A DNA stretch of 64,000 nt, taken from Sulfurimonas sp. HSL3-2. GTDB lineage: Bacteria > Campylobacterota > Campylobacteria > Campylobacterales > Sulfurimonadaceae. This document shows positions 1-64,000 of this stretch, piece by piece. Location: contig NZ_CP147917.1 of assembly GCF_039645965.1 (NCBI RefSeq), positions 310,001-374,000 of the forward strand. Reading direction: 5' to 3'. Position 1 is the stretch's first letter. Each line of letters opens with the position of its first letter. The translations under genes were made by a program, and so were the position numbers. The notes beneath the pieces are model-generated. The model had not been told where the DNA came from. It was given only the letters and a program-made list of their open reading frames with translations, and did not search any database.

Positions 1-449
1 GTAGAGAATTTCATACGCTCAATAATTGAACCACTAGCGATAGCAACAGTAATAGCCGCAAAAGTACCTTGGAATGCAATGAACACGAAAGTCGGGTAAG
101 TACCGCTTAAGTCTGTCCACTTGATACCTTCAAGCATAAAGTTAGATAAGCCACCGATAACACTGTTTAAACCGCCGTCAGCAGTTCCAAATGCCATTGA
201 ATAACCAGCAATAACCCAAGCGATGAACGCAACACTGAATCCTACGAAAACCATCGCATATGTATTAAGTACGTTTTTCGCACGAGTCATACCACCGTAA
301 AACAGAGCAAGACCAGCCGGAGTCATAAGTAATACTAACGCAGTAGATATCATCATCCACGCAGTGTCACCGCTATCTAATTTAGGAGCATCTTCAGCCA
401 AAACTAAAGAAGGTAAAAGCAATAATGTTGCTAAAAGCCATTTTTTCAT
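1..449 (-). CDS. amt: Ammonium transporter Amt (N-terminal part, cut by window edge)
   Basis: This is the first ~149 residues of an Amt/Rh-family ammonium channel of the inner membrane; the 3' part lies outside the window. Residues 1-19 form a cleavable-looking signal peptide (MKKWLLATLLLLPSLVLA), as is usual for bacterial Amt proteins. It is followed by GDTAWMMISTALVLLMTPAG and ALFYGG, the family-typical first transmembrane helix, and then by hydrophobic helices including FIAFQGTFAAITVAI. The ATG at 447-449 has an AAGGAAA ribosome-binding site a few bases upstream. It is divergent from selO. The usual partner glnK (PII) is not on this side of the gene, so whether one is present cannot be seen. 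Confidence 0.93.
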   Translation of the reverse strand, partial: MKKWLLATLLLLPSLVLAEDAPKLDSGDTAWMMISTALVLLMTPAGLALFYGGMTRAKNVLNTYAMVFVGFSVAFIAWVIAGYSMAFGTADGGLNSVIGGLSNFMLEGIKWTDLSGTYPTFVFIAFQGTFAAITVAIASGSIIERMKFS

Positions 450-630
450 TTTATTTCCTTTGTACTCAATCGCTTGAGTGAATTAATTTATGAGAAAAGT
501 ATATCACTTCGCTGTATATTAAAAATCAGTTTCATGATTAAAATTTAATCAATTGAAGAAATAGCTATAAGTTTTGACTATATTGGATAGCTTAGATGGT
601 TTGAAGCTAGAACTATGTAAAAATGCAGGT

Positions 631-2037
631 ATGAAACTAGAAAATATAAAGCTAAAAACCGATTATCTTAATTTTGATGAGGAGTTTTTTCATAAAGTAA
701 AACCTACACCGCTAAAGAAGCCGTTTTTGATATCTGCTAACAATGAAGTCGCAAAGATGTTGGAGATAGATAAAGATGAACTATATAATAGCAAATTTAC
801 AGATCTTGTTAACGGCAGCTATATATTAGATGGAAGCGAACCGTTTGCTATGTGTTATGCAGGGCATCAGTTTGGATACTATGTTCCTCGTCTGGGAGAC
901 GGCAGAGCTATTAACCTTGGAGAGTTAAAAGGAGAGCATCTTCAACTTAAAGGTTCGGGGCTGACACGTTACTCAAGACAGGGTGACGGAAGAGCTGTTC
1001 TTCGATCCTCCATCCGTGAGTATCTGATGAGTGAAGCGATGCATGCTTTGGGTGTGCCGACGACAAGAGCTTTGGCTGTCATAGGAAGCGACGAGAACGT
1101 CGCACGCGAGAGATGGGAGAAAGGGGCAGTCGTCTTGCGGGTGTCACCAAGCTGGATACGTTTTGGAACATTCGAGTATTTCTATTATAAAAGAAAGCAC
1201 GATAAGCTAGAACAGTTGGCCGATTACGTAATAGAACAAAGTTTCAGTGAATTGTCTCAAAAAGAGAACCGTTATATATTAATGTATGAAGAGATAGTAA
1301 AACGCACGGCTCATCTTATGGCTCACTGGCAAAGCGTAGGCTTTTCTCACGGAGTGATGAACACGGACAATATGTCTATCGAGGGACTTACGATCGATTA
1401 CGGGCCGTATTCGTTCTTGGATGATTATGATTTTGATTTTATATGTAATCACACGGATGCTGAGGGACGATACAGTTTCGGTAATCAGCCAAATATAGGT
1501 TACTGGAACCTTTCCATGCTTCTAAAAGCTCTGTCTCCTCTTATTAATATGGATAAGGGGAAAGAGGTACTTGAGAGGTATCCTACATACTTCACACAGC
1601 ATTTTCACTCTTTGATGTGTGCAAAGCTTGGACTTGATGAGAGTAAAGACCGTTCCAAATTGATACAGTGGCTTTTTAACATCATGCAAAACGATGCAGT
1701 CGACTATACGCTCTTCTTTAGAACGTTAAGCGAATATGAGAGTAAAGATGAGATAGGCAAGCTCTTTATATCAGATAAACGAATAATTGAATGGTTGGAG
1801 GAGTATGAAAAAGAGCTTCCATGTAAAGAGGATATGAAAAGGGTCAATCCAAAATATGTTTTAAAAAACTATATGCTTCAAGAAGCGATAGAAAAAGCGG
1901 AAACAGGGGATTTCTCTTTGGTTGATTCGTTTTTATATATAGCACAGAATCCGTATGAAGAGCATGAAGAGTTCAGCAGATATGCAAAGGCGACACCGCA
2001 TAAATTTAAGGCTTTAAAGCTCAGTTGTTCATCTTAA
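631..2037 (+). CDS. selO: Protein adenylyltransferase SelO (YdiU/UPF0061 family)
   Basis: SelO is a pseudokinase-fold enzyme that transfers AMP from ATP to Ser, Thr or Tyr of target proteins (known for the E. coli homologue). Family blocks are visible: the glycine-rich GDGRAINLGEL segment, LQLKGSGLTRYSRQGDGRA, SSIREYLMSEAMHALGVPTTRAL, and the metal-binding HGVMNTDNMSIEGLTIDYGP. With the ATG at 631 the protein is 468 residues, close to the ~480 of the family; an in-frame TTG at 574 would add 19 residues. Neither start has a strong ribosome-binding site, and I prefer the ATG because the family domain begins about ten residues later. Stand-alone gene between amt (divergent) and gyrA. Confidence 0.92.
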   Translation: MKLENIKLKTDYLNFDEEFFHKVKPTPLKKPFLISANNEVAKMLEIDKDELYNSKFTDLVNGSYILDGSEPFAMCYAGHQFGYYVPRLGDGRAINLGELKGEHLQLKGSGLTRYSRQGDGRAVLRSSIREYLMSEAMHALGVPTTRALAVIGSDENVARERWEKGAVVLRVSPSWIRFGTFEYFYYKRKHDKLEQLADYVIEQSFSELSQKENRYILMYEEIVKRTAHLMAHWQSVGFSHGVMNTDNMSIEGLTIDYGPYSFLDDYDFDFICNHTDAEGRYSFGNQPNIGYWNLSMLLKALSPLINMDKGKEVLERYPTYFTQHFHSLMCAKLGLDESKDRSKLIQWLFNIMQNDAVDYTLFFRTLSEYESKDEIGKLFISDKRIIEWLEEYEKELPCKEDMKRVNPKYVLKNYMLQEAIEKAETGDFSLVDSFLYIAQNPYEEHEEFSRYAKATPHKFKALKLSCSS

Positions 2038-2116
2038 TCATTGCATATTGCCAAGTTAGTAGAAACTTAAGGCAAGTTTCGCTAGAATGGGAAAAAATTA
2101 TTTCTAGGCATTATTG

Positions 2117-4603
2117 ATGAGCGATTTGTTAGAAAACAGTGATATACAGAATATAAACATAGAAGACACTCTTCAGAGCAGTTATCTTGACTACTCTATG
2201 AGCGTTATTATAGGTCGTGCACTTCCTGATGTTCGTGATGGTTTAAAACCTGTTCATAGACGTATCCTTTATGCTATGGATAAGCTGAATCTGTCAGCCG
2301 GTGCAAAGTATAAAAAATCTGCACGTATAGTCGGTGACGTTATCGGTCAGTACCACCCGCACGGGGATACTGCTGTTTATGATGCGCTGGTACGTATGGC
2401 ACAGCCATTTTCTATGAGTATGCCTCTTGTTGACGGACAAGGAAACTTCGGTTCTATCGACGGAGATAACGCTGCAGCTATGCGTTATACGGAAGCCCGT
2501 ATGACAAGATATGCAGGTGAACTGTTAAAAGACTTAGAAAAAAACACTGTCAATATGATAGACAACTACGACGGGACGACTCAGGAACCTGACGTTCTTC
2601 CTACTCGTGTTCCAAATCTTCTTATAAACGGTTCAAGCGGGATCGCAGTCGGTATGGCTACAAATATTCCTCCTCATAATCCAAGAGAAGTGATCGACGG
2701 TCTAAAACTTGTCTTGGAAAATCCTGATTGTGAACTTTATGAACTTATGGAGTACATTAAAGCACCGGATTTTCCGACAGGTGGAACGATCTTCGGTAAA
2801 AAAGGGATTATGGATGCGTATGAGACTGGACGCGGCCGTATCAAAGTCCGTGCAAAGACTCATATTGAGAAAAAAGCAAATAAAGACGTAATCGTTATCG
2901 ATGAACTTCCATACCAAGTAAACAAAGCTCGTTTGATCGAGAGTATCGCAAACCTTGTAAAAGAGAAAGTGATCGACGGGATCTCTGAGATAAGAGATGA
3001 ATCTGACCGTGAAGGTATCCGTGTCGTCATCGAACTTAAACGTGATGCTATGAGTGAGATCGTACTAAACAACCTGTACAAATCTACAAACATGCAGACT
3101 ACGTTTGGTATCATCATGCTCTCTATCCTTAACCAAGAGCCTCGTATTTTCGGGATCAAAGAGATACTTAAACAGTTTATCAACCACCGTAAGACTGTTA
3201 TCATCCGTAGAACTATTTTCGATCTTGAAAAAGCGAAAGCGCGTGCACATATCTTAGAGGGTCTGAAAAAAGCGCTTGATATCATCGACGAGATCATCAG
3301 AGTTATCAAGACAAGTGCAAGTATTGAAGATGCACGTGACAACCTGGTAAGCGAATTTGATTTTTCACCTATCCAGGCTCAAAGCATCGTGGACATGCGT
3401 CTTGGAAGATTGACAGGCTTAGAGCGTGAGAAAATCGAGAACGAACTCAAAGAGTTGATCGCACTTATCGAATACTTAGAATCTATCTTAAAAAGCGAAG
3501 AAGTTCTACACGGGATCATCAAAGATGAATTTGATGAGGTATATGAAACTTACGCTATCGAAAGACGTACAGAGATTGAAGATGACTATGATGATATAGA
3601 TATAGAAGATCTTATCCCTAACGAACCGATGGTCGTTACAATTACACACCGTGGATATATCAAGCGTGTGCCGTTAGCTCAGTATGAGAAACAACGCCGC
3701 GGCGGTAAAGGTAAAACAGCCGTTACTGTATACGAAGACGACTTTATTGAGAAGTTCTTTACATGTAACACGCATGATACCCTGCTGTTTATCACAGACC
3801 GTGGTCAGCTGCACTGGTTGAAAGTGTATAAGATTCCTGAGGGAAGCAGAACGGCAAAAGGTAAAGCGGTTGTTAACCTGCTTAATCTTGTAGCAGATGA
3901 GAATATCCGTTCTATTCTTCCGACAACAGACTTTAGTGAAGATAAGTCACTGACATTCTTTACTGAGAAGGGTATTGTTAAACGTACGAACCTTTCAGAG
4001 TTCTCAAACATCAGAAGCAACGGTGTCAGAGCGATCGTACTAGATGATGACGATACATTGATCGTAGCGAAGATAGCGACTAAAGAGACGAAATATCTTT
4101 TCATTGTGACTCAAAAAGCACAATGTATTAAGTTTGATATAGAAAAAACTCGTGAACAAGGTCGTTCGACTCGCGGTGTAAGAGGTATCAAATTTAAAAT
4201 ACCTGGCGATAAAGTCGTTGATGCGAATGTGATAGAAAGTGATGATCAAGAGATCCTGATGGTAAGTGAAAAAGGTATCGGTAAACGTACTGATGCAGGA
4301 GAATACAGACTTACTAACCGTGGCGGTTCAGGCGTTATTGCTATGAAACTCAACCAAAAAACAGGTGTAAATGTCGTTGGATGTCTGATGGTCGATGAGA
4401 ACATGGATATGATGGCACTAACTGTCGGCGGTAAGATGATCCGTGTCGATATGCAGACGATATCTAAGTCTTCTAGAAATACAAGCGGTGTATATATCGT
4501 AAAAGGCGATGATGTCGTCAATATCTCTCGTTGTCCGAAAAAAGAGGAAGATGAGGAAGATGATTCTGAGTCAGAAGATACTCCGACATTAGAGTTGGAA
4601 TAG
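2117..4603 (+). CDS. gyrA: DNA gyrase subunit A
   Basis: GyrA is the DNA-breaking and rejoining subunit of gyrase, which introduces negative supercoils with GyrB and ATP. The active-site tyrosine is Tyr124 in AAAMRYTE. The quinolone-resistance region reads [12 protein letters not shown]; Thr85 and Asp89 match the wild-type residues of Campylobacter, so no classical resistance change is seen. The GyrA box QRRGGKG is at residues 526-532 and is followed by the beta-pinwheel C-terminal domain, ending in a very acidic tail ([11 protein letters not shown]). The length, 828 residues, is normal. ATG at 2117 is the likely start; a TTG lies directly before it. A TAGAAT at 2083-2088 could be its -10 element. 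Confidence 0.98.
3759..3768. repeat. Iterated ten-base palindrome TTACATGTAA (first of at least 12)
   Basis: Exact copies found by eye start at 3759, 5456, 9834, 14963, 23838, 30819, 34047, 39880, 57470, 57830, 58621 and 62581; one-mismatch copies at 23817, 31236, 34734, 42250, 61347 and 61621. About three quarters are inside genes. Inside coding sequence the most common reading is Leu-His-Val. The copy at 3759 is in gyrA. Confidence 0.85.
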
Positions 4604-4649
4604 TTTATGCTTAATCCTTTACAATAAACTTGCTATTAAGGATTGCATA

Positions 4650-5222
4650 ATGAAATACTCACTCATTTTAGCAGCACTACTTCTCTCTGCTTCAGTATAT
4701 GCTGAAGATGTAGAGGCTGCACAAAATACTGAGGTCAACACCGTTAAACCGACACCGATGATCTCGACTCCTGCAGTAAATACTGCTCCGGCTCCGGCTG
4801 CAAATGTGACTTGTAACTGTAATCATCGTGATGAGATACAAAAAGAGCCTGTGCCTGAAAAACCTAAAGCTCAAAGTAATGTAAATGGCGGCGATGAAGA
4901 ACTTACTCCAAATCATCCTATACGTATTAGCGTTACAGGTGAGGGTGTAGCCCCGATCAATACAAGTTCACCTGCACAAGCTTATGCTCTTGCTAAACGT
5001 GCTGCTGTTGCTGATGCTTACCGTTTGATCGCGGAAAAAGTCAAAGGCGTAAGAGTAGAGGGTTATGATTTAGTGAAAAACATGATGGTACAGCGTTCAA
5101 CTGTCCGTACATCGGTAGATGCTATGGTCCGTAATGCGAACGTCGTAGAAACAAACTTTAAAGAGGGTCTGTGCGAAGTAGAGATGGAAATTTTAATCTC
5201 TTATTCTCAATTTGCACATTAA
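4650..5222 (+). CDS. LPP20-family secreted protein
   Basis: 190-residue exported protein. A signal peptide (about residues 1-18, ending SVYA) is followed by a Pro/Thr/Ala-rich low-complexity stretch, then a C-terminal LPP20-like domain with the typical block AYALAKRAAVADAYRLIAEK near residues 110-130. LPP20 is an envelope lipoprotein of Helicobacter pylori, and the family is common in Campylobacterota; its biochemical role is unknown. There is no lipobox cysteine after the signal sequence here, so it is probably periplasmic and not lipidated. A CNC motif lies at about residues 55-57. Start ATG with AAGGA upstream. Its 3' end overlaps the next small secreted-protein gene. Confidence 0.8.
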   Translation: MKYSLILAALLLSASVYAEDVEAAQNTEVNTVKPTPMISTPAVNTAPAPAANVTCNCNHRDEIQKEPVPEKPKAQSNVNGGDEELTPNHPIRISVTGEGVAPINTSSPAQAYALAKRAAVADAYRLIAEKVKGVRVEGYDLVKNMMVQRSTVRTSVDAMVRNANVVETNFKEGLCEVEMEILISYSQFAH

Positions 5223-5584
5223 TATTTTGCTTTAGCAATCTTAATGGCGATGAGTATATCATCTCTTATCGTTATGCTATAAAAGATGCGATCCTTTTAA
5301 ACGATAGTTTAGACATATCTCGTGCGATGACACCTTGCAGCGGTGAAATCGGAGAGTCTAAACTGCTTCTTTCCACTACAAACGATACAAAAGACTTAAA
5401 AAAAATAATTTTACAAAACAGCGAACTTTTCTTTACATATATAAACTCTATAGGCTTACATGTAAGAAGTGATGAAGTGACGAATAACGGCATTAACAGC
5501 TCTCTTACCATCGTCACTTTAAAGCCGACATGTTTTACAGTCGAGTTTAATGATAATTTAGTTAAAATAGCCCCTTTTAAATAG
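5171..5584 (+). CDS. Small secreted protein of unknown function, GTG start inside upstream gene
   Basis: 137 residues. I do not recognise a family. Residues about 9-26 are hydrophobic and end in SNLNG, which fits a signal peptide, and the remainder is hydrophilic with two cysteines (in TPCSGE and KPTCFT) that could form a disulphide. The only usable start in frame is GTG at 5171, which lies inside the last 50 bases of the LPP20-family gene, so translation is probably coupled to it. The reading frame stays open to 5584 and its codon use resembles its neighbours, which supports a real gene. The next gene, flgR, begins 27 bases after its stop. Confidence 0.6.
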   Translation: MRSRDGNFNLLFSICTLIFCFSNLNGDEYIISYRYAIKDAILLNDSLDISRAMTPCSGEIGESKLLLSTTNDTKDLKKIILQNSELFFTYINSIGLHVRSDEVTNNGINSSLTIVTLKPTCFTVEFNDNLVKIAPFK

Positions 5585-5611
5585 TAGTTTTATACATTAA
5601 AAGTGAGGTTT

Positions 5612-6766
5612 ATGGTGAAAATTGCCATCGTTGAAGATGATATCAATATGCGTAAGTCTTTAGAGATCGCAATGGAAGATTATAAAGAGTTTGATATCAA
5701 GACTTTTAAGAATGCAAAAGATGCACTTAAAGGCATAGACGACAGCTTTGAACTTGTAATTACAGATATCAATATGCCCGGAATGGACGGTATTGAGTTT
5801 GTAAAAGCGCTAAATGGAAAATATGAGGTGATCATAATGACAGGAAACGCTACACTTCAAAGAGCGATAGAATCTATTCAGCTCGGTGTCAAAGATTTTT
5901 TACTAAAACCTTTTGAAATAGATACACTCATTAAAGCTATTAAAAGAGCTGATGAAGTATCAAAAGTCGTTAAAAAAGCTGCTCCAAAAGCAAAAGCAGG
6001 CAGTTCTAACGGCTTTGCTGCTACATCTGCTGCATTAAGTAAACTCCTTTGTATAACAGACAAAGCTGCCAAGACAGATGCGACAGTGTTGCTTCTAGGT
6101 GAGAGCGGTGTAGGTAAAGAGGTGTTTGCAAAGTATGTGCATGAAAACTCTCAAAGGGTTAAAAAAGCTTTTGTCGCTATCAATATGGCGGCGATTCCCG
6201 ATAACCTTATAGAGAGTGAACTTTTCGGATATGAAAAGGGTGCGTTCACCGATGCCACCGAAGCAAAAGCGGGACATTTTGAAAATGCGAACGGCGGTAC
6301 GCTTTTTTTAGATGAGATAGCTGAGATGCCTTACGGTGTTCAAGCAAAACTTCTTCGTGCACTGCAGGAAAAAGAGATAAGACGTCTAGGTTCATCTAAG
6401 TCGATTAAGATAGATATTCGTATAATATCGGCGACAAATGCGAACCTGATGGAAAAGATAAAAAACGGTGAATTTAGAGAGGATCTGTATTATCGTTTAA
6501 ATACGATCCCACTTAGTATCCCGCCTTTACGTGAACGTAAAGAGGAGATATTACCGATCGCCGAAAATATACTTGAACAGAGCTGTAATGAGTACGGATT
6601 TTGTGAAAAAAGATTTAATGAAGAAGCAAAAGAGCAGTTGATGCTTTATACCTGGCCTGGAAATATCAGAGAGCTTATCTCTGTTGTTCAAAGAGCCGCG
6701 ATACTGAGTGACGGTGATGAGATCACACCTGAGAATCTTTTTTTAGAAAGTCGCGGATTATATTAA
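5612..6766 (+). CDS. flgR: NtrC-family sigma-54 activator without DNA-binding domain (FlgR-like)
   Basis: 384-residue response regulator. The receiver domain (residues 1-120) has Asp52 as phosphoacceptor plus Thr77 and Lys99. The AAA+ sigma-54 interaction domain has Walker A GESGVGKE (163-170), the loop GAFTDA (210-215) and Walker B LFLDEIAE (231-238). The protein ends soon after the AAA+ domain (LESRGLY) with no Fis-type helix-turn-helix. This architecture is known for FlgR of Helicobacter and Campylobacter, which with the kinase FlgS turns on sigma-54-dependent flagellar hook and basal-body genes without binding specific DNA sites. The start is ATG 5612 with GTGAGG four bases upstream; a GTG at 5603 is part of that site. 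The assignment rests on architecture and sequence resemblance. Confidence 0.85.
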   Translation: MVKIAIVEDDINMRKSLEIAMEDYKEFDIKTFKNAKDALKGIDDSFELVITDINMPGMDGIEFVKALNGKYEVIIMTGNATLQRAIESIQLGVKDFLLKPFEIDTLIKAIKRADEVSKVVKKAAPKAKAGSSNGFAATSAALSKLLCITDKAAKTDATVLLLGESGVGKEVFAKYVHENSQRVKKAFVAINMAAIPDNLIESELFGYEKGAFTDATEAKAGHFENANGGTLFLDEIAEMPYGVQAKLLRALQEKEIRRLGSSKSIKIDIRIISATNANLMEKIKNGEFREDLYYRLNTIPLSIPPLRERKEEILPIAENILEQSCNEYGFCEKRFNEEAKEQLMLYTWPGNIRELISVVQRAAILSDGDEITPENLFLESRGLY

Positions 6767-6782
6767 AAATTTAGGAGAAAAT

Positions 6783-7814
6783 ATGAGTAAATACAATGTT
6801 GCTGTTGTCGGTGCGAATGGTGCTGTTGGAGAGGAAATATTAAGAGTTTTAGAAGAGATAGATTTTCCTCTTGCAAAACTGGTTCCCCTTGCAAGCAGCA
6901 GAAGTGCCGGTACAACAGTTGAGTTTAACGGAAAAGAGATCGTGATCAAAGAGCTTACTGAGACAGTCTTTGAAGAGGAAGATATCCAGATAGCACTTTT
7001 TAGCGCCGGCGGAAGTGTTTCAGCTAAATTTGCTCCTTTTGCTGTAAAAGCGGGAGCGGTCGTCGTAGATAATACAAGTCACTTTAGAATGGATAAAAAC
7101 GTTCCTCTAGTGGTTCCTGAAGTAAACCCTGAAGATATAGCACTTTGGAAAGATAGCGGCATAATCGCAAATCCAAACTGTTCGACAATTCAGATGGTTC
7201 AAGCATTAAAACCGCTAGATAAGGCTTATGGACTTATCCGTGTCGATGTTGCTACATATCAGGCGACTTCGGGTGCGGGTAAATCTGCAATGGAAGAACT
7301 TGTAAATCAGATGCAGTCGTTTTTTGCATTTAAACTAGATGAAGCAGAACACAACAAGTTTCCTCATCAGATAGCGCTTAACGTCATTCCTCAGATAGAT
7401 TCTTTTACTGACAGCGGCTATACGAAAGAGGAGCTGAAAATGGTAAATGAAACATCGAAGATCATGCATAAAAACATACAGCTCAGTGCTACATGTGTGC
7501 GTGTACCAACTCTTCGCGGACATGCAGAAGCTCTTACACTTACGTTTGAAAACGATGTAAAGGCTGAAGAAGCAAGAGCAGTACTTGCAAAAGCGCCGAA
7601 TATCATAGTCTTAGATAACCCGCAAGCGAGCGAATACCCGATGCCGATAGCATGTATGGATCAAAACGAGACATTTGTAGGACGTATCAGAGGTGACTTA
7701 TTTAACGATAATATGATCCATATGTTTGTCGTTGCAGATAACCTAAGAGTAGGTGCGGCTACAAATGCCGTTCGTATCGCCCAAAAATGGGTAGAGATGC
7801 AAGAGGCTAACTAA
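6783..7814 (+). CDS. asd: Aspartate-semialdehyde dehydrogenase
   Basis: Asd reduces aspartyl phosphate to aspartate semialdehyde with NADPH, the branch point to lysine/diaminopimelate, threonine and methionine. The N-terminal dinucleotide-binding motif is GANGAVGEEIL (10-20). The catalytic cysteine is Cys133 in NPNCSTIQ, and the substrate-binding region GAGKSAMEEL follows. The length, 343 residues, is normal. ATG at 6783 has TAGGAGAA upstream. It starts 16 bases after flgR and its stop (TAA at 7812-7814) is one base before the next ATG, so it is likely co-transcribed with the downstream membrane-protein gene. Confidence 0.97.
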   Translation: MSKYNVAVVGANGAVGEEILRVLEEIDFPLAKLVPLASSRSAGTTVEFNGKEIVIKELTETVFEEEDIQIALFSAGGSVSAKFAPFAVKAGAVVVDNTSHFRMDKNVPLVVPEVNPEDIALWKDSGIIANPNCSTIQMVQALKPLDKAYGLIRVDVATYQATSGAGKSAMEELVNQMQSFFAFKLDEAEHNKFPHQIALNVIPQIDSFTDSGYTKEELKMVNETSKIMHKNIQLSATCVRVPTLRGHAEALTLTFENDVKAEEARAVLAKAPNIIVLDNPQASEYPMPIACMDQNETFVGRIRGDLFNDNMIHMFVVADNLRVGAATNAVRIAQKWVEMQEAN

Positions 7815-7815
7815 G

Positions 7816-8334
7816 ATGCTTGAAAGAATATTTGAAAACGGTCTGTGGAGCACTAGATTTATTGTTCTATTAGCGGTTATATTCGGTCTGATCGGTGCTA
7901 TCGCTCTTTTTGCCGTAGCGAGTTTTGATGTCTATGACACAGCAAAAAAAGTGTTTTTGACATACTTTAATCACCTGCATCCTGAAAACTTTCATGAAGA
8001 TGTCGTAGGCGGGATCATAGGTGCGGTCGACTTGTACCTGATCGGTGTCGTTATGCTTCTTTTCTCGTTTGGTCTGTATGAACTGTTTATCTCAGATATC
8101 GATGCGGCAAAAGAGGATGAGACAAGGGAAAACAAGATACTTGCTATTCATTCGTTGGACCAGCTAAAAGACAAGATCTCAAAAGTGATCGTTATGGTAC
8201 TTGTTGTCAACTTTTTTCAGCGTGTAGGACATACGGAGTATCACGGTGCACTAGAGATGATGTATCTTGCACTTTCTATCACGGCAGTGAGTGTGGGGTT
8301 ATACTTTTTAAGTAAAGTCGGAAGTAAACACTAA
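7816..8334 (+). CDS. UPF0114 / YqhA-family membrane protein
   Basis: 172-residue inner-membrane protein with three or four hydrophobic helices: residues about 14-36 (IVLLAVIFGLIGAIALFAV), about 65-92 (GGIIGAVDLYLIGVVMLLFSF), and two near the C-terminus. The sequence GAVDLYLIGVVMLLFSFGLYELF is characteristic of the UPF0114 (YqhA) family, whose function is unknown. It is packed between asd and hemE (1 and 15 bases away), which suggests a shared transcript but gives no functional clue. Confidence 0.85.
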   Translation: MLERIFENGLWSTRFIVLLAVIFGLIGAIALFAVASFDVYDTAKKVFLTYFNHLHPENFHEDVVGGIIGAVDLYLIGVVMLLFSFGLYELFISDIDAAKEDETRENKILAIHSLDQLKDKISKVIVMVLVVNFFQRVGHTEYHGALEMMYLALSITAVSVGLYFLSKVGSKH

Positions 8335-8349
8335 AAGAGGATATTATTG

Positions 8350-9381
8350 ATGAGTAAAATTTTTGTAGACGCATGTTTTGGTAAAGAAACGCCGTATACT
8401 CCTGTATGGATGATGCGTCAAGCGGGTCGTTATCTGCCGGAATATATGAAAGTACGTGCAGAAGCGGGTAACTTTTTAAACCTTTGTCATGACCCGAAAA
8501 AAGCGTGTGAGGTCACACTTCAGCCTGTCGATATCGTCGGTGTCGATGCCGCTATTTTATTTAGCGATATCTTAGTCATTCCCGATGAGATGGGGATGGA
8601 CCTTTCGTTTGTAAAGGGAGAAGGTCCTAAGTTTTCTGATCCTATCAGAAGCGAAGCTGATCTTGACAGACTTATCGGCGGTGAAGAAGCAGCTTCAAAA
8701 CTGACTTATGTTTATGAGACGATCAAGCTTATAAAAGAGCAGTTGGCTGAAGATAAAGCGCTTATCGGTTTTACCGGTGCACCTTGGACTCTAGCTACAT
8801 ACATGATAGAGGGTGAAGGCACAAAGACTTACAATATCTGTAAAAAGATGATGTACTCTAACCCTGAGTTACTTCATAAGATCCTTGCAAAAGTGACTGA
8901 AGTAGTAAAATTCTATATGGAAAAACAGATAGAGAGCGGTGTGGATGTCGTTCAGATATTTGACTCGTGGGCAGCAGCTATAGAGCCTGGCAAATATGAT
9001 GAGTTCTCTTGGAAATATATGGTGGAGATCGCAGAGTATCTTAAAGAGAAATATCCACATATCCCTGTTATCATGTTCCCTAAAGGGATCCCGGCATTCT
9101 TAGACAAAGTATACGGAAACTTTGACGTGTTCGGTGTGGACTGGTCGACTCCTATGAAGCTGGCAAAAGAAAAACTCGGTGACAAGTATGTTCTTCAAGG
9201 AAATATGGAACCGTGCAGACTTTACTCTAAAGAAGCAACGACTGAGTGTGTAGAGGTCATTCAAGAGACTATGCAGGGCAAACGCCATATATTTAACCTT
9301 GGTCACGGAATCCTTCCAGATGTACCGGTGGAAAATGCGAAGCATTTCGTAAATGAGTGTCATAGAGTCAGTGGAAAATAA
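8350..9381 (+). CDS. hemE: Uroporphyrinogen decarboxylase
   Basis: HemE removes four acetate carboxyl groups from uroporphyrinogen III to give coproporphyrinogen III in haem synthesis. The signature [11 protein letters not shown] lies at residues 22-32, and the second family motif [13 protein letters not shown] is near residue 140. 343 residues is normal. ATG 8350 is preceded by AAGAGGAT. The final 29 bases overlap the start of the downstream radical SAM gene. hemD, for the preceding step of the pathway, is also in this window but about 48 kb away. Confidence 0.97.
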
Positions 9382-10321
9382 AACCATATTCGGACCGATC
9401 CGTTCAAGAAGGTTCGGAAACTCTTTAGGCATTGACCTTTCTCCCGCGGTAAAACAGTGTAACTTTGACTGTCTTTACTGCGAACTCGCTCCTGCTGCGA
9501 CAGTTGATAAACAGACAGATATCGTAAGCGTACAGACGATCATAAAAGATCTAAAAACTGCACTGGCTGAGCACCACAACATAGATGTCATAACACTGAC
9601 TGCTAACGGTGAACCCACTCTCTACCCATATCTTGATGAACTCATTGCCGAGATAGATAAGATAAAGGATGATAAAGAGATCCTTATCCTTACTAACAGT
9701 GCGACACTGGCTGATGAAAAAGTGTTTCACACCCTTTTGAAGCTAGATCAGGTAAAACTTTCGCTAGATGCTGTGACACCGGAAACCTTTAAAAAGATAG
9801 ACAGACCGCATAACGGCATAGATATAGATGCCCTTACATGTAAAGTAGAAGAGTTCTCTAAAAAGTTTGCCGGCAAGCTTTATATCGAGATACTTTTTGT
9901 CTACGGGCTCAACGATACTAAAGAGGAGGTAAAAGCTTTAAACGAGGTGTTAAAAAAACTTCAACGCGTGGAGCGTATTGATATAGGGACCATAGATCGT
10001 CCTCCGGCATATCCTGTTCAGGGTATAAGCTACTCCGAACTCTTCGATATAGCTCATATGTTTGATGCATCATTACCTATTCACATCGCTTCTAGAGTAC
10101 ATGCTGAGTCGTGTCAAAGCAGTTACAGCGACGAGGAGATCATTAACACATTAGACAAGCGTCCGCTCACTTTTGACGATACTGCTCTTTTGTTTGACGA
10201 AGCATCACAAGAGAGGTTGAAAAAGCTGATAGAAGCGGGAGATATCTCCATAAACAAAGTCGGGAACTTAGAGTTTTTAGTACTATCCAGAAATCTAAAA
10301 AGAAAACGCCAAAAATCTTGA
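9353..10321 (+). CDS. Radical SAM protein, COG0731-like, unknown substrate
   Basis: 322-residue radical SAM enzyme. The iron-sulphur cluster cysteines are Cys36, Cys40 and Cys43 (QCNFDCLYC, a CX3CX2C motif). The N-terminal block [19 protein letters not shown] and the later [10 protein letters not shown] and [10 protein letters not shown] segments match the bacterial branch of COG0731, distantly related to the archaeal and eukaryotic wyosine enzyme TYW1. The substrate of the bacterial branch is not known to me. ATG 9353 lies 29 bases inside hemE, so translation is probably coupled. Its TGA stop lies within the -35 element of the tRNA promoter that follows. Confidence 0.8.
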
Positions 10322-10346
10322 CAATTAAGTTTGTTTAACATATAAT
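10318..10346 (+). promoter_or_regulatory. Consensus sigma-70 promoter of the tRNA cluster
   Basis: TTGACA at 10318-10323 and TATAAT at 10341-10346 are separated by 17 bases, a perfect textbook match. Transcription would begin near 10353, about ten bases before tRNA-Asn. The -35 hexamer overlaps the stop codon of the upstream gene. The match is notable because Campylobacterota housekeeping promoters usually lack a conserved -35 box. Confidence 0.8.
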
Positions 10347-10362
10347 TGCGGCTCATAAATAT

Positions 10363-10437
10363 TCCGGATTAGCTCAGCGGTAGAGTAGGTGACTGTTAAT
10401 CACTTGGTCACTGGTTCGAATCCAGTATCCGGAGCCA
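10363..10437 (+). tRNA. tRNA-Asn (GTT)
   Basis: 75 bases including an encoded CCA. The acceptor arms TCCGGAT and ATCCGGA pair fully. The anticodon loop CTGTTAA gives anticodon GTT at 10395-10397 (Asn), and the T-arm contains GGTTCGAATCC. First gene of a three-tRNA cluster. Confidence 0.97.
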
Positions 10438-10446
10438 CATTTTTAT

Positions 10447-10522
10447 GGCCAATTAGCTCAGTCGGTAGAGCAAGTGACTGAAAATCACTGTGTCCTTGGT
10501 TCGATTCCGAGATTGGCCACCA
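10447..10522 (+). tRNA. tRNA-Phe (GAA), copy 1
   Basis: 76 bases including an encoded CCA. The acceptor arms GGCCAAT and ATTGGCC pair. The anticodon loop CTGAAAA gives GAA at 10480-10482. Bases 36-38 are AAA, the usual recognition context for the MiaA/MiaB modification of A37; miaB is at 25427. The sequence is identical to copy 2. Confidence 0.97.
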
Positions 10523-10552
10523 CTTCAACTTTTTACAACCCATTTTTTACAT

Positions 10553-10628
10553 GGCCAATTAGCTCAGTCGGTAGAGCAAGTGACTGAAAATCACTGTGTC
10601 CTTGGTTCGATTCCGAGATTGGCCACCA
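10553..10628 (+). tRNA. tRNA-Phe (GAA), copy 2
   Basis: Identical over its 76 bases to the copy at 10447; a few flanking bases (AT before, CCACTTC after) are also shared, so it looks like a recent tandem duplication with a unit of about 106 bases. Only 30 bases separate the two copies, and all three tRNAs probably come from one transcript. Confidence 0.97.
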
Positions 10629-10782
10629 CTTCCACAAATCTATTTTACGTATATTTATATTTTATTAGCATCCCCATTAAAAGCCACTCTATTATTGCTG
10701 CATCTTTATTTCCATTTTCTTTTATTTTTTTAAGTTATATGAATTTCAAAAAATGTGATAAAATGGATGAACTAAATCATGG

Positions 10783-12876
10783 ATGTGTATCGATCATATG
10801 AAAAAATCTAGAGATAATAAAGATCATATTTTTAATGAACTGTCTGACGCTGAAAAAGTAGCATATCAGTACAACGCTATCATTGAAACGACGAGTGAAG
10901 GCTACTGGGTCAATGATATGCAGGGAAATTTTCTTGAAGTAAACAATGCCTTCTGTCAGATGTCCGGCTACACTAGAGATGAACTTTTAACCATGAAAAT
11001 ACCCGATATCGAGGCAAAAGAAACTCCACAAGAGACAAAAAAACATATCGAAAAGATCATTAAAACAGGAAATGACAGCTTTGAGACAAAGCATCGCAGA
11101 AAAAACGGCGAGATCTATGATGTAGAGATAACGACCACATTTTTAACCATATATGGCGGCAGATTCTTTGTGTTTATAAGAGATGTGACAGAAAGAAAGA
11201 AGAGTGAAAGTAATTTACAACTCTCTGCTAAAGTATTTTCTACTATGACAGACGGTGTGGTCATTACGGATGCAACCCAAAAAATCATCAATGCCAATAA
11301 CGCTTTTTGTAAAAACACAGGATATCCGCTAGACGAACTCTTAGGTCAAAAACCTTCTATCTTAAGTTCGGGCTGGCATGATAAAAAGTTTTATAACGAT
11401 ATGTGGAAACAGATAAATAAAACAGGTAAGTGGCAGGGTGAGATAATGGACCGTAGGAAAAACGGTGAGCTTTATACGGCAGAGACATCTATCGTCTCCA
11501 TAAAAAATAAAGAGGATATCATCACACATTACATCGCAGTATCCAGTGACATAACTTTAAAAAAAGAGCAGGAAGAAGTCATCAATAACTTGGCATATTA
11601 CGATGGACTTACGAAACTGCCAAATAGAGTTTTCTTTGAGGAAAGATTCAATCATAAGATTGCTGTAGCCAAAAGAAAAAATAGTAATATAGCCCTGTTC
11701 TTCATCGATCTGGATAACTTTAAGATCATAAACGATACTTTCGGACATCTCATCGGAGATAAGTTTTTAGAAAACGCGGCTAAAAGACTAAAAGACGCTA
11801 TTAGAGAAGAGGATATTGTTGGACGTTTTGGCGGAGATGAGTTTACTATTTTAATAGAAGATTTTAAAACTGCTTCGAGTTTAGGGGTAATAGCAGGTAA
11901 AATCGTTGATATATTTAACCAGCCCTTTAAGTTCAATAGTCATGATTTTTTTTCTGGAGCAAGTATCGGCATAAGCGTATATCCTGAAAACGGAAAGACC
12001 TACCATGAACTGATGAAAGCAGCTGATACGGCGATGTATCATGTGAAGGCTTTGGGTAAAAGCGGATATGAGTTTTATTCTAAAACCATGGGAGAGATAG
12101 TCTCAGAACGTATGGCACTTAATAATAATCTGAGAAGTGCTTTGGCAAACAATGAGTTTCATCTTGTGTATCAGCCAAAGATAGATGTCTCTCTAAACAA
12201 AGTGTATGGTATGGAAGCGCTTTTACGTTGGAACAGTCCTAACTTGGGTTTTATCCCACCCGATAAGTTTATACCGGTCTTAGAGGAAAACGGACTTATA
12301 TATGAGGTCGGCTTATGGATCATAAAACAGGCTCTTAGTGATACAAAGAGCTTTTATGGTGCAGGTTTCAACGATCTATGTATCTCGATCAATATATCCT
12401 ACATACAGATAGAAAATGATGACTTTTTAGAGGATTTAGGAAGGATCGTAGATGAAGTCGGTATCGCTAAAAGCAACATAGAACTTGAGATAACCGAGAC
12501 TCAGATCATGAACAATCTCGAAGAGGCACTTGCCAAGTTAAAAGAGATCACAAAGTATGGGATAAAGATATCGATCGATGACTTCGGAACGGGTTATTCA
12601 TCTTTGAGTTATCTGAAAAAACTTCCTGCAGATACAATAAAGATCGATAAAAGTTTTGTACTGGATATCGATAAGAATGAAGATGACAGATCAATAGTTC
12701 AGGCTATTGTCGCTCTATCAAAATCATTAAATAAGAGTGTTATTGCAGAAGGTTCTGAGACACAGACTCATATAGATATTTTAAAAGAGTTAGGTTGTAC
12801 AAAAGTACAAGGCTATTTTTATTCAAAACCGTTATCATATGAGGAGTTTATAAGTTATATGAAAAATTTTCGTTAA
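10783..12876 (+). CDS. PAS-PAS-GGDEF-EAL cyclic-di-GMP enzyme
   Basis: 697-residue cytoplasmic signalling protein with no transmembrane segment. Two PAS domains (about 30-145 and 150-270, each ending in an RDVTERK or SDITLKKE-like PAC segment) precede a GGDEF diguanylate cyclase domain with intact GGDEF at 350-354 and an inhibitory-site RxxD (REED) five residues upstream. An EAL phosphodiesterase domain follows, with intact EALLRW at 478-483 and the later motifs ETQIM, DDFGTGYSSLSYL and KIDKSFV. Both catalytic domains look active, so it could make or break c-di-GMP depending on PAS input. The start could also be ATG 10798. A second GGDEF protein lies downstream, suggesting a local c-di-GMP pair. 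Confidence 0.9.
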   Translation: MCIDHMKKSRDNKDHIFNELSDAEKVAYQYNAIIETTSEGYWVNDMQGNFLEVNNAFCQMSGYTRDELLTMKIPDIEAKETPQETKKHIEKIIKTGNDSFETKHRRKNGEIYDVEITTTFLTIYGGRFFVFIRDVTERKKSESNLQLSAKVFSTMTDGVVITDATQKIINANNAFCKNTGYPLDELLGQKPSILSSGWHDKKFYNDMWKQINKTGKWQGEIMDRRKNGELYTAETSIVSIKNKEDIITHYIAVSSDITLKKEQEEVINNLAYYDGLTKLPNRVFFEERFNHKIAVAKRKNSNIALFFIDLDNFKIINDTFGHLIGDKFLENAAKRLKDAIREEDIVGRFGGDEFTILIEDFKTASSLGVIAGKIVDIFNQPFKFNSHDFFSGASIGISVYPENGKTYHELMKAADTAMYHVKALGKSGYEFYSKTMGEIVSERMALNNNLRSALANNEFHLVYQPKIDVSLNKVYGMEALLRWNSPNLGFIPPDKFIPVLEENGLIYEVGLWIIKQALSDTKSFYGAGFNDLCISINISYIQIENDDFLEDLGRIVDEVGIAKSNIELEITETQIMNNLEEALAKLKEITKYGIKISIDDFGTGYSSLSYLKKLPADTIKIDKSFVLDIDKNEDDRSIVQAIVALSKSLNKSVIAEGSETQTHIDILKELGCTKVQGYFYSKPLSYEEFISYMKNFR

Positions 12877-12991
12877 AAGATAGAGTTTTATTTTTTAATT
12901 GTTATTTTTTAAGTTGTACTATTATTTTTAATATGTATTTGGTCAATGATTTTCTAAAACGGTCAAACCTAAATAAAATAGTGGGTGTGTT

Positions 12992-14929
12992 ATGAAAAAA
13001 TATAATGACAACAACAGCTCCTATAAAAAACTGCAAAAATCTCCATATCAACTCATTTCAATAATGGTTCTCGTCGTCATTGTCGTTACAAATGCATCTA
13101 TTTACGGCTTATATAAGATTGGATTTGAACAGCAAAAAAAACGTCTTACCGAAATCGTTCAGAGTGAAGCTGTTATGATAAATATGATCATAGATTTTCA
13201 GACGAAAATAAATGATATAGATCATGATGGAGATAAGCTGTCAAAAACAAAATCTGAGTCTGAAGTTTTGAAAAAGCTTATGTACGCTCATGAAAAATTT
13301 TCAGGATTTGGTGAGACTGGAGAGTTCGTTCTTGGAAAGCTTGATGGTAATAAGATACGCTTTTTGTTGAGTCATCGTCATAATGAAGTCGATAGAATGA
13401 ACTCTATAACTATTGATTCTACACTTGCCGAGCCGATGCGTTTGGCATTACAAGGTAAATCCGGAAGTCTGGTAGGACTTGATTATCGCGGCAGTTACGT
13501 GTTAGCAGCATACGAGCCTATCAATGCTTTTTCTTGGGGAATAGTCGCTAAAATAGACCTTTCAGAGATACAAGCTCCATATATACAAGCTGCACTATTT
13601 GGATTATTTGGAAGCATTATACTTATTATCATAGGCAGCTTTATTGTCCTGTACTTTACTCATCCCCTTCTTGCAGAGATCGAGAGAAACAGACAATATA
13701 ACCGTATGCTGTTTAACAAGTCTCAGATCGGACTTGCTCTGACTGACATAAAAGGGAAGATGATAGATGTAAATCCTGCATTTTTGAAGTTGACAGGTTA
13801 TGAGGCTGATGAGATATTAAGCATGACTTATTGGGATATCACGCCGGAAAAATATACACCCCAAGAGTATCAGCAACTCAATAGCCTTTTTAAAAAAGGA
13901 GAGTATGGTCCTTATGAAAAAGAGTACATTCATAAAGACGGCCATTTAGTGAATGTCAGACTCTCGGGATGTATATTGGAGCGAGACGGTCAAAAATATA
14001 TCTGGTCAAATGTTGAAGATATTACAGAAAAGAAACGGTATGAACTCGCTCTTCAAGAAGCATCACTTGTATTTGAACACACGCACGAGGGTATTATGAT
14101 AACAGATGCCGATGTCAAGATTATAAGGGTAAACAGTACATTTACTGAAGTAACCGGATATACATTTGAAGAGGTGGCAGGAAAGAACCCTAGCTTTTTG
14201 CAATCAGGACTACTAGATAAAGATTTTTACAAAAAGATGTGGAGTACGATAAACATTAAAGGTACATGGTACGGAGAGATAAACAACAAACGTAAAAACG
14301 GCGAGTTGTTTACAACCCTGCAAAGCATTACAGCTGTTAAAAATCCAGATGGAAGCGTTAGCGGGTATGTATCGGTATTTTCAGATATTAGTGAACGTAA
14401 AGTTTATGAACTGAAAATGGCACATCTCGCAAGTCATGATACGCTGACATCTCTTCCAAATAGAATGAACTTTAACGATAATCTGGATAAAGCGATCAAA
14501 ATGGCAAAACGACGTAAAAATAAAGTCGCTGTGCTATTTATTGATTTGAACCGTTTTAAAGAGGTAAATGATACGTTAGGTCATGAGATAGGTGATTATC
14601 TTCTTAAAGAGGTTGCGAAGCGTCTTTTAGCATGTGTAAGGGATGAAGATACTGTTTCTAGACTTGGAGGCGATGAGTTTGCGATCATATTAACGGAACT
14701 GAAAGACTCAAAAGATGCCCTTAATATTGTTAAAAAAATAATCCAAAACGTTGAAAAACCGTTGTTTATATTTGAACATTATTTACTTCCTTCTTTGAGT
14801 ATAGGCATAAGTATATATCCTGAAAATGGAGAAGAACGCAGTATACTTTTAAATAATGCAGATAAGGCGATGTATGTCGCTAAAGAGAAAAAAGAAGAGA
14901 GATATGAATTTTATAGAGATTCTCTTTAA
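12992..14929 (+). CDS. Membrane-bound sensor diguanylate cyclase (periplasmic sensor, PAS-PAS-GGDEF)
   Basis: 645 residues. The first transmembrane helix is about residues 19-42. A periplasmic sensor of about 160 residues follows, with a Cache-like end (LDYRGSYVLAAYEPI...SWGIVAKID), then a second helix (about 204-230). Two PAS domains (about 240-350 and 360-475) lead to the GGDEF domain with intact GGDEF at 559-563 and an RxxD inhibitory site (RDED). No EAL domain is present. It should synthesise c-di-GMP in response to an external ligand; the ligand is unknown. It lies 115 bases after the GGDEF-EAL gene in the same direction, and the AT-rich gap probably carries its own promoter. Confidence 0.88.
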   Translation: MKKYNDNNSSYKKLQKSPYQLISIMVLVVIVVTNASIYGLYKIGFEQQKKRLTEIVQSEAVMINMIIDFQTKINDIDHDGDKLSKTKSESEVLKKLMYAHEKFSGFGETGEFVLGKLDGNKIRFLLSHRHNEVDRMNSITIDSTLAEPMRLALQGKSGSLVGLDYRGSYVLAAYEPINAFSWGIVAKIDLSEIQAPYIQAALFGLFGSIILIIIGSFIVLYFTHPLLAEIERNRQYNRMLFNKSQIGLALTDIKGKMIDVNPAFLKLTGYEADEILSMTYWDITPEKYTPQEYQQLNSLFKKGEYGPYEKEYIHKDGHLVNVRLSGCILERDGQKYIWSNVEDITEKKRYELALQEASLVFEHTHEGIMITDADVKIIRVNSTFTEVTGYTFEEVAGKNPSFLQSGLLDKDFYKKMWSTINIKGTWYGEINNKRKNGELFTTLQSITAVKNPDGSVSGYVSVFSDISERKVYELKMAHLASHDTLTSLPNRMNFNDNLDKAIKMAKRRKNKVAVLFIDLNRFKEVNDTLGHEIGDYLLKEVAKRLLACVRDEDTVSRLGGDEFAIILTELKDSKDALNIVKKIIQNVEKPLFIFEHYLLPSLSIGISIYPENGEERSILLNNADKAMYVAKEKKEERYEFYRDSL

Positions 14930-14990
14930 CGCAAATAATAGCTTATTTGTACTATTATTTTATTACATGTAAAAGAGGAGATTTCTGTTT

Positions 14991-15836
14991 ATGGTAAAAG
15001 TAGCAGCTATTCAGATGAGTATGAGCGATGATAAAAGCTCTAACATAAATAAAGCCGTAAGATTGGTAAGAGAAGCATCAAACAGCGGTGCAAACATAAT
15101 ACTTTTGCCCGAGCTTTTTGAAGGGCTGTATTTTTGTAAAGATATAGATGAAAAATATTTTTCTTGGGCGCAGGAAAGAGTAGGAAATCCGATCCTGAAA
15201 ACTTTTTCAGCTCTTGCAAAAGAGTTAAAAGTAGTTCTTCTTGTGAGTTATTTCGAAAAAAGCGGGGATGAATACTTTAACTCTTTAGTAGTTATGGACG
15301 CTGATGGAAAAGAGCTTGAAAACTACCGTAAAACACATATTCCTGACGGTCCTGGATATGAAGAGAAGTTTTACTTTAAACCGGGCGATACAGGCTTTAA
15401 AGTCTGGGATACTGCATATGGTCGAATAGGTGCCGGAATATGTTGGGATCAATGGTTCTGTGAGACGGCACGTGTACTTACATTAAAGGGTGCCGAGTTG
15501 ATATTTTATCCGACAGCCATAGGCAGTGAACCGGAGATCAATGTGGATTCAAAAGATCATTGGCAGCGAGTTCAGATGGGACATGCCGCGACAAATATAG
15601 TTCCGGTCATAGCTGCAAACAGATATGGGGAAGAGGTAGGCAGCAGCTGTACGCTTAAGTTTTACGGTTCATCTTTTATAACAGACAGTTCGGGTGAAAA
15701 GATCGCTGAGGCATCACGCAATAGAGAAGAGATCATCTATGCTGAGTTTGATCTGGAAAAAAATAGAGAGTTTCAACACTACTGGGGTCTTATCCGTGAC
15801 AGACGTCCGGAGTGTTATGGAGACTTGGTAAAGTAA
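14991..15836 (+). CDS. aguB: N-carbamoylputrescine amidase
   Basis: 281-residue nitrilase-superfamily amidohydrolase. The catalytic triad is visible as Glu41 (LLPELFE), Lys114 (YRKTHIPDG) and Cys151 (GAGICWDQWF). The blocks around these residues match AguB, which converts N-carbamoylputrescine to putrescine in the agmatine route. The usual partner agmatine deiminase (aguA) is not adjacent. Translation starts at ATG 14991 after AAGAGGAG. A strong hairpin follows the stop. Confidence 0.9.
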   Translation: MVKVAAIQMSMSDDKSSNINKAVRLVREASNSGANIILLPELFEGLYFCKDIDEKYFSWAQERVGNPILKTFSALAKELKVVLLVSYFEKSGDEYFNSLVVMDADGKELENYRKTHIPDGPGYEEKFYFKPGDTGFKVWDTAYGRIGAGICWDQWFCETARVLTLKGAELIFYPTAIGSEPEINVDSKDHWQRVQMGHAATNIVPVIAANRYGEEVGSSCTLKFYGSSFITDSSGEKIAEASRNREEIIYAEFDLEKNREFQHYWGLIRDRRPECYGDLVK

Positions 15837-15845
15837 TACTTAGTA

Positions 15846-15873
15846 TTTCGATGTGAGAAAAGTCACATCGAAA
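15846..15873. terminator. Bidirectional hairpin between convergent aguB and the lipoprotein operon
   Basis: An 11-base perfect stem (arms 15846-15856 and 15863-15873) with a six-base loop, bordered by TTT and AAA. It lies 9 bases after the aguB stop and 8 bases from the end of the opposing gene, as expected for a shared terminator. The centre of the stem also reads TGTGA-N6-TCACA, the CRP consensus; see findings. Confidence 0.7.
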
Positions 15874-15880
15874 TAGATCT

Positions 15881-16573
15881 TTAATTCCCTTGATTTTGAG
15901 GAAGTATTTGAACACCTTGATCTTGAAGATAGTTCTCGTGATACGGCCCTAAAGGCAGTGTCGTGATAAGTCTTGCATTTGCTACTCTTGCATATTTGAC
16001 ATAATCTGCTGCTGCAGTATTGACTGCAGTGATCACTGCTTTAAGGACTAATCCGGCAAGACCGCCGCCGCTGTCTCCGCCGCCGCTAAGATCGACTACG
16101 ACCGTTCCGGTATATTTCCATAACTCTTCAGATGTCGAGGTCGAGACTATACTCGCCTCAATAGATACCGTTAGATTCGAAGCAAGAACGGCATATGAGA
16201 CATCCCATTTTTTGATACGCGTAAACAAGACAGCATCCGCTCCAAAATAATCATGAAACTTATTTAAAGGCGTATTGTAGATCAACTCCGTATCGTAAGC
16301 GCCCTCTTGTTTCATAATATCACTGACCATCTCTACAGGGAATGTATAGTACCCCATAAGTGCAAAAGGCATCTCTATAGTAGTCATATAGTAGTCTTTC
16401 GCTTCCGCGTCGGTACTTTCATTCATAGGCGGAAGGATAAGGAGTGATTTTGGATGCTCCTCATACATCTTAGGAAATGCTTCAGCTTTTGTCATCATCT
16501 TTGGCGCACATCCGGAAAATACAAATAATGTCATAACAAGCGCTGTTGCAGCGAGTAGGTTTTTATAGATCAT
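15881..16573 (-). CDS. DUF799 / GNA1162-family lipoprotein
   Basis: 230-residue lipoprotein with signal peptide and lipobox VFSGC (Cys21). The mature part begins with PKMMTKAEAFPKMYEEHP and contains ILPPMNES, GYYTFPVEM and FGADAVLF, typical of the DUF799 family that includes the meningococcal antigen GNA1162. A Gly/Ser-rich region near residue 165 (GGGDSGGG) is followed by an amphipathic stretch. It is the last gene of a four-lipoprotein operon and overlaps the preceding DUF4810 gene by four bases. The CsgG-DUF4810-DUF799 trio is a known conserved arrangement in other Proteobacteria (for example Neisseria); its function is not established. Confidence 0.85.
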   Translation of the reverse strand: MIYKNLLAATALVMTLFVFSGCAPKMMTKAEAFPKMYEEHPKSLLILPPMNESTDAEAKDYYMTTIEMPFALMGYYTFPVEMVSDIMKQEGAYDTELIYNTPLNKFHDYFGADAVLFTRIKKWDVSYAVLASNLTVSIEASIVSTSTSEELWKYTGTVVVDLSGGGDSGGGLAGLVLKAVITAVNTAAADYVKYARVANARLITTLPLGPYHENYLQDQGVQILPQNQGN

Positions 16574-16953
16574 TTTTTATCTCCTTGTGCTATCTTGACT
16601 TTTTTTATCATAAGATCCATAAAATGTGCAGACTCCGGATATATGGTTTTTTCTTTAGTGAAGTTGTCTATGGCCTCTTTCGTTTTACCGCTTTTTAAAT
16701 AGATATACCCTAAGTTTGCATACATGCCGGGAGCGACACGTCCTGAACGGCTTTCTTTCGCATTTTCTATCGCCATCTCTATAGATTTTTGGTACTCCAA
16801 TGCCGACTCTTCGCTCATGTTCTTTTTGTAGTTATAGTAACTGTCGCTATAGTTTTCATAGTCATATAAAGGCTTTGGCTGATTTGCACAGCCTGATAAA
16901 AGCAGTATCGCCAAAGCAGGAATCGTAAGTACTGTTGTTTTAGATATTTTCAT
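16570..16953 (-). CDS. DUF4810-family lipoprotein
   Basis: 127 residues with lipobox LLLSGC (Cys22). The mature start PLYDYENYSDSYYNYKK is the aromatic-rich block typical of DUF4810. The C-terminal half (GMYANLGYIYLKSGKTKEAIDNF) looks like one tetratricopeptide-type helical pair. It overlaps the upstream small-lipoprotein gene by one base and the downstream DUF799 gene by four, so synthesis of the set is coupled. Probably an outer-membrane-anchored partner of the CsgG-like protein. Confidence 0.82.
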   Translation of the reverse strand: MKISKTTVLTIPALAILLLSGCANQPKPLYDYENYSDSYYNYKKNMSEESALEYQKSIEMAIENAKESRSGRVAPGMYANLGYIYLKSGKTKEAIDNFTKEKTIYPESAHFMDLMIKKVKIAQGDKK

Positions 16954-17252
16954 TATTTAACCTCTATCTCTTTTGCGATGCCGTCACCCACAAAAATCTC
17001 TCTTTTTAAAATAAGCATATCGTCTTTATAGATAGTGATGATATGTTTTCCGGGTTTTATTCCGTACTGATTGTCACGTCCAGCTTTTACTGCAAACTCT
17101 TCAGAATCATCTATAGATACGGCAGCACCATCAACATTACCTGTAAAATAAAGATATGACTTCTGTGCTCCTGTAGCTACTCCCTCTTTATATCCGCATC
17201 CGCTGAAACTAACTACTGCTAACATAGTCAGGACTAATAATATATATCTCAT
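16953..17252 (-). CDS. Small lipoprotein with PEGA-like domain
   Basis: 99 residues with lipobox VSFSGC (Cys19). The mature part has the pattern YFTGNVDGAAVSIDD ... GIKPGKHIITIYKDD, which resembles a single small beta-sandwich of PEGA type (found in surface and sensor proteins). I cannot name a family with certainty. It lies between the CsgG-like and DUF4810 genes, overlapping them by four and one bases, so it belongs to the same complex or process. It is the extra member compared with the better-known CsgG-DUF4810-DUF799 trio. Confidence 0.6.
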   Translation of the reverse strand: MRYILLVLTMLAVVSFSGCGYKEGVATGAQKSYLYFTGNVDGAAVSIDDSEEFAVKAGRDNQYGIKPGKHIITIYKDDMLILKREIFVGDGIAKEIEVK

Positions 17253-18229
17253 TTTTTATCTCCTAGTTGCATATAAAGTTTACTAAAATCTTTTGAAGCG
17301 ATGTAAGGGCGCAGATCTCCGTTTAAGATTTTTGCAGTAGAGACTTCATTTTCCGGTCTATCACCCAAAGTGGATGTTATCTCGATGGTTGCGAGTTTTT
17401 TGCCCGGTAGTGTCATCATCATATTTGTCTGCGGATTTTTGACCTGCTTGCCCTTTAGATAGACATCAAATCTATCACCCACTTTGATGTTTTGGCTTTT
17501 TCCGCCTGAAGTGATAAGGGAACCGTCTTGATATCCGAGTATGTAGCCCCTCCAAGGTTTATCGAGCATATTCTCTATGATATTGGAAGTAAGATCAGAT
17601 ATCGCAGCGTCTATCGCTTTATCATTCAGTTCACTGTCATAGCTGCCTTTTGCACCCACACCCATTACAGTTCCTGCTTCACTGTATGCACTTCCTTTTC
17701 CATCTTCAGAGTAGATAATCTCTCCGGTGCTGACATCGACTATACGAATATGGACTTTTGCAAAAGTCTCCTGTTTTTTAACACGGCTGAACCAGCCTAC
17801 ATCACTAGTCTCTTTACGTCCAAACTCAGTGATAGAACCGAGGATCAGGTAATCGGCAGCATTATCAAGTTTTTTGGAACCGCCCATCTTGAGTTCATCT
17901 TCGATCTTTGACATGTCTGCACGTTCAAGCATTATGAATTTACCGGATTTAAAAAGCTGTGCCGATAATATATCCATAGCCTGTTTACCGATCTTATCAT
18001 TGTTTTTATCTATAAAAAAGCTTTGTCCGTATCTGGTCTCATTTGTAAATCTGCCTATGGCGACTTTTCTTTTTAGACCTGTAGGCTCATCTTTTTTTAT
18101 TTGCAGTGTTTTACTGACTTCAGGAGTAGAGTCTGAAGGAGTCTCGTGTATTTCAGTTTTTTTCATAGTTGCACAACCAGAAAACAAAACCGTTCCGACA
18201 ATAAGTGTACTAAATATTTTGCTATACAT
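17249..18229 (-). CDS. CsgG-family outer-membrane lipoprotein
   Basis: 326 residues with lipobox VLFSGC (Cys19). After a charged linker, residues about 50-230 match the CsgG fold: VAIGRFTNETRYG, the LSAQLFKSGKFIMLER segment, ADYLILGSITEFG, VDVSTGEIIYSEDGKGSA and a C-terminal amphipathic helix. The C-terminal extension carries a second small beta domain (QNIKVGDRFDVYLKG). CsgG itself forms the curli secretion pore, but no curli subunit (csgA/B) or csgE/F is nearby, so secretion of curli is unlikely here. It is the first gene of the four-gene operon. Confidence 0.85.
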   Translation of the reverse strand: MYSKIFSTLIVGTVLFSGCATMKKTEIHETPSDSTPEVSKTLQIKKDEPTGLKRKVAIGRFTNETRYGQSFFIDKNNDKIGKQAMDILSAQLFKSGKFIMLERADMSKIEDELKMGGSKKLDNAADYLILGSITEFGRKETSDVGWFSRVKKQETFAKVHIRIVDVSTGEIIYSEDGKGSAYSEAGTVMGVGAKGSYDSELNDKAIDAAISDLTSNIIENMLDKPWRGYILGYQDGSLITSGGKSQNIKVGDRFDVYLKGKQVKNPQTNMMMTLPGKKLATIEITSTLGDRPENEVSTAKILNGDLRPYIASKDFSKLYMQLGDKK

Positions 18230-18251
18230 CGTTAACCTTTGATAAAATATT

Positions 18252-18271
18252 TCACAGTAATTGTGAGTATA
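18252..18271 (-). promoter_or_regulatory. Putative csgG-operon promoter with overlapping palindrome
   Basis: On the minus strand a TATACT (18266-18271 on plus as AGTATA) lies about 37 bases before the csgG ATG. Directly next to it is the inverted repeat TCACA-N5-TGTGA (18252-18266), which overlaps the -10 by one base and could be an operator. No experiment supports either assignment. Confidence 0.35.
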
Positions 18272-18345
18272 CGGTTAATATAGTAGCAAAATAATATTAA
18301 AAAAGTATTTTAAAGTGATAAATGAAAGGAAATAAAGAAGTGTTC

Positions 18346-18367
18346 CAATGTGACATGAGTCACATTG
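18346..18367. terminator. Hairpin after the porin gene; also a CRP-consensus palindrome
   Basis: A nine-base perfect stem (18346-18354 with 18359-18367) and four-base loop, 12 bases after the porin stop on the minus strand and followed by a T-rich tract (CTTCTTTATTTCC). The position suits termination of a highly expressed porin mRNA. The same bases form TGTGA-N6-TCACA (18349-18364), centred about 127 bases upstream of the csgG start. Confidence 0.55.
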
Positions 18368-18379
18368 AAGGGAGTGTTA

Positions 18380-19600
18380 TTACCATTTAACTTCAGCAGT
18401 TAACATAGCAGCATTGTAATCTTGAGTTACAACACCTTTTTGGTTTCCATGATCAATATTTTTTGATGTTTGGCCAGTCAATAACCATTTTAGGTTTTTG
18501 TTTTGTGCCCATGCAACACCATAGATATAGTTGTCTCTGTTTAGGTTATCATTGTTGTCTTTTTCAGCTGTCCAATGGTCGTAACGAGCTAATACTTCAT
18601 ACTCATTGTCGCTACCAAGACGTACTGTACCGTTTACAGAGTAACCGTTACCGTTTTTGTTGTAAGTATCTTTATTGTCATTTTCAGCTTTGATATATTG
18701 TGCTGATAATAGGAATGACGGCATGTTGTATACAGCGTGTAATCCGTAGATTTTATAGCTTTGAGTATCACCGTTTGCATCTGTATTTGATCCATTTTTC
18801 ATGTTGTATTGACCCCAGAAAGATGCATCTAACCATGTGTCTTTTGTAGCGTGACGGTGTTTTTTACCACCACCAAGAACCGCAGCAGTTAATCTCCACT
18901 CTAAAGAGTTACCAGTACCAGTGTTAGATGTGCTGTCTCCGTGGTAACCTTCACCGTTGAATAGACCGATTTCAGATGTAAAATATTCAGTTTTAGTTTT
19001 GAAGTTAACACCTAAGTCAGCTGAGTTAGAAAGGTCAGCAGTTTCACCAGCTTCTGTCATAGTTTTAGAGATTGAACGGTAGAACCAACCATTGTGCTCT
19101 TCGTAGTCGATCCATGGACGGTGAACTTGACCGAATTCAACACCAGTGAATGGAAGAACTTCATTTAAATAAAGGTAAGCGTATTTAACGATTACAGTAT
19201 TGTAACCACTTACATTAGTCATATCCATAGTTACACGAGCGTAGCTTTTTGGATCATCAAAGAAATGTGCTTTAACTTGAACGTAGTTACGACGCATTTC
19301 AAATTTACCTGTACCAGTTCCTTTTAAGTCACTTGCAGGTGGAGTAAGACCAGTTGCTGTTACATCAGATGCTTTTAAATCATCAGTACTTTTGTATGTA
19401 TAACCTAAGTAATGTAGACCGCTGAATTCTAATTTAGAAGCTTTTGCGAACACTGGAGTTGGAGTTTTAATCTCAGTACGACCTTCACCAGCTGTTGTGT
19501 AAACTTGACCGTTAGCGTCAGAATAAAATTTAACATCTCCTGCAGATGCAACTGTAGCAATTGATAATGCTGCTAATGTAGATAATACGATTTTTTTCAT
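18380..19600 (-). CDS. Outer-membrane porin (beta-barrel)
   Basis: 406 residues with a clear signal peptide (MKKIVLSTLAALSIATVASA, cleavage after residue 20). The mature protein is rich in alternating hydrophobic/aromatic strands (FEMRRNYVQVKAHFF, SYARVTMDMTNV, VIVKYAYLYLNEVLP) and ends with the outer-membrane sorting signature ...LTAEVKW, aromatic at the C-terminus. Low cysteine content and many Asp/Asn/Gly turns fit a 16-strand general porin of the type abundant in Campylobacterota. Substrate specificity cannot be read from the sequence. It has a long AT-rich leader region and AGGAGA as ribosome-binding site, consistent with high expression. Transcribed on its own, ending in the hairpin at 18346. 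Confidence 0.85.
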   Translation of the reverse strand: MKKIVLSTLAALSIATVASAGDVKFYSDANGQVYTTAGEGRTEIKTPTPVFAKASKLEFSGLHYLGYTYKSTDDLKASDVTATGLTPPASDLKGTGTGKFEMRRNYVQVKAHFFDDPKSYARVTMDMTNVSGYNTVIVKYAYLYLNEVLPFTGVEFGQVHRPWIDYEEHNGWFYRSISKTMTEAGETADLSNSADLGVNFKTKTEYFTSEIGLFNGEGYHGDSTSNTGTGNSLEWRLTAAVLGGGKKHRHATKDTWLDASFWGQYNMKNGSNTDANGDTQSYKIYGLHAVYNMPSFLLSAQYIKAENDNKDTYNKNGNGYSVNGTVRLGSDNEYEVLARYDHWTAEKDNNDNLNRDNYIYGVAWAQNKNLKWLLTGQTSKNIDHGNQKGVVTQDYNAAMLTAEVKW

Positions 19601-19716
19601 TTTTGAATTTCTCCTGTTTTTGTTACCGACATTTTAAAATCTAAAAATTACATAACGGTTACATCAGTAGAGTATTAACAATTTGTTGTCTTTACAGATG
19701 TAGATATAAAAAAGTG

Positions 19717-19722
19717 TATAAT
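19717..19722 (+). promoter_or_regulatory. Putative -10 element for the J-domain gene
   Basis: GTGTATAAT ends at 19722; the hexamer TATAAT is at 19717-19722, giving an estimated 67-base leader. The ribosome-binding site AGGAGGGA (19783-19790) is very strong. Confidence 0.5.
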
Positions 19723-19795
19723 ATGTAAGCATCGAATTTAATGGAACTTTTTTTGCTTTGTATTGTCAAATGCTCAGTGAAGAGGAGGGATGTAA

Positions 19796-20596
19796 ATGGA
19801 AATTGTACTGCAGAACAATCTCATTTTGATTCGTACCGATTTTAATACATTAAATCAGGCATGGGTGAGGAGTTTTTTAACTAAACACGCAAAAAATATG
19901 CTCTTCCTGCCAAAAGCTGTTTTAGTCTTTCAAAACCAATCCTATATAGATAGCCGAAAAAATTTTTTAGAACGGCTCAGTTCCTATTATGCAAAAAAAC
20001 ATGATCTATCGGAACATTTTTTTAAAAAATCGCTTTTAAAACTGACAGATAAACCGATAAAAGTAGAACTTATCAGTATGCAGGATATTCAAGACGTGAG
20101 TGTTGAAGTCTATGCCAGAGATAAATACACGGTGGATATCTCCCTGTATTATCCAAACGACTGGGTCATGAGCTTTTTAAAAGGGCAGTTTGGTATATAC
20201 ATAAAAGAGAGTACGGACTCTTCTATAACGCTAGATGTAAGTGATTCTAGGTCAAAAACAACATTAGAACGTGTTCTAAATAAGAGAAATGTACTTCATT
20301 ATGAGATCGAATATAGTTATGACAGTGATTTTCTGCGACGTTTATACGGAGGTTTCTCGATCTTTGACTGTGATGAACACGAAGGCGGAAACATAGAGAA
20401 GATGATGCGTTTTTATAATGTCTTAGAGTGTCCCGTAGGAGCTTCTTTGGAAACACTGAAGAAAAGTTATAGAAAACTTGTCCGCGTATACCATCCGGAC
20501 AGAATCTTTCATAAAAGTCCAAATATGCTAGACCATTACACACAAAAGTTTCAACTTCTTCAAGAGGCTTACAGCGCACTCAAAATCGTTAGTTAG
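19796..20596 (+). CDS. J-domain (DnaJ-like) protein of unknown role
   Basis: 266 residues. The C-terminal ~70 residues form a J domain: FYNVLECPVGASLETLKKSYRKL, the diagnostic HPD tripeptide in VYHPDRIFH, and FQLLQEAYSAL. The first ~190 residues have no domain I recognise and no zinc finger or G/F region, so this is a class III (DnaJ-domain-only) co-chaperone that would stimulate an Hsp70 for a specific client. J-domain proteins with a long, uncharacterised N-terminus are found in Campylobacterota. The 3' end overlaps the convergent DUF234 gene by four bases. Confidence 0.75.
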   Translation: MEIVLQNNLILIRTDFNTLNQAWVRSFLTKHAKNMLFLPKAVLVFQNQSYIDSRKNFLERLSSYYAKKHDLSEHFFKKSLLKLTDKPIKVELISMQDIQDVSVEVYARDKYTVDISLYYPNDWVMSFLKGQFGIYIKESTDSSITLDVSDSRSKTTLERVLNKRNVLHYEIEYSYDSDFLRRLYGGFSIFDCDEHEGGNIEKMMRFYNVLECPVGASLETLKKSYRKLVRVYHPDRIFHKSPNMLDHYTQKFQLLQEAYSALKIVS

Positions 20597-21531
20597 ACGT
20601 AGGGAGGTTCAAACCCCTGTCTAAGATCGTTTTGTGAGATGTTTTTAAGCAAAATCGAAAAATCTTCAGCACTGTAAAGTGCCAGATCCGGACTTTGATT
20701 GTGCTCCAGTTCATTTGAAAATCCGCGTTTTGAAAATAGCAGTACTTTGTTTGGAGAGATGCCGAGTTTGGAACATTTTTCCAAGAGTTTGTGAACCTCT
20801 TTTTTATTCACCTTATGGTTTGTCCATTTACATTCGCCTACATATATTTTCAAACTTTTTGTGATCGCCAGTATGTCTATCTCGACATTTGCGTCCCAAT
20901 AGCTTCCGCTTGTCAGTATCTGGTCATCTCTTGTATAGTAATCAAGCAATAGTTCTGAGAGTTCTTCAAATACCAGACTTGTATAACTGCTTTGATGTGT
21001 TTGAAACCTTTTTAAAACGTTTTCATAGTTTCCGATCTCGATCTCTCTTGCATAGGGAGTGATAAAATAAAACCAGAACCTGATAAAGGGTTTAGTGAAT
21101 CTCATTTTATGAGATATCCGATGGCGCGCGATGTCACGTTTTAGTTTTTGGTCAGGATAGATCTCTTTAGGATGTCTTTCACGGGAGTGCTGCATCTCTA
21201 AGATATTGTTGTTTTGTAAAAAATCCAGTGCTGCACCGCCGTTGCCGTTGTTGAGTCCTGCACGGCTAAAAGCTTTAAATATGCGTCTGTCACCTATGGC
21301 AAGAGCATGAAGCAAGCGGGCATACTCCGGTTCATCAAGAGAGAGGACTGCCAATTCGTTGTGGAGATGTCCATAGTTATCCAGTATCACAGATACTATA
21401 AGTTCATCAAGAGGTTTGTCAATATCTATCTGCCATCCCAGTCCGCCGAAGATAGAGAAGTACTCTATCTGTTTCTCCATATCATCAGGGTAGTGTCTGG
21501 CGTAAAATGACCTAAACTGTTCTAACAGCAT
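20593..21531 (-). CDS. DUF234-family protein with PD-(D/E)XK nuclease-like core
   Basis: 312 residues. The N-terminal two thirds are helical with a segment FTKPFIRFWFYFITPYAREIE that matches the DUF234 entry region of archaeal-type ATPase-associated proteins. Residues about 205-240 carry EIDILAITKSLKIYVGECKW: Glu/Asp followed by a strand and ECKW, the typical spacing of a PD-(D/E)XK nuclease active site. The ATPase domain that often precedes DUF234 is missing, so this is a stand-alone form. The family's function is not established. It is convergent with the J-domain gene and divergent from the permease. Confidence 0.7.
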   Translation of the reverse strand: MLLEQFRSFYARHYPDDMEKQIEYFSIFGGLGWQIDIDKPLDELIVSVILDNYGHLHNELAVLSLDEPEYARLLHALAIGDRRIFKAFSRAGLNNGNGGAALDFLQNNNILEMQHSRERHPKEIYPDQKLKRDIARHRISHKMRFTKPFIRFWFYFITPYAREIEIGNYENVLKRFQTHQSSYTSLVFEELSELLLDYYTRDDQILTSGSYWDANVEIDILAITKSLKIYVGECKWTNHKVNKKEVHKLLEKCSKLGISPNKVLLFSKRGFSNELEHNQSPDLALYSAEDFSILLKNISQNDLRQGFEPPYV

Positions 21532-21575
21532 TTAGCTTCTATTTTCTTTTGCATGGATTATTATAACGAATGTAG

Positions 21576-21581
21576 TATAAT
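21576..21581 (+). promoter_or_regulatory. -10 element very close to the permease start (possible leaderless mRNA)
   Basis: TATAAT ends only six bases before ATG 21588 and no ribosome-binding site lies between, so transcription would begin at or next to the start codon. The same arrangement is seen at 33735. Confidence 0.5.
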
Positions 21582-21587
21582 ATTTTT

Positions 21588-22547
21588 ATGATTTTACTGA
21601 TTAAAAAAATATCATATCTTGTTTTGATGCTTCTGCTTATCTCCGTCATATCTTTTTTGGCTATCCATATCGCACCTAACAGCTTTTTTAGTGCAGGTGA
21701 GTTAAATCCCAATATGACACCAGAAGCTCTAGAAAAACTTAAAGCTGTCTACGGTCTGGATAAACCTCTTTTATATCAGTATATAGACTGGATGAAAAAT
21801 ATTTTGACGCTTAATTTCGGTGTTTCGTTTGTAACTGGGCAGGATGTAAGTACTGAGATATCAAAACGTATCCCTATAACGTTGGTCATAAATATCGTAT
21901 CGCTCTTTTTGGTCTTTTTTATATCGATCTATCTGGGGATAAAAGCGGCACTTCAAAACGGTAAAAAAACCGACTATATGATCCGTCAGTTCTCTTTGTT
22001 CTCATTTTCTATGCCCTCGTTTTATCTGGCACTTCTACTGATCATACTTTTTAGCGTAAACCTGAATATCCTGCCGTTTTCAGGGCTTCACTCCATGGAG
22101 GCAAAAAGCGGAATATATTATTATCTTGACATGGCTTGGCATCTCGTTCTGCCTGTGGGAGTCATGACTTTTGTAGGACTTGGAAGTATGATCATCTACA
22201 TCCGTTCTTTAACGTTAGAGATACTAAAGAGCGATTATTATTTCTTTGCGAAGGCAAGAGGACTCAGTGATAAGCTCATACTAAAAAGATATATACTGCC
22301 CAATCTTCTGCCGCCTGTCGTCACACTTTTAGGACTCTCTCTTCCTGGTCTTATCGGAGGAAGTGTTATCCTTGAATCGATATTCGGGATAGACGGGATG
22401 GGAAGATTCTTCTATATGAGCGCGCTCAGTCGTGATTACCCGTCAATTATGGGGATACTGATGATCACCGCATTTTTAACGTTACTGGGGAATATGATAG
22501 CCGATTTCATACTTTTTAGATTAAACCCGTATGCAAAAAGAGGCTAA
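21588..22547 (+). CDS. DppB-like ABC transporter permease (orphan)
   Basis: 319-residue inner-membrane permease with six predicted helices. The N-terminus (YLVLMLLLISVISFLAIHIAP), the TPEALEKLKAVYGLDKPLLYQY segment and the EAA-loop region FAKARGLSDKLILKRYILPN match the DppB/OppB family, which imports peptides (or nickel) with a partner permease, ATPases and a binding protein. None of these partners is adjacent: the next gene is convergent and unrelated (4-base overlap). They must be elsewhere or absent. The substrate cannot be inferred. Confidence 0.85.
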   Translation: MILLIKKISYLVLMLLLISVISFLAIHIAPNSFFSAGELNPNMTPEALEKLKAVYGLDKPLLYQYIDWMKNILTLNFGVSFVTGQDVSTEISKRIPITLVINIVSLFLVFFISIYLGIKAALQNGKKTDYMIRQFSLFSFSMPSFYLALLLIILFSVNLNILPFSGLHSMEAKSGIYYYLDMAWHLVLPVGVMTFVGLGSMIIYIRSLTLEILKSDYYFFAKARGLSDKLILKRYILPNLLPPVVTLLGLSLPGLIGGSVILESIFGIDGMGRFFYMSALSRDYPSIMGILMITAFLTLLGNMIADFILFRLNPYAKRG

Positions 22548-23761
22548 TTCATAAGCTCCTTTATCTTTTTTAGTCCCTTTTTGCATCTTTGATGCAGAGG
22601 GAATCTATAGGTTTTTTCTATCAGTTTTTTAAAGAAATAGGCTTGTTTCCCTCTGAACTTAAAAAAACTCATCACCTCACCGCAACCGAATCTGCCGCCA
22701 AGAGATGCAAAGAAACCTCTGAGTCTTATGCTTTTTACTTGAAGCGGTTTGTTAGATAACTCTCTAATGATGTTTTTGGATATATAGTCCGCACTGTATG
22801 TAGCGACTTGCGCGGTAGGCGGAAGAGGGGCTTTTGTAAGGGGATCGAACATCTGCGCATTGTCTCCGACGGCAAAAACATCTTTATGCTCTTTGAGTCT
22901 AAAATACTCATCGACTTCAAGCTGGCCTTTTTTATTTTTGGCAGCTTTCATATTTAAGACCATATCGCTTGAGGTTATTCCCGCTGTCCAGATCAAAAAG
23001 TTCATATCGACTTTTTGCGAATTGTTCAATATGACACAATCATCCGTTACCTTTGTCACGCGAGCATTTTTTATAATGTTAATTCCAAGGTCATTTAACC
23101 TTTTTTCTGCTTCTTTCTGCATAAAAACGGAGTTGGAAGCTAAGAGTTTTTCGTGTGAATTAATAAGGGTTATGTTTATACCGCTGCAAAGATATCCCGT
23201 GTCTTTATAAAACTCTCTGGAGTAGTTCGCCATCTCAGAGGCTATCTCGACACCGCTGAGACCGCTGCCGGCGATAACAATATTGAAGTTGGAGTCTAGT
23301 GAACATTTTCCTTCGTTTTCTATCTTTTTGTAGATGAAGTATTCAAACTTCTGTTTAAATAAAAGAGCATTCTCAAGTGATTTTATCCCGTGAAAGTTCT
23401 CTTTTAAACCTTCGATGGAATCCGGAAGCAGGGTCTGTGCACCGCTTGCGATGATGAGGTAATCATATCTGTAACGGTTTTCTGTCGTCACGATTTTTTT
23501 ATTTTCCAAATCAATGCGCAGGACCTCTTCATGTAAAAAGGTCACATTGCGCTCATAGCTGGCACAGTATGTATATAAATCGATTGCTATGTCTGAAAGG
23601 TTTATCTGACTGGTAAGATAATCATAGACATCCGTCTGCAGGTAATGATAGGAGTTTTTATCGATGAGATAAATCTCTACATCTTTGCATTTATAGAGGT
23701 TTGAAATAGTCCTAATGCCTGCATATCCGGCACCGATAATAAACAGTTTCTTTTTGTCCAT
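22544..23761 (-). CDS. Type II NADH dehydrogenase-like flavoprotein
   Basis: 405 residues. FAD-binding GAGYAGI (11-17) at the N-terminus, a second nucleotide-binding motif GSGLSGVEIASEM near residues 166-178 for NAD(P)H, and the late FAD motif VFAVGDNAQ followed by PPTAQVATYSADYISKNI are the order seen in NDH-2 enzymes. These are peripheral membrane proteins that pass electrons from NADH to quinone without proton pumping. The C-terminus is basic and amphipathic (KKLIEKTYRFPLHQRCKKGLKK), fitting membrane attachment. A sulphide:quinone reductase is the main alternative, but its catalytic cysteine pattern is not seen. Encoded alone. Confidence 0.8.
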   Translation of the reverse strand: MDKKKLFIIGAGYAGIRTISNLYKCKDVEIYLIDKNSYHYLQTDVYDYLTSQINLSDIAIDLYTYCASYERNVTFLHEEVLRIDLENKKIVTTENRYRYDYLIIASGAQTLLPDSIEGLKENFHGIKSLENALLFKQKFEYFIYKKIENEGKCSLDSNFNIVIAGSGLSGVEIASEMANYSREFYKDTGYLCSGINITLINSHEKLLASNSVFMQKEAEKRLNDLGINIIKNARVTKVTDDCVILNNSQKVDMNFLIWTAGITSSDMVLNMKAAKNKKGQLEVDEYFRLKEHKDVFAVGDNAQMFDPLTKAPLPPTAQVATYSADYISKNIIRELSNKPLQVKSIRLRGFFASLGGRFGCGEVMSFFKFRGKQAYFFKKLIEKTYRFPLHQRCKKGLKKIKELMN

Positions 23762-23817
23762 AAGAAAGATTATACATCAAATAATAAAAGTTTTGATTAG
23801 ATAGATTGAGTAGGTTG

Positions 23818-23846
23818 TACATGTAAGAAAAAAGCTCTTACATGTA
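23818..23846. terminator. Inverted repeat built from two ACATGTA palindromes, after nusA
   Basis: Arms 23818-23828 and 23836-23846 pair perfectly (11 bases) around a seven-base loop. Each arm also holds the iterated ten-base palindrome or a one-mismatch copy. It lies just beyond the nusA stop, where a terminator is expected, but no T-tract follows on the minus strand. Confidence 0.5.
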
Positions 23847-23852
23847 AAGGTT

Positions 23853-24989
23853 TTAGCTAAAGAGTGCTTGAAGTGCGTCTACACTCTCTTTTTGTTCGTT
23901 CTCTTGAGCAGTACCTTGCGCAGTGCTACCCTCTTGTTCGACCAGTTCGATCGTCATTCCCGTAAGCATCGAAGCCAGACGGATGTTGATCCCGCTTTTT
24001 CCGATCGCTTTGCTTTTTTGGTCAGACGGAAGAGTGACGATCGCTTTTACCGCTTCGCCTTTCTCATCTTTTTCGATCTCTATGTGAGAAATGATCGCAG
24101 GACTCATAACACGTGCTACGAAAAGCTCAGGAATGCTAGTGTACTCGATACAGTCGATATTCTCACCTAACAGCTCTTCACTTACAGCATTTATACGTAC
24201 ACCTTTTACACCTACAGTAGCACCTACTGCATCGACTTGAGGGTGCATACTAAGAAGTGCTATCTTAGCTCTTTCACCCGGTATACGAGCCGCTTTCTCG
24301 ATTAAGACGACACCGTCTGCGATCTCAGGAACCTCTAATGCCAGAAGCTGCTCTAAGAACTTTGGAGATGTACGAGACAGCTCGATCTGAATACCGTTTT
24401 GTTTGTCGATATTGACACGGCGGACTACCGCTTTTAAAAGGTCGCCCACTTTAAAGACTTCACCTTTGATACGGTTTTTCATAGGCAGTACTGCGCGTAC
24501 TTCATCGACTTCGATATAAGTGTTTTGGTCTGAATCGACAAGCGTTACGCGTCCTGTTACGATAGTACCGATCTTTGAGTTATATTTGTTATACAGTTCA
24601 TTTTCTACAAGTCTTTGTACGTGGTACTCGATCTCATTGTGCAGGCGTCCTGCAGCAGTACGTCCGTAATCTTCTAAGCTGTGATCGATCTGAAGCTGAT
24701 CTTCAAGTTCGACATCTTCATCAAGTTTTTTTGCGTCGCTTAAAGAGATATATCCACCAGATATCTCCTCGTCTTCTAGTCTTTCATCATCATCTGCTAC
24801 AACTATGATAGTTTGAAATAGGTGCATTTTTTTTGTTTGGTTGTCAATATCTGCTTCAAAAGTAAAATTAGGATTGATTACACGTTTTGCAGTTTGAACA
24901 AAAGCTGTTTTAAGTGCTTCGATAACATTTTCAGGCTTTAGACCTTTTTCATGAGCGATTGCATCGACTATATCTAAAATTTTTTCCAT
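23853..24989 (-). CDS. nusA: Transcription elongation/termination factor NusA
   Basis: 378 residues. The N-terminal RNA-polymerase-binding domain (1-130) is followed by an S1 domain (about 135-200, IVTGRVTLVDSDQNTYIEV) and two KH domains with the NusA blocks PGERAKIALLSMHPQVDAVGA, GVKGVRINAV, ELLGENIDCIEY and a GKSGINIRLASMLTG loop. The acidic C-terminal repeats of E. coli NusA are missing, as in many bacteria. It modulates pausing, termination and antitermination. Unusually for bacteria it is not next to rimP or infB; the downstream neighbour is a convergence region with an NDH-2 gene. Confidence 0.96.
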   Translation of the reverse strand: MEKILDIVDAIAHEKGLKPENVIEALKTAFVQTAKRVINPNFTFEADIDNQTKKMHLFQTIIVVADDDERLEDEEISGGYISLSDAKKLDEDVELEDQLQIDHSLEDYGRTAAGRLHNEIEYHVQRLVENELYNKYNSKIGTIVTGRVTLVDSDQNTYIEVDEVRAVLPMKNRIKGEVFKVGDLLKAVVRRVNIDKQNGIQIELSRTSPKFLEQLLALEVPEIADGVVLIEKAARIPGERAKIALLSMHPQVDAVGATVGVKGVRINAVSEELLGENIDCIEYTSIPELFVARVMSPAIISHIEIEKDEKGEAVKAIVTLPSDQKSKAIGKSGINIRLASMLTGMTIELVEQEGSTAQGTAQENEQKESVDALQALFS

Positions 24990-25051
24990 AAGTATCCCTT
25001 GTTTAGGTGGCTTTCATAAAAAATAGTATGTTAAAAAGGAGGTTTATTTTT

Positions 25052-25114
25052 ATGAAGAGAGTTATTATATCAAAAACTTATTTAAAAAATGTTTTAAGTA
25101 CGCTAAGGTCTTAA
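25052..25114 (+). CDS. Possible 20-residue small ORF or leader peptide
   Basis: MKRVIISKTYLKNVLSTLRS, with a full AAAGGAGG ribosome-binding site (25035-25042) nine bases before the ATG. It lies between nusA (divergent) and the HP0268-like gene. The ribosome-binding site is better than that of most genes here, which is the only reason to list it; coding status is unproven. Confidence 0.3.
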   Translation: MKRVIISKTYLKNVLSTLRS

Positions 25115-25137
25115 TCGAATATTTATTGAATTTTTAA

Positions 25138-25143
25138 TATAAT
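25138..25143 (+). promoter_or_regulatory. Putative -10 element for the HP0268-like gene
   Basis: TATAAT 28 bases before ATG 25172, followed by AAGGA at 25161-25165. A short leader of about 20 bases results. Confidence 0.5.
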
Positions 25144-25171
25144 GCAAATAATTATATAGCAAGGATTATAG

Positions 25172-25417
25172 ATGGAACTAAAATTAGCTCGTGTTGAAAT
25201 TGACCAAAAACCAAAAAAGATCGATTTAAAAAAGATTGAAGAGAGTGCAGAAAAAGAGGGATCGGTAATATTTTATTTTGACCGTGAAAACTCACACAAA
25301 GATCTTTTAGCACTTCAAGATCACATAGAAGCAAGCGGTAAAAGTTTCTATATGCGTGAAGTAAAGTATGGATTAGCTGACAGCGAGTATATGTACGAAG
25401 TTCACATATTAGCTTAA
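25172..25417 (+). CDS. HP0268-family small nuclease
   Basis: 81 residues. The pattern ELKLARVEID near the N-terminus, the central SVIFYFDRENSHKDLLAL and the C-terminal YMYEVHILA match HP0268 of H. pylori, a small protein reported to act as a nicking endonuclease and purine-specific ribonuclease with a Smr-like fold. The family is a Campylobacterota hallmark. The gene ends 9 bases before miaB, so the two are likely co-transcribed; an RNA-related role for both is an attractive inference only. Confidence 0.8.
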   Translation: MELKLARVEIDQKPKKIDLKKIEESAEKEGSVIFYFDRENSHKDLLALQDHIEASGKSFYMREVKYGLADSEYMYEVHILA

Positions 25418-25426
25418 GGTATTGAT

Positions 25427-26728
25427 GTGAGTAAAAAACTCTATATAGAGACTCTCGGCTGTGCTATGAACGTACGCGATTCAGAGCATATGATAGCCGA
25501 GTTAAATGAGAAAGACGATTACGTCCTTACAGATGATTCAAAAGAGGCGGATCTTATTCTTATTAACACTTGTTCAGTTCGTGAAAAGCCTGTTCAAAAG
25601 CTTTTTTCTGAGCTTGGTGTATTTAACAAAATCAAAAAAGAGGGCGCGAAGATAGGCGTGTGCGGCTGTACTGCATCACATCTAGGCCGTGATATCATCA
25701 AACGCGCTCCTTATGTCAACTTTGTCCTGGGTGCGAGAAACGTATCCAAGATAAGCGAAGTACTGCATAAAGACAAATCCGTTGAGATAGATATAAACTA
25801 CGATGAATCAGACTTTGCTTTTAAAGATTTTCGTTCATCTCCTTACAAAGCCTACATTAACATCTCTATCGGTTGTGATAAACAATGTACATTTTGTATA
25901 GTTCCAAAGACTAGGGGTGATGAGATATCGATACCGACGGATCTGATCCTAAAAGAGTGTCAAAAAGCAGTAGACAGTGGAGCAAAAGAACTCTTTTTAC
26001 TGGGACAGAACGTAAATAATTACGGCAGACGTTTCAGCGGTGAGCATGAGAAAGTGAACTTTACGGAACTTCTGCGCCGTATCTCGAAAATAGAGGGTTT
26101 AAAACGTATCCGTTTTACCTCTCCTCACCCGTTTCACATGGATGATGAGTTCTTAGAAGAGTTCGCAAAAAATCCTAAGATATGTAAATCTATGCATATG
26201 CCTCTTCAAAGCGGTTCGTCTAAAGTCCTAAAAGATATGAAGCGCGGCTATACAAAAGAGTGGTTTTTAAACCGTGTGAACAAACTCAAAGAGATGGTAC
26301 CCGATGTAAGCCTGAGTACGGATATCATCGTCGCATTTCCGGGTGAAAGTGATGAAGATTTTGAAGATACGTTAGATGTCGTACGTCAGGTAGAGTTCGA
26401 ACAGATATTTAGCTTTAAATACTCTGCGCGTCCTCTGACTGAAGCGGCAGAGTATACAAATACCGTCGATGAAGAGGTGGGTTCTGAAAGACTTTCTACT
26501 CTTCAGGATCTGCATACTGAGATCTTAGATAAAAATGTTGCAAAGCAGCTTGGAAAAGTCTATGAGGTCTATTTCGAAGAGTTGCGTCCGGATGGATACG
26601 TAGCAGGCAGAAGCGATAATAACTATCTTGTAAAAGTCAAAGGAAGCGATGAACTTCTAGGGACTTTGGCGGATGTGAAAATAACGGATGTCGGTAGAGC
26701 CTCTTTAATCGGCGAAATAGTAAAGTAG
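25427..26728 (+). CDS. miaB: tRNA-2-methylthio-N6-dimethylallyladenosine synthase MiaB
   Basis: 433 residues. It adds the 2-methylthio group to i6A37 of tRNAs that read UNN codons, such as the tRNA-Phe genes in this window. The N-terminal domain binds one iron-sulphur cluster (Cys12, Cys49, Cys81); the radical SAM cluster cysteines are Cys150, Cys154 and Cys157 (CDKQCTFC). A TRAM domain closes the protein ([13 protein letters not shown]...[17 protein letters not shown]). The start is GTG 25427, since the overlapping ATG leads straight to a stop. rimO, a paralogue, lies at 31700. Confidence 0.96.
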
Positions 26729-26731
26729 ATC

Positions 26732-27355
26732 ATGAAAAAACGCATATTAAGGGCACTCTCTTTAGTCATTGTACCTTTTGTGGGGATGCTGCTTATGCGC
26801 CTCGTATACCTCACAAACAGAAAGATATTTCACCTTCCTTCTCGCATACCGGAAGAACCTGTCGTTTTTGCCTTTTGGCACGGCGACCTGCTAATGCAGC
26901 CTTACTTGTACTTTCAGTTTCGTAAAACTCCAAAAGCAAACGTACTTATCAGTGATCATTTCGACGGTGCGCTTATCTCTAAGACGATGAAGTATTTTCA
27001 TCTTGGCACCATAGCCGGATCTACAAACCGCAATGCGGCAAGAGTTTTGAGACATGCGATCACGAGTCTTAAAGACGGGTATGATATCGGTATTACTCCT
27101 GATGGCCCTCAAGGGCCTCGTTATCATGTAAATGACGGAGTTGTCGTTATGGCACAGAGAACGGGAGCTAAAGTAATAGTGTATAATTGTAGACCCACAC
27201 GTTATTGGCAGCTAGGAAGCTGGGATAAGTTCGTCATACCAAAGCCGTTTGGAACATTGGAATTTTTTGCCAGTGAACCCATAGACATAAGTGCGATGGA
27301 TCTAGCCGATGCAAAAAAACTGATAAAAGAGAGGTTGATGGAGCATGCCCTATAG
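26732..27355 (+). CDS. DUF374 lysophospholipid-acyltransferase-like protein
   Basis: 207 residues. One N-terminal transmembrane helix (about 8-28). The motifs FWHGDLL (active-site His), LISDHFDGALIS, GSTNRNAARVLR and ITPDGPQGPRYHVNDGVVVMA match DUF374, a branch of the glycerophospholipid acyltransferase superfamily probably involved in lipid A or phospholipid acylation. It starts 4 bases after miaB and overlaps the next gene by 11 bases. Substrate unknown. Confidence 0.82.
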   Translation: MKKRILRALSLVIVPFVGMLLMRLVYLTNRKIFHLPSRIPEEPVVFAFWHGDLLMQPYLYFQFRKTPKANVLISDHFDGALISKTMKYFHLGTIAGSTNRNAARVLRHAITSLKDGYDIGITPDGPQGPRYHVNDGVVVMAQRTGAKVIVYNCRPTRYWQLGSWDKFVIPKPFGTLEFFASEPIDISAMDLADAKKLIKERLMEHAL

Positions 27356-27806
27356 ATATTTTTGGCTGATAGCCGGTTTTTTATTGATACTTATCATGGC
27401 GGTTTATCTGATCATAAATCCATCATATGAAAAATCTTTTGAAGCAAAATACTACTACCACATGGGTGATTATAAAAAGTCGCTTACTCTTTCCAAAGAA
27501 GCATTCGCCCTTAATGTCTACAATCGCATGGCTTCTACCATCATGGCACAATCTCAGATATCATTGCAGTATACAGAGTATATACGACAGGCAAGACAGT
27601 ATATGAAAGACATCGATAAGCTGGCACATCAAGATACATTGACCAGCGGCGATAAAGCGAAGATGAAATTGATGGCCGAGGTAGTCATTGACGGATATAT
27701 AAAACTCTCTCCTAGCGTTGTAACGGACAAAAAACTGGTTCAAGAAGCAGCTTATTATCATAACGAGTTTGTAAAACTTCATGAAAAAATCAGCTCTTCA
27801 ATATAA
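27345..27806 (+). CDS. Membrane-anchored protein with TPR-like helices, unknown function
   Basis: 153 residues: a single N-terminal transmembrane helix (about 6-24, WLIAGFLLILIMAVYLII), then a helical periplasmic part starting AKYYYHMGDYKKSLTLSKEAFALN, which looks like one TPR-type hairpin, followed by coiled segments. No known family recognised. It overlaps the acyltransferase gene (11 bases) and the recombinase gene (26 bases), so translation is coupled along the row. Confidence 0.65.
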   Translation: MPYRYFWLIAGFLLILIMAVYLIINPSYEKSFEAKYYYHMGDYKKSLTLSKEAFALNVYNRMASTIMAQSQISLQYTEYIRQARQYMKDIDKLAHQDTLTSGDKAKMKLMAEVVIDGYIKLSPSVVTDKKLVQEAAYYHNEFVKLHEKISSSI

Positions 27807-28626
27807 AAAGACCTTTCTAATTTATCTTGAAAAAGTCAGAGGCTACTCTGACCTCACTTTAAAAACCTATGATGAAGCTATCACTGAAGCATTAGACAGC
27901 ATAGAGATCGAAGAAAAACCGACGACGACACTTTTTAATCTTATGCCCTACCGCATAAAGATAGCCTCTCTCAAACAAAAGACAATAGCAAAAAAACTAA
28001 GTGCCATTCGTTCATTTACAGAGTATCTCAACACTCAGGGTGAGCATATAACTTTAAAAGCGGATGATAGTATAAAAGTCGCTAAGACACTTCCCAAACC
28101 GATACCTCATGAGCATATTATGGAAGCTTTGGAAAAAGCAGATAAAGAGGAGCGTTTGGCAGTGACTATGCTTTATACGCTAGGTCTTCGTATATCAGAA
28201 TTGGCAGGCTTAAAGGTTGCAGATATAGATACGGACTGGATACGTGTCGTAGGAAAGGGAAATAAACAAAGAGATATTCCGTTATTAGGAACGACTGGCA
28301 AGCTATTAAGAGAATATCTAGATGAGATGAGGCCAAAAAAATACCTTTTTGAGAAAAATAGCCGAAAATTAAGCGAAAATAGTTTAAGATATATCATTAC
28401 TAAGGTGTTTAAAAGAGTGGCTTTAAAAGTCACTCCCCATCAGTTACGTCACTCGTACGCGACGGTACTTTTAAATAATAATGCAAGAATAGCCGATGTT
28501 AGTGAACTTTTAGGCCACTCATCAATGGCAACGACACAAATATATACGAAGCTCGGAAGTGCGCTGAAGATGCAAAACTACAATAAAGCACATCCATTAT
28601 GCAAGGAGATAGATGATACTTTCTAA
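27781..28626 (+). CDS. Xer-type tyrosine recombinase
   Basis: 281 residues. An N-terminal SAM-like core-binding domain (1-100) is followed by the catalytic domain with all six expected residues: Arg137 (LGLRISEL), Lys159 (VGKGNKQRD), His220 and Arg223 (HQLRHSYA), His246 (LGHSS) and the nucleophile Tyr255 (QIYTKL). The size fits chromosome dimer resolution enzymes of the XerC/XerD/XerH group. Campylobacterota usually have one XerH acting on a difH site; whether this is it cannot be settled from one window. No phage or transposon genes surround it, so an integrase role is less likely. It overlaps both neighbours. Confidence 0.85.
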   Translation: MKKSALQYKKTFLIYLEKVRGYSDLTLKTYDEAITEALDSIEIEEKPTTTLFNLMPYRIKIASLKQKTIAKKLSAIRSFTEYLNTQGEHITLKADDSIKVAKTLPKPIPHEHIMEALEKADKEERLAVTMLYTLGLRISELAGLKVADIDTDWIRVVGKGNKQRDIPLLGTTGKLLREYLDEMRPKKYLFEKNSRKLSENSLRYIITKVFKRVALKVTPHQLRHSYATVLLNNNARIADVSELLGHSSMATTQIYTKLGSALKMQNYNKAHPLCKEIDDTF

Positions 28627-29638
28627 GATAATACAAAGTCTGTATTTAAAGATATATATTAGTATTATTGTATCAGATTCTAAAACCAATATTTGTGTAC
28701 ACAGCGTGCAAAACTCTAAAGTGAAAGACACTTATTTTGAGACGTTTAACGGCAGAGATGTATCTGAAGAGATGGTAAGCTATATACAGTCGTTTATAGA
28801 TGAGACACCTTTTTACTATATAGCTTTACTGGACTACTCGATAAGTCAGGGTGCGATGCCTTCATGTGATATGAATGAGTTTCCTAAGTACAGTGATCTT
28901 GAGACATCTCAGAGTATCTGTCATGATGACTGGAACAGTTTTACATCCAAAGTAGATATTATAAATTTTGAAAAAAAATATGCAGCTTTTGGATTGGATT
29001 TTATATTTTCACCATACACTGTTTTAAAGAACTTTTTTAAAGATAAAATAAACGGGCATGCCACGCTATTCATCTTAGTCCAAGAGGATTCGCTTATAGT
29101 CACTGTCTTTGAAAACTCCGTGTTAAAGTACTCAGAGTATGCCAATATGCGGACAGAACAGCTTGATGAGAGTCTGTCGATGATAGATGATAATAAAGAG
29201 GAACTGGACTTTGATCTTGATGACCAAAATTCTGTAAATCTCGAAGATATCGATATAGATGACGGATTTGGCGATATTGATGATCTGAATGATATCGAAG
29301 ACCTGGACTCGATAGACGACTTGGAAGATTTTACAGAGATAAAAGTCGAAGAGCCTGTAAGAGATATCAGCGGATTATTTGAATCTGATAACAGCAGTGT
29401 CGCCGGCTTTAATGAAGACTATAGACGTTTTAGTATCATTCAAAGTTCATTAAACCAGTACTATACAGATACAAAGTATGAAAATAAATTTATAGAATCA
29501 GCTTATATAGCGGCGGCGTGTAACGTTGAAAGCGATCTTAAAAACTATCTTGAAGAGGAACTGTTCTTAAAAGTATATGTTCGTCAAATGGATATCTGTC
29601 AAGAGGTTCTAGATCTGGCAGAAGGGGAAAAAGTATGA
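28613..29638 (+). CDS. PilM-like candidate, acidic-linker protein
   Basis: 341 residues; no certain family. The first ~180 residues have alternating strands and helices (IYISIIVSDSKTNICVHSV, FYYIALLDYS, FGLDFIFSPYTVL, ATLFILVQEDSLIVTVFEN) reminiscent of the actin-like/GspL-PilM fold. Residues about 190-250 are extremely acidic (DDLNDIEDLDSIDDLEDF), then a helical C-terminus. It is followed with four-base overlaps by two single-helix membrane proteins with PilN- and PilO-like features. By gene order and size the three look like a divergent PilM/N/O platform of a type IV pilus, type II secretion or DNA-uptake (Cts-like) machine. This is inference. Confidence 0.45.
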   Translation: MILSKIIQSLYLKIYISIIVSDSKTNICVHSVQNSKVKDTYFETFNGRDVSEEMVSYIQSFIDETPFYYIALLDYSISQGAMPSCDMNEFPKYSDLETSQSICHDDWNSFTSKVDIINFEKKYAAFGLDFIFSPYTVLKNFFKDKINGHATLFILVQEDSLIVTVFENSVLKYSEYANMRTEQLDESLSMIDDNKEELDFDLDDQNSVNLEDIDIDDGFGDIDDLNDIEDLDSIDDLEDFTEIKVEEPVRDISGLFESDNSSVAGFNEDYRRFSIIQSSLNQYYTDTKYENKFIESAYIAAACNVESDLKNYLEEELFLKVYVRQMDICQEVLDLAEGEKV

Positions 29639-30153
29639 CATACAGTTATATCAAACCTAGAGTCAAGAAAGTTGTTTCGACAGAATTGCAACTAGTACTT
29701 GTCTTCTTCAGCATATCGGCGATGATGCTGTTTTTAACATACGGTTTTTTGAAGTTAAAGATATATACGTTTGAACAAAGTATCATAAGGATCGAAGAGA
29801 AAAAAGTCGATCTCAACGACGCAATTTTGAAGATGCAAAATCAGATAAGCGTGATAGAGCAAGAGAGTGATAAGGCTGAGAAGATCACTACTGAGAACAG
29901 TGTTTTAAAAGAGAGTATAAAGAACCTGTTTGATCTAGTCCCTGACAGGATCACTCTTTCTCAAGTCGATCTTAGAAAAGATGCTCTTATTATCTACGGG
30001 ACTACACCAAGTAAAGAGGTATATGAGTTCTTGCTTCAAGCACCGTTGCGTTCGATTTTCAATACGACCTATACGAGTTTTTATCAGCTTGAGAATGGAT
30101 GGCTGAGTTTTGTTTCGACAAATAAGATAGATAACAAAGAGGTACTCAAGTGA
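29635..30153 (+). CDS. PilN-like membrane protein candidate
   Basis: 172 residues. Short cytoplasmic N-terminus, one transmembrane helix (about 18-42), a coiled-coil region (about 45-100, rich in Glu/Lys/Gln), and a small alpha/beta domain with VPDRITLSQVDLRKDALIIYG and SKEVYEFLLQAPLRSIF, the order found in PilN and GspL C-terminal parts. PilN pairs with PilO in the periplasm and with PilM in the cytoplasm. Overlaps its neighbours by four bases on each side, so the three genes should be made together. Confidence 0.5.
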   Translation: MTYSYIKPRVKKVVSTELQLVLVFFSISAMMLFLTYGFLKLKIYTFEQSIIRIEEKKVDLNDAILKMQNQISVIEQESDKAEKITTENSVLKESIKNLFDLVPDRITLSQVDLRKDALIIYGTTPSKEVYEFLLQAPLRSIFNTTYTSFYQLENGWLSFVSTNKIDNKEVLK

Positions 30154-30725
30154 AATCGTTTAAGTTGTCTCGTCAAAATCTGTATCTTCTTATTATCACA
30201 CTTTTTCTTCTGATATTTATACTGCTTTTTGCATTCGCTGTTTTAATCCCTGCAGGAAAAGATTACAGACAGGCAAGATCAGTCACAAACAAACATTCTA
30301 TAGAACTGAGTCAGTATCAGCAGTTAAGCGATGAGACATTTCAAGAGTTAAAATCGTTACAGGAAAAACATAGAAATGTTATAACTGCATTTGACAATCA
30401 GTTCAATCAAGAGAGATTTATCGCACAGAACAGAAGGTTTTTTCAAAATCTGCAGATCTCAAAAATGTCAAAATTAGATGAGAAACAGCCTTTTGACCTC
30501 TATGAAGTAAATGCGACCTCTAAGATCGATTCTCCTGTTGTCTTTTACAACTTTTTAGATAGTCTGAACAAGGGGAACTGGATCATAGGCGTAAACTTTC
30601 CTATCCACTTTAAAAGAGACGGCGAGCTTATAAACTCATCTTTTACGATGCGTGTCTACAACATAAGTGACGGTAGAAATGAATCAAACGTCACAAAAGA
30701 GACAAACGCTACAGTGACGCGATAG
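30150..30725 (+). CDS. PilO-like membrane protein candidate
   Basis: 191 residues. One strongly hydrophobic helix (about 11-33, YLLIITLFLLIFILLFAFAVL), then coiled coil (about 40-95), then a ferredoxin-like periplasmic domain (DSPVVFYNFLDSLNKGNWIIGVNFPIHF). This is the PilO/GspM plan. The 3' end overlaps the convergent tilS gene by 17 bases. No secretin (pilQ) or ATPase gene follows, so other components must be elsewhere. Confidence 0.5.
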   Translation: MKSFKLSRQNLYLLIITLFLLIFILLFAFAVLIPAGKDYRQARSVTNKHSIELSQYQQLSDETFQELKSLQEKHRNVITAFDNQFNQERFIAQNRRFFQNLQISKMSKLDEKQPFDLYEVNATSKIDSPVVFYNFLDSLNKGNWIIGVNFPIHFKRDGELINSSFTMRVYNISDGRNESNVTKETNATVTR

Positions 30726-31695
30726 TCTCCAATATCTCTTGATTTAAAAAAAGGTATGTTCTGAGTTTTGAGGGTACCTTTAAAACCCGACATCTCTCTT
30801 TGAACTCTTTATCCATGTTTACATGTAAGAAGTATGGTGCTATAAATATATGATCATCCGTTTTACAGACAGCATACTTTCTTGAGACCACGATTTCATC
30901 TGCGTGTTTCAGTTCGTCTCTGACATGAGAACTTATCATAATGCCAAGCTGCTTTAAAACCTTATCTATATGATAAATATCGCTTTTTAGATTGCTCGTG
31001 CGTCTGAAGTAATACAGCTCTTTTTGATGCAGGAGATCCACATCCTCAATAAGCTCATCAGTGTCGCTGTCGATATACTCAAAACTTTTAAGTACTCCCT
31101 CTTTATATTTTTGTAAAAGAGGCGTTACATAGAGGTGTCTAAACTCATTTCTTTTGATACTGAGGTCTTGATTTGTCTCATCTTCAAACCATCTTCTCGA
31201 GTTTGATTCAAGGTAGGCGATCAGTTCACTTTTTTCTACATGTAAAAGCGGACGGATGATACTGTAGTCCTCTTTTCTTGTGAAACTTTTGAGCGAGTTT
31301 AACTCTGCACATCCGGCTCCTTTGCTTAACTGCATCAAGAACCATTCAAGTCTGTCACCTAAATGGTGGGCTGTAAGAAGATTAGTATATCCATGCTCGT
31401 AGATAATCTCTTCAAAAAAATCATACCGCACTTTTCTGGCAGCTGCCTCAAAGTTTTGTTCGATCGATTCCGAGGTAAAGAGGTAGCAGTTCTTCTCATA
31501 CAAAAGAGCCAGCTCCTGCGCATAGGAGACCTCCGCTTTACTCTGCTCTCTAAGAGCATAATCGACGATGGCGATATCAAAAGGGATATTGTTTTCTAAA
31601 AGCAGGAAGAAAAGAGCGGTCGAATCTGCTCCTCCCGAGAAGGCAAGGAGGTTTTTACCTCTTTTTAAAAGTTCGATATCCGCTGTTTTTAGCAT
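30709..31695 (-). CDS. tilS: tRNA(Ile)-lysidine synthetase TilS
   Basis: 328 residues. TilS modifies C34 of tRNA-Ile(CAU) to lysidine so that it reads AUA. The ATP-pyrophosphatase loop is SGGADS (20-25), followed by the family blocks LTAHHLGDRLEWFLMQLSKG and RPLL...YLESNSRRWFEDETN. The C-terminal tRNA-binding domain is shorter than in E. coli, as in other Campylobacterota. The iterated palindrome occurs in it at 30819. It is 4 bases downstream of rimO on the same strand. Confidence 0.94.
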   Translation of the reverse strand: MLKTADIELLKRGKNLLAFSGGADSTALFFLLLENNIPFDIAIVDYALREQSKAEVSYAQELALLYEKNCYLFTSESIEQNFEAAARKVRYDFFEEIIYEHGYTNLLTAHHLGDRLEWFLMQLSKGAGCAELNSLKSFTRKEDYSIIRPLLHVEKSELIAYLESNSRRWFEDETNQDLSIKRNEFRHLYVTPLLQKYKEGVLKSFEYIDSDTDELIEDVDLLHQKELYYFRRTSNLKSDIYHIDKVLKQLGIMISSHVRDELKHADEIVVSRKYAVCKTDDHIFIAPYFLHVNMDKEFKERCRVLKVPSKLRTYLFLNQEILETIASL

Positions 31696-31699
31696 GACT

Positions 31700-33013
31700 T
31701 TAAGAGTTGTCTACCGTACATAGAAGTTTATTGCCGATAAGTTCGGTGATCTTAGCTTTGTAGATCTTACCAAGCTCTAAGTCTTCATCTACTTCTCTGT
31801 CGTTGACGTAGAGTTCACCATCGATATCTGGTGCCCATGCAAGCTCTTTGGCACTGAGTATAAACTCGCTCTCTTCGCTTTCGCCGTCGATCACGATATC
31901 GACAGTTTTACCGACCTCTTTTTCAAGACTCTTCATTTCACACTCTAAAGCGATCTGACCCAATATCTCAGCTCTTTTTTGAATAGTCTCTTTATCTATC
32001 TTCTCGCTCATATCATATGCAGGAGTCGTCTCTTCATCAGAGTAGCTAAATACGTTGATCCTATCAAATCCAAAAGATGCGGCAAACTCGCACATCTCGT
32101 CAAACATCTCTTGTGTCTCTCCCGGATGTCCTACGATAAAACTCGTTCTTAAAAAGGAGTTCGGGAGTGCTTTCATAGCATTGAGCAGCTCGATAGTCTT
32201 CTCTTTTCCAAAGCCGCGTTTCATCGTTTTGAGCATCTCATCGTTGATGTGCTGGATAGGCATATCGAAGTAGTTATGGAATATCTTTGACTTTCCGATG
32301 TTCTGGATCAGTTTGAGTGATGTCGTCGATGGGTAAAGATAGAGGATCCTCGCACTTTTTACTCCTTCGATAAGTTCGATCCTGTGGATCAAAAGAGAGA
32401 GTCCGTCGATCGTCTTTTGATCTCTCAGGTATGAACTGCTGTCTTGAGATACAAAGCTGAAATCGTAGTAGCCTTTTTTGACTAAAGACTCCACTTCTCT
32501 TACGACTGAGTCAAGTGAACGGGAGTTCAGTTTACCTTTAAACGAAGGGATCGCACAAAAGCTGCACTGTTGATTACACCCTTCTGAGAGTTTGATGTAA
32601 GCGTGGTACGTTGAGCCTGTTACGACACGTTCAGCACCGTCTATAAGGTAGACCTGCTCACTGAACTGAGATTTTTTATTTGCTAAAAGCTCATCTATCT
32701 TCTCGTAATCTCCTACACCCGTAAAGAGGTCGACTTCTGGCATATCTTTTGCCAGCTCCTCTTTATAACGTTCGCTTAGACATCCTGCCATAACAAGAAG
32801 TGAATCATCTTTTCTAGCATCGTGCAGATTTAAGACAGTGTTGATCGATTCCTCTTTTGCAGCGTCGATAAATCCACAGGTATTTACTATGATGACATCG
32901 GCATCCTCTTGAGAATCTGTCAGTTCATAGTTTTGAAGGCGCCCCATCATAACTTCGGTATCGACAAGGTTCTTTGTACATCCTAAAGATACGATATGTA
33001 GTTTTTTACTCAT
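31700..33013 (-). CDS. rimO: Ribosomal protein S12 methylthiotransferase RimO
   Basis: 437 residues. RimO methylthiolates the conserved Asp88 of ribosomal protein S12. N-terminal cluster cysteines Cys12, Cys46 and Cys78; radical SAM motif CNQQCSFC (146-153); C-terminal TRAM domain. The blocks SEGCNQQCSFCAIPSFKGKL and TSFIVGHPGET are RimO-specific and separate it from MiaB at 25427. It is followed by tilS with a 4-base gap. Confidence 0.96.
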   Translation of the reverse strand: MSKKLHIVSLGCTKNLVDTEVMMGRLQNYELTDSQEDADVIIVNTCGFIDAAKEESINTVLNLHDARKDDSLLVMAGCLSERYKEELAKDMPEVDLFTGVGDYEKIDELLANKKSQFSEQVYLIDGAERVVTGSTYHAYIKLSEGCNQQCSFCAIPSFKGKLNSRSLDSVVREVESLVKKGYYDFSFVSQDSSSYLRDQKTIDGLSLLIHRIELIEGVKSARILYLYPSTTSLKLIQNIGKSKIFHNYFDMPIQHINDEMLKTMKRGFGKEKTIELLNAMKALPNSFLRTSFIVGHPGETQEMFDEMCEFAASFGFDRINVFSYSDEETTPAYDMSEKIDKETIQKRAEILGQIALECEMKSLEKEVGKTVDIVIDGESEESEFILSAKELAWAPDIDGELYVNDREVDEDLELGKIYKAKITELIGNKLLCTVDNS

Positions 33014-33053
33014 TCATTTCACTTTTAATATATTTATGAAATTATATCCAATA

Positions 33054-33683
33054 TTAGATATTTCCCTTTAAGAAATGTAAAACACCCTCGAGAATAAACT
33101 TTACGGAGATCGATGCCAAGATGAGACCCATGATCCTTGTAGCGATGTTAAGTCCCGTACTTCCAAGACGCTTGCCGATGGGTTTAGAAAGTAGCAGAGT
33201 AGGCAGTATCAGCAGCCCTGAGACAGCGATGATGATACCAAGTGCCAGCTTATCGATGAGTGTGGGCATGGAAGATGAGAATAGGATCACGGTACTGATG
33301 GAACCGGGCCCTGCTAGAAGAGGGATGGCAAGAGGGACAACGGCAATATCCTCTTTTTCAACTGCTTCGCTTTGCTCATTTTCATTTGTCTTAACTGTCG
33401 GTGTTTTTGCTTGAAGCATATGGACTGACATTAGAAGTAGTAAAATTCCTCCGGCGATACGAAACGAGTCGATATCGATACCAAAAAAAGACAGAAGATA
33501 ATTACCGCCGTAGGCACTGATAAGCAAGATGAGTATAACGGCAGTGACAGTTCGTTTTATAGAACTTCTTTTTTGATGTGCCGACTGGTCTGCCGTGATC
33601 GCTAAAAATATCGGTATTACACCAAGAGGATTCATGATAGAGATTAATGTGATAAAAATATGGATAAATGATGTAAAGTCCAT
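33054..33683 (-). CDS. MarC/UPF0056-family membrane protein
   Basis: 209 residues with six predicted transmembrane helices. Family segments visible: SIMNPLGVIPIFLAIT near the N-terminus, FRIAGGILLLLMSVHML, and PLAIPLLAGPGSISTVILF in the middle, separated by a charged loop (NENEQSEAVEKED). The family is widespread and its function is still unclear; early claims of antibiotic export were not upheld. Divergent from msrQ. Confidence 0.88.
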   Translation of the reverse strand: MDFTSFIHIFITLISIMNPLGVIPIFLAITADQSAHQKRSSIKRTVTAVILILLISAYGGNYLLSFFGIDIDSFRIAGGILLLLMSVHMLQAKTPTVKTNENEQSEAVEKEDIAVVPLAIPLLAGPGSISTVILFSSSMPTLIDKLALGIIIAVSGLLILPTLLLSKPIGKRLGSTGLNIATRIMGLILASISVKFILEGVLHFLKGNI

Positions 33684-33734
33684 GCTTATTCCTGATTTGT
33701 ATTGTTTTAGATGTGCACTTAATCCATTATATCG

Positions 33735-33740
33735 TATAAT
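33735..33740 (+). promoter_or_regulatory. -10 element very close to msrQ start (possible leaderless mRNA)
   Basis: TATAAT at 33735-33740 is followed by TGCGCC and then ATG 33747. No ribosome-binding site is visible. The TATAATTGCG string matches that of the tRNA promoter at 10341. Confidence 0.5.
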
Positions 33741-33746
33741 TGCGCC

Positions 33747-34349
33747 ATGAGAACGATTATCTGGATTGCGGCTCTTATGCCGATTTTTTATATGTCATTT
33801 TGCTATTCCCTTGGTCTTGGGTGGCAGATGCCTGTCATTATAGCAAAGTTTTTAAACGGCTATCTGCATCTTCACATAGGCGGATATCCCGGAAATGTAG
33901 TCAAGTTTTTACAAGATACGACCGCAAAGACGGCGTTGAATCTGTTTATCTTGACGCTTGCACTCAAACCTCTTCACAGCTATCTGAAGTTTGATCTGCT
34001 CAAATACAAGAGACTTATCGGCCTATTCGGTTTTTTCTATGTCTTCTTACATGTAATAGTGTTTATATGGTTGAAACACCATTTCGATATGGGTGATGTC
34101 ACAAGAGCTGTAAGCCATCATCTTTACATCATATTCGGGCTTTTCGCATTTGCGATCATCTTGATGATGGCGATCACATCCATACCGTTCTTATATCGAA
34201 AGTTTCACTCTTGGCATAAACTTTTTTACATCGCTATGGTCTTTGTGATCCTGCACTTTCTTTTGGGACAAAAACATATCTCGTTTATAGATATCATCTA
34301 TGTAGCCGTGATCTCTGCACTTCTGGCACTCAAACTTCTAAAGCGCTAA
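33747..34349 (+). CDS. msrQ: Haem-binding membrane subunit MsrQ (YedZ family)
   Basis: 200 residues with five to six transmembrane helices. Conserved haem-ligand-type histidines are seen in KPLHSYLKFD, FLHVIVFIW and HSWHKLFYIAM. MsrQ passes quinol electrons to the periplasmic methionine-sulphoxide reductase MsrP. No msrP gene is adjacent; the next gene (4 bases on) is a cytoplasmic-type flavoprotein. A related ferric-reductase-like haem protein is the alternative. Confidence 0.82.
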   Translation: MRTIIWIAALMPIFYMSFCYSLGLGWQMPVIIAKFLNGYLHLHIGGYPGNVVKFLQDTTAKTALNLFILTLALKPLHSYLKFDLLKYKRLIGLFGFFYVFLHVIVFIWLKHHFDMGDVTRAVSHHLYIIFGLFAFAIILMMAITSIPFLYRKFHSWHKLFYIAMVFVILHFLLGQKHISFIDIIYVAVISALLALKLLKR

Positions 34350-34352
34350 GAG

Positions 34353-35510
34353 ATGTATGATGTCTTGATACTCGGTGCCGGAGCAAGCGGACTTATGTGT
34401 GCCAGCAGGCTTGCTGACGGTAAAGATTTAAAAGTCGGTGTCATAGATGCGAACCAGAGTGTCGGTGCAAAGATAAAGATATCCGGCGGCGGAAAGTGTA
34501 ATATCACAAATACAGAGGTCACTGAGAATAACTATCTCGGTGACGAGAACTTTGTATCTTCTATCCTGTCAAGCTTTACAAAAGATGATCTTTTGAAGTT
34601 TTTGGATGCAAACGCTTTAAAGCCTGTTATCCGAAAAAACCGTTACTACTTTTGCCAAAAAAGTTCTGACGAGATCATCTCCATCTTTAAAAGACTCTCA
34701 AAGAATGTCAGTTATCATCTTGGCGAGAACATCTTACATGTAGAGAAAAAAGACGATACCTTTTTCGTTAAAACTTCAAAAAAAACATACAGTGCAAAAA
34801 ACTTGGTCGTAGCGACGGGCGGAGTGAGTTATAAGACGCTGAGTGCCAGCGATATCGGACTTAAAATAGCTACGAATTTTGGACTCGGTGTCGTAGAGTT
34901 CTCTCCTGCACTTGTCGGGATGACGTTGCAAAAAGATCAGTTTTGGATGAAAGAACTCAGTGGAGTGAGTGCTGAGGTCGAGATAACGGTGGAGGGAAAA
35001 ACTCTGCGTGAAGATATGCTGTTCGCACATCGCGGCATAAGCGGTCCCGTGGTCTTAAGTGCTTCGCTTTACTGGAAAAAGGGGAGTATGTTCATCAACT
35101 TTTTACCGGATAAAGATATAAACAAGCTTATCAAAAACAGCAAAAAAAATATCTCAAGCGTGCTGAACCTTCCAAAACGTCTTTCAAAAGGGCTGCTTGA
35201 CGCCCTACATGTAGAGGACAAACCCTGCAATAAATTGACAAAAGAGGATATCAGCAACCTTCAAGATGTTCACAAGTATGCTTTTTCTCCTGCAGGGAAC
35301 TTCGGTTTCACAAAAGCCGAAGTGAGTCGCGGAGGAGTGAAGACGGATGAGCTGGATGTTCATTCAATGATGAGTAAGAAAGTAGAGGGTCTTTATTTCA
35401 TTGGCGAAGTCGTAGATGTCACCGGAGAGCTCGGCGGATACAACTTTCAATGGGCATTTAGCAGCGGTGTCGTTTGTTCTCGGTATATAAAAGGACGCTA
35501 TAATATCTAA
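34353..35510 (+). CDS. BaiN / HI0933-family NAD(P)/FAD-dependent oxidoreductase
   Basis: 385 residues. FAD-binding GAGASGLMCA (8-17), followed by the family-typical GAKIKISGGGKCNITN, FAHRGISGPVVL in the middle, and the C-terminal GVKTDELDVHSMMSKKVEGLYFIGEVVDVTGELGGYN segment. Members reduce varied substrates; no general substrate is agreed. It starts 4 bases after msrQ and ends 20 bases before the P-type ATPase gene, so all three may be one transcript. Confidence 0.88.
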   Translation: MYDVLILGAGASGLMCASRLADGKDLKVGVIDANQSVGAKIKISGGGKCNITNTEVTENNYLGDENFVSSILSSFTKDDLLKFLDANALKPVIRKNRYYFCQKSSDEIISIFKRLSKNVSYHLGENILHVEKKDDTFFVKTSKKTYSAKNLVVATGGVSYKTLSASDIGLKIATNFGLGVVEFSPALVGMTLQKDQFWMKELSGVSAEVEITVEGKTLREDMLFAHRGISGPVVLSASLYWKKGSMFINFLPDKDINKLIKNSKKNISSVLNLPKRLSKGLLDALHVEDKPCNKLTKEDISNLQDVHKYAFSPAGNFGFTKAEVSRGGVKTDELDVHSMMSKKVEGLYFIGEVVDVTGELGGYNFQWAFSSGVVCSRYIKGRYNI

Positions 35511-35529
35511 AACGCCTGAAGGATCTTTC

Positions 35530-38091
35530 ATGAAAGAAGAGCTAATAGGACTAACGGATAAAGATGTAGAGGAACGAATTAAACAGTACGGTTATAACGA
35601 GATAGAGGAGAAAAGTGAAAGCTGGGCTATACGCCTTTTTAGACGCTTTTGGGGACCGATACCTTGGATGATAGAGGTCGCTGCTATACTCTCGGCTATC
35701 GTAAAAAGATGGGAAGACTTCATCATCATAACGGTGCTGCTTCTTGTCAACGCGATCGTGGATTTTTACCAGGAATCAAAAGCGCTTAATGCAATCGCAG
35801 TACTTAAAAAGAAACTAGCACGCAGGGCACTTGTATACCGTAACCGGACTTGGACTGAGATAGATGCCAAGATGGTCGTACCGGACGATATCATAAAGCT
35901 TAAAATCGGTGATATAGTCCCTGCTGACGTAGAACTTGTAAAAGGCGACGACACACTGCTTGTCGATCAGTCTGCTTTAACGGGAGAGTCTCTTCCCGTA
36001 GACAAGAACGTAGGTGATGAGCTTTATGCAAATGCCATTATCAAACAGGGTGAGATGATCGCCCGTGTCACAAAGACAGCAAAAAATACCTACTTCGGAA
36101 AGACTGTCGGACTTGTCGCAAAAGCGCAAAAAGAGGAACGCAGCCATTTTCAAAAGATGGTCATCAAAGTAGGAAACTTTCTTATACTTTTAACACTCGT
36201 AATGATAGCCATCATCGTATATCACGGGATCAAGACTAATGAACATGTCATAGAACTGCTGATCTTTGCACTCGTACTTACGATATCTGCTATTCCCATA
36301 GCCATGCCGGCAGTCCTGACCGTAACGATGGCGATCGGTGCCAGAGTCTTAGCAGGTAAGGATGCGATCGTGAGCCGTTTGGCAGCTATTGAAGAACTAG
36401 CTGGTATGGATATACTCTGTTCGGACAAAACGGGCACTCTTACACAAAACTCCATGAGTCTGGCAGAGCCTTATATCATAGGCGAGTATGCAAAAGAGGA
36501 ACTGATGCTCTATGCAGCACTTGCCAGCAAAGAGGAGAACCAAGACCCGATTGAGCGACCTATATTTGATTACATTAAAGAGAATCAGCTTGATTCAAGA
36601 CTTAGAGAGTACGAGATCGAAAAATTTCTTCCATTTGACCCTGTACATAAACGTACACAAGGAATATATCAAAAGGGTGGTATGGAACTCATTGTCACAA
36701 AAGGTGCTCCCCAGATCATCATAGCTCAGTGTGAAGAAAAAGAGTTTGATGTAAAGGAAGCGTTCTCGCAGATAGAACTTTTTGCCTCACGCGGTTTTAG
36801 AACACTCGGTGTTGCTTATAGAAACAGTGATGAAGAGATCTATCATTTTGTAGGGCTCCTTCCTCTATTTGATCCGCCGCGGGAAGATTCAAAAGAGGCC
36901 ATAGAAGCTGCACGTGCAAAAGGTGTGGCGGTAAAAATGGTGACAGGCGATAATATCGCGGTGGCAAAATACATCTCGAGTCTGCTCAGTATCGGTGAAA
37001 ACATCGAGGATATCCATATATTAAAGGGTGAATCTGTTGAGGAGTATATCTATCTTTCAAAAGTTCTCTCTCAAGCGATCGTTAAAAATCTCAATCCGGA
37101 CGATTCTAAAGATGAGGTAGAACAAAGGGTCTCAGATATTTTAAAATATGTTCAGAGAGAACTTTACAATATGCCCATTCCAAAAGGAAGTGTGTTAAAA
37201 CATGAGTCGGAGATAATCTCCATCATAGAAGAGGCAAACGGTTTTGCCCAGGTCTTTCCCGAAGACAAATACTTTATAGTAGAGAAACTTCAAAAAGCTG
37301 ATCATATCGTCGGAATGACTGGAGACGGTGTAAATGATGCACCGGCACTTAAAAAAGCCGACTGCGGGATAGCTGTCAGCGGTGCGACGGATGCAGCGCG
37401 CGCGGCAGCGGATATAGTCTTGATGTCACCGGGTCTGCGGGTGATCATAGATGCTATAGAAGAATCCCGCCGTATCTTTGAAAGGATGAAAAGCTATGCT
37501 ATCTTTCGCATCGCAGAGACCATACGTATAGTCATCTTTATGACTTTAGCCATTGTGATGTATGATTTTTATCCTGTCACGGCACTAATGATCATTATTA
37601 TGGCACTTTTAAATGATATCCCGATAATGACAATAGCTTATGACAATACAAAAGTAAGAGAAAAACCTGTCAGATGGGATATGAAAGAGATATTTGTACT
37701 CTCGTCTTGGCTGGGAATCGCCGGGGTTCTTTCCTCTTTTACCCTGTTTTGGATACTGATGTCTGTTATGGATCTGCCTCTGGCTCTTGTACAGACACTG
37801 TTCTTTGCAAAACTCATAATCGCCGGTCACGGGACTATATATAACACCAGAATAGATGACTGGTTTTTTAAGTCACCGCTCCCGTCATTAAAGCTTTCCG
37901 TCGCGACTTTTGTAAGTGCCATAATAGGACTTGTCATCGCCGTTTACGGATTTGGCCTGATGGAGCCTATCGGCTGGAAATGGGCAGGGGCAATGACACT
38001 TTATGCGTTTGTCTGGTTTATCTTTAACGATGTCGTAAAGATTGGTGTGCTTCGGTACTATAGAAATCGCTACCATAAAGATATTATTTAA
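35530..38091 (+). CDS. Plasma-membrane-type proton-efflux P-type ATPase (P3A)
   Basis: 853 residues. The actuator motif is LTGESLPVD, the phosphorylation site is the Asp of CSDKTGTLTQN, and the hinge region reads MTGDGVNDAPALKKADCGIAVSGATDAARAAADIVL. About ten hydrophobic helices are arranged as in P3A pumps, and the N-terminal WGPIPWMIEVAAILS segment is a signature of the H+-exporting subfamily. It would build or restore proton gradient at the expense of ATP, possibly for pH control. The C-terminus is short with no clear autoinhibitory domain. A perfect 26-base palindrome lies just downstream. Confidence 0.9.
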   Translation: MKEELIGLTDKDVEERIKQYGYNEIEEKSESWAIRLFRRFWGPIPWMIEVAAILSAIVKRWEDFIIITVLLLVNAIVDFYQESKALNAIAVLKKKLARRALVYRNRTWTEIDAKMVVPDDIIKLKIGDIVPADVELVKGDDTLLVDQSALTGESLPVDKNVGDELYANAIIKQGEMIARVTKTAKNTYFGKTVGLVAKAQKEERSHFQKMVIKVGNFLILLTLVMIAIIVYHGIKTNEHVIELLIFALVLTISAIPIAMPAVLTVTMAIGARVLAGKDAIVSRLAAIEELAGMDILCSDKTGTLTQNSMSLAEPYIIGEYAKEELMLYAALASKEENQDPIERPIFDYIKENQLDSRLREYEIEKFLPFDPVHKRTQGIYQKGGMELIVTKGAPQIIIAQCEEKEFDVKEAFSQIELFASRGFRTLGVAYRNSDEEIYHFVGLLPLFDPPREDSKEAIEAARAKGVAVKMVTGDNIAVAKYISSLLSIGENIEDIHILKGESVEEYIYLSKVLSQAIVKNLNPDDSKDEVEQRVSDILKYVQRELYNMPIPKGSVLKHESEIISIIEEANGFAQVFPEDKYFIVEKLQKADHIVGMTGDGVNDAPALKKADCGIAVSGATDAARAAADIVLMSPGLRVIIDAIEESRRIFERMKSYAIFRIAETIRIVIFMTLAIVMYDFYPVTALMIIIMALLNDIPIMTIAYDNTKVREKPVRWDMKEIFVLSSWLGIAGVLSSFTLFWILMSVMDLPLALVQTLFFAKLIIAGHGTIYNTRIDDWFFKSPLPSLKLSVATFVSAIIGLVIAVYGFGLMEPIGWKWAGAMTLYAFVWFIFNDVVKIGVLRYYRNRYHKDII

Positions 38092-38105
38092 AATAGATTG
38101 GGAAG

Positions 38106-38131
38106 GCTTTATCTGCATATGCAGATAAAGC
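38106..38131 (+). terminator. Perfect 26-base palindrome after the P-type ATPase
   Basis: Two 13-base arms without mismatch (38106-38118 and 38119-38131), 14 bases after the stop codon. RNA could form a long stem; no clear T-tract follows, so termination or mRNA-end protection are both possible. Confidence 0.55.
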
Positions 38132-38221
38132 TAAACATCATATATATCTTCTCTTCTTTCTTTCACTATTAAATATTTGCAAAGTTTCTGATTTTTACTT
38201 TTAATTTAGGTTATCTAAGTG

Positions 38222-38227
38222 TATAAT
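38222..38227 (+). promoter_or_regulatory. Putative pckA -10 element
   Basis: GTATAAT with TATAAT at 38222-38227, about 55 bases before the pckA ATG, in AT-rich DNA. GAAGG near 38268 serves as ribosome-binding site. Confidence 0.5.
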
Positions 38228-38281
38228 TTCACATTCAAAATGTTTTTATAAACATTGTATAAACTTTGAAGGCAAAATATT

Positions 38282-39870
38282 ATGGATTCTAAAGAACTTG
38301 AACAGCTTGGACTAAAAAATATAGGTAACATATATTATAATTTAAGTTATGATGATTTGATTAAACACGAGCTGGACAATGGTGAATGTAGTATGACAAG
38401 CAGTGGTGCAACTGCTGTCGATACAGGCGTGTTTACAGGCCGCAGCCCTAAAGATAAATATTTTGTTAATCAAGAACCCTCAAACAAATATATCGCTTGG
38501 GGTGATGTTAACCAGAAGATTGATAAAGCAATATTTGATGAGCTATTTGAACTTTCAAAGCAGCAGCTCTCAGGTAAAGATCTTTACGTAACAGACGTAT
38601 TTACAGGTGCAAGTGCTGCAAGTAAGCGTTCTATCCGTTTTATTACAGAGATAGCTTGGCAGTCACACTTTGTAAAGAACATGTTTATTCGTCCAACTGA
38701 AGAGGAACTAGAAACATTTACATCTCATTTTACTGTTTTAAATGCATGTAAAGCGGTAAATGATAAATGGCAAGAACATAACCTGAATTCTGAAGTGTTC
38801 GTTTTATTCGATATCGAGAGTAACTTAGCGATCATCGGAGGTACATGGTACGGCGGAGAGCTTAAAAAAGGTATCTTCTCTATGATGAACTACTGGCTGC
38901 CTTTAGAGGGTAAACTTTCTATGCACTGTTCTGCAAACATCGGTAAAAACGATGATACTGCACTTTTCTTCGGACTTAGCGGAACGGGAAAAACAACTCT
39001 TTCTACTGACCCTGAACGTCGTCTTATCGGTGATGACGAACATGGATGGGATGATGACGGAGTCTTCAACTTTGAGGGCGGATGTTACGCCAAGGTCATC
39101 AACCTTGATCCAAAAAGCGAACCTGAGATTTTCGGAGCTATCAAAAGAGGTGCTCTTTTAGAAAATGTCGTGACAGACCATGAAGGTGTCGTCGATTACT
39201 CAAACTGTACAAAAACAGAAAACACACGTGTTTCTTACCCGATAGACCACATCAACAACCATGAACCATCTTTAATGGGTGGACATGCTCAAAACATTAT
39301 CTTCTTATCAGCGGATGCTTTTGGTGTCCTTCCTCCTGTAAGTAAACTTACAAAAGAACAAGCGATGTACTACTTCCTAAGCGGTTATACTGCAAAGGTA
39401 GCCGGTACTGAGCGCGGGATCACAGAACCTGTCGCGACATTCAGTGCATGTTTCGGGGAAGCTTTCCTACCGTTACACCCTACAGTTTATGCAAGACTCT
39501 TAGGTGAGAAGATAGATAAACACGGCGTATAAATGTTTATCTTGTAAACACTGGATGGACAGGCGGCGGATACGGCACTGGTAAACGTATGAGTATCAAA
39601 GATACGCGTGCTTGTATCAACTCTATTTTAGACGGAAGTATCAACAACAGTGAGTTTGATATGACAAAAACATTCCGTTTAGCGGTTCCAAAAACTCTTG
39701 GACAGATAGACCCGAATGTATTGAATCCTCGTAATGCTTGGACTAATAAAGATGAGTTCGATAAGACTCGCGATAAACTAGCTTCGATGTTTATAGAAAA
39801 CTTTAAAAAATATCAGACAGAAGATGCAGAGTTCGATTATTCGGAAGCTGGTCCGAAGATCGAAGCGTAA
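38282..39870 (+). pseudogene. pckA: Phosphoenolpyruvate carboxykinase (ATP), interrupted by a frameshift
   Basis: Full family length is present, but in two frames. Frame one (38282-39532) gives 416 residues with the P-loop GLSGTGKTT (231-239), the substrate region TGRSPKDKY, and ends KIDKHGV-stop. Frame two resumes at once with VYLVNTGWTGG... and continues to 39870. Removing the two bases TA at 39530-39531 restores HGV-N-VYLVNTGWTGG, the normal PckA sequence, and about 528 residues in total. As written, the product lacks the last ~110 residues, so activity would be lost unless it is a sequencing error or ribosomes shift frame. The enzyme converts oxaloacetate to phosphoenolpyruvate in gluconeogenesis. 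A hairpin follows. Confidence 0.88.
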
Positions 39871-39885
39871 AGAACCTCTTTACAT

Positions 39886-39906
39886 GTAAGAGCCAGGCGC
39901 TCTTAC
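39886..39906. terminator. Hairpin between convergent pckA and proC
   Basis: Eight-base stem (39886-39893 with 39899-39906), five-base loop, followed on the plus strand by TACTCTTTT. The 5' arm overlaps the iterated palindrome TTACATGTAA at 39880-39889. Confidence 0.65.
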
Positions 39907-39920
39907 TACTCTTTTAAAAC

Positions 39921-40685
39921 TTATAGCTCGGTAGCTCTTTTATAAGCAGCTTCTATAGCTTTTATACACCCGTTTCTTACTCCGTTTTCCTCTAATGCAC
40001 TATATCCCGCAGCAGTAGTTCCGCCAGGACTCATTACGGCATCTTTAAAGACAGCAGGATGCACATCTTGGATAATATCGCCGAATCCTGCAAACAGCCC
40101 GCGCATAAGCGTCATGGCATCATCACGTTTAAGCCCCTGCTTGACTGCACCGTCTGCAAGAGCTTCAGCAATAAGTGCTAAATATGCAGGACCGCTTCCA
40201 GCTAGAGCCGTAGCAATATTGAGCTCTTTTTCTGAAGATACCCAAAGCGTGTAGCCGATAGAGCTGAATATATTAATAGCTTCCTCTTTACAAGCTTCGT
40301 CACCGGTAAGCGTCGTCATCGATTTCTTGATGTTTGCTGCGAGATTCGGCATTGAGCGTACATAATTCTTGGCATCAATATTAGCTTTTAAGATCTCAAT
40401 AGCAGTTCCCGCTAAAACAGAGTATAAAGCTTTGGCTTTTCCTTTTATCATGCTCTTCATAGCTGTGATATTGGCAGGTTTTACACAGAGTATCAGACTT
40501 TTGTCTTCTGCGTTAAAATCTTTATAAAGTGTCTTTTTGATATCTGTTTTTAATCTTGCTTCAAAATCATCAAGCTTGCTCATATCGCGTCCGACAACTT
40601 CTACATCGTACGTAGATACCAGTCCTGATGCTATTGCAAAGGCCATATTTCCGTTACCGATAAGTGTTATTTTAGACTTCATCAT
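39921..40685 (-). CDS. proC: Pyrroline-5-carboxylate reductase
   Basis: 254 residues. It catalyses the last step of proline synthesis, reducing pyrroline-5-carboxylate with NAD(P)H. The N-terminal nucleotide-binding motif is GNGNMAFAIASGL, and the C-terminal signature region contains VMSPGGTTAAGYSALEENGVR. The protein is slightly shorter than the ~270 of E. coli. ATG 40685 overlaps the fliW stop by four bases (ATGA). The fliW-proC pairing is conserved in Campylobacter. Confidence 0.95.
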   Translation of the reverse strand: MMKSKITLIGNGNMAFAIASGLVSTYDVEVVGRDMSKLDDFEARLKTDIKKTLYKDFNAEDKSLILCVKPANITAMKSMIKGKAKALYSVLAGTAIEILKANIDAKNYVRSMPNLAANIKKSMTTLTGDEACKEEAINIFSSIGYTLWVSSEKELNIATALAGSGPAYLALIAEALADGAVKQGLKRDDAMTLMRGLFAGFGDIIQDVHPAVFKDAVMSPGGTTAAGYSALEENGVRNGCIKAIEAAYKRATEL

Positions 40686-41068
40686 TGATCTTTATTTAAA
40701 AAGTTTGAAAGTTTTTCTGCTACTGCATACGGTGAGTTGTCAGCTAGGATGACTTGTGCCATTGTATTGTTATCGAGATTAAACACTAACGGTCCTACAA
40801 AATTTACAAAAGATTCTTCGATTGGTGTATTGATAATCAGCATATTGTAGATCAATAGGTTCGATTTTTCATTGATCTCCATAAGTGTTTGTATTGCAGT
40901 CGGGATTTCAAAATCATATTCACGTAAAACAAAAGGGTTTATAAGTGTAAAAGATGGCTCAGGCGCATCTGTGACTTGGAGTCTCGCAAAGACGTCATCT
41001 ATCTTAGTCAACTCCATTTTTGTTATGTTTTCAAAACCTAACAAGGGACTTTTGATCTCAAATATCAT
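40682..41068 (-). CDS. fliW: Flagellar assembly factor FliW
   Basis: 128 residues from ATG 41068, which has AAAGGT upstream; the longer in-frame extension is rejected because FliW starts with MIFEIKSPLLGFENI. Other family residues are FTLINPFVL and a central VGPLVFNLDNNTMAQVIL. FliW binds flagellin and the mRNA regulator CsrA, balancing flagellin synthesis with secretion; in Campylobacterota it is a key post-transcriptional switch. It is the first gene of a fliW-proC operon, divergent from bamD-lon. Confidence 0.92.
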   Translation of the reverse strand: MIFEIKSPLLGFENITKMELTKIDDVFARLQVTDAPEPSFTLINPFVLREYDFEIPTAIQTLMEINEKSNLLIYNMLIINTPIEESFVNFVGPLVFNLDNNTMAQVILADNSPYAVAEKLSNFLNKDQ

Positions 41069-41189
41069 AAATAAACCTTTATAATAACATTGGCAATATT
41101 GTAGCATATTTGCATTAATTTGGTAACCGATTAATGTAGTGTAACAATTATTTTCGATAAAATACCAATCTAACACATAAGGATATATT

Positions 41190-41939
41190 TTGATACTAAC
41201 AAAAACACTATTACCATTACTTTTACTCTTTATTGTTTTTACCGGATGTAGTAAAAATGATGACGAATATAATAAACCTGCCATGTATTGGTACTCTAAG
41301 ATAATAGAAAGCGTTTCAAACGGAAATCTGGAAAAAGCAGATAATTACTACAGCTCACTTCAAGGTGAACATATCGGATCGCCTCTGCTTCGCGAAGCAA
41401 CTTTGATCCTTGCAGTAGCGCATATGTATTATGAAGAGTATCTGCTGAGTGAACACTTTTTAGACGAGTATGTAAAAAGATATGCGAATGCCAACGAGAA
41501 AGAGTATTCAGAATTTTTAGAGATCAAAGCGAAATATATGGCTCTGCCGAACCCGCGTCGTGATCAGGCTTTAATAGATGAAGCGATAGAGTCGGCAAAG
41601 AGCTTTAAGCTGAAGTACCCGAACTCTGTCTACTATCCGATCGTGGATACGATGTTGACAAGACTTTATATGGCAAGAGCAGCTTTAAATGAGACGATCG
41701 CATCTCTTTATGACAGGATAGATAAACCAAAAAGTGCAAAGTACTACAGAGATGTTCAGCCTCAGCCGTGGATAAAATGGGATGAAATAGATCGTGCCAA
41801 TACTCCATGGTACAGAGAGTGGTTTGAAGGTGACGGAAGTGCAAGCTGGTATGGATTTTTAATCCCGGATACCCGCAGTGTCGTATCAAGAAATAGTATT
41901 CAAAGTGATGATAATAGTACAAATGATGGAGAAAAATAA
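41190..41939 (+). CDS. bamD: Outer-membrane assembly lipoprotein BamD
   Basis: 249 residues with lipobox FTGCS (Cys20). The protein is mainly helical with TPR-like repeats (MYWYSKIIESVSNGNLEKADNYYSSL; EEYLLSEHFLDEYVKRY; IDEAIESAKSFKLKYPNSVY), the BamD pattern of the BAM complex, which inserts beta-barrel proteins such as the porin at 18380. The start is TTG 41190, supported by AAGGA seven bases upstream and by the signal peptide that begins there. The stop overlaps the lon start by one base. The bamD-lon order is known in Campylobacter. Confidence 0.88.
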   Translation: MILTKTLLPLLLLFIVFTGCSKNDDEYNKPAMYWYSKIIESVSNGNLEKADNYYSSLQGEHIGSPLLREATLILAVAHMYYEEYLLSEHFLDEYVKRYANANEKEYSEFLEIKAKYMALPNPRRDQALIDEAIESAKSFKLKYPNSVYYPIVDTMLTRLYMARAALNETIASLYDRIDKPKSAKYYRDVQPQPWIKWDEIDRANTPWYREWFEGDGSASWYGFLIPDTRSVVSRNSIQSDDNSTNDGEK

Positions 41940-44359
41940 TGATGCAATTAAGTAATTATAGTGAATTTCCTACAAACATCCCTGTTATAGCAGAAGATGA
42001 AATATTTTTATATCCGTTTATGATATCTCCGCTTTTTTTAAGCGATGAAAGCAATATCGCAGCTGCAAACAAAGCGATGGACGAGAATACACTGGTTATC
42101 GTTTGTTCTACACAACCGGGACATGAAGCCAAAAGAGATTTTGATTCGCTTTACAAAGTAGGGGTCATCGGCTCGATTATGAGAAAGGTCTCTCTTCCAG
42201 ACGGCAGGGTCAAAGTCCTTTTCCAAGGTCTTGCACGCGGTGAAATACTTTCACATGTAAGCGATTCGCCGCTTATCGCTAATGTCAATGTCCTTAACTC
42301 AAGTGTAGCAAACGAACTGAGAATGGATGCGGTCTTAGAAGTCGTCAGAGAAAAAGTGCGTGCACTCTCTCAAGTCAGCAACTATTTCCCGCCGGATCTT
42401 CTTCGTACGATCGAAGAAAACCATGAGTACAATCGTATAGTCGATCTTATCTGTAGTACCATCAAGCTAAAAAAAGAGCAGGCGTATAAGCTTTTTTCCG
42501 AGACTAATATTGAAAGCCGCTTTCTTATCCTTATCGATTATCTGATAGAAGAGATCGAGGCCAACAAGCTTCAAAAAGAGATAAGAAGCAAAGTACATTC
42601 AAAGATCGAAAAAGTCAATAAAGAGTACTTTTTAAAAGAGCAGTTAAAACAGATACAGCGTGAACTCGGAACGGATACACAGCGTGAAGAGGAGATAGAA
42701 GAGTATCGTAAAAAACTGGCTGCTAAAAAAGAGAAGATGGGTGAGGATGCATATAAAGAGATCAACAAACAGATCGAAAGATATGCAAGAATGCATCCTG
42801 ATTCTGCAGATGCGGGGATGATACAGACCTACTTAGAGTGGACTCTGGATATCCCGTTCGGTGAACTTGCGAAGAAGTCATTGAAGATAGAAAACGTTGA
42901 AAAACAGCTAGATGAAGATCACTTTTCATTGAAAAAACCTAAAGAGAGAATAGTAGAATATTTTGCAGTAAAAGAGCTTCTTGAACTTAGAGGCAAAAAA
43001 GACGGCGATGCGGCAGGTGCTATACTTTGTTTTAACGGACCTCCGGGTGTGGGTAAAACATCATTGGCAAACTCTATTGCAAAAGCACTTCACCGTCCGC
43101 TTGTACGTATTGCACTTGGCGGTCTTGAAGATGTCAATGAGCTTCGCGGTCACAGACGAACATATATAGGTGCGATGCCCGGACGTATAGCGCAAGGACT
43201 TATCGACGCTAAAAAGATGAATCCTGTTATCGTCCTTGATGAGATAGACAAAGTAGCTCGTTCTCATAGAGGCGATCCGACGGCAGTCCTTTTAGAGATA
43301 CTCGATCCTGAACAGAATAAAGAGTTTAGAGATTACTATCTAAATTTCAATATAGATCTAAGAGATGTTATATTTATAGCGACAGCAAATGATCTAGGCG
43401 GCATACCGGCTCCATTACGTGATAGAATGGAGTTTATCACAGTTACTAGTTATACACCTCAAGAAAAGTTTGAGATAGCCAAGAGATATCTGCTTCCACA
43501 AGAGCTTAAAAAACATGGTCTTAAAACTTCTGAGCTTGTTGTCTCAAAAACAGCTCTTCATGAGATCATTCATAAATATACACGTGAAGCCGGTGTAAGA
43601 AACCTAAGACGAAGAATAGCAGACCTAACAAGAAAAGCAGCAAAGATACTGCTTCAAAACTCAGAACAATCTAAAGTCTCTGTTTCTATTAAAAACCTGA
43701 AAGACTTTTTTGATAAAAGCGTATTTGAGATAGAAAAGACAGACAAAGTACCTGTTGTGGGTATGGTCAATGGTCTTGCGTGGACAAGTGTCGGCGGGGA
43801 TGTCTTAAAGATAGAATCTATCCGTATTAAGGGTAAAGGCAATATGCAGTTAACAGGAAGTCTTGGCGATGTCATGAAAGAGTCGGCAAGAATCGCGTTA
43901 AGTGTCGTAAAGACGTTGATCGATGAGGGTAAACTGGAAATAGAGTCTTATAACATTCCTCTGACATATAAAGAACAAGAGGAAGATAGTGCTATTGATC
44001 ATAGTGAAGTGTATAAAAGGTACGATCTTCATGTCCACGTTCCAGACGGAGCGACTCCAAAAGACGGGCCTAGTGCAGGTATAGCGATGACGACTGTTAT
44101 GGCATCGATTCTTAGTTCTAAAAAAGTACGCTCTGACCTTGCGATGACCGGAGAAGTCTCTTTAAGAGGTGATGTCCTGCCGATAGGCGGATTGAAAGAG
44201 AAATTGATCGCTGCGCATAAAGCAGGGATGACAAAAGTTATTATTCCACAGAAAAACTATGAGAGAGATCTTGTCGATATTCCAAAAGAGATCCAAGATG
44301 ATCTTGAGATAGTAGGGGTTACAAGAATAGAGCAAGTGCTTAAGTTAGCACTTGTGTAA
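41939..44359 (+). CDS. lon: ATP-dependent protease Lon
   Basis: 806 residues. N-terminal substrate-binding domain (1-200), long coiled coil (200-300), AAA+ domain with Walker A GPPGVGKT (367-374) and Walker B VIVLDEIDK, then the Ser-Lys protease domain with catalytic Ser712 in KDGPSAGIA and the Lys in GGLKEKLIAAHKAG. Lon degrades damaged and regulatory proteins in the cytoplasm. ATG 41939 overlaps the bamD stop; a second ATG three bases on is an equal candidate. Confidence 0.97.
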   Translation: MMQLSNYSEFPTNIPVIAEDEIFLYPFMISPLFLSDESNIAAANKAMDENTLVIVCSTQPGHEAKRDFDSLYKVGVIGSIMRKVSLPDGRVKVLFQGLARGEILSHVSDSPLIANVNVLNSSVANELRMDAVLEVVREKVRALSQVSNYFPPDLLRTIEENHEYNRIVDLICSTIKLKKEQAYKLFSETNIESRFLILIDYLIEEIEANKLQKEIRSKVHSKIEKVNKEYFLKEQLKQIQRELGTDTQREEEIEEYRKKLAAKKEKMGEDAYKEINKQIERYARMHPDSADAGMIQTYLEWTLDIPFGELAKKSLKIENVEKQLDEDHFSLKKPKERIVEYFAVKELLELRGKKDGDAAGAILCFNGPPGVGKTSLANSIAKALHRPLVRIALGGLEDVNELRGHRRTYIGAMPGRIAQGLIDAKKMNPVIVLDEIDKVARSHRGDPTAVLLEILDPEQNKEFRDYYLNFNIDLRDVIFIATANDLGGIPAPLRDRMEFITVTSYTPQEKFEIAKRYLLPQELKKHGLKTSELVVSKTALHEIIHKYTREAGVRNLRRRIADLTRKAAKILLQNSEQSKVSVSIKNLKDFFDKSVFEIEKTDKVPVVGMVNGLAWTSVGGDVLKIESIRIKGKGNMQLTGSLGDVMKESARIALSVVKTLIDEGKLEIESYNIPLTYKEQEEDSAIDHSEVYKRYDLHVHVPDGATPKDGPSAGIAMTTVMASILSSKKVRSDLAMTGEVSLRGDVLPIGGLKEKLIAAHKAGMTKVIIPQKNYERDLVDIPKEIQDDLEIVGVTRIEQVLKLALV

Positions 44360-44367
44360 AGACAGTT

Positions 44368-44396
44368 GTAAACTATCTTTTATATAGATAGTTTAC
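44368..44396. terminator. Bidirectional hairpin between lon and the response regulator
   Basis: An 11-base perfect stem (44368-44378 with 44386-44396) and a seven-base T/A loop. The stop codon of the response regulator gene (minus strand) lies in the loop, so the terminator and the end of the gene overlap. It sits directly after lon. Confidence 0.7.
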
Positions 44397-44757
44397 TGAT
44401 CTGATCAGCCAGATCGTGAGCACGTACCGGCTTCATTAAAAAGCCGTTTGCTCCGCTTTCTAACGCTTCACTTTTCTTCGTTTCATCAGTCGTAAGCATA
44501 ATAACCGGCATCTGCTGCAGGTTCTCATCAGCACGTACTACTTTTAGCATCTCTAATCCACCCATGACAGGCATAATGATATCTAACAAAATGATATCTA
44601 TATCATCCGTAGATTTTAGTATTCCTATCGCATCGGCACCGTTTCTTGCTTCTACGACTTCAGATATATTATCATGTTTTAACAGCATTGATTTTAGCAG
44701 CTTTAGATTGATCATATCATCATCTACAGCTAAAATTTTTAATTTTTTATTTGACAT
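44380..44757 (-). CDS. CheY-like single-domain response regulator
   Basis: 125 residues consisting only of a receiver domain. Acidic pocket VDDD (11-14), phosphoacceptor Asp59 (LLDIIMP), Thr89/90 (MLTT) and Lys109 (FLMKPV) are all present. No output domain, so it would act by protein binding or as a phosphate relay/sink. It is the last gene of a four-gene row (PAS protein, HPt protein, hybrid kinase, this) and 13 bases from the kinase gene, so it is the probable final acceptor of that phosphorelay. Confidence 0.9.
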   Translation of the reverse strand: MSNKKLKILAVDDDMINLKLLKSMLLKHDNISEVVEARNGADAIGILKSTDDIDIILLDIIMPVMGGLEMLKVVRADENLQQMPVIMLTTDETKKSEALESGANGFLMKPVRAHDLADQISKLSI

Positions 44758-44770
44758 CTTTCATCCTTGA

Positions 44771-47700
44771 TTAAACAAATTTTTCAAACACTAAGCGTAA
44801 TAGGTCTTTGTTTACGATATTTTTTATGATCTCATGAACATAAAGTGCATCGCTTTCTTCCTCTTTGCTTGATGGATCTATCATCATTACAAAGTAAACT
44901 TCAGAGTTTATACCTTTAAGCTCATCCGTTAAGCCGGCAAGGTCTAAACCATTTAGTTCTTTATCAAATAGTGCAAGTTTATATCTATTTGTTTTTAACT
45001 TTTCTTTCATCTCATCTACATCTTTTGCTACTTCATAACTATATTTTAGTTCATCCAGTATGTGTGCAAAGAGTTTTGACTCGATCGTATTTTTCTTAGT
45101 AAGTAAGATATCCGCCGCATATGGTTTTTCTACATCGATATCAATATTTTCTTCTAAGACTGATATATTCTCTTCTTCTGCAGGCTCCGCATCGTTTTCA
45201 AGAACATCTAGAGCTTCTGGAGCTTCAGTCGGTTCTTCACTCTCTGTAGTTTGAGATTCTATCTCGATCTCATGCTCTTGAGTTGATTTCTCATCTTCGA
45301 TCTGTTTTGTTACATCTTCATTTAGTGAGAGCTCTTTCGCAGCTTTTTCATCCTGCACCTTTTGAGCTTTTACATCTACGATAAGATCAGCTAAAAAGTG
45401 ATTTAAGATAGAGATTATCTCAGAACGTACTAATGGTTTAGTCGTATACTCATCAAGTCCATGACTCAAAAATCGTTCTCTATCGCCTTTTAGAGCATTG
45501 GCTGTAAGTGCTACTATCGGAACGTGAGGAAGGTTGAAATCCTCTTCATAATCTAGTATCTCCTGAGTCGCTTCAACACCGTCAAGTACAGGCATCTGAA
45601 TATCCATAAATACGATGTTAAAGTTTCCGTTTTTACGTTTTTGGAAAGCTTCCAGTCCATTATTTGCTAGCGTTACTTCAATACCAAGATCTTCTAACGT
45701 TCTTTTTATCAGTTTCTGATTGATGATATTATCTTCAGCAACTAAAGCTTTTGCAGCAAATCTAGAGCTTTTTTCATCGAATTTTTTACGGCGTGCTCTT
45801 TTGTTTTTTTGCTCATTAAACGATGATGAATCATAGTTCTCCAAAACAGATCTTAATTTAGTCGTATTTAACGGCTCGTAAAGTGTTTTAAAGATATTTA
45901 ATCCAAGTGTCTCTATTTTCTTCATATAGTATGATTTTGTGATTAATACCATAGCTTCCGGTGACTTGCTGTAGTTAACAAGATCCTCTTCGTTTGCAAA
46001 ATCATAATCTACAAACATCAAATCATAACTGATCTGTTGTTCTAAAGTATTTAACTCGTTTAGATCTTTAAACGATGTATAGCTTACACCGTAGAAATCA
46101 AGATACTCACGAAGGTATTTACTTTGTGTCTTCTCTTTTGTATTAGAATCTAAGATCAACGCATTGATGTTAGAGAAGTTTCCTTTAATACTGTCATTGA
46201 GAGTTTCTATCTCTTCAAATTCCAGTGTAAAGAAGAACGTAGTTCCGTGACCGACTTCACTCTCAAGATCTAGCTGTCCGCCCATAAGTTCAACGAAACG
46301 GCTTGAGATCGTAAGACCAAGACCTGTACCGCCGTATTTACGTGTAATAGATGTATCGGCTTGACTGAATGCTTCGAAGATGCGAGATTTTTGTTCACTG
46401 GTAACACCTATACCGCTATCTTGAACTTGGAATCTGATTTTTACTTTACCGCTGTGCTCAGATTCTATACGGCGTATATCGACGTTAATGGCGCCGCCGC
46501 TGTTTGTAAATTTGACCGCATTAGAAAGAAGGTTGATAACGACCTCTTTAATCTTAGTAGGATCCCCTTTGATAGGACGTTCAAGTTCCGGATCGATATA
46601 ACAACCAAGATCGATATGTTTCTCAGATGCACGGACAGAATAGACTTCAACCGCACTTTCAAACTCATCGGTAGGATTAAATACGACCTCTTCGATCTCA
46701 AGTTTATTACTTTCGATTTTAGAAAGGTCAAGAATATTATTGATAATTTCAAGTAGGTTTTCCGATGATTTTTCAATAATATCGATAAACTCTCTTTGCT
46801 CTTCACTTAGATCAGTATCTTTAAGCAGTTCCGTAAACCCGACGATACCGTTAAGAGGAGTACGGATCTCATGTGACATATTTGCAAGGAACATTGATTT
46901 CGCTTCACTTGCTTCCATTGCGTACTCTTTATCGCGACGAGTTTGCTCGATGATATCTTCAAGTAGTTGGTAAGCCTGTGCTGTTCCAGAAGCAGTATCA
47001 AGGTTGATGTTTCTGTTGTCTTCATCATCACCCGTATCTTTTGCAACACGTCTTAAAACAGACTCGAGGTTTTTGATGTTTCTTGCGATATCGTTTGAAA
47101 GTAGGAATCCAAGGATACCGACAATTATAGAGATAACCCATATAGAGATTGCGATTACCAGGATTCTAATAGCATTTTCCTGTACAACTTTTGCTCTATT
47201 ATCCATCTCAGCAAGAATGATATCTTTTGCTTGTGTAATAACATTTTCTTTCTCAGAAAGCATAGTAAACCAAATACCGGACTCTGTATCGTATTCACCG
47301 CTTTTTGCAGCTTCTAGAATATTTGAACGCTCTTCTGTAATGTCATTACTTAAGTCAGTGTTGTCTTCATTGTTAAACAGGTCATTTAACTGTTTATATA
47401 TATTTGGATCGACTTCATCATAGGTAATAGAATCGGCTTTACCGATAAAAGAGAGCCATTTGTTGATCGCATCTGATTCAAGCGGAGTTGAACGAGCAAG
47501 TGTATATGAGATGTAATCTCTTTCAGCAGCTGTATACTCTTGTGCACGTACGAGTGAAAGATAAGCAGTAACAAGCGAAGATATTTTTTCGTCAACGTGA
47601 ATATTTGCAATGTTTTCCACTTTAACAAGAATGTCATCCTGTGCTTTTCCGTAAGTGTTATAAAAGACATCATCGAAATTTATTTTCTGATCATCGACAA

Positions 47701-48106
47701 GTGCTCTTACATTTTTTGTCTTTTTCATAATAGTAGATATAGATGCACTGTTTTTACAAGCTTGACAATTTGCTGTACCCTTAGAGTGGTCATGTATACT
47801 TGTATTGTCTTGTATATAAGATAAATACTCTTGGGCACTTTGCGTTACCAAGTCTCTTTGAGCAAGAAGTGATTTATGCGTTGTCGGAGAAGAGTTTCCA
47901 AGATACATAATAGTCATACCACGTTCACGAGACATATTATCCAGTAAGTTGGTCAGATATCTATTCTCTTTTAGTTTCGCTTGTAATTGTTTGGCACTGC
48001 CATAGCTTGAATATGCGTTATACACATAATATGAAGCTAATGCGAAAAGAATAATAATTGGAAATAAACTTATTAGTCTTAGCCTGTTTTTAAGTCCTAT
48101 TTGCAT
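44771..48106 (-). CDS. Hybrid histidine kinase with NIT-type sensor and three receiver-like domains
   Basis: 1111 residues. Transmembrane helices at about 11-30 and 312-335 bracket a helical periplasmic sensor that resembles the NIT (nitrate/nitrite-sensing) domain: LLDNMSRERGMTIMYLGNS matches its hallmark. An insertion there holds HDH (105-107) and CQAC (114-117). HisKA follows with phosphoacceptor His412 (ANMSHEIRTPLNG), then an ATPase domain with VINLLSNAVKFT, QDSGIGV and GGTGLGL. A divergent receiver domain, a canonical receiver with Asp835 (VFMDIQMP), an acidic linker and a third divergent receiver (ALFDKELNG) complete it. The ligand is unknown. It lies 12 bases after the HPt gene. Confidence 0.88.
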   Translation of the reverse strand: MQIGLKNRLRLISLFPIIILFALASYYVYNAYSSYGSAKQLQAKLKENRYLTNLLDNMSRERGMTIMYLGNSSPTTHKSLLAQRDLVTQSAQEYLSYIQDNTSIHDHSKGTANCQACKNSASISTIMKKTKNVRALVDDQKINFDDVFYNTYGKAQDDILVKVENIANIHVDEKISSLVTAYLSLVRAQEYTAAERDYISYTLARSTPLESDAINKWLSFIGKADSITYDEVDPNIYKQLNDLFNNEDNTDLSNDITEERSNILEAAKSGEYDTESGIWFTMLSEKENVITQAKDIILAEMDNRAKVVQENAIRILVIAISIWVISIIVGILGFLLSNDIARNIKNLESVLRRVAKDTGDDEDNRNINLDTASGTAQAYQLLEDIIEQTRRDKEYAMEASEAKSMFLANMSHEIRTPLNGIVGFTELLKDTDLSEEQREFIDIIEKSSENLLEIINNILDLSKIESNKLEIEEVVFNPTDEFESAVEVYSVRASEKHIDLGCYIDPELERPIKGDPTKIKEVVINLLSNAVKFTNSGGAINVDIRRIESEHSGKVKIRFQVQDSGIGVTSEQKSRIFEAFSQADTSITRKYGGTGLGLTISSRFVELMGGQLDLESEVGHGTTFFFTLEFEEIETLNDSIKGNFSNINALILDSNTKEKTQSKYLREYLDFYGVSYTSFKDLNELNTLEQQISYDLMFVDYDFANEEDLVNYSKSPEAMVLITKSYYMKKIETLGLNIFKTLYEPLNTTKLRSVLENYDSSSFNEQKNKRARRKKFDEKSSRFAAKALVAEDNIINQKLIKRTLEDLGIEVTLANNGLEAFQKRKNGNFNIVFMDIQMPVLDGVEATQEILDYEEDFNLPHVPIVALTANALKGDRERFLSHGLDEYTTKPLVRSEIISILNHFLADLIVDVKAQKVQDEKAAKELSLNEDVTKQIEDEKSTQEHEIEIESQTTESEEPTEAPEALDVLENDAEPAEEENISVLEENIDIDVEKPYAADILLTKKNTIESKLFAHILDELKYSYEVAKDVDEMKEKLKTNRYKLALFDKELNGLDLAGLTDELKGINSEVYFVMMIDPSSKEEESDALYVHEIIKNIVNKDLLRLVFEKFV

Positions 48107-48118
48107 TATCTAACTTCC

Positions 48119-50032
48119 TTATATTTGATTTATGTAATTTTTAAAACTAACTAACAGCTGTTTTGCTTGTTGCTCATCATATACAGATGTCAACTCCTCT
48201 AAAACTTTTGAGACTTTATTTAAACGAAGATTATCAGAAGCACCTTTGATGCTTATTGCTAACTTTTTAAGTGTATCAAAGTCATTATTATCTATCGCAT
48301 TTTCTAAACTGCCTGCCATCTCGTTTGCCTGCTCTTTAAACTCTGTTAACAGCTGGTTGACGATATCTTCATTAAATCCAAGTTCATTTGCTGTTGCAGA
48401 TTTATTATAATCAAGGGTATCCGCTTCTTCAAATGACGTAGGTTCTTCCTCTAAAGAAACCGGTAGAAGGTCATTAAAATCAGATGTTTCTTCACTGCCG
48501 ATCTCTTCATCTTCCGGTAGGTCTAGCTTTTCTTCAAAGCTATAGTCATCTACAGCTAGCGGTTCAGTTGCTTGTTCTTCTTCTTGAGTCTCTTCATTGT
48601 CTAAAAAATCGTGATGTTCCAGAGTGATTGGCTCATCATCATGATATTTGATCCCGACATTATAGATATCGTCTTCTTCGATATCTGCCGGCTCATTGAA
48701 ATCTTGTTCATGAAGAATATTGTTATCTTTTAGAGGGATCTCTTCTTCAAAAGCATGCTTGTCGTGTTCAGGCATAGGCTCTATATACTCTTCCAGCTCT
48801 TCCTGCTCTTCCATCAAGTCATTTTTAAGTTCGATATCTTCCGTTGGGCTTTCTTGCTCAGGTTCAATGAAGCTTTCTTCTTCGAAAGTGTCCATCTCAA
48901 CAGAAGGAGTCTCTTGAGGCATTGTTTCTACTATCTCTTTACCTTCAAGCTTTGCAATGATTTTATAGAAATGATCAAGGTTGGCTCTTACTTCATCCAT
49001 ATTGTCTGAACTGTTGATTATGCTCAATACTTCAAAAGCATCTTCGATTCTTAAGTTCGCAGCCACACCTTTTAATTTATGTGATAAAAGCTTGACGCCG
49101 TCAAAGTCAACATTTTCTATATGATTATATAACTCATCTTTAAAATCATATGACTGCTGTATGAAGTCTCCTATAAACTCTTCGATCAGGTCTACAGGCA
49201 GCCCAAGTTCATCTGACGCGACATGCGGATCATAAGCATAATCTTTGCTGACTTGTAAGTTGTCGATATATTTTTGATCGGCAGCACTTACTGTATAGTC
49301 TCCGAGCATAGGTTTCTCTGAAGGTTTCTTTTCTACCGGTGCTTCTTCGACTTCATTAGCGCCATAAATATCGATTGACGACTCTAACTCATCCATCGGC
49401 TCAAATTCTTGACTTTCATCAGCCGCTTCATGTAACGGCTCTAGAGTTTGACTTTCTTCAGGAGGCATATAGATATCTTCAATATCTAACGGTGCATTGA
49501 AGTCGAAGTCATAAGGGTCTTCGATCACTTTTTCATGTACCGGAGTCTCAAATACATCAGGTTCACTAAGTTCAAAAGGTTGTGCATCTTCAAAGTCCGG
49601 CAGACCTTCTTCTTCTGTTTCTTCTATGACCTCTTCAGGCATTGCAAATTTTGGAGCAGGAATCTCTCTCGTTTTCTCTTCAGGTTCTTGACTGACTACA
49701 CCGCCGTCTATGGCTCTGAGTTTTGAAAGGGTTATTGCATATGCAGGTTGATCTGGTGCGTCGGAAAGGTAAATAGTCTCTAGTTCTAAATTAGCGGAAA
49801 AGTTTTTTTTCTTTGCGCTAATTATAACTTTTGCTTCATGAATATCCGAGTGGAGTATGTAGTAAATCCAATTGAAGTTTTTAAAATTATGAATGTAATT
49901 AGGTTTTTTTACAAAAAGGTCTGCAAAATCAGTACATTCGTTTTGTAGCTCTGCTAAATTTTTAAATCCTAACTGTTTTAAATCTTTTTCGTCTATTCCA
50001 ATAAACTCTTGCTTATGATTGTATATCAGCAT
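48119..50032 (-). CDS. HPt phosphotransfer protein with two HPt modules, one degenerate
   Basis: 637 residues. An N-terminal domain of about 105 residues is of unknown family. A long acidic, low-complexity linker follows. HPt module 1 (about 270-360) has the phosphorylatable His318 in LLSHKLKGVAANLR. After another acidic stretch (about 370-545), HPt module 2 (547-637) has the same frame LAISIKGASDNLR, but the histidine position is Ile593, so it cannot carry phosphate. Module 1 should shuttle phosphate between the kinase receiver and the CheY-like protein. Module 2 may be a binding or inhibitory decoy. It lies between the PAS protein and the hybrid kinase gene. Confidence 0.75.
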   Translation of the reverse strand: MLIYNHKQEFIGIDEKDLKQLGFKNLAELQNECTDFADLFVKKPNYIHNFKNFNWIYYILHSDIHEAKVIISAKKKNFSANLELETIYLSDAPDQPAYAITLSKLRAIDGGVVSQEPEEKTREIPAPKFAMPEEVIEETEEEGLPDFEDAQPFELSEPDVFETPVHEKVIEDPYDFDFNAPLDIEDIYMPPEESQTLEPLHEAADESQEFEPMDELESSIDIYGANEVEEAPVEKKPSEKPMLGDYTVSAADQKYIDNLQVSKDYAYDPHVASDELGLPVDLIEEFIGDFIQQSYDFKDELYNHIENVDFDGVKLLSHKLKGVAANLRIEDAFEVLSIINSSDNMDEVRANLDHFYKIIAKLEGKEIVETMPQETPSVEMDTFEEESFIEPEQESPTEDIELKNDLMEEQEELEEYIEPMPEHDKHAFEEEIPLKDNNILHEQDFNEPADIEEDDIYNVGIKYHDDEPITLEHHDFLDNEETQEEEQATEPLAVDDYSFEEKLDLPEDEEIGSEETSDFNDLLPVSLEEEPTSFEEADTLDYNKSATANELGFNEDIVNQLLTEFKEQANEMAGSLENAIDNNDFDTLKKLAISIKGASDNLRLNKVSKVLEELTSVYDEQQAKQLLVSFKNYINQI

Positions 50033-50041
50033 ACTTATTCC

Positions 50042-50455
50042 TTATTTTTCAGCTTCAAGCATTTTTGCGTATAATGCACTGGCTTCTTCAATATTTTTTC
50101 TACTTGCAGGTTTACGCGCTGCGATATACCCTGTTATTTTTTTATCTTCATCAAATACCGGAGTGATCTCTGTTTCGACCCAGTAGTATAGACCGTCTTT
50201 TCGTAGATTTTTTACAAAGCCGTGCCATGTCTGACCTGATTGTATGTCTTTCCACATCTGGGCAAATGCGGCTTTTGGCATATCGGGATGTCTTATGATG
50301 TTGTGAGGCTTTCCTATGAGTTCTTCAGATGTATATCCTGAAATCTCGCAAAACTTCCTATTTGCAAATGTAATGACACCTTTTGTATCCGTTTCACTTA
50401 CGATAGCCCTTCCTTCAAAGTGATACTCTTCATCTACTACTTTTGGTCTATTCAT
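50042..50455 (-). CDS. Single PAS-domain protein, Aer/CetB-like
   Basis: 137 residues, one PAS domain and little else. The segment GVITFANRKFCEISGYTSEELIGKPHNIIRHPDMPKAAF matches the PAS of the energy-taxis proteins Aer and Campylobacter CetB/CetC, which bind FAD; the WHGFVKNLRKDGLYYWVETEITPV part is also typical. It probably senses redox state. As the first gene of the row that holds an HPt protein, hybrid kinase and CheY-like regulator, it may supply input to that phosphorelay, or be part of a taxis receptor elsewhere. Confidence 0.82.
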   Translation of the reverse strand: MNRPKVVDEEYHFEGRAIVSETDTKGVITFANRKFCEISGYTSEELIGKPHNIIRHPDMPKAAFAQMWKDIQSGQTWHGFVKNLRKDGLYYWVETEITPVFDEDKKITGYIAARKPASRKNIEEASALYAKMLEAEK

Positions 50456-50514
50456 GCTAAAAACCTTAAAATCTAAGTTGGGGACAATATAACATATTAT
50501 TAACTAAAAATGAC

Positions 50515-52311
50515 TTATTTGTAAGATAATTTTATAGTTTTTGCATCTTTTTGGTTTAATATAGAAGCAATTTCATCTTCGCTTGCAGATTTAATCATTT
50601 CAAATGTCCCAAAATAGCTTAAAAGCTTTTGTATCTTTGCAGAAGATATTCCGTTTAATGATAAAAGTTTACTTTCTTGGTCAAGTTTTAGCTTGGTTTT
50701 TTTATGGAATGTAATAGCACTTCTATGGGCTTCATCTCTGAGTCTTTGGACAAACTGCAGTCTTTTGTCCGTAGTCTTTAAGTTGAAACTCTCATAGAGG
50801 GTATGGATGATGTCTCTTGCTTCACCTTTAGCTCTGTGGGATTTTGCGTCTATCTTCTCTTTTGATATGGCAATGACGTCTAAAAAGACTCCACTCGATT
50901 CAATGAGCTGCTCTGCAAGTTTAAGCAGTGTCTCTCCGCCGTCGAGTATCCACAGATCAGGCGGAGTGTTTTTTTCGAAACTTTCGATCCTTTTTGTCAG
51001 TATCTCTTTCATCTGGGCATATTCATCACGGGCTTCAAGATGATAGGTCCTGTAAGATCCTTTGTCGAACGCACCGTTTTCATACACTACCATTGCTCCG
51101 ACTGTTGCCTGACCTGCCATATGAGAGTTGTCAAAGACCTCTATCCGTAAAGGTAAACGCTGAAGTTTGAAAAGCTCTTTTACTGCTGCAGCCAGCTCAT
51201 AAGTATTATCTGATTTTGTCTTATTCAGCAGTTCATCGGCATTGAGTAAAGCCAGATCGATCAGTCTTTTTTTATCGCCTCGTTTAGGATTTGAGATATC
51301 GGCTTTTTTACCGAATAAAGAGGAGAGGTACTCTTCTAAAACCGCTTTTGATTCAAACTCGTCAGCTACTAAAATCGGTGCGATGATAGGAGGTGCTTCG
51401 TTTCCGTAGTACTCCATGATCGCGCGGTAATATATCTCGTCTTTGTCAAAGCCTTCGTTTAGATAGATAAAATCATGTGAAGATGAGACCACTTTACCGT
51501 TTCTCATAAAGACCCTGACAACGACTGCACGGTTCTCTTTGTACGATATGCAGAAAATGTCGAAGTTGTCGTTTGAAGCAAGATCTATTTGAGATATAAT
51601 ATTAGATTTTTCTATACTTTGAACTCTGTTTTTTATCTCGTTTGCCTCTTCGAAACGAAGCTCTTCAGCATAAAAAAACATCTTTTCTTTAAGCTCTTTA
51701 ATAAGCTCTTTTTTGTTTTCTATATAACTTACGGCTTTGTCTATCTCTTTTTGATAAAGTTCACTTTTGATATTAAACTCGCATGGTGCCAGACATTTTT
51801 TTATCTGATAGTACAGACACGCTTTTTTGCCTTTGAGACAGCTTTTTTTCTGGACAAGTTTACAGAGTTCGTAGATGGAATCAAGGATATCTCTGGCTCC
51901 TACGGAGTAGGGACCGAAATACTTTACCTCTTTAGCGTTTATGATCTTTCTTGTTATATCAAACCTTGGATATTTTTCTGAATAGTCTATGTAGATGTAA
52001 GGATAGGTCTTGTCATCGCGAAGCAGGATATTGTATTTTGGTTTGAGCTGCTTGATAAGGGAGTTTTCAAGTATAAGTGCGTCATGTTCGCTGTTTACGA
52101 CTATGTAGTTCATAGACGCTGTCTCGTTTAGCATCTTTACGATTCTTGGATTCAGAGCGGGATTTGGACGAAGTGAAGGAGTAAAGTACCAGTAGCTTTT
52201 TACACGGTTTTTAAGGTTCTTTGCTTTACCGATGTAAAGGAGCTGCCCTTTTTCATTAAAATACTGATATATTCCCGCAGATTGCGGCAGGTTTTTAATC
52301 TTGTCTATCAT
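50515..52311 (-). CDS. uvrC: Excinuclease ABC subunit C
   Basis: 598 residues. UvrC makes both incisions in nucleotide-excision repair. The N-terminal GIY-YIG nuclease ([27 protein letters not shown]), the UVR segment ([21 protein letters not shown]), the RNase-H-like C-terminal nuclease ([31 protein letters not shown]) and a final helix-hairpin-helix are all present. It overlaps the 3' end of the upstream small gene by 17 bases. Confidence 0.97.
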
Positions 52312-52741
52312 TTAAAATCTTACGGATATCCTCTATAACATCGTACAATCGTTCATCTTGTGCACTGTTGACAAACTCGGCATGTGAGCGTTCAGGAAAT
52401 GTCTCATGTGTACTTGATCCTTCATGCAGACTTTCATCTTTGTAGGGTTTAAAAGAGACATAGGCTCGTATATCGGTAAAAGCTGCATCTTTACATTCGA
52501 CAGGAGGCATTTGCTTTAATGGTGTTTTAATAGATTGTATTATAATATCAAATTCCTGTTTAGCCCAAGGATGACTAAGTACAAAATTGAGGGTATTGTT
52601 TTTAAAATATCCGTAAACAATCATTTTTTGCAGATGCATCGGGAAAAGTTCTTGAATTTTTTTTATACAGCGAATTTTAGATAATTTTGAAAATTGAGGT
52701 TTACTTTGCAAAGAAGAGACAATCTGGTTAGCATTTTTCAT
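52295..52741 (-). CDS. DUF721-like small protein (possible DciA-type)
   Basis: 148 residues. The central part, [23 protein letters not shown] followed by [12 protein letters not shown], resembles the DUF721/DciA fold (a strand, then W-aromatic helix, then IR-strand). DciA is a loader of the replicative helicase in many bacteria. Similarity is weak and I would not assign the function. The C-terminal third is Ser/His-rich and probably disordered. It overlaps uvrC by 17 bases; on the other side it is divergent and overlapping with the small lipoprotein gene. Confidence 0.5.
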
Positions 52742-52855
52742 ATCGTCATTATAGCATTGTTATCGTTAAATATGTTTGGATGCGGTTACAAAGCGGCTCC
52801 ATACTATGAAGATAATGATACTACTACAAATCAAGTAAAAGCAGATAGCAAATGA
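52706..52855 (+). CDS. 49-residue lipoprotein (LptM/YifL-like), coupled to nadB
   Basis: TTG start with GAGGT a few bases upstream (52696-52700). The product has a hydrophobic helix ([17 protein letters not shown]) and then the lipobox GCGYKAAPYYEDNDTT, with the Gly-Cys-Gly-Tyr-Lys-x-x-x-Tyr pattern of the small lipoproteins of the LptM/YifL (LPAM) type. Its TGA stop overlaps the ATG of nadB by four bases, so it is coupled to nadB. The 5' end overlaps the divergent DUF721-like gene by 36 bases. Too short for usual ORF cut-offs. Confidence 0.6.
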   Translation: MQRRDNLVSIFHIVIIALLSLNMFGCGYKAAPYYEDNDTTTNQVKADSK

Positions 52856-54297
52856 TAAAATATGATGTAATCATTGTTGGTGCGGGGATAGCCGGTCTTT
52901 ACGCGGCTATGAACATACCAAGAGATAAAAAAGTACTTATAATCAATAAGCGTGAGACTTTTAAATGCAACAGTTTTTATGCACAAGGCGGTATTGCACT
53001 GGCGGTTGATAAAGATGATATTCCTGTACATATAGAAGACACGCTGAATGCGGGTGACGGTCTTTGTGATAAAGATGCAGTCGATGTGCTGAGTGAAAAC
53101 TCCCGTGAGGTCATTGACAATATCATCAAGATGGGTTTTGAGTTCGATAAAGACAGCGAAGGCAATCTTTTATATACAAAAGAGGCGGCTCACTCAAGAG
53201 AGAGGATCCTGCATGCCGGCGGTGATGCCACAGGAAGATATCTGCATCTTTTTCTGCTTGAACACAACCCTCATCCGATGCTTTTTGACGCAAGAGTCGT
53301 GGACCTTTTGATAAAAGATAACGAGTGTTACGGTGTTACGGTTCTCGATCATAGAGAGCTCAGAAATATCTATGCAGAAAAAGTGATCATCGCAAGCGGC
53401 GGTGTCGGTTCGCTTTATGAGTATCACACAAACGCTCCTACGATCAGCGGCGATATGCAGGGATTGTGTGTCATGAAAGGGATCAAGCTTGAGATGATGG
53501 AGATGATGCAGTTTCATCCCACAGTATATGTCGGAAATGAGTCGGCACAAAAACTCCTGCTTACAGAAGCGTTAAGAGGAGAGGGTGCTACTATCGAGGA
53601 CAAGTTTGGCAGAAGATTTTTATTTGATTATGACCCAAGAGGCGAGCTTGCTTCCCGCGATATCGTCAGTAAAGCGATCTATGACTATAAGAAAAAGACG
53701 GGTTCAGAGGTATATCTCTCCTTTAAGAACTTCAATTACGAGTATTTTATACACAGATTTCCAAATATCTACAAGAGTATGAAGCTCTTTGGTTATGACC
53801 TGCCAAATGACAGAGTCCCTATCTCTCCGGCATTTCACTATGCGATCGGCGGAATAAAGACTGATCTGAGTGCAAGAGTCGAGGGAATCGGGTCGTTATA
53901 TGCGATAGGTGAAGTTGCTTCAACAGGTGTCCACGGGGCAAACAGACTTGCTTCTAACTCCCTGCTTGAGGGACTGGTCTTTGCAAAACGTGCCGTTGAA
54001 GATATCTTAAAAGATACAACAAAAAAACCGTTTGTCGAGTTTGATGTCGTCAAAGACGTGATGAGTTACAAAGAGGATAAAGAGAAGAAAAATCTTCTTC
54101 GTAAAATTATGTGGGACAAAGTGTCTATTGTCAGGACAAAAGAGGGATTAACAGAAGCATTAGAACAGATTAATGCTCTTTTAAATGAAAAAATTGGTAA
54201 ACTTCTTAAATTTCGTTTACTGACGGCAAAAGAGATAGTTACTTCAGCCTTAAAACGAGAAAAATCTATTGGTGTGCACACCATAGAAGAAAACTAG
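52852..54297 (+). CDS. nadB: L-aspartate oxidase
   Basis: 481 residues. NadB oxidises aspartate to iminoaspartate for NAD synthesis, with NadA. The FAD-binding motif is GAGIAGLYAAMN (11-22), followed by NSFYAQGGIALA, and the active-site region has HSRERILHAGGDATGR and the later HGANRLASNSLLEGLVFA. It belongs to the succinate dehydrogenase/fumarate reductase flavoprotein superfamily; no FrdB-type partner is near, which supports NadB. nadA is not in the window. ATG 52852 overlaps the preceding lipoprotein stop. Confidence 0.95.
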   Translation: MIKYDVIIVGAGIAGLYAAMNIPRDKKVLIINKRETFKCNSFYAQGGIALAVDKDDIPVHIEDTLNAGDGLCDKDAVDVLSENSREVIDNIIKMGFEFDKDSEGNLLYTKEAAHSRERILHAGGDATGRYLHLFLLEHNPHPMLFDARVVDLLIKDNECYGVTVLDHRELRNIYAEKVIIASGGVGSLYEYHTNAPTISGDMQGLCVMKGIKLEMMEMMQFHPTVYVGNESAQKLLLTEALRGEGATIEDKFGRRFLFDYDPRGELASRDIVSKAIYDYKKKTGSEVYLSFKNFNYEYFIHRFPNIYKSMKLFGYDLPNDRVPISPAFHYAIGGIKTDLSARVEGIGSLYAIGEVASTGVHGANRLASNSLLEGLVFAKRAVEDILKDTTKKPFVEFDVVKDVMSYKEDKEKKNLLRKIMWDKVSIVRTKEGLTEALEQINALLNEKIGKLLKFRLLTAKEIVTSALKREKSIGVHTIEEN

Positions 54298-54306
54298 GAG
54301 AGCGTA

Positions 54307-55608
54307 ATGCATGGAACGGATTTAACGACCACATGGGTCGGTATACTTAGTTTTGCTGTTTTTTTAATAGCATACTATTTTATAGCAACAGAGGAAAAAT
54401 ATGAGATAAACAAAGCAAAGCCTGCTCTTTTTGCAGGAACTTTTATGTTTATGCTTGTAGGCGTATATTATGCTATTAACGGATTGAATCCTAACGCATT
54501 ACATGATGAATTAGAAGTATTGATACTTGAGATAGCGGAGATATTCTTCTTCCTGTTTGTCGCGATGACTTATATCGAGACATTGATAGAAAGAGGTGTG
54601 TTCGAGCTGATGAAATACAAGCTTGTTTCAAAAGGCTATTCATATAAAAAACTGTTCTGGTTAACGGGGACCTTGGCATTTTTTATCTCTCCTGTTGCAG
54701 ATAACCTGACAACAGCTCTTATCCTTTCGACTGTTCTTTTTACGATAGACAAAGAGAAAATAGCGTTCTTGGTACCGGGTGCGATAAATATCGTCGTAGC
54801 AGCAAATGCAGGGGGTGCCTGGTCTCCGTTTGGTGATATCACGACATTGATGGCTTGGACTGCAGGTAAAGGTGAATTTGTAGATTTCTTATTCCTTTTC
54901 CCGGCGTCAGTACTTGGATGGCTGGCAACTGCATTCTTGTTAAGTCTGTCTGTTCCTAAAGGGGAACCTGAGTTCGATCCGCATACAGAGACTCAGCCTA
55001 GACTTAGAAAAGGCGGTATGGTGATCGTTTATCTTGGGATATTTACGATCGCGATCGCTGTTTTAGGACACCAGTTTTTCCATTTTCCTGCAATGTGGGG
55101 TATGATGTTCGGTCTTGCGATACTCAAACTGTATTCGTTTAATCTAAACCGTAAAAGTACAGAAGGATTTGATATCTTCGTCAATATGAAGAAAGTCGAG
55201 AACGATACGCTTCTTTTCTTCTTCGGTATCCTTTCTGCTGTTGGAGCATTACACTTTTTAGGATTCTTGGAGTATATCCATACGCTTTACGGTGCGATAG
55301 GAAGTACGGCATCAAATATCGGTGTAGGATTCTTGTCTGCGATCGTAGATAACGTTCCTGTTATGAGTGCGATTTTAAAATCATCTCCTGAGATGGGAAT
55401 GGATCAGTGGCTTCTTGTAACGATGACTGCAGGTATCGGTGGATCTCTTATCAGTTTCGGTAGTGCTGCAGGTGTCGGTGTTATGGGAAGAATGAAGGGT
55501 ATTTATACTTTCGGTTCTCACATGAAACACTCATGGACTATCTTAGTAGGATATATCATCTCAATAGTGATCTGGTATGTCCAGTTTGAAATAATGGGTC
55601 TTTACTAA
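54307..55608 (+). CDS. nhaD: Na+/H+ antiporter, NhaD family
   Basis: 433 residues with about 11-13 transmembrane helices. Motifs typical of NhaD are FFLFVAMTYIETLIERG, FFISPVADNLTTALILSTV and NAGGAWSPFGDITTLMAW near the middle, and GFLSAIVDNVPVMSAIL in the C-terminal half. It exchanges Na+ (or Li+) for H+, consistent with a marine or saline habitat. It starts 9 bases after nadB and is followed by an imperfect hairpin. Confidence 0.92.
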   Translation: MHGTDLTTTWVGILSFAVFLIAYYFIATEEKYEINKAKPALFAGTFMFMLVGVYYAINGLNPNALHDELEVLILEIAEIFFFLFVAMTYIETLIERGVFELMKYKLVSKGYSYKKLFWLTGTLAFFISPVADNLTTALILSTVLFTIDKEKIAFLVPGAINIVVAANAGGAWSPFGDITTLMAWTAGKGEFVDFLFLFPASVLGWLATAFLLSLSVPKGEPEFDPHTETQPRLRKGGMVIVYLGIFTIAIAVLGHQFFHFPAMWGMMFGLAILKLYSFNLNRKSTEGFDIFVNMKKVENDTLLFFFGILSAVGALHFLGFLEYIHTLYGAIGSTASNIGVGFLSAIVDNVPVMSAILKSSPEMGMDQWLLVTMTAGIGGSLISFGSAAGVGVMGRMKGIYTFGSHMKHSWTILVGYIISIVIWYVQFEIMGLY

Positions 55609-55631
55609 ATCAACTCTTAATCTAAATTATT

Positions 55632-55658
55632 GTATCCTTTCATAAATTGAAAGGGTAC
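55632..55658 (+). terminator. Hairpin after nhaD
   Basis: An 11-base stem with one G-T type mismatch (55632-55642 and 55648-55658), 23 bases after the nhaD stop and about 55 bases before guaA. No T-tract follows, so it could also be an mRNA leader element of guaA. Confidence 0.5.
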
Positions 55659-55714
55659 ATCCCCCTCATAAAAGCCATTAGGCGCTCATAATTACACTAT
55701 TAAAGGCATTTATA

Positions 55715-57265
55715 ATGACAAATGTAAGCATTATCGTTTTAGATTTTGGTTCTCAATACACTCAGCTTATTGCTCGTCGTCTCCGTGAAGAGAAAGTTTA
55801 TTGTGAAATTCTTCCATACTATACCAAAGTTGATGAGATAAAATTAAAAAATCCAAAAGGGATCATCCTTAGCGGCGGTCCGTCATCTGTTTACAACAAA
55901 GATGCATATGAGGTAGATCAAGGTGTTTACACACTTGGTATCCCTGTTCTAGGTATCTGTTACGGTATGCAAAGAATCGCTGTAGACTTCGGCGGTTCAG
56001 TCATCAGAAGTGATCATCATGAGTACGGAAAAGCAGAACTTACGATCCACCAAAAAGACGGAACGGTATCTCCACTGTTTGAAAAGTGTGATGACGGCCG
56101 TGTCGTATGGATGAGTCACAGTGACAGAGTAGATGTACTGCCGGAAGGTTTTGAGCCTATCGCAGTATCTGCAAACTCTCCGTATGCGGCTATTGCAAAT
56201 GAGGAAAAACGTGTTTACGCGATGCAGTTCCACCCTGAAGTGCAACACTCAGAAGAGGGTTATCTGATGCTTCGTAACTTCGCTAGAAATATCTGTGGCG
56301 TAGAAGAGAAATGGAAGATGGAACATTTCTTAAAAGAGCAGATCAAACTGATCCGTGAAAAAGTGGGAACAGGTAAAGTCCTTTGTGGATTAAGCGGCGG
56401 TGTTGATAGTTCGGTTGTTGCAGCTATGCTTTATGAAGCGATCGGTGATCAACTTATCCCTGTATTCGTAGATAACGGACTTTTAAGAAAAGGTGAGCGT
56501 GAGCAGGTAGAAGAGATCTTCAAAATCAATTTGAAAGCTCCTTTAGTTGTCGCAGATGCAAGTGAACTGTTTTTAGGTCGTCTTGCAGGTGTCAGTGATC
56601 CTGAGCAAAAACGTAAAATAATCGGGCATACATTTATCGAGGTTTTTGAAGCTGAAGCTAAAAAACATGACGGTATCAAGTTCTTGGCACAAGGGACACT
56701 TTATCCGGATGTTATCGAGTCGATCTCTGTAAACGGGCCTTCTGAAGTGATCAAGTCTCACCATAATGTCGGTGGACTACCTGACTGGATGGATTTTGAG
56801 CTTATCGAGCCGTTACGTGAACTTTTTAAAGATGAAGTCCGTAAAATAGGGCTTGAACTTGGTCTTCCTGAAACGATGATCAATCGTCATCCATTCCCTG
56901 GACCGGGTCTTGCGATCCGTATCATGGGAGATGTTAATGTTCCTGATCTTGATCTTCTGCGTGAAGCTGACGTCATCCTTATCGATGAGTTAAAAGCAAG
57001 CGGATACTATGCGAAGACTTGGCAGGCGTTTGCAGTTTTACTTAACGTAAAATCTGTAGGTGTCATGGGTGATAACCGTACTTACGATAACACTGTCTGT
57101 ATCCGTGTCGTTGAAGCGGTCGACGGTATGACTGCGACATTCGCATATCTTCCTCATGATCTGTTAGAGAGAATCTCTCGCCGTATCATCAATGAGGTCG
57201 ACGGTATCAACCGTGTGGTTTACGACATCAGTTCTAAACCACCTGCAACTATTGAGTGGGAATAA
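55715..57265 (+). CDS. guaA: GMP synthase (glutamine-hydrolysing)
   Basis: 516 residues. It converts XMP to GMP. The N-terminal class I glutamine amidotransferase has Cys82 (GICYGMQ) and His in MQFHPEV; the ATP-pyrophosphatase loop is [11 protein letters not shown], and the C-terminal dimerisation domain contains [14 protein letters not shown]. Size is normal. It has its own promoter region; hemD follows after an unusually large imperfect hairpin. Confidence 0.97.
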
Positions 57266-57286
57266 ATTAAGAAAATTTCAGCACGC

Positions 57287-57345
57287 TTTGAAATGATTAA
57301 GGTGCCAGCGTAGTTCACTACGCTTTACCCTTAAAACATTCCAAA
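57287..57345 (+). terminator. Large imperfect stem-loop between guaA and hemD
   Basis: Arms 57287-57313 and 57318-57345 with a perfect inner stem AGCGTAG/CTACGCT and a four-base TTCA loop, and several mismatches in the outer part. It is about 60 bases long, lies 22 bases after the guaA stop, and is followed by a loose AT-rich tract. Terminator is the simplest reading. Confidence 0.5.
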
Positions 57346-57403
57346 TCATACTAAACTTTTCATAATTTGATGGAATTGTTTAGCAGTCCAGGAAAGTTGT
57401 TTT

Positions 57404-58036
57404 ATGAAACAAAAACCTATCTATCTTTTCTCTCTTACCTCTCACGACGGTGTCACTCACGTAAACTCTTTACATGTAAACTACTTTACCCCTGAAATCG
57501 ATTTTAAAAAGTATGATTATCTTGTCATCACCTCCAAACAGGTTTTAGAAGCGTTAAAAAGTTATGACGAGAGCTGGAAAAGTATTGCAGTTTTGGCAGT
57601 TTCGGATGTAACGGCAAAAGCCGTCAAAGAGGCAGGCGGAAAGATACTAGAGTATGGAAGCGGATATGGCGACAATCTAAGTGAGATCATCTTCTCCTAT
57701 CCGAAAGAAAAGAAGTGGCTCTATCTGCGTGCAAAAGAGATCGCTTCGGATTTTATATCTGTATGTAAACAAAACGGATACAATATAGATGAAGCGGTGG
57801 TGTATGAGACTTCATGTTCGCATGATCTCTTACATGTAAAGGTCGAAGATGATGCGACACTTATCTTTACTTCGCCGTCAAGCGTGACATGTTTTTTAAA
57901 ACATCATATGTTTAAAGATACGCAAACAATAGTAGTCATCGGCAAGACAACGGCAAAAGCGATGCCGTACCATGTAAAGTATAAGATAGCAGATGAACCA
58001 ACGATGCAAAGCTGCATCCAAAAGGCAAAAGAGTGA
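57404..58036 (+). CDS. hemD: Uroporphyrinogen-III synthase
   Basis: 210 residues. HemD closes hydroxymethylbilane into uroporphyrinogen III, the substrate of HemE at 8350. The family is poorly conserved; the two-domain pattern DYLVITSKQVLEAL...LAVSDVTAKAVKEAGG...WLYLRAKEIASDF...VVYETSC...ATLIFTSPSSVTCFL is characteristic. It overlaps the following methyltransferase gene by four bases. Two copies of TTACATGTAA lie inside it (57470, 57830). Confidence 0.88.
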   Translation: MKQKPIYLFSLTSHDGVTHVNSLHVNYFTPEIDFKKYDYLVITSKQVLEALKSYDESWKSIAVLAVSDVTAKAVKEAGGKILEYGSGYGDNLSEIIFSYPKEKKWLYLRAKEIASDFISVCKQNGYNIDEAVVYETSCSHDLLHVKVEDDATLIFTSPSSVTCFLKHHMFKDTQTIVVIGKTTAKAMPYHVKYKIADEPTMQSCIQKAKE

Positions 58037-58788
58037 AAGATTCAAAAGAATACCTGGATAAAAAAGCATTTTTTGAGAGAGTGATAACCGTTTACGGCAG
58101 AAATGTGGTGGTAGAAGTGTTAGAAGATGAGAACGTTAGCATTCATAAACTGCATCTTTCAACTTCGAACAAACCCGACGGTGTGATCAGTACGATACTT
58201 AAACTTACTGAAAAAAGAGGTGTTGAGATAGTTTACCACGATAAGAACGCTCTTTCACGCATCTCTAAAAATGCGAAGCAGGATCAGGGTGTCGCAGCCG
58301 ACATCATCGCAGATACCTATAAGAGTGCTGATGAGATAGCAACTTTGAAAAGTTACAGACTCTTAGCCCTTGACGGTGTGCAAAATCCTCAAAATTTGGG
58401 AATGATCATCAGAAGTGCGGCGGCTGGTAATGTAGACGGCATCATCCTACCGAAGAAAAACAGTGCAAAGATCTCTCCGCTTGTCATAAAAGCGAGTGCA
58501 GGGACACTCTTTAAGATACCGATCTTTTACTGCAATGCTTTGGAAGATGTTTTACAAAGAATTAAAAATGAGTGTGATATATTTGCGCTTAGTTCTTACG
58601 CAAAAGATGATCTGAACAGCTTACATGTAAGCGAGCGATCGGTATTTGTTCTTGGAAATGAGAGTGACGGGGTAAGCAAAGAGGTAGAAGCACTTTGCAA
58701 TAACTCCGTAAAGATCCCGATGAACAGAGGCGTAGAGTCATTAAATGTCGCCGTAACGGCAGCGTTGATAAGTTTTTTACCTAGATAA
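58033..58788 (+). CDS. RlmB/TrmH-family rRNA 2'-O-methyltransferase
   Basis: 251 residues. A small N-terminal substrate-binding domain (VYGRNVVVEVLEDENVSIHKLHL) and the SpoU methyltransferase knot with motifs LDGVQNPQNLGMIIRSAAA, VFVLGNESDGVS and IPMNRGVESLNVAVTAAL. It is closest in design to RlmB, which methylates G2251 of 23S rRNA in E. coli, but exact target is inference. GTG start at 58033 overlapping the hemD stop (GTGA). Confidence 0.85.
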   Translation: MKDSKEYLDKKAFFERVITVYGRNVVVEVLEDENVSIHKLHLSTSNKPDGVISTILKLTEKRGVEIVYHDKNALSRISKNAKQDQGVAADIIADTYKSADEIATLKSYRLLALDGVQNPQNLGMIIRSAAAGNVDGIILPKKNSAKISPLVIKASAGTLFKIPIFYCNALEDVLQRIKNECDIFALSSYAKDDLNSLHVSERSVFVLGNESDGVSKEVEALCNNSVKIPMNRGVESLNVAVTAALISFLPR

Positions 58789-58803
58789 AACAAAGGAGAT
58801 GTG

Positions 58804-59229
58804 ATGAGAGTAGTATGTCCACACTGCTTAGCAGTAAATAATGTTCCCGTAAAAGAGTCGTATAAAAAAGCAAACTGCGGAAAATGCAAAGGTTCTCTGC
58901 TTGATTCAAAACCTGCGAGTCTGACAGCAACTACTTTCGATGAAGCTGTCGTAAACAGCGATATTCCAGTTATCGTAGATTTCTGGGCTCCTTGGTGCGG
59001 ACCATGTAAGATGATGGCTCCGACATTTGAAAAAGTAGCAGAGCAGTTTCCGTTAAAGATGTTCTTTGCAAAAGTAAATACGGAGAATGAACAATTGTTA
59101 GGTTCTAGATTCGGTATAAGAAGTATTCCGACTCTGGTAATATTTAAAGGCGGCAAAGAGGTACACAGAGTATCGGGCGCTTTAGATGAGAGAAGTCTGA
59201 GAGACCTCGCTTCACAATTCAGCTCTTAA
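58804..59229 (+). CDS. Thioredoxin with N-terminal zinc ribbon (Trx2/TrxC type)
   Basis: 141 residues. The N-terminus has paired cysteines (Cys5, Cys8, Cys25, Cys28; CPHC and CGKC), a zinc-binding ribbon as in TrxC, then a thioredoxin fold with WCGPC at 64-68. It would reduce cytoplasmic disulphides and respond to oxidative stress. ATG 58804 has AAAGGAGAT upstream; the earlier GTG is less likely. recQ begins 11 bases after its stop if the ATT start is right. Confidence 0.92.
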   Translation: MRVVCPHCLAVNNVPVKESYKKANCGKCKGSLLDSKPASLTATTFDEAVVNSDIPVIVDFWAPWCGPCKMMAPTFEKVAEQFPLKMFFAKVNTENEQLLGSRFGIRSIPTLVIFKGGKEVHRVSGALDERSLRDLASQFSS

Positions 59230-59240
59230 AGGTCAAAAGT

Positions 59241-61016
59241 ATTAAACACAAGATTTTAAAATCCTATTTTGGTTATGACTCTTTCCGTCCGCTTCAAGAA
59301 GAAGCGATAGACGCGATACTGGAGCATAAAGACCTGCTTATGATCCTGCCGACCGGCGGCGGAAAATCTTTATGTTATCAGCTTCCCTCTCTTATGATGG
59401 ATGGCGTGACCATCGTCGTCTCTCCACTTTTGGCACTAATGTACGATCAGGTTATGGCCCTTAAGACCAACGGCGTGAAAGCGGAGATGATCTCCTCTAT
59501 GCAAAATGAAGAGGAGATACATAGCATTCGTCAAAGACTGATGGATTCCGATATAAAACTATTGTATGTCGCTCCTGAACGTTTTGCATCTTTTGAATTT
59601 GTAAACTTTTTAAAATCCATAAAGATCAACTTTTTTGTCATAGATGAGGCTCACTGTGTCAGTGAATGGGGACATGAATTTCGTATCGATTACAGAAAAC
59701 TCGATCTTCTGCGTGAGAATTTCCCTACAACTTCCATAGCTGCATTTACCGCAACGGCGACTCCAAGAGTTGCGGCGGATATCAAACATGCCCTTATGCT
59801 TCATGAGCCTGTAGAGGTGCGTGGAAAGATATTTAGAAAAAATCTTCACATTACAGTCGAGCCCCGCATAAAAGACGGCAAGAAACAGCTGTTAGAGTTT
59901 TTGGCCAATTTTAAAAACGAGAGCGGGATCGTCTATGCGTTTTCCCGTAAGCAGACTGAGGCTTTGGCTGTCTTTTTACATACGAACGGCATAAAAGCAC
60001 GACCTTTTCACGCGGGACTTCCTACTCATGTAAAGGAAGACACTTTTAAAGCTTTTGTCCGTGATGAGATACAGGTGGTAGTGGCTACCATCGCTTTTGG
60101 GATGGGGATAGACAAGAGCAATATCCGTTTTGTAGTACATATGAACCTGCCAAAGACGATAGAGAACTACTATCAGGAGATCGGGCGTGCAGGGCGTGAC
60201 GGGTTAGACAGCGAAGTGTTTTTACTTTACAGCGGGAGCGATGTCGTGATGCAGCGCGAGTTTATCGAGCAGCTTGAAGAATCGCCGTACAAGCAAAACG
60301 CCTTTAACAAGATCGAGCAGATATCAAGATATGCGACGATGGAAGAGTGCCGTCACAACTACATAGCGACCTATTTTGAAGATGATATAGAGAACTGTAA
60401 AGATGCCTGCGATAACTGTACGGCACCCGAGAGTAAACAGTCAGAGATCACGGTCGATGCACAGAAACTTCTCTCTGCTATATACAGGACAAACCAGACA
60501 TTCGGGCAGGCATACGTCATTGATGTTCTTCGCGGCAGCACTCTGCAGAAGATCTTGGACAATGGTCACGATAAACTTTCAGTTTATGGTATCGGTGAAG
60601 AGAAGTCACGTGCTTACTGGGAGAGAGTGGTCGAAAGGCTGATGGAACTCAGTGCGGTAAAAAGAGGCGAGTTCCGTGCTTTGATCCTTGACAGTGCCGG
60701 GATGAAGATACTCAAAAATGAGTTGAAGGTCTTTATCAAAGAGGAGCGACTCAACCTAAAACCGAAAAAAGAGTTTGTCGTTCATAAAGACGAGGATGTC
60801 GACAGCGAAGTGTTTGAACAGCTCAGAGCGCTTCGCGGGGCAATAGCAAAAGCCGAAGACAAGCCGGCATACATTATATTTGGCGACAAGACACTCAAGG
60901 AGATGGCAAAAGCGCTTCCAAAGACAAAAGAGGAGATGCTTGAGGTAAACGGAGTTGGAGAGGTAAAGTTCGAACGTTACGGAGAGCAGTTCTTGGAGTT
61001 GTGTCAGACGTTGTGA
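59241..61016 (+). CDS. recQ: ATP-dependent DNA helicase RecQ, apparent ATT start
   Basis: About 591 residues. Motif 0 FRPLQEEAI (Gln19), Walker A TGGGKS (38-43), the DEAH box in FFVIDEAHCVSEWGHEF, motif VI QEIGRAGRDG, the zinc-binding Cys cluster (CRHNYIATYFEDDIENC, then CDNC), a winged-helix segment and a C-terminal HRDC domain are present. RecQ unwinds recombination intermediates. No ATG, GTG or TTG exists in frame between the upstream stop at 59187 and ATG 59340, and that ATG would remove motif 0. ATT 59241 has AAGG eight bases upstream and gives the family N-terminus IKHKILKSYFGYDSFRPLQ. Confidence 0.88.
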   Translation: MKHKILKSYFGYDSFRPLQEEAIDAILEHKDLLMILPTGGGKSLCYQLPSLMMDGVTIVVSPLLALMYDQVMALKTNGVKAEMISSMQNEEEIHSIRQRLMDSDIKLLYVAPERFASFEFVNFLKSIKINFFVIDEAHCVSEWGHEFRIDYRKLDLLRENFPTTSIAAFTATATPRVAADIKHALMLHEPVEVRGKIFRKNLHITVEPRIKDGKKQLLEFLANFKNESGIVYAFSRKQTEALAVFLHTNGIKARPFHAGLPTHVKEDTFKAFVRDEIQVVVATIAFGMGIDKSNIRFVVHMNLPKTIENYYQEIGRAGRDGLDSEVFLLYSGSDVVMQREFIEQLEESPYKQNAFNKIEQISRYATMEECRHNYIATYFEDDIENCKDACDNCTAPESKQSEITVDAQKLLSAIYRTNQTFGQAYVIDVLRGSTLQKILDNGHDKLSVYGIGEEKSRAYWERVVERLMELSAVKRGEFRALILDSAGMKILKNELKVFIKEERLNLKPKKEFVVHKDEDVDSEVFEQLRALRGAIAKAEDKPAYIIFGDKTLKEMAKALPKTKEEMLEVNGVGEVKFERYGEQFLELCQTL

Positions 61017-61072
61017 ATTAAAATATTCTGATGCGGCAGTATCAAGCTTTAGTAACCAAGTGTTTAACGTAG

Positions 61073-61095
61073 CTTAGGTGGCTTTGCCACTTAAG
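61073..61095. terminator. Hairpin between convergent recQ and thioredoxin genes
   Basis: A ten-base stem with one G-T pair (61073-61082 with 61086-61095) and a TTT loop, 57 bases after the recQ stop and 10 bases before the end of the opposing gene. Confidence 0.6.
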
Positions 61096-61105
61096 CGTAT
61101 CAATT

Positions 61106-61426
61106 TTATGAAAACATGATCTCATAAGGTCTTTTGATCTCATTGATTACTTCGCCCACACTCATATGGCGGCTTTTTCTTAAGAACTCTCTGCCGTCTA
61201 AAAACACTAAGACGGTAGGGATGGCAAACACACTGTAGTGTGCTGCGATGTCTGCGTCTGTCGAAACGTCGATGCTGACGATCTCAAATGTGTCGAAGTT
61301 ATCACTTATGGCTTCTAAAAGCTTTGGCTTTAAAGCGTGGCATACATTACATGTAGGCGCACTGAAGTAAAGCATCACTGCCGGATTTTCTTTTATGATA
61401 TTATCTATGGATTCTATATTTTGCAT
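61106..61426 (-). CDS. Thioredoxin-like protein (CNVC active site)
   Basis: 106 residues with a single thioredoxin fold and no signal peptide. The active site is FSAPTCNVCHALKP (Cys26, Cys29) instead of WCGPC, and the cis-Pro is present in FAIPTVLVF. A cytoplasmic disulphide reductase or redox sensor is likely; the target is unknown. Its start is only 27 bases from the divergent OMPLA gene start, so promoters must overlap. Confidence 0.85.
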   Translation of the reverse strand: MQNIESIDNIIKENPAVMLYFSAPTCNVCHALKPKLLEAISDNFDTFEIVSIDVSTDADIAAHYSVFAIPTVLVFLDGREFLRKSRHMSVGEVINEIKRPYEIMFS

Positions 61427-61453
61427 GTATAATTGTACACTAAAAGGTTTATT

Positions 61454-62533
61454 TTGAGATATATATTTTTTATTTTACTGGTTTTCATAAGCTTGCAGGC
61501 TGCAACAGATTTTGAGGATGCGCTTGATGTCTATAAAAGCGGTGACTATACCAACTCTTTTAAAGCGTTTAAAGCATTGGCAGAAGATGAGAACGATTCA
61601 GATGCTGCATATTATCTGGCTTACATGTACGAAAATGGTCTTGGATGTAAGAAAGACCAGAAGTTGGCAGACAGATGGTACAAGGTATCGGCTTCACTCT
61701 CTCATAAAGAAGCAACGGAAGATTCCAGTAATGAAATAAAAAAAGAGAGTAAAAAACTTTTTTTTCTGCTGGATAATACAGACAGTGAGACCGATAAAAC
61801 TATTAAACAGATGACACAGTCTTTGTACAATTTAAAAGCATATAAGACCAACTACCTTATTCCGGTAAGTTATAAGTATGGAGGCGATTATCAAAACAGT
61901 AATAATGAGAACCCCCAAAATGTGGAGACGGAATTTCAACTGAGTATAAAATTTGACTTTGCAGCAAATATTTTTAAATTAAATGAGATATACAGTGTCG
62001 GGTATACCCAAAAATCTTTTTGGCAGTCATATAGCAAATCAGCATATTTTAGAGAATCAAACTATAATCCGGAGCTTTTCGTAACGATCCCGACAGCTAT
62101 GAGTGATGATGCTAAATTCATAAAAGCCCTAAAGCTGGGCATTGCGCATCAATCAAACGGAAGAGGAGGAGCTGAAGAGCGCTCTTGGAACTATATGAGT
62201 GCAACAGTTCTTACACAATACAAAAATCTTTTTACAGAGTTTGAATTTTGGAGCAGATTGCCCGATGCCAGGGATTATAATCCAAACCTGCTGGATTATC
62301 TCGGGCATGGATCTATAAAGTTTTCATTACCATGGGACAAAAATCTTTTTACATTACTACTGCGCTCAAACTTTAATGATCACGGCGCTGTAGATTTTAG
62401 CTACAGCCATCCCATAAATGAGAATGACGATCTATTTTTATATATAAAAGCCTTTAGCGGATACGGTGAGAGCTTGATCGATTATGACAGGCACATCAAT
62501 AAAGTAGGGATAGGTATCAGCATATCAAGATAA
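61454..62533 (+). CDS. pldA: Outer-membrane phospholipase A with N-terminal Sel1 repeat
   Basis: 359 residues from TTG 61454. That start has AAAAGG seven bases upstream and leads into a signal peptide (about 16 residues, ending SLQAA). Residues about 20-80 contain one Sel1-type repeat (AAYYLAYMYENGLGCKKDQKLADRWY), which is not part of classical OMPLA. The rest is the phospholipase A beta-barrel with the catalytic triad His232, Ser234, Asn246 in the HQSNGRGG...RSWN signature, the order of E. coli PldA. It degrades misplaced outer-membrane phospholipids. Its end overlaps the convergent yaaA gene by nine bases. Confidence 0.88.
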   Translation: MRYIFFILLVFISLQAATDFEDALDVYKSGDYTNSFKAFKALAEDENDSDAAYYLAYMYENGLGCKKDQKLADRWYKVSASLSHKEATEDSSNEIKKESKKLFFLLDNTDSETDKTIKQMTQSLYNLKAYKTNYLIPVSYKYGGDYQNSNNENPQNVETEFQLSIKFDFAANIFKLNEIYSVGYTQKSFWQSYSKSAYFRESNYNPELFVTIPTAMSDDAKFIKALKLGIAHQSNGRGGAEERSWNYMSATVLTQYKNLFTEFEFWSRLPDARDYNPNLLDYLGHGSIKFSLPWDKNLFTLLLRSNFNDHGAVDFSYSHPINENDDLFLYIKAFSGYGESLIDYDRHINKVGIGISISR

Positions 62534-63250
62534 GATATCGTAGACTATCTCCGTTTGGTGTTTGATAGTTTTTATATCTCTTACATGTAAGCCTTCTATA
62601 TCCAACTTGTTAAACTCTTCAAGTGATGTCACATTATGCTTCGCAGCTTCGCGCAGGGCTATTCCGCGGTAGGCTTTTGCCCAGTGGCTGACCGTCTTCC
62701 CATCTTTTAAAAACTTCAGAGTCGTAAAGGATTTGTTGGGCTTATAGAATTTGTCGTAATATCCTGCACGAAGATCCAGTATCTCCTTATCGCCGAGGTA
62801 AAGATCAAGCTGGTAGGAGAATCTGTCTTTATAAAACTTATCGGGTGCGATACTTCCTATATCGTTACCCTGTTTTACTTTATAGTTGGCGATGGTATCA
62901 CCGCCGAGGATAGGTCCGTACAGATTTGAAAAAATGATAACGTTCTTTTTTAGATACTCTTTTGCATCGGGTTCAAGAGAATCGTAGCCGAGATAATCAT
63001 ATGCTACCCCACTGTATCTTTGGATGGCACACATCAGTGAATCCGTATCTAAGCCCTCAAGATACTGTTCGAACTCTTTTGGATTTTTTATCCCGAAAAG
63101 CTCTTTTAGCTCCTCTTCATCTTTGCGTAAAATTATTTCATTATAACTGTTTAGTATCTTTTCTCTTGCTTTATCTGAACAAAAAAGCTCTTTTTTTGTC
63201 TCATTTCCACCTATATTTTTACCTTCAGATGGAGAAAATAGTATTGTCAT
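62525..63250 (-). CDS. yaaA: YaaA-family (DUF328) peroxide-stress protein
   Basis: 241 residues from the ATG at 63250 (MTILFSPSEGKN, the family start); the longer reading with 11 more residues has no support. Typical blocks: ILFSPSEGK, YSGVAYDYLGYDSL, VIIFSNLYGPILGGDTIANYKVK and a Lys/Arg-rich C-terminal part with FKLLK-like TTLKFLKDGK...SHWAKAYRG. In E. coli YaaA lowers free iron and protects DNA during peroxide stress. It is convergent with the OMPLA gene and divergent from the FecR-domain gene. Confidence 0.88.
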   Translation of the reverse strand: MTILFSPSEGKNIGGNETKKELFCSDKAREKILNSYNEIILRKDEEELKELFGIKNPKEFEQYLEGLDTDSLMCAIQRYSGVAYDYLGYDSLEPDAKEYLKKNVIIFSNLYGPILGGDTIANYKVKQGNDIGSIAPDKFYKDRFSYQLDLYLGDKEILDLRAGYYDKFYKPNKSFTTLKFLKDGKTVSHWAKAYRGIALREAAKHNVTSLEEFNKLDIEGLHVRDIKTIKHQTEIVYDILS

Positions 63251-63334
63251 CAAGTTTAAAACCTTATATTCATTTCTTTGCAATTATATCAATATTCTTG
63301 CTATAATAGAGTATGAAAAATGGGAGATGACGGT

Positions 63335-64000
63335 ATGCGTTTAATAATGTTTTTGCTATTGAGTTCAATGCTTTCTTTTGCTATGTCCGCAGATAAAGCA
63401 GATATAAATACTACAAAAAGTATAGGTGTCATTGAAAATATTAAGGGTTCCGTCAAAGTCACGAAAGAGGGAAGCATAAAAAAGGTCAAGGCAAAAAAAG
63501 GGATGGATATCCAAAAAGGTGATCTTATCTCTACGGCTTCAACTGCAACGGCTCTTTTAAAATTGATAGACGGCTCATCCGTTATCTTGGACAACTCCTC
63601 ATCAATACATTTTATAAATACAAAAAATGTAGAGCAGACTACAGGCTCCATCTATTATAAGATAACTTCACGCAGTGCAAAAAACTCATTAAGCGTGAAA
63701 ACGCCTTTTGCCATCATCGGTATCAAAGGAACGACTTTCATAGTCAATTCACAAGACGATGATAAATCAGTCGCTCTAAAAGAGGGAAAGATCGGTATCG
63801 CTTCCATAAAAGAGGAGTTTGAACTTTATAGAAAAAAAGTTCAAGAGGAGTTTACGAAGTATAAAGACCAGCAGCAAGCTGCATATGAACAGTACTTAAG
63901 AGAGATGTCCGGTCAAAAAGCGGAGATGGTCAAAGAGTTTGAACTTTATTCCGGAAACAAAGTAGTCTTTGACGACCAAAAAGTCGTAGAGAGTGAATTT
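63335..64000 (+). CDS. FecR-domain secreted protein (3' end beyond window)
   Basis: 222 residues are visible and the frame is still open. A signal peptide (about 18 residues, LLLSSMLSFAMSA) is followed by a FecR domain: SIGVIENIKGSVKVTKEG, IQKGDLISTASTATALLKLIDGSSVIL, then SVKTPFAIIGIKGTTFIV, the conserved TP-x-A-x-x-x-x-GT block. Unlike the iron-signalling FecR it has no N-terminal cytoplasmic anti-sigma part, so it is probably a periplasmic or surface protein. A highly charged, coiled-coil-like region follows (EEFTKYKDQQQAAYEQYLREM). ATG 63335 with GGGAG upstream. Role unknown. Confidence 0.8.
   Translation, partial: MRLIMFLLLSSMLSFAMSADKADINTTKSIGVIENIKGSVKVTKEGSIKKVKAKKGMDIQKGDLISTASTATALLKLIDGSSVILDNSSSIHFINTKNVEQTTGSIYYKITSRSAKNSLSVKTPFAIIGIKGTTFIVNSQDDDKSVALKEGKIGIASIKEEFELYRKKVQEEFTKYKDQQQAAYEQYLREMSGQKAEMVKEFELYSGNKVVFDDQKVVESEF

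Follow-up and report, generated by a model that had tools for sequence, protein, structure and literature searches.

Natural starts at AUU, AUC or AUA (AUH; ATH in DNA) are known for very few genes. Binns and Masters are said to have found in 2002 that the AUU start of E. coli pcnB limits its translation. As an enzyme of nucleic acids that is limited by an AUU start, pcnB comes closest in likely logic to the recQ gene described here, although it is another gene in another phylum, and in this recQ AUC is the commonest codon and the AUH starts fall into separate groups. The gene of IF3, infC, resembles recQ as a conserved gene that starts at an AUH codon (AUU, AUC or AUA) preceded by a Shine-Dalgarno sequence (PMC5472188, PMC13009471); IF3, however, represses its own synthesis, and recQ has no such loop. 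A conserved AUH start with a Shine-Dalgarno sequence is also described for S. aureus ccpN (AUA) and cvfC1 (AUU), where the Shine-Dalgarno sequence is extended and lower expression was demonstrated with reporters, while that of recQ is modest (PMC13009471). The GTC start of Streptomyces sigR is likewise conserved, non-canonical, missed by gene finders and repressed by IF3, but it differs from that of recQ in the codon (GUC) and in belonging to a regulatory gene (PMC5472188). Gene finders are described as relying on ATG, GTG and TTG (PMC5472188), and the disfavouring of AUH initiation by IF3 is established for other genes (PMC5472188, PMC13009471, PMC10158994).

The AUH starts reported below are thus of a known kind (infC, pcnB, ccpN), while the literature searched did not reveal their occurrence in recQ, their recurrence across the lineage or the companion genes. 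The search, conducted mostly at listing level, gave no non-canonical recQ start, none in this bacterial group and no report of recurrent AUH use. The recQ gene offers a large comparative record in which AUG, UUG, GUG, AUC, AUU and AUA replace one another at one position, and one state mostly comes with a Shine-Dalgarno sequence that the other lacks. With this record the selection of weak starts for protein scarcity becomes directly testable.

The window, a stretch of 64,000 nucleotides (positions 310,001 to 374,000 of contig NZ_CP147917.1), comes from strain HSL3-2 of the Sulfurimonadaceae, a lineage of sulfur-oxidising bacteria; the genome of this strain is a single 2.24-Mb contig with one close recQ. 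An earlier note on this DNA had described a frame of recQ, the gene of a DNA-repair helicase, without a canonical start codon, and reading of the frame confirmed this description. The frame is preceded by TGA at 59187-59189, is open from 59190 on the forward strand and encodes motif 0 (FGYDSFRPLQ, 59268-59297, forward strand), which aligned with the solved RecQ structure 1oyw. No ATG, GTG or TTG occurs in it from 59190 until the ATG at 59340-59342 (forward strand), which lies downstream of motif 0, just before Walker A and 33 codons past the ATT at 59241-59243 (forward strand) that is taken here as the start. The coding sequence read from this ATT comprises 591 codons and a stop (59241-61016, forward strand). 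Upstream lies the thioredoxin gene trxA (thioredoxin 2-like, 58801-59229, forward strand). A Shine-Dalgarno-like core, AAAGG (59228-59232, forward strand), is separated from the ATT by an 8-nt spacer, and its AAGG (59229-59232) overlaps the trxA stop codon TAA (59227-59229). A second thioredoxin-like gene, named by reading its sequence, is situated just 3' of recQ in convergent orientation (61106-61426, reverse strand).

In a profile search RecQ read from the ATT reached 701.7 bits with TIGR01389 (recQ), for which the curated cut-off is 640.2 bits, and Pfam identified the DEAD, Helicase_C, zinc-binding, RQC and HRDC domains, so that the protein represents a complete RecQ. Residues 4-589 corresponded to positions 3-589 of the 591 positions of TIGR01389. 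As residue 4 matches position 3, this equivalog profile opens one residue after the ATT, in agreement with the placement of the ATT at the expected RecQ N-terminus in the earlier note. A start at ATG 59340, with the codons upstream of it untranslated, would make use of the first in-frame canonical codon, and RecQ cut to this position still gave 656.2 bits, which is above the cut-off. Such a start is nevertheless very unlikely. It lowers the profile score by 45 bits and removes motif 0, which stands at the RecQ N-terminus only if translation starts before 59340, and the stretch that would be lost is present in solved RecQ structures, including 1oyw. The codons concerned (59244-59339, forward strand) are conserved and under purifying selection. 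For codons +1 to +30 downstream of the ATH, pN/pS was 0.156 in the genus of the window (6 of 8 rows) and 0.160 in the Sulfurimonas AUH rows, compared to 0.145 and 0.188, respectively, for the 200 codons that follow. The similarity of these values to those of the rest of the gene indicates that these codons are translated.

A recQ gene was present in each of the 8 genomes of the window's genus (g1). The start codon was ATT in the window, ATC at the same codon in five genomes and ATC one codon earlier in two, the latter having ACA at the aligned codon. In the frames of L007 and L008 a TTG lies 19-20 codons ahead of motif 0, while the other g1 frames have no upstream canonical codon. The ATT is one base away from ATG, and the earlier note had considered a point mutation of an ATG or a sequencing error. 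Both suggestions were contradicted by the relatives. The closest of them, with 91% protein identity, have ATC at this codon, ATC stands at this codon or the one before it in all seven other members of the genus, and ATG at the aligned codon occurs in none of the 8 genomes; it was found in part of another genus, Sulfurimonas (g16). As recQ is also intact and conserved, an error or a recent mutation that cripples the gene is extremely improbable, unless the assemblies of the genus all contain a like error.

A fusion of thioredoxin and RecQ through frameshifting or stop readthrough would be compatible with the overlap of 40 bases between the end of trxA and the open recQ frame in the window. Among relatives, however, the distance from the trxA stop to the recQ start is 9, 10 or 11 nt, so that all three frames occur and the relation is not kept, and in Sulfurimonas trxA is replaced upstream of recQ by another gene, the C-terminus of which presumably resembles riboflavin synthase. 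A fusion is therefore hardly credible. Upstream of several AUH recQ genes there is no long open reading frame that ends at the start, and coupling to an upstream gene is thus not required.

In the family, 189 of 228 genomes gave a recQ match at an E value of 1e-100, and 110 loci from these were examined. Motif 0 was recognisable in 107; L061, L068 and L095, without a motif-0 match, were left out. The start was counted as AUH in 41 of the 107 rows for the tree and in 37 under a stricter rule. In L109, L112, L121 and L150, which are AUH in the tree count, a TTG precedes motif 0 by 14-16 codons; the start class of L140 was left ambiguous. Sulfurimonas, the largest genus of the family, has two diverged recQ clades of 18 and 63 rows (loci L077, L079 and L083-L162). 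All starts in the 18-row clade are canonical, and AUH is confined to the other clade, with 33 starts at ATC, ATT or ATA, 29 canonical starts (ATG, TTG or GTG) and one ambiguous start. In sister species of the 63-row clade the canonical codon is mostly found at the same position as the ATH codon. Some AUH frames open just 1-3 codons ahead of the ATH, and no other start fits there.

On a quick LG+G4 tree of the 107 recQ rows the start class changed at least 7 times, with 6 changes forced by well-supported branches, compared to a mean of 32.8 after shuffling. A tree that held all AUH rows together was rejected (p-AU 3e-66). Lineages with TTG, GTG or ATG part the genus of the window from the AUH clade of Sulfurimonas, so that the sequence tree contains at least two separate AUH groups, with swaps between AUH and AUG, UUG or GUG at one codon. 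Because the AUH groups are parted by canonical lineages, separate gains of the AUH start are the simplest reading, although the change counts themselves cannot tell gain from loss. Outside the family, an ATH codon as the sole option at this position was found in 0 of 42 usable loci of an order sample of 44 (L180 and L187 had no match). In genome G312, from another family of the order, recQ (L220) may start at an ATA that lies closer to motif 0 by one codon and corresponds to an ATG in its genus-mate L219.

An AGG was present upstream in 8 of 8 AUH rows of g1 and in 27 of 33 AUH rows of the Sulfurimonas clade, compared to only 1 of the 29 canonical rows of that clade. The median Shine-Dalgarno hybridisation energies were -3.7 kcal/mol for AUH and 0.3 kcal/mol for canonical starts (p 8e-9, with kinship ignored). 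When the link between Shine-Dalgarno sequence and start class was assessed on independent pairs, on average 2.7 of 5 agreed and 0.0 opposed it, which are too few for significance. The lack of a core is by itself nothing unusual, as in this genome the core preceded the first canonical codon in 666 of 1,364 mechanically defined open reading frames of at least 150 aa. The local RNA energy from -25 to +25 had medians of -1.7 in 41 AUH rows and -2.9 in 45 canonical rows. The choice of the start codon differed from that of elongator isoleucine codons in the same genes. The 39 ATH start codons comprised 28 ATC, 8 ATT and 3 ATA, whereas the 1,813 elongator codons comprised 579 ATC, 508 ATT and 726 ATA (chi-square p 4e-7, kinship of the rows ignored). 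The second codon was AAA in 38 of the 39 AUH rows.

The sequence comparisons establish the Shine-Dalgarno pattern and the location of the start, which is conserved and recurrent. The proposal that ATT 59241 is the start, with AAGG at the right distance, was supported by the relatives, the profile position, the Shine-Dalgarno spacing and the codon-level conservation. We consider it likely that the normal initiator tRNA starts recQ translation at AUU 59241, which is selected by the AAGG, that the AUH codon is kept in the lineage and that RecQ is thereby held low. The AAGG at the end of trxA would select the AUU, at which the ordinary initiator tRNA would initiate with a third-base mismatch, and formyl-methionine would be expected as the first residue. 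As regards an altered initiator tRNA, the tRNA types listed for the genome included tRNA-Met(CAT) and two tRNA-Ile(GAT), with nothing odd by type. Poor pairing of the third base together with the disfavour of IF3 would set RecQ synthesis low, and the RecQ level might respond to IF3 or to the growth state. The AUH start probably serves as a means of keeping RecQ scarce, and that the codon regulates, as the earlier note put it for such starts in general, is what we infer. In all 8 genomes of the genus infC appears to start with TTG and not with an AUH codon, and the classical IF3 feedback is thus not apparent in this genus. Lineages with canonical starts may reach a similarly low rate by the absence of a Shine-Dalgarno sequence; in our reading, a weak codon in some lineages and an absent Shine-Dalgarno sequence in others would keep recQ translation low. 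Weaker GUG and UUG starts are described as being offset by stronger Shine-Dalgarno sequences (PMC5622118). The findings also suggest that RecQ and other entries from this family in the databases may be truncated.

The AUU start could also be real but neutral, the need for RecQ being so small that cells tolerate a weak start, with no selection for low dosage. The variation of the start type within Sulfurimonas would fit this explanation, as would the lack of significance of the Shine-Dalgarno link on independent pairs. AUH persists in two separate groups, however, ATC is favoured over ATT and ATA against codon usage, and in the published reconstruction AUG changed to AUU only once in 61,358 starts (PMC5622118). 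A neutral start thus appears possible but rather unlikely, and a start selected for a low RecQ level is preferred. Initiation at a lower rate may take place at another recQ codon.

A coding-potential scan covered 1,664,000 bases of this genome and 1,323 open reading frames with coding-like bodies. It searched for coding-like sequence upstream of the first canonical start that reached a Shine-Dalgarno-preceded ATH without an adjoining canonical start. Only 2 of the 1,323 frames had this structure, namely recQ and a gene with an Lnb_N domain, which speaks against a chance occurrence in recQ. A third row (1523655-1524179) had such an ATC, but with ATG directly after it. As a codon-class control, the upstream codons of open reading frames without a Shine-Dalgarno-preceded canonical start were analysed in the same 1.664 Mb. 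A Shine-Dalgarno core preceded 14 of 297 ATH codons, compared to 101 of 2,271 and 20 of 583 codons in two other groups, and AUH starts are accordingly uncommon in this genome. By reading of these 14 cases, long conserved coding sequence before the first canonical start was seen only in recQ and the Lnb_N gene.

The latter is an envelope-type gene with Lnb_N, DUF7843 and DUF7840 domains that lies outside the window (G000 566346-568160, corresponding to L207:12346-14160) and has ATC AAA after TAGGA. Its N-terminus reads as a signal peptide, and the gene was found in 135 of the 228 family genomes. In 30 loci the first Shine-Dalgarno-preceded candidate was ATC in 14, ATT in 15 and ATG in one, so that 29 of 30 were AUH. 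Neighbouring ATH codons compete in L252, L256 and L259, L260 has a TTG directly after, and a canonical codon is nearby in L244, L253, L262, L264 and L267.

In a 400-kb scan of the Sulfurimonas genome G102 (G102:C1:1740001-2140000), recQ, meant as the positive control, was not flagged; in the G102 recQ a TTG precedes motif 0 by 16 codons. This region contained a transposase with DDE_Tnp_1_assoc and DDE_Tnp_1 domains (L332:774-1952 and 7 more copies), which we take to be ISAs1-like and which has ATC AAA after AAGGAG. AUU starts are also known from IS elements, as in the case of IS911 orfB. The Lnb_N gene and the transposase, two unrelated genes, indicate that AUC and AUU starts recur in the family, while the codon-class control shows that they are not general. 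It is conceivable, but doubtful, that the Sulfurimonadaceae possess a small set of genes (recQ, the Lnb_N envelope protein, the IS transposase and perhaps more) with AUC or AUU as a regular, selected start; in that case DNA repair, envelope and transposition would be dosed jointly by the level or state of IF3, with IF3 not controlling itself in the usual manner. The 8 transposase copies within the 400 kb of G102 are near-identical. Three diverged loci also have ATC AAA after AAGGAG, one of them with internal stops, and in three homologues that are more distant ATG AAA stands at roughly this position.
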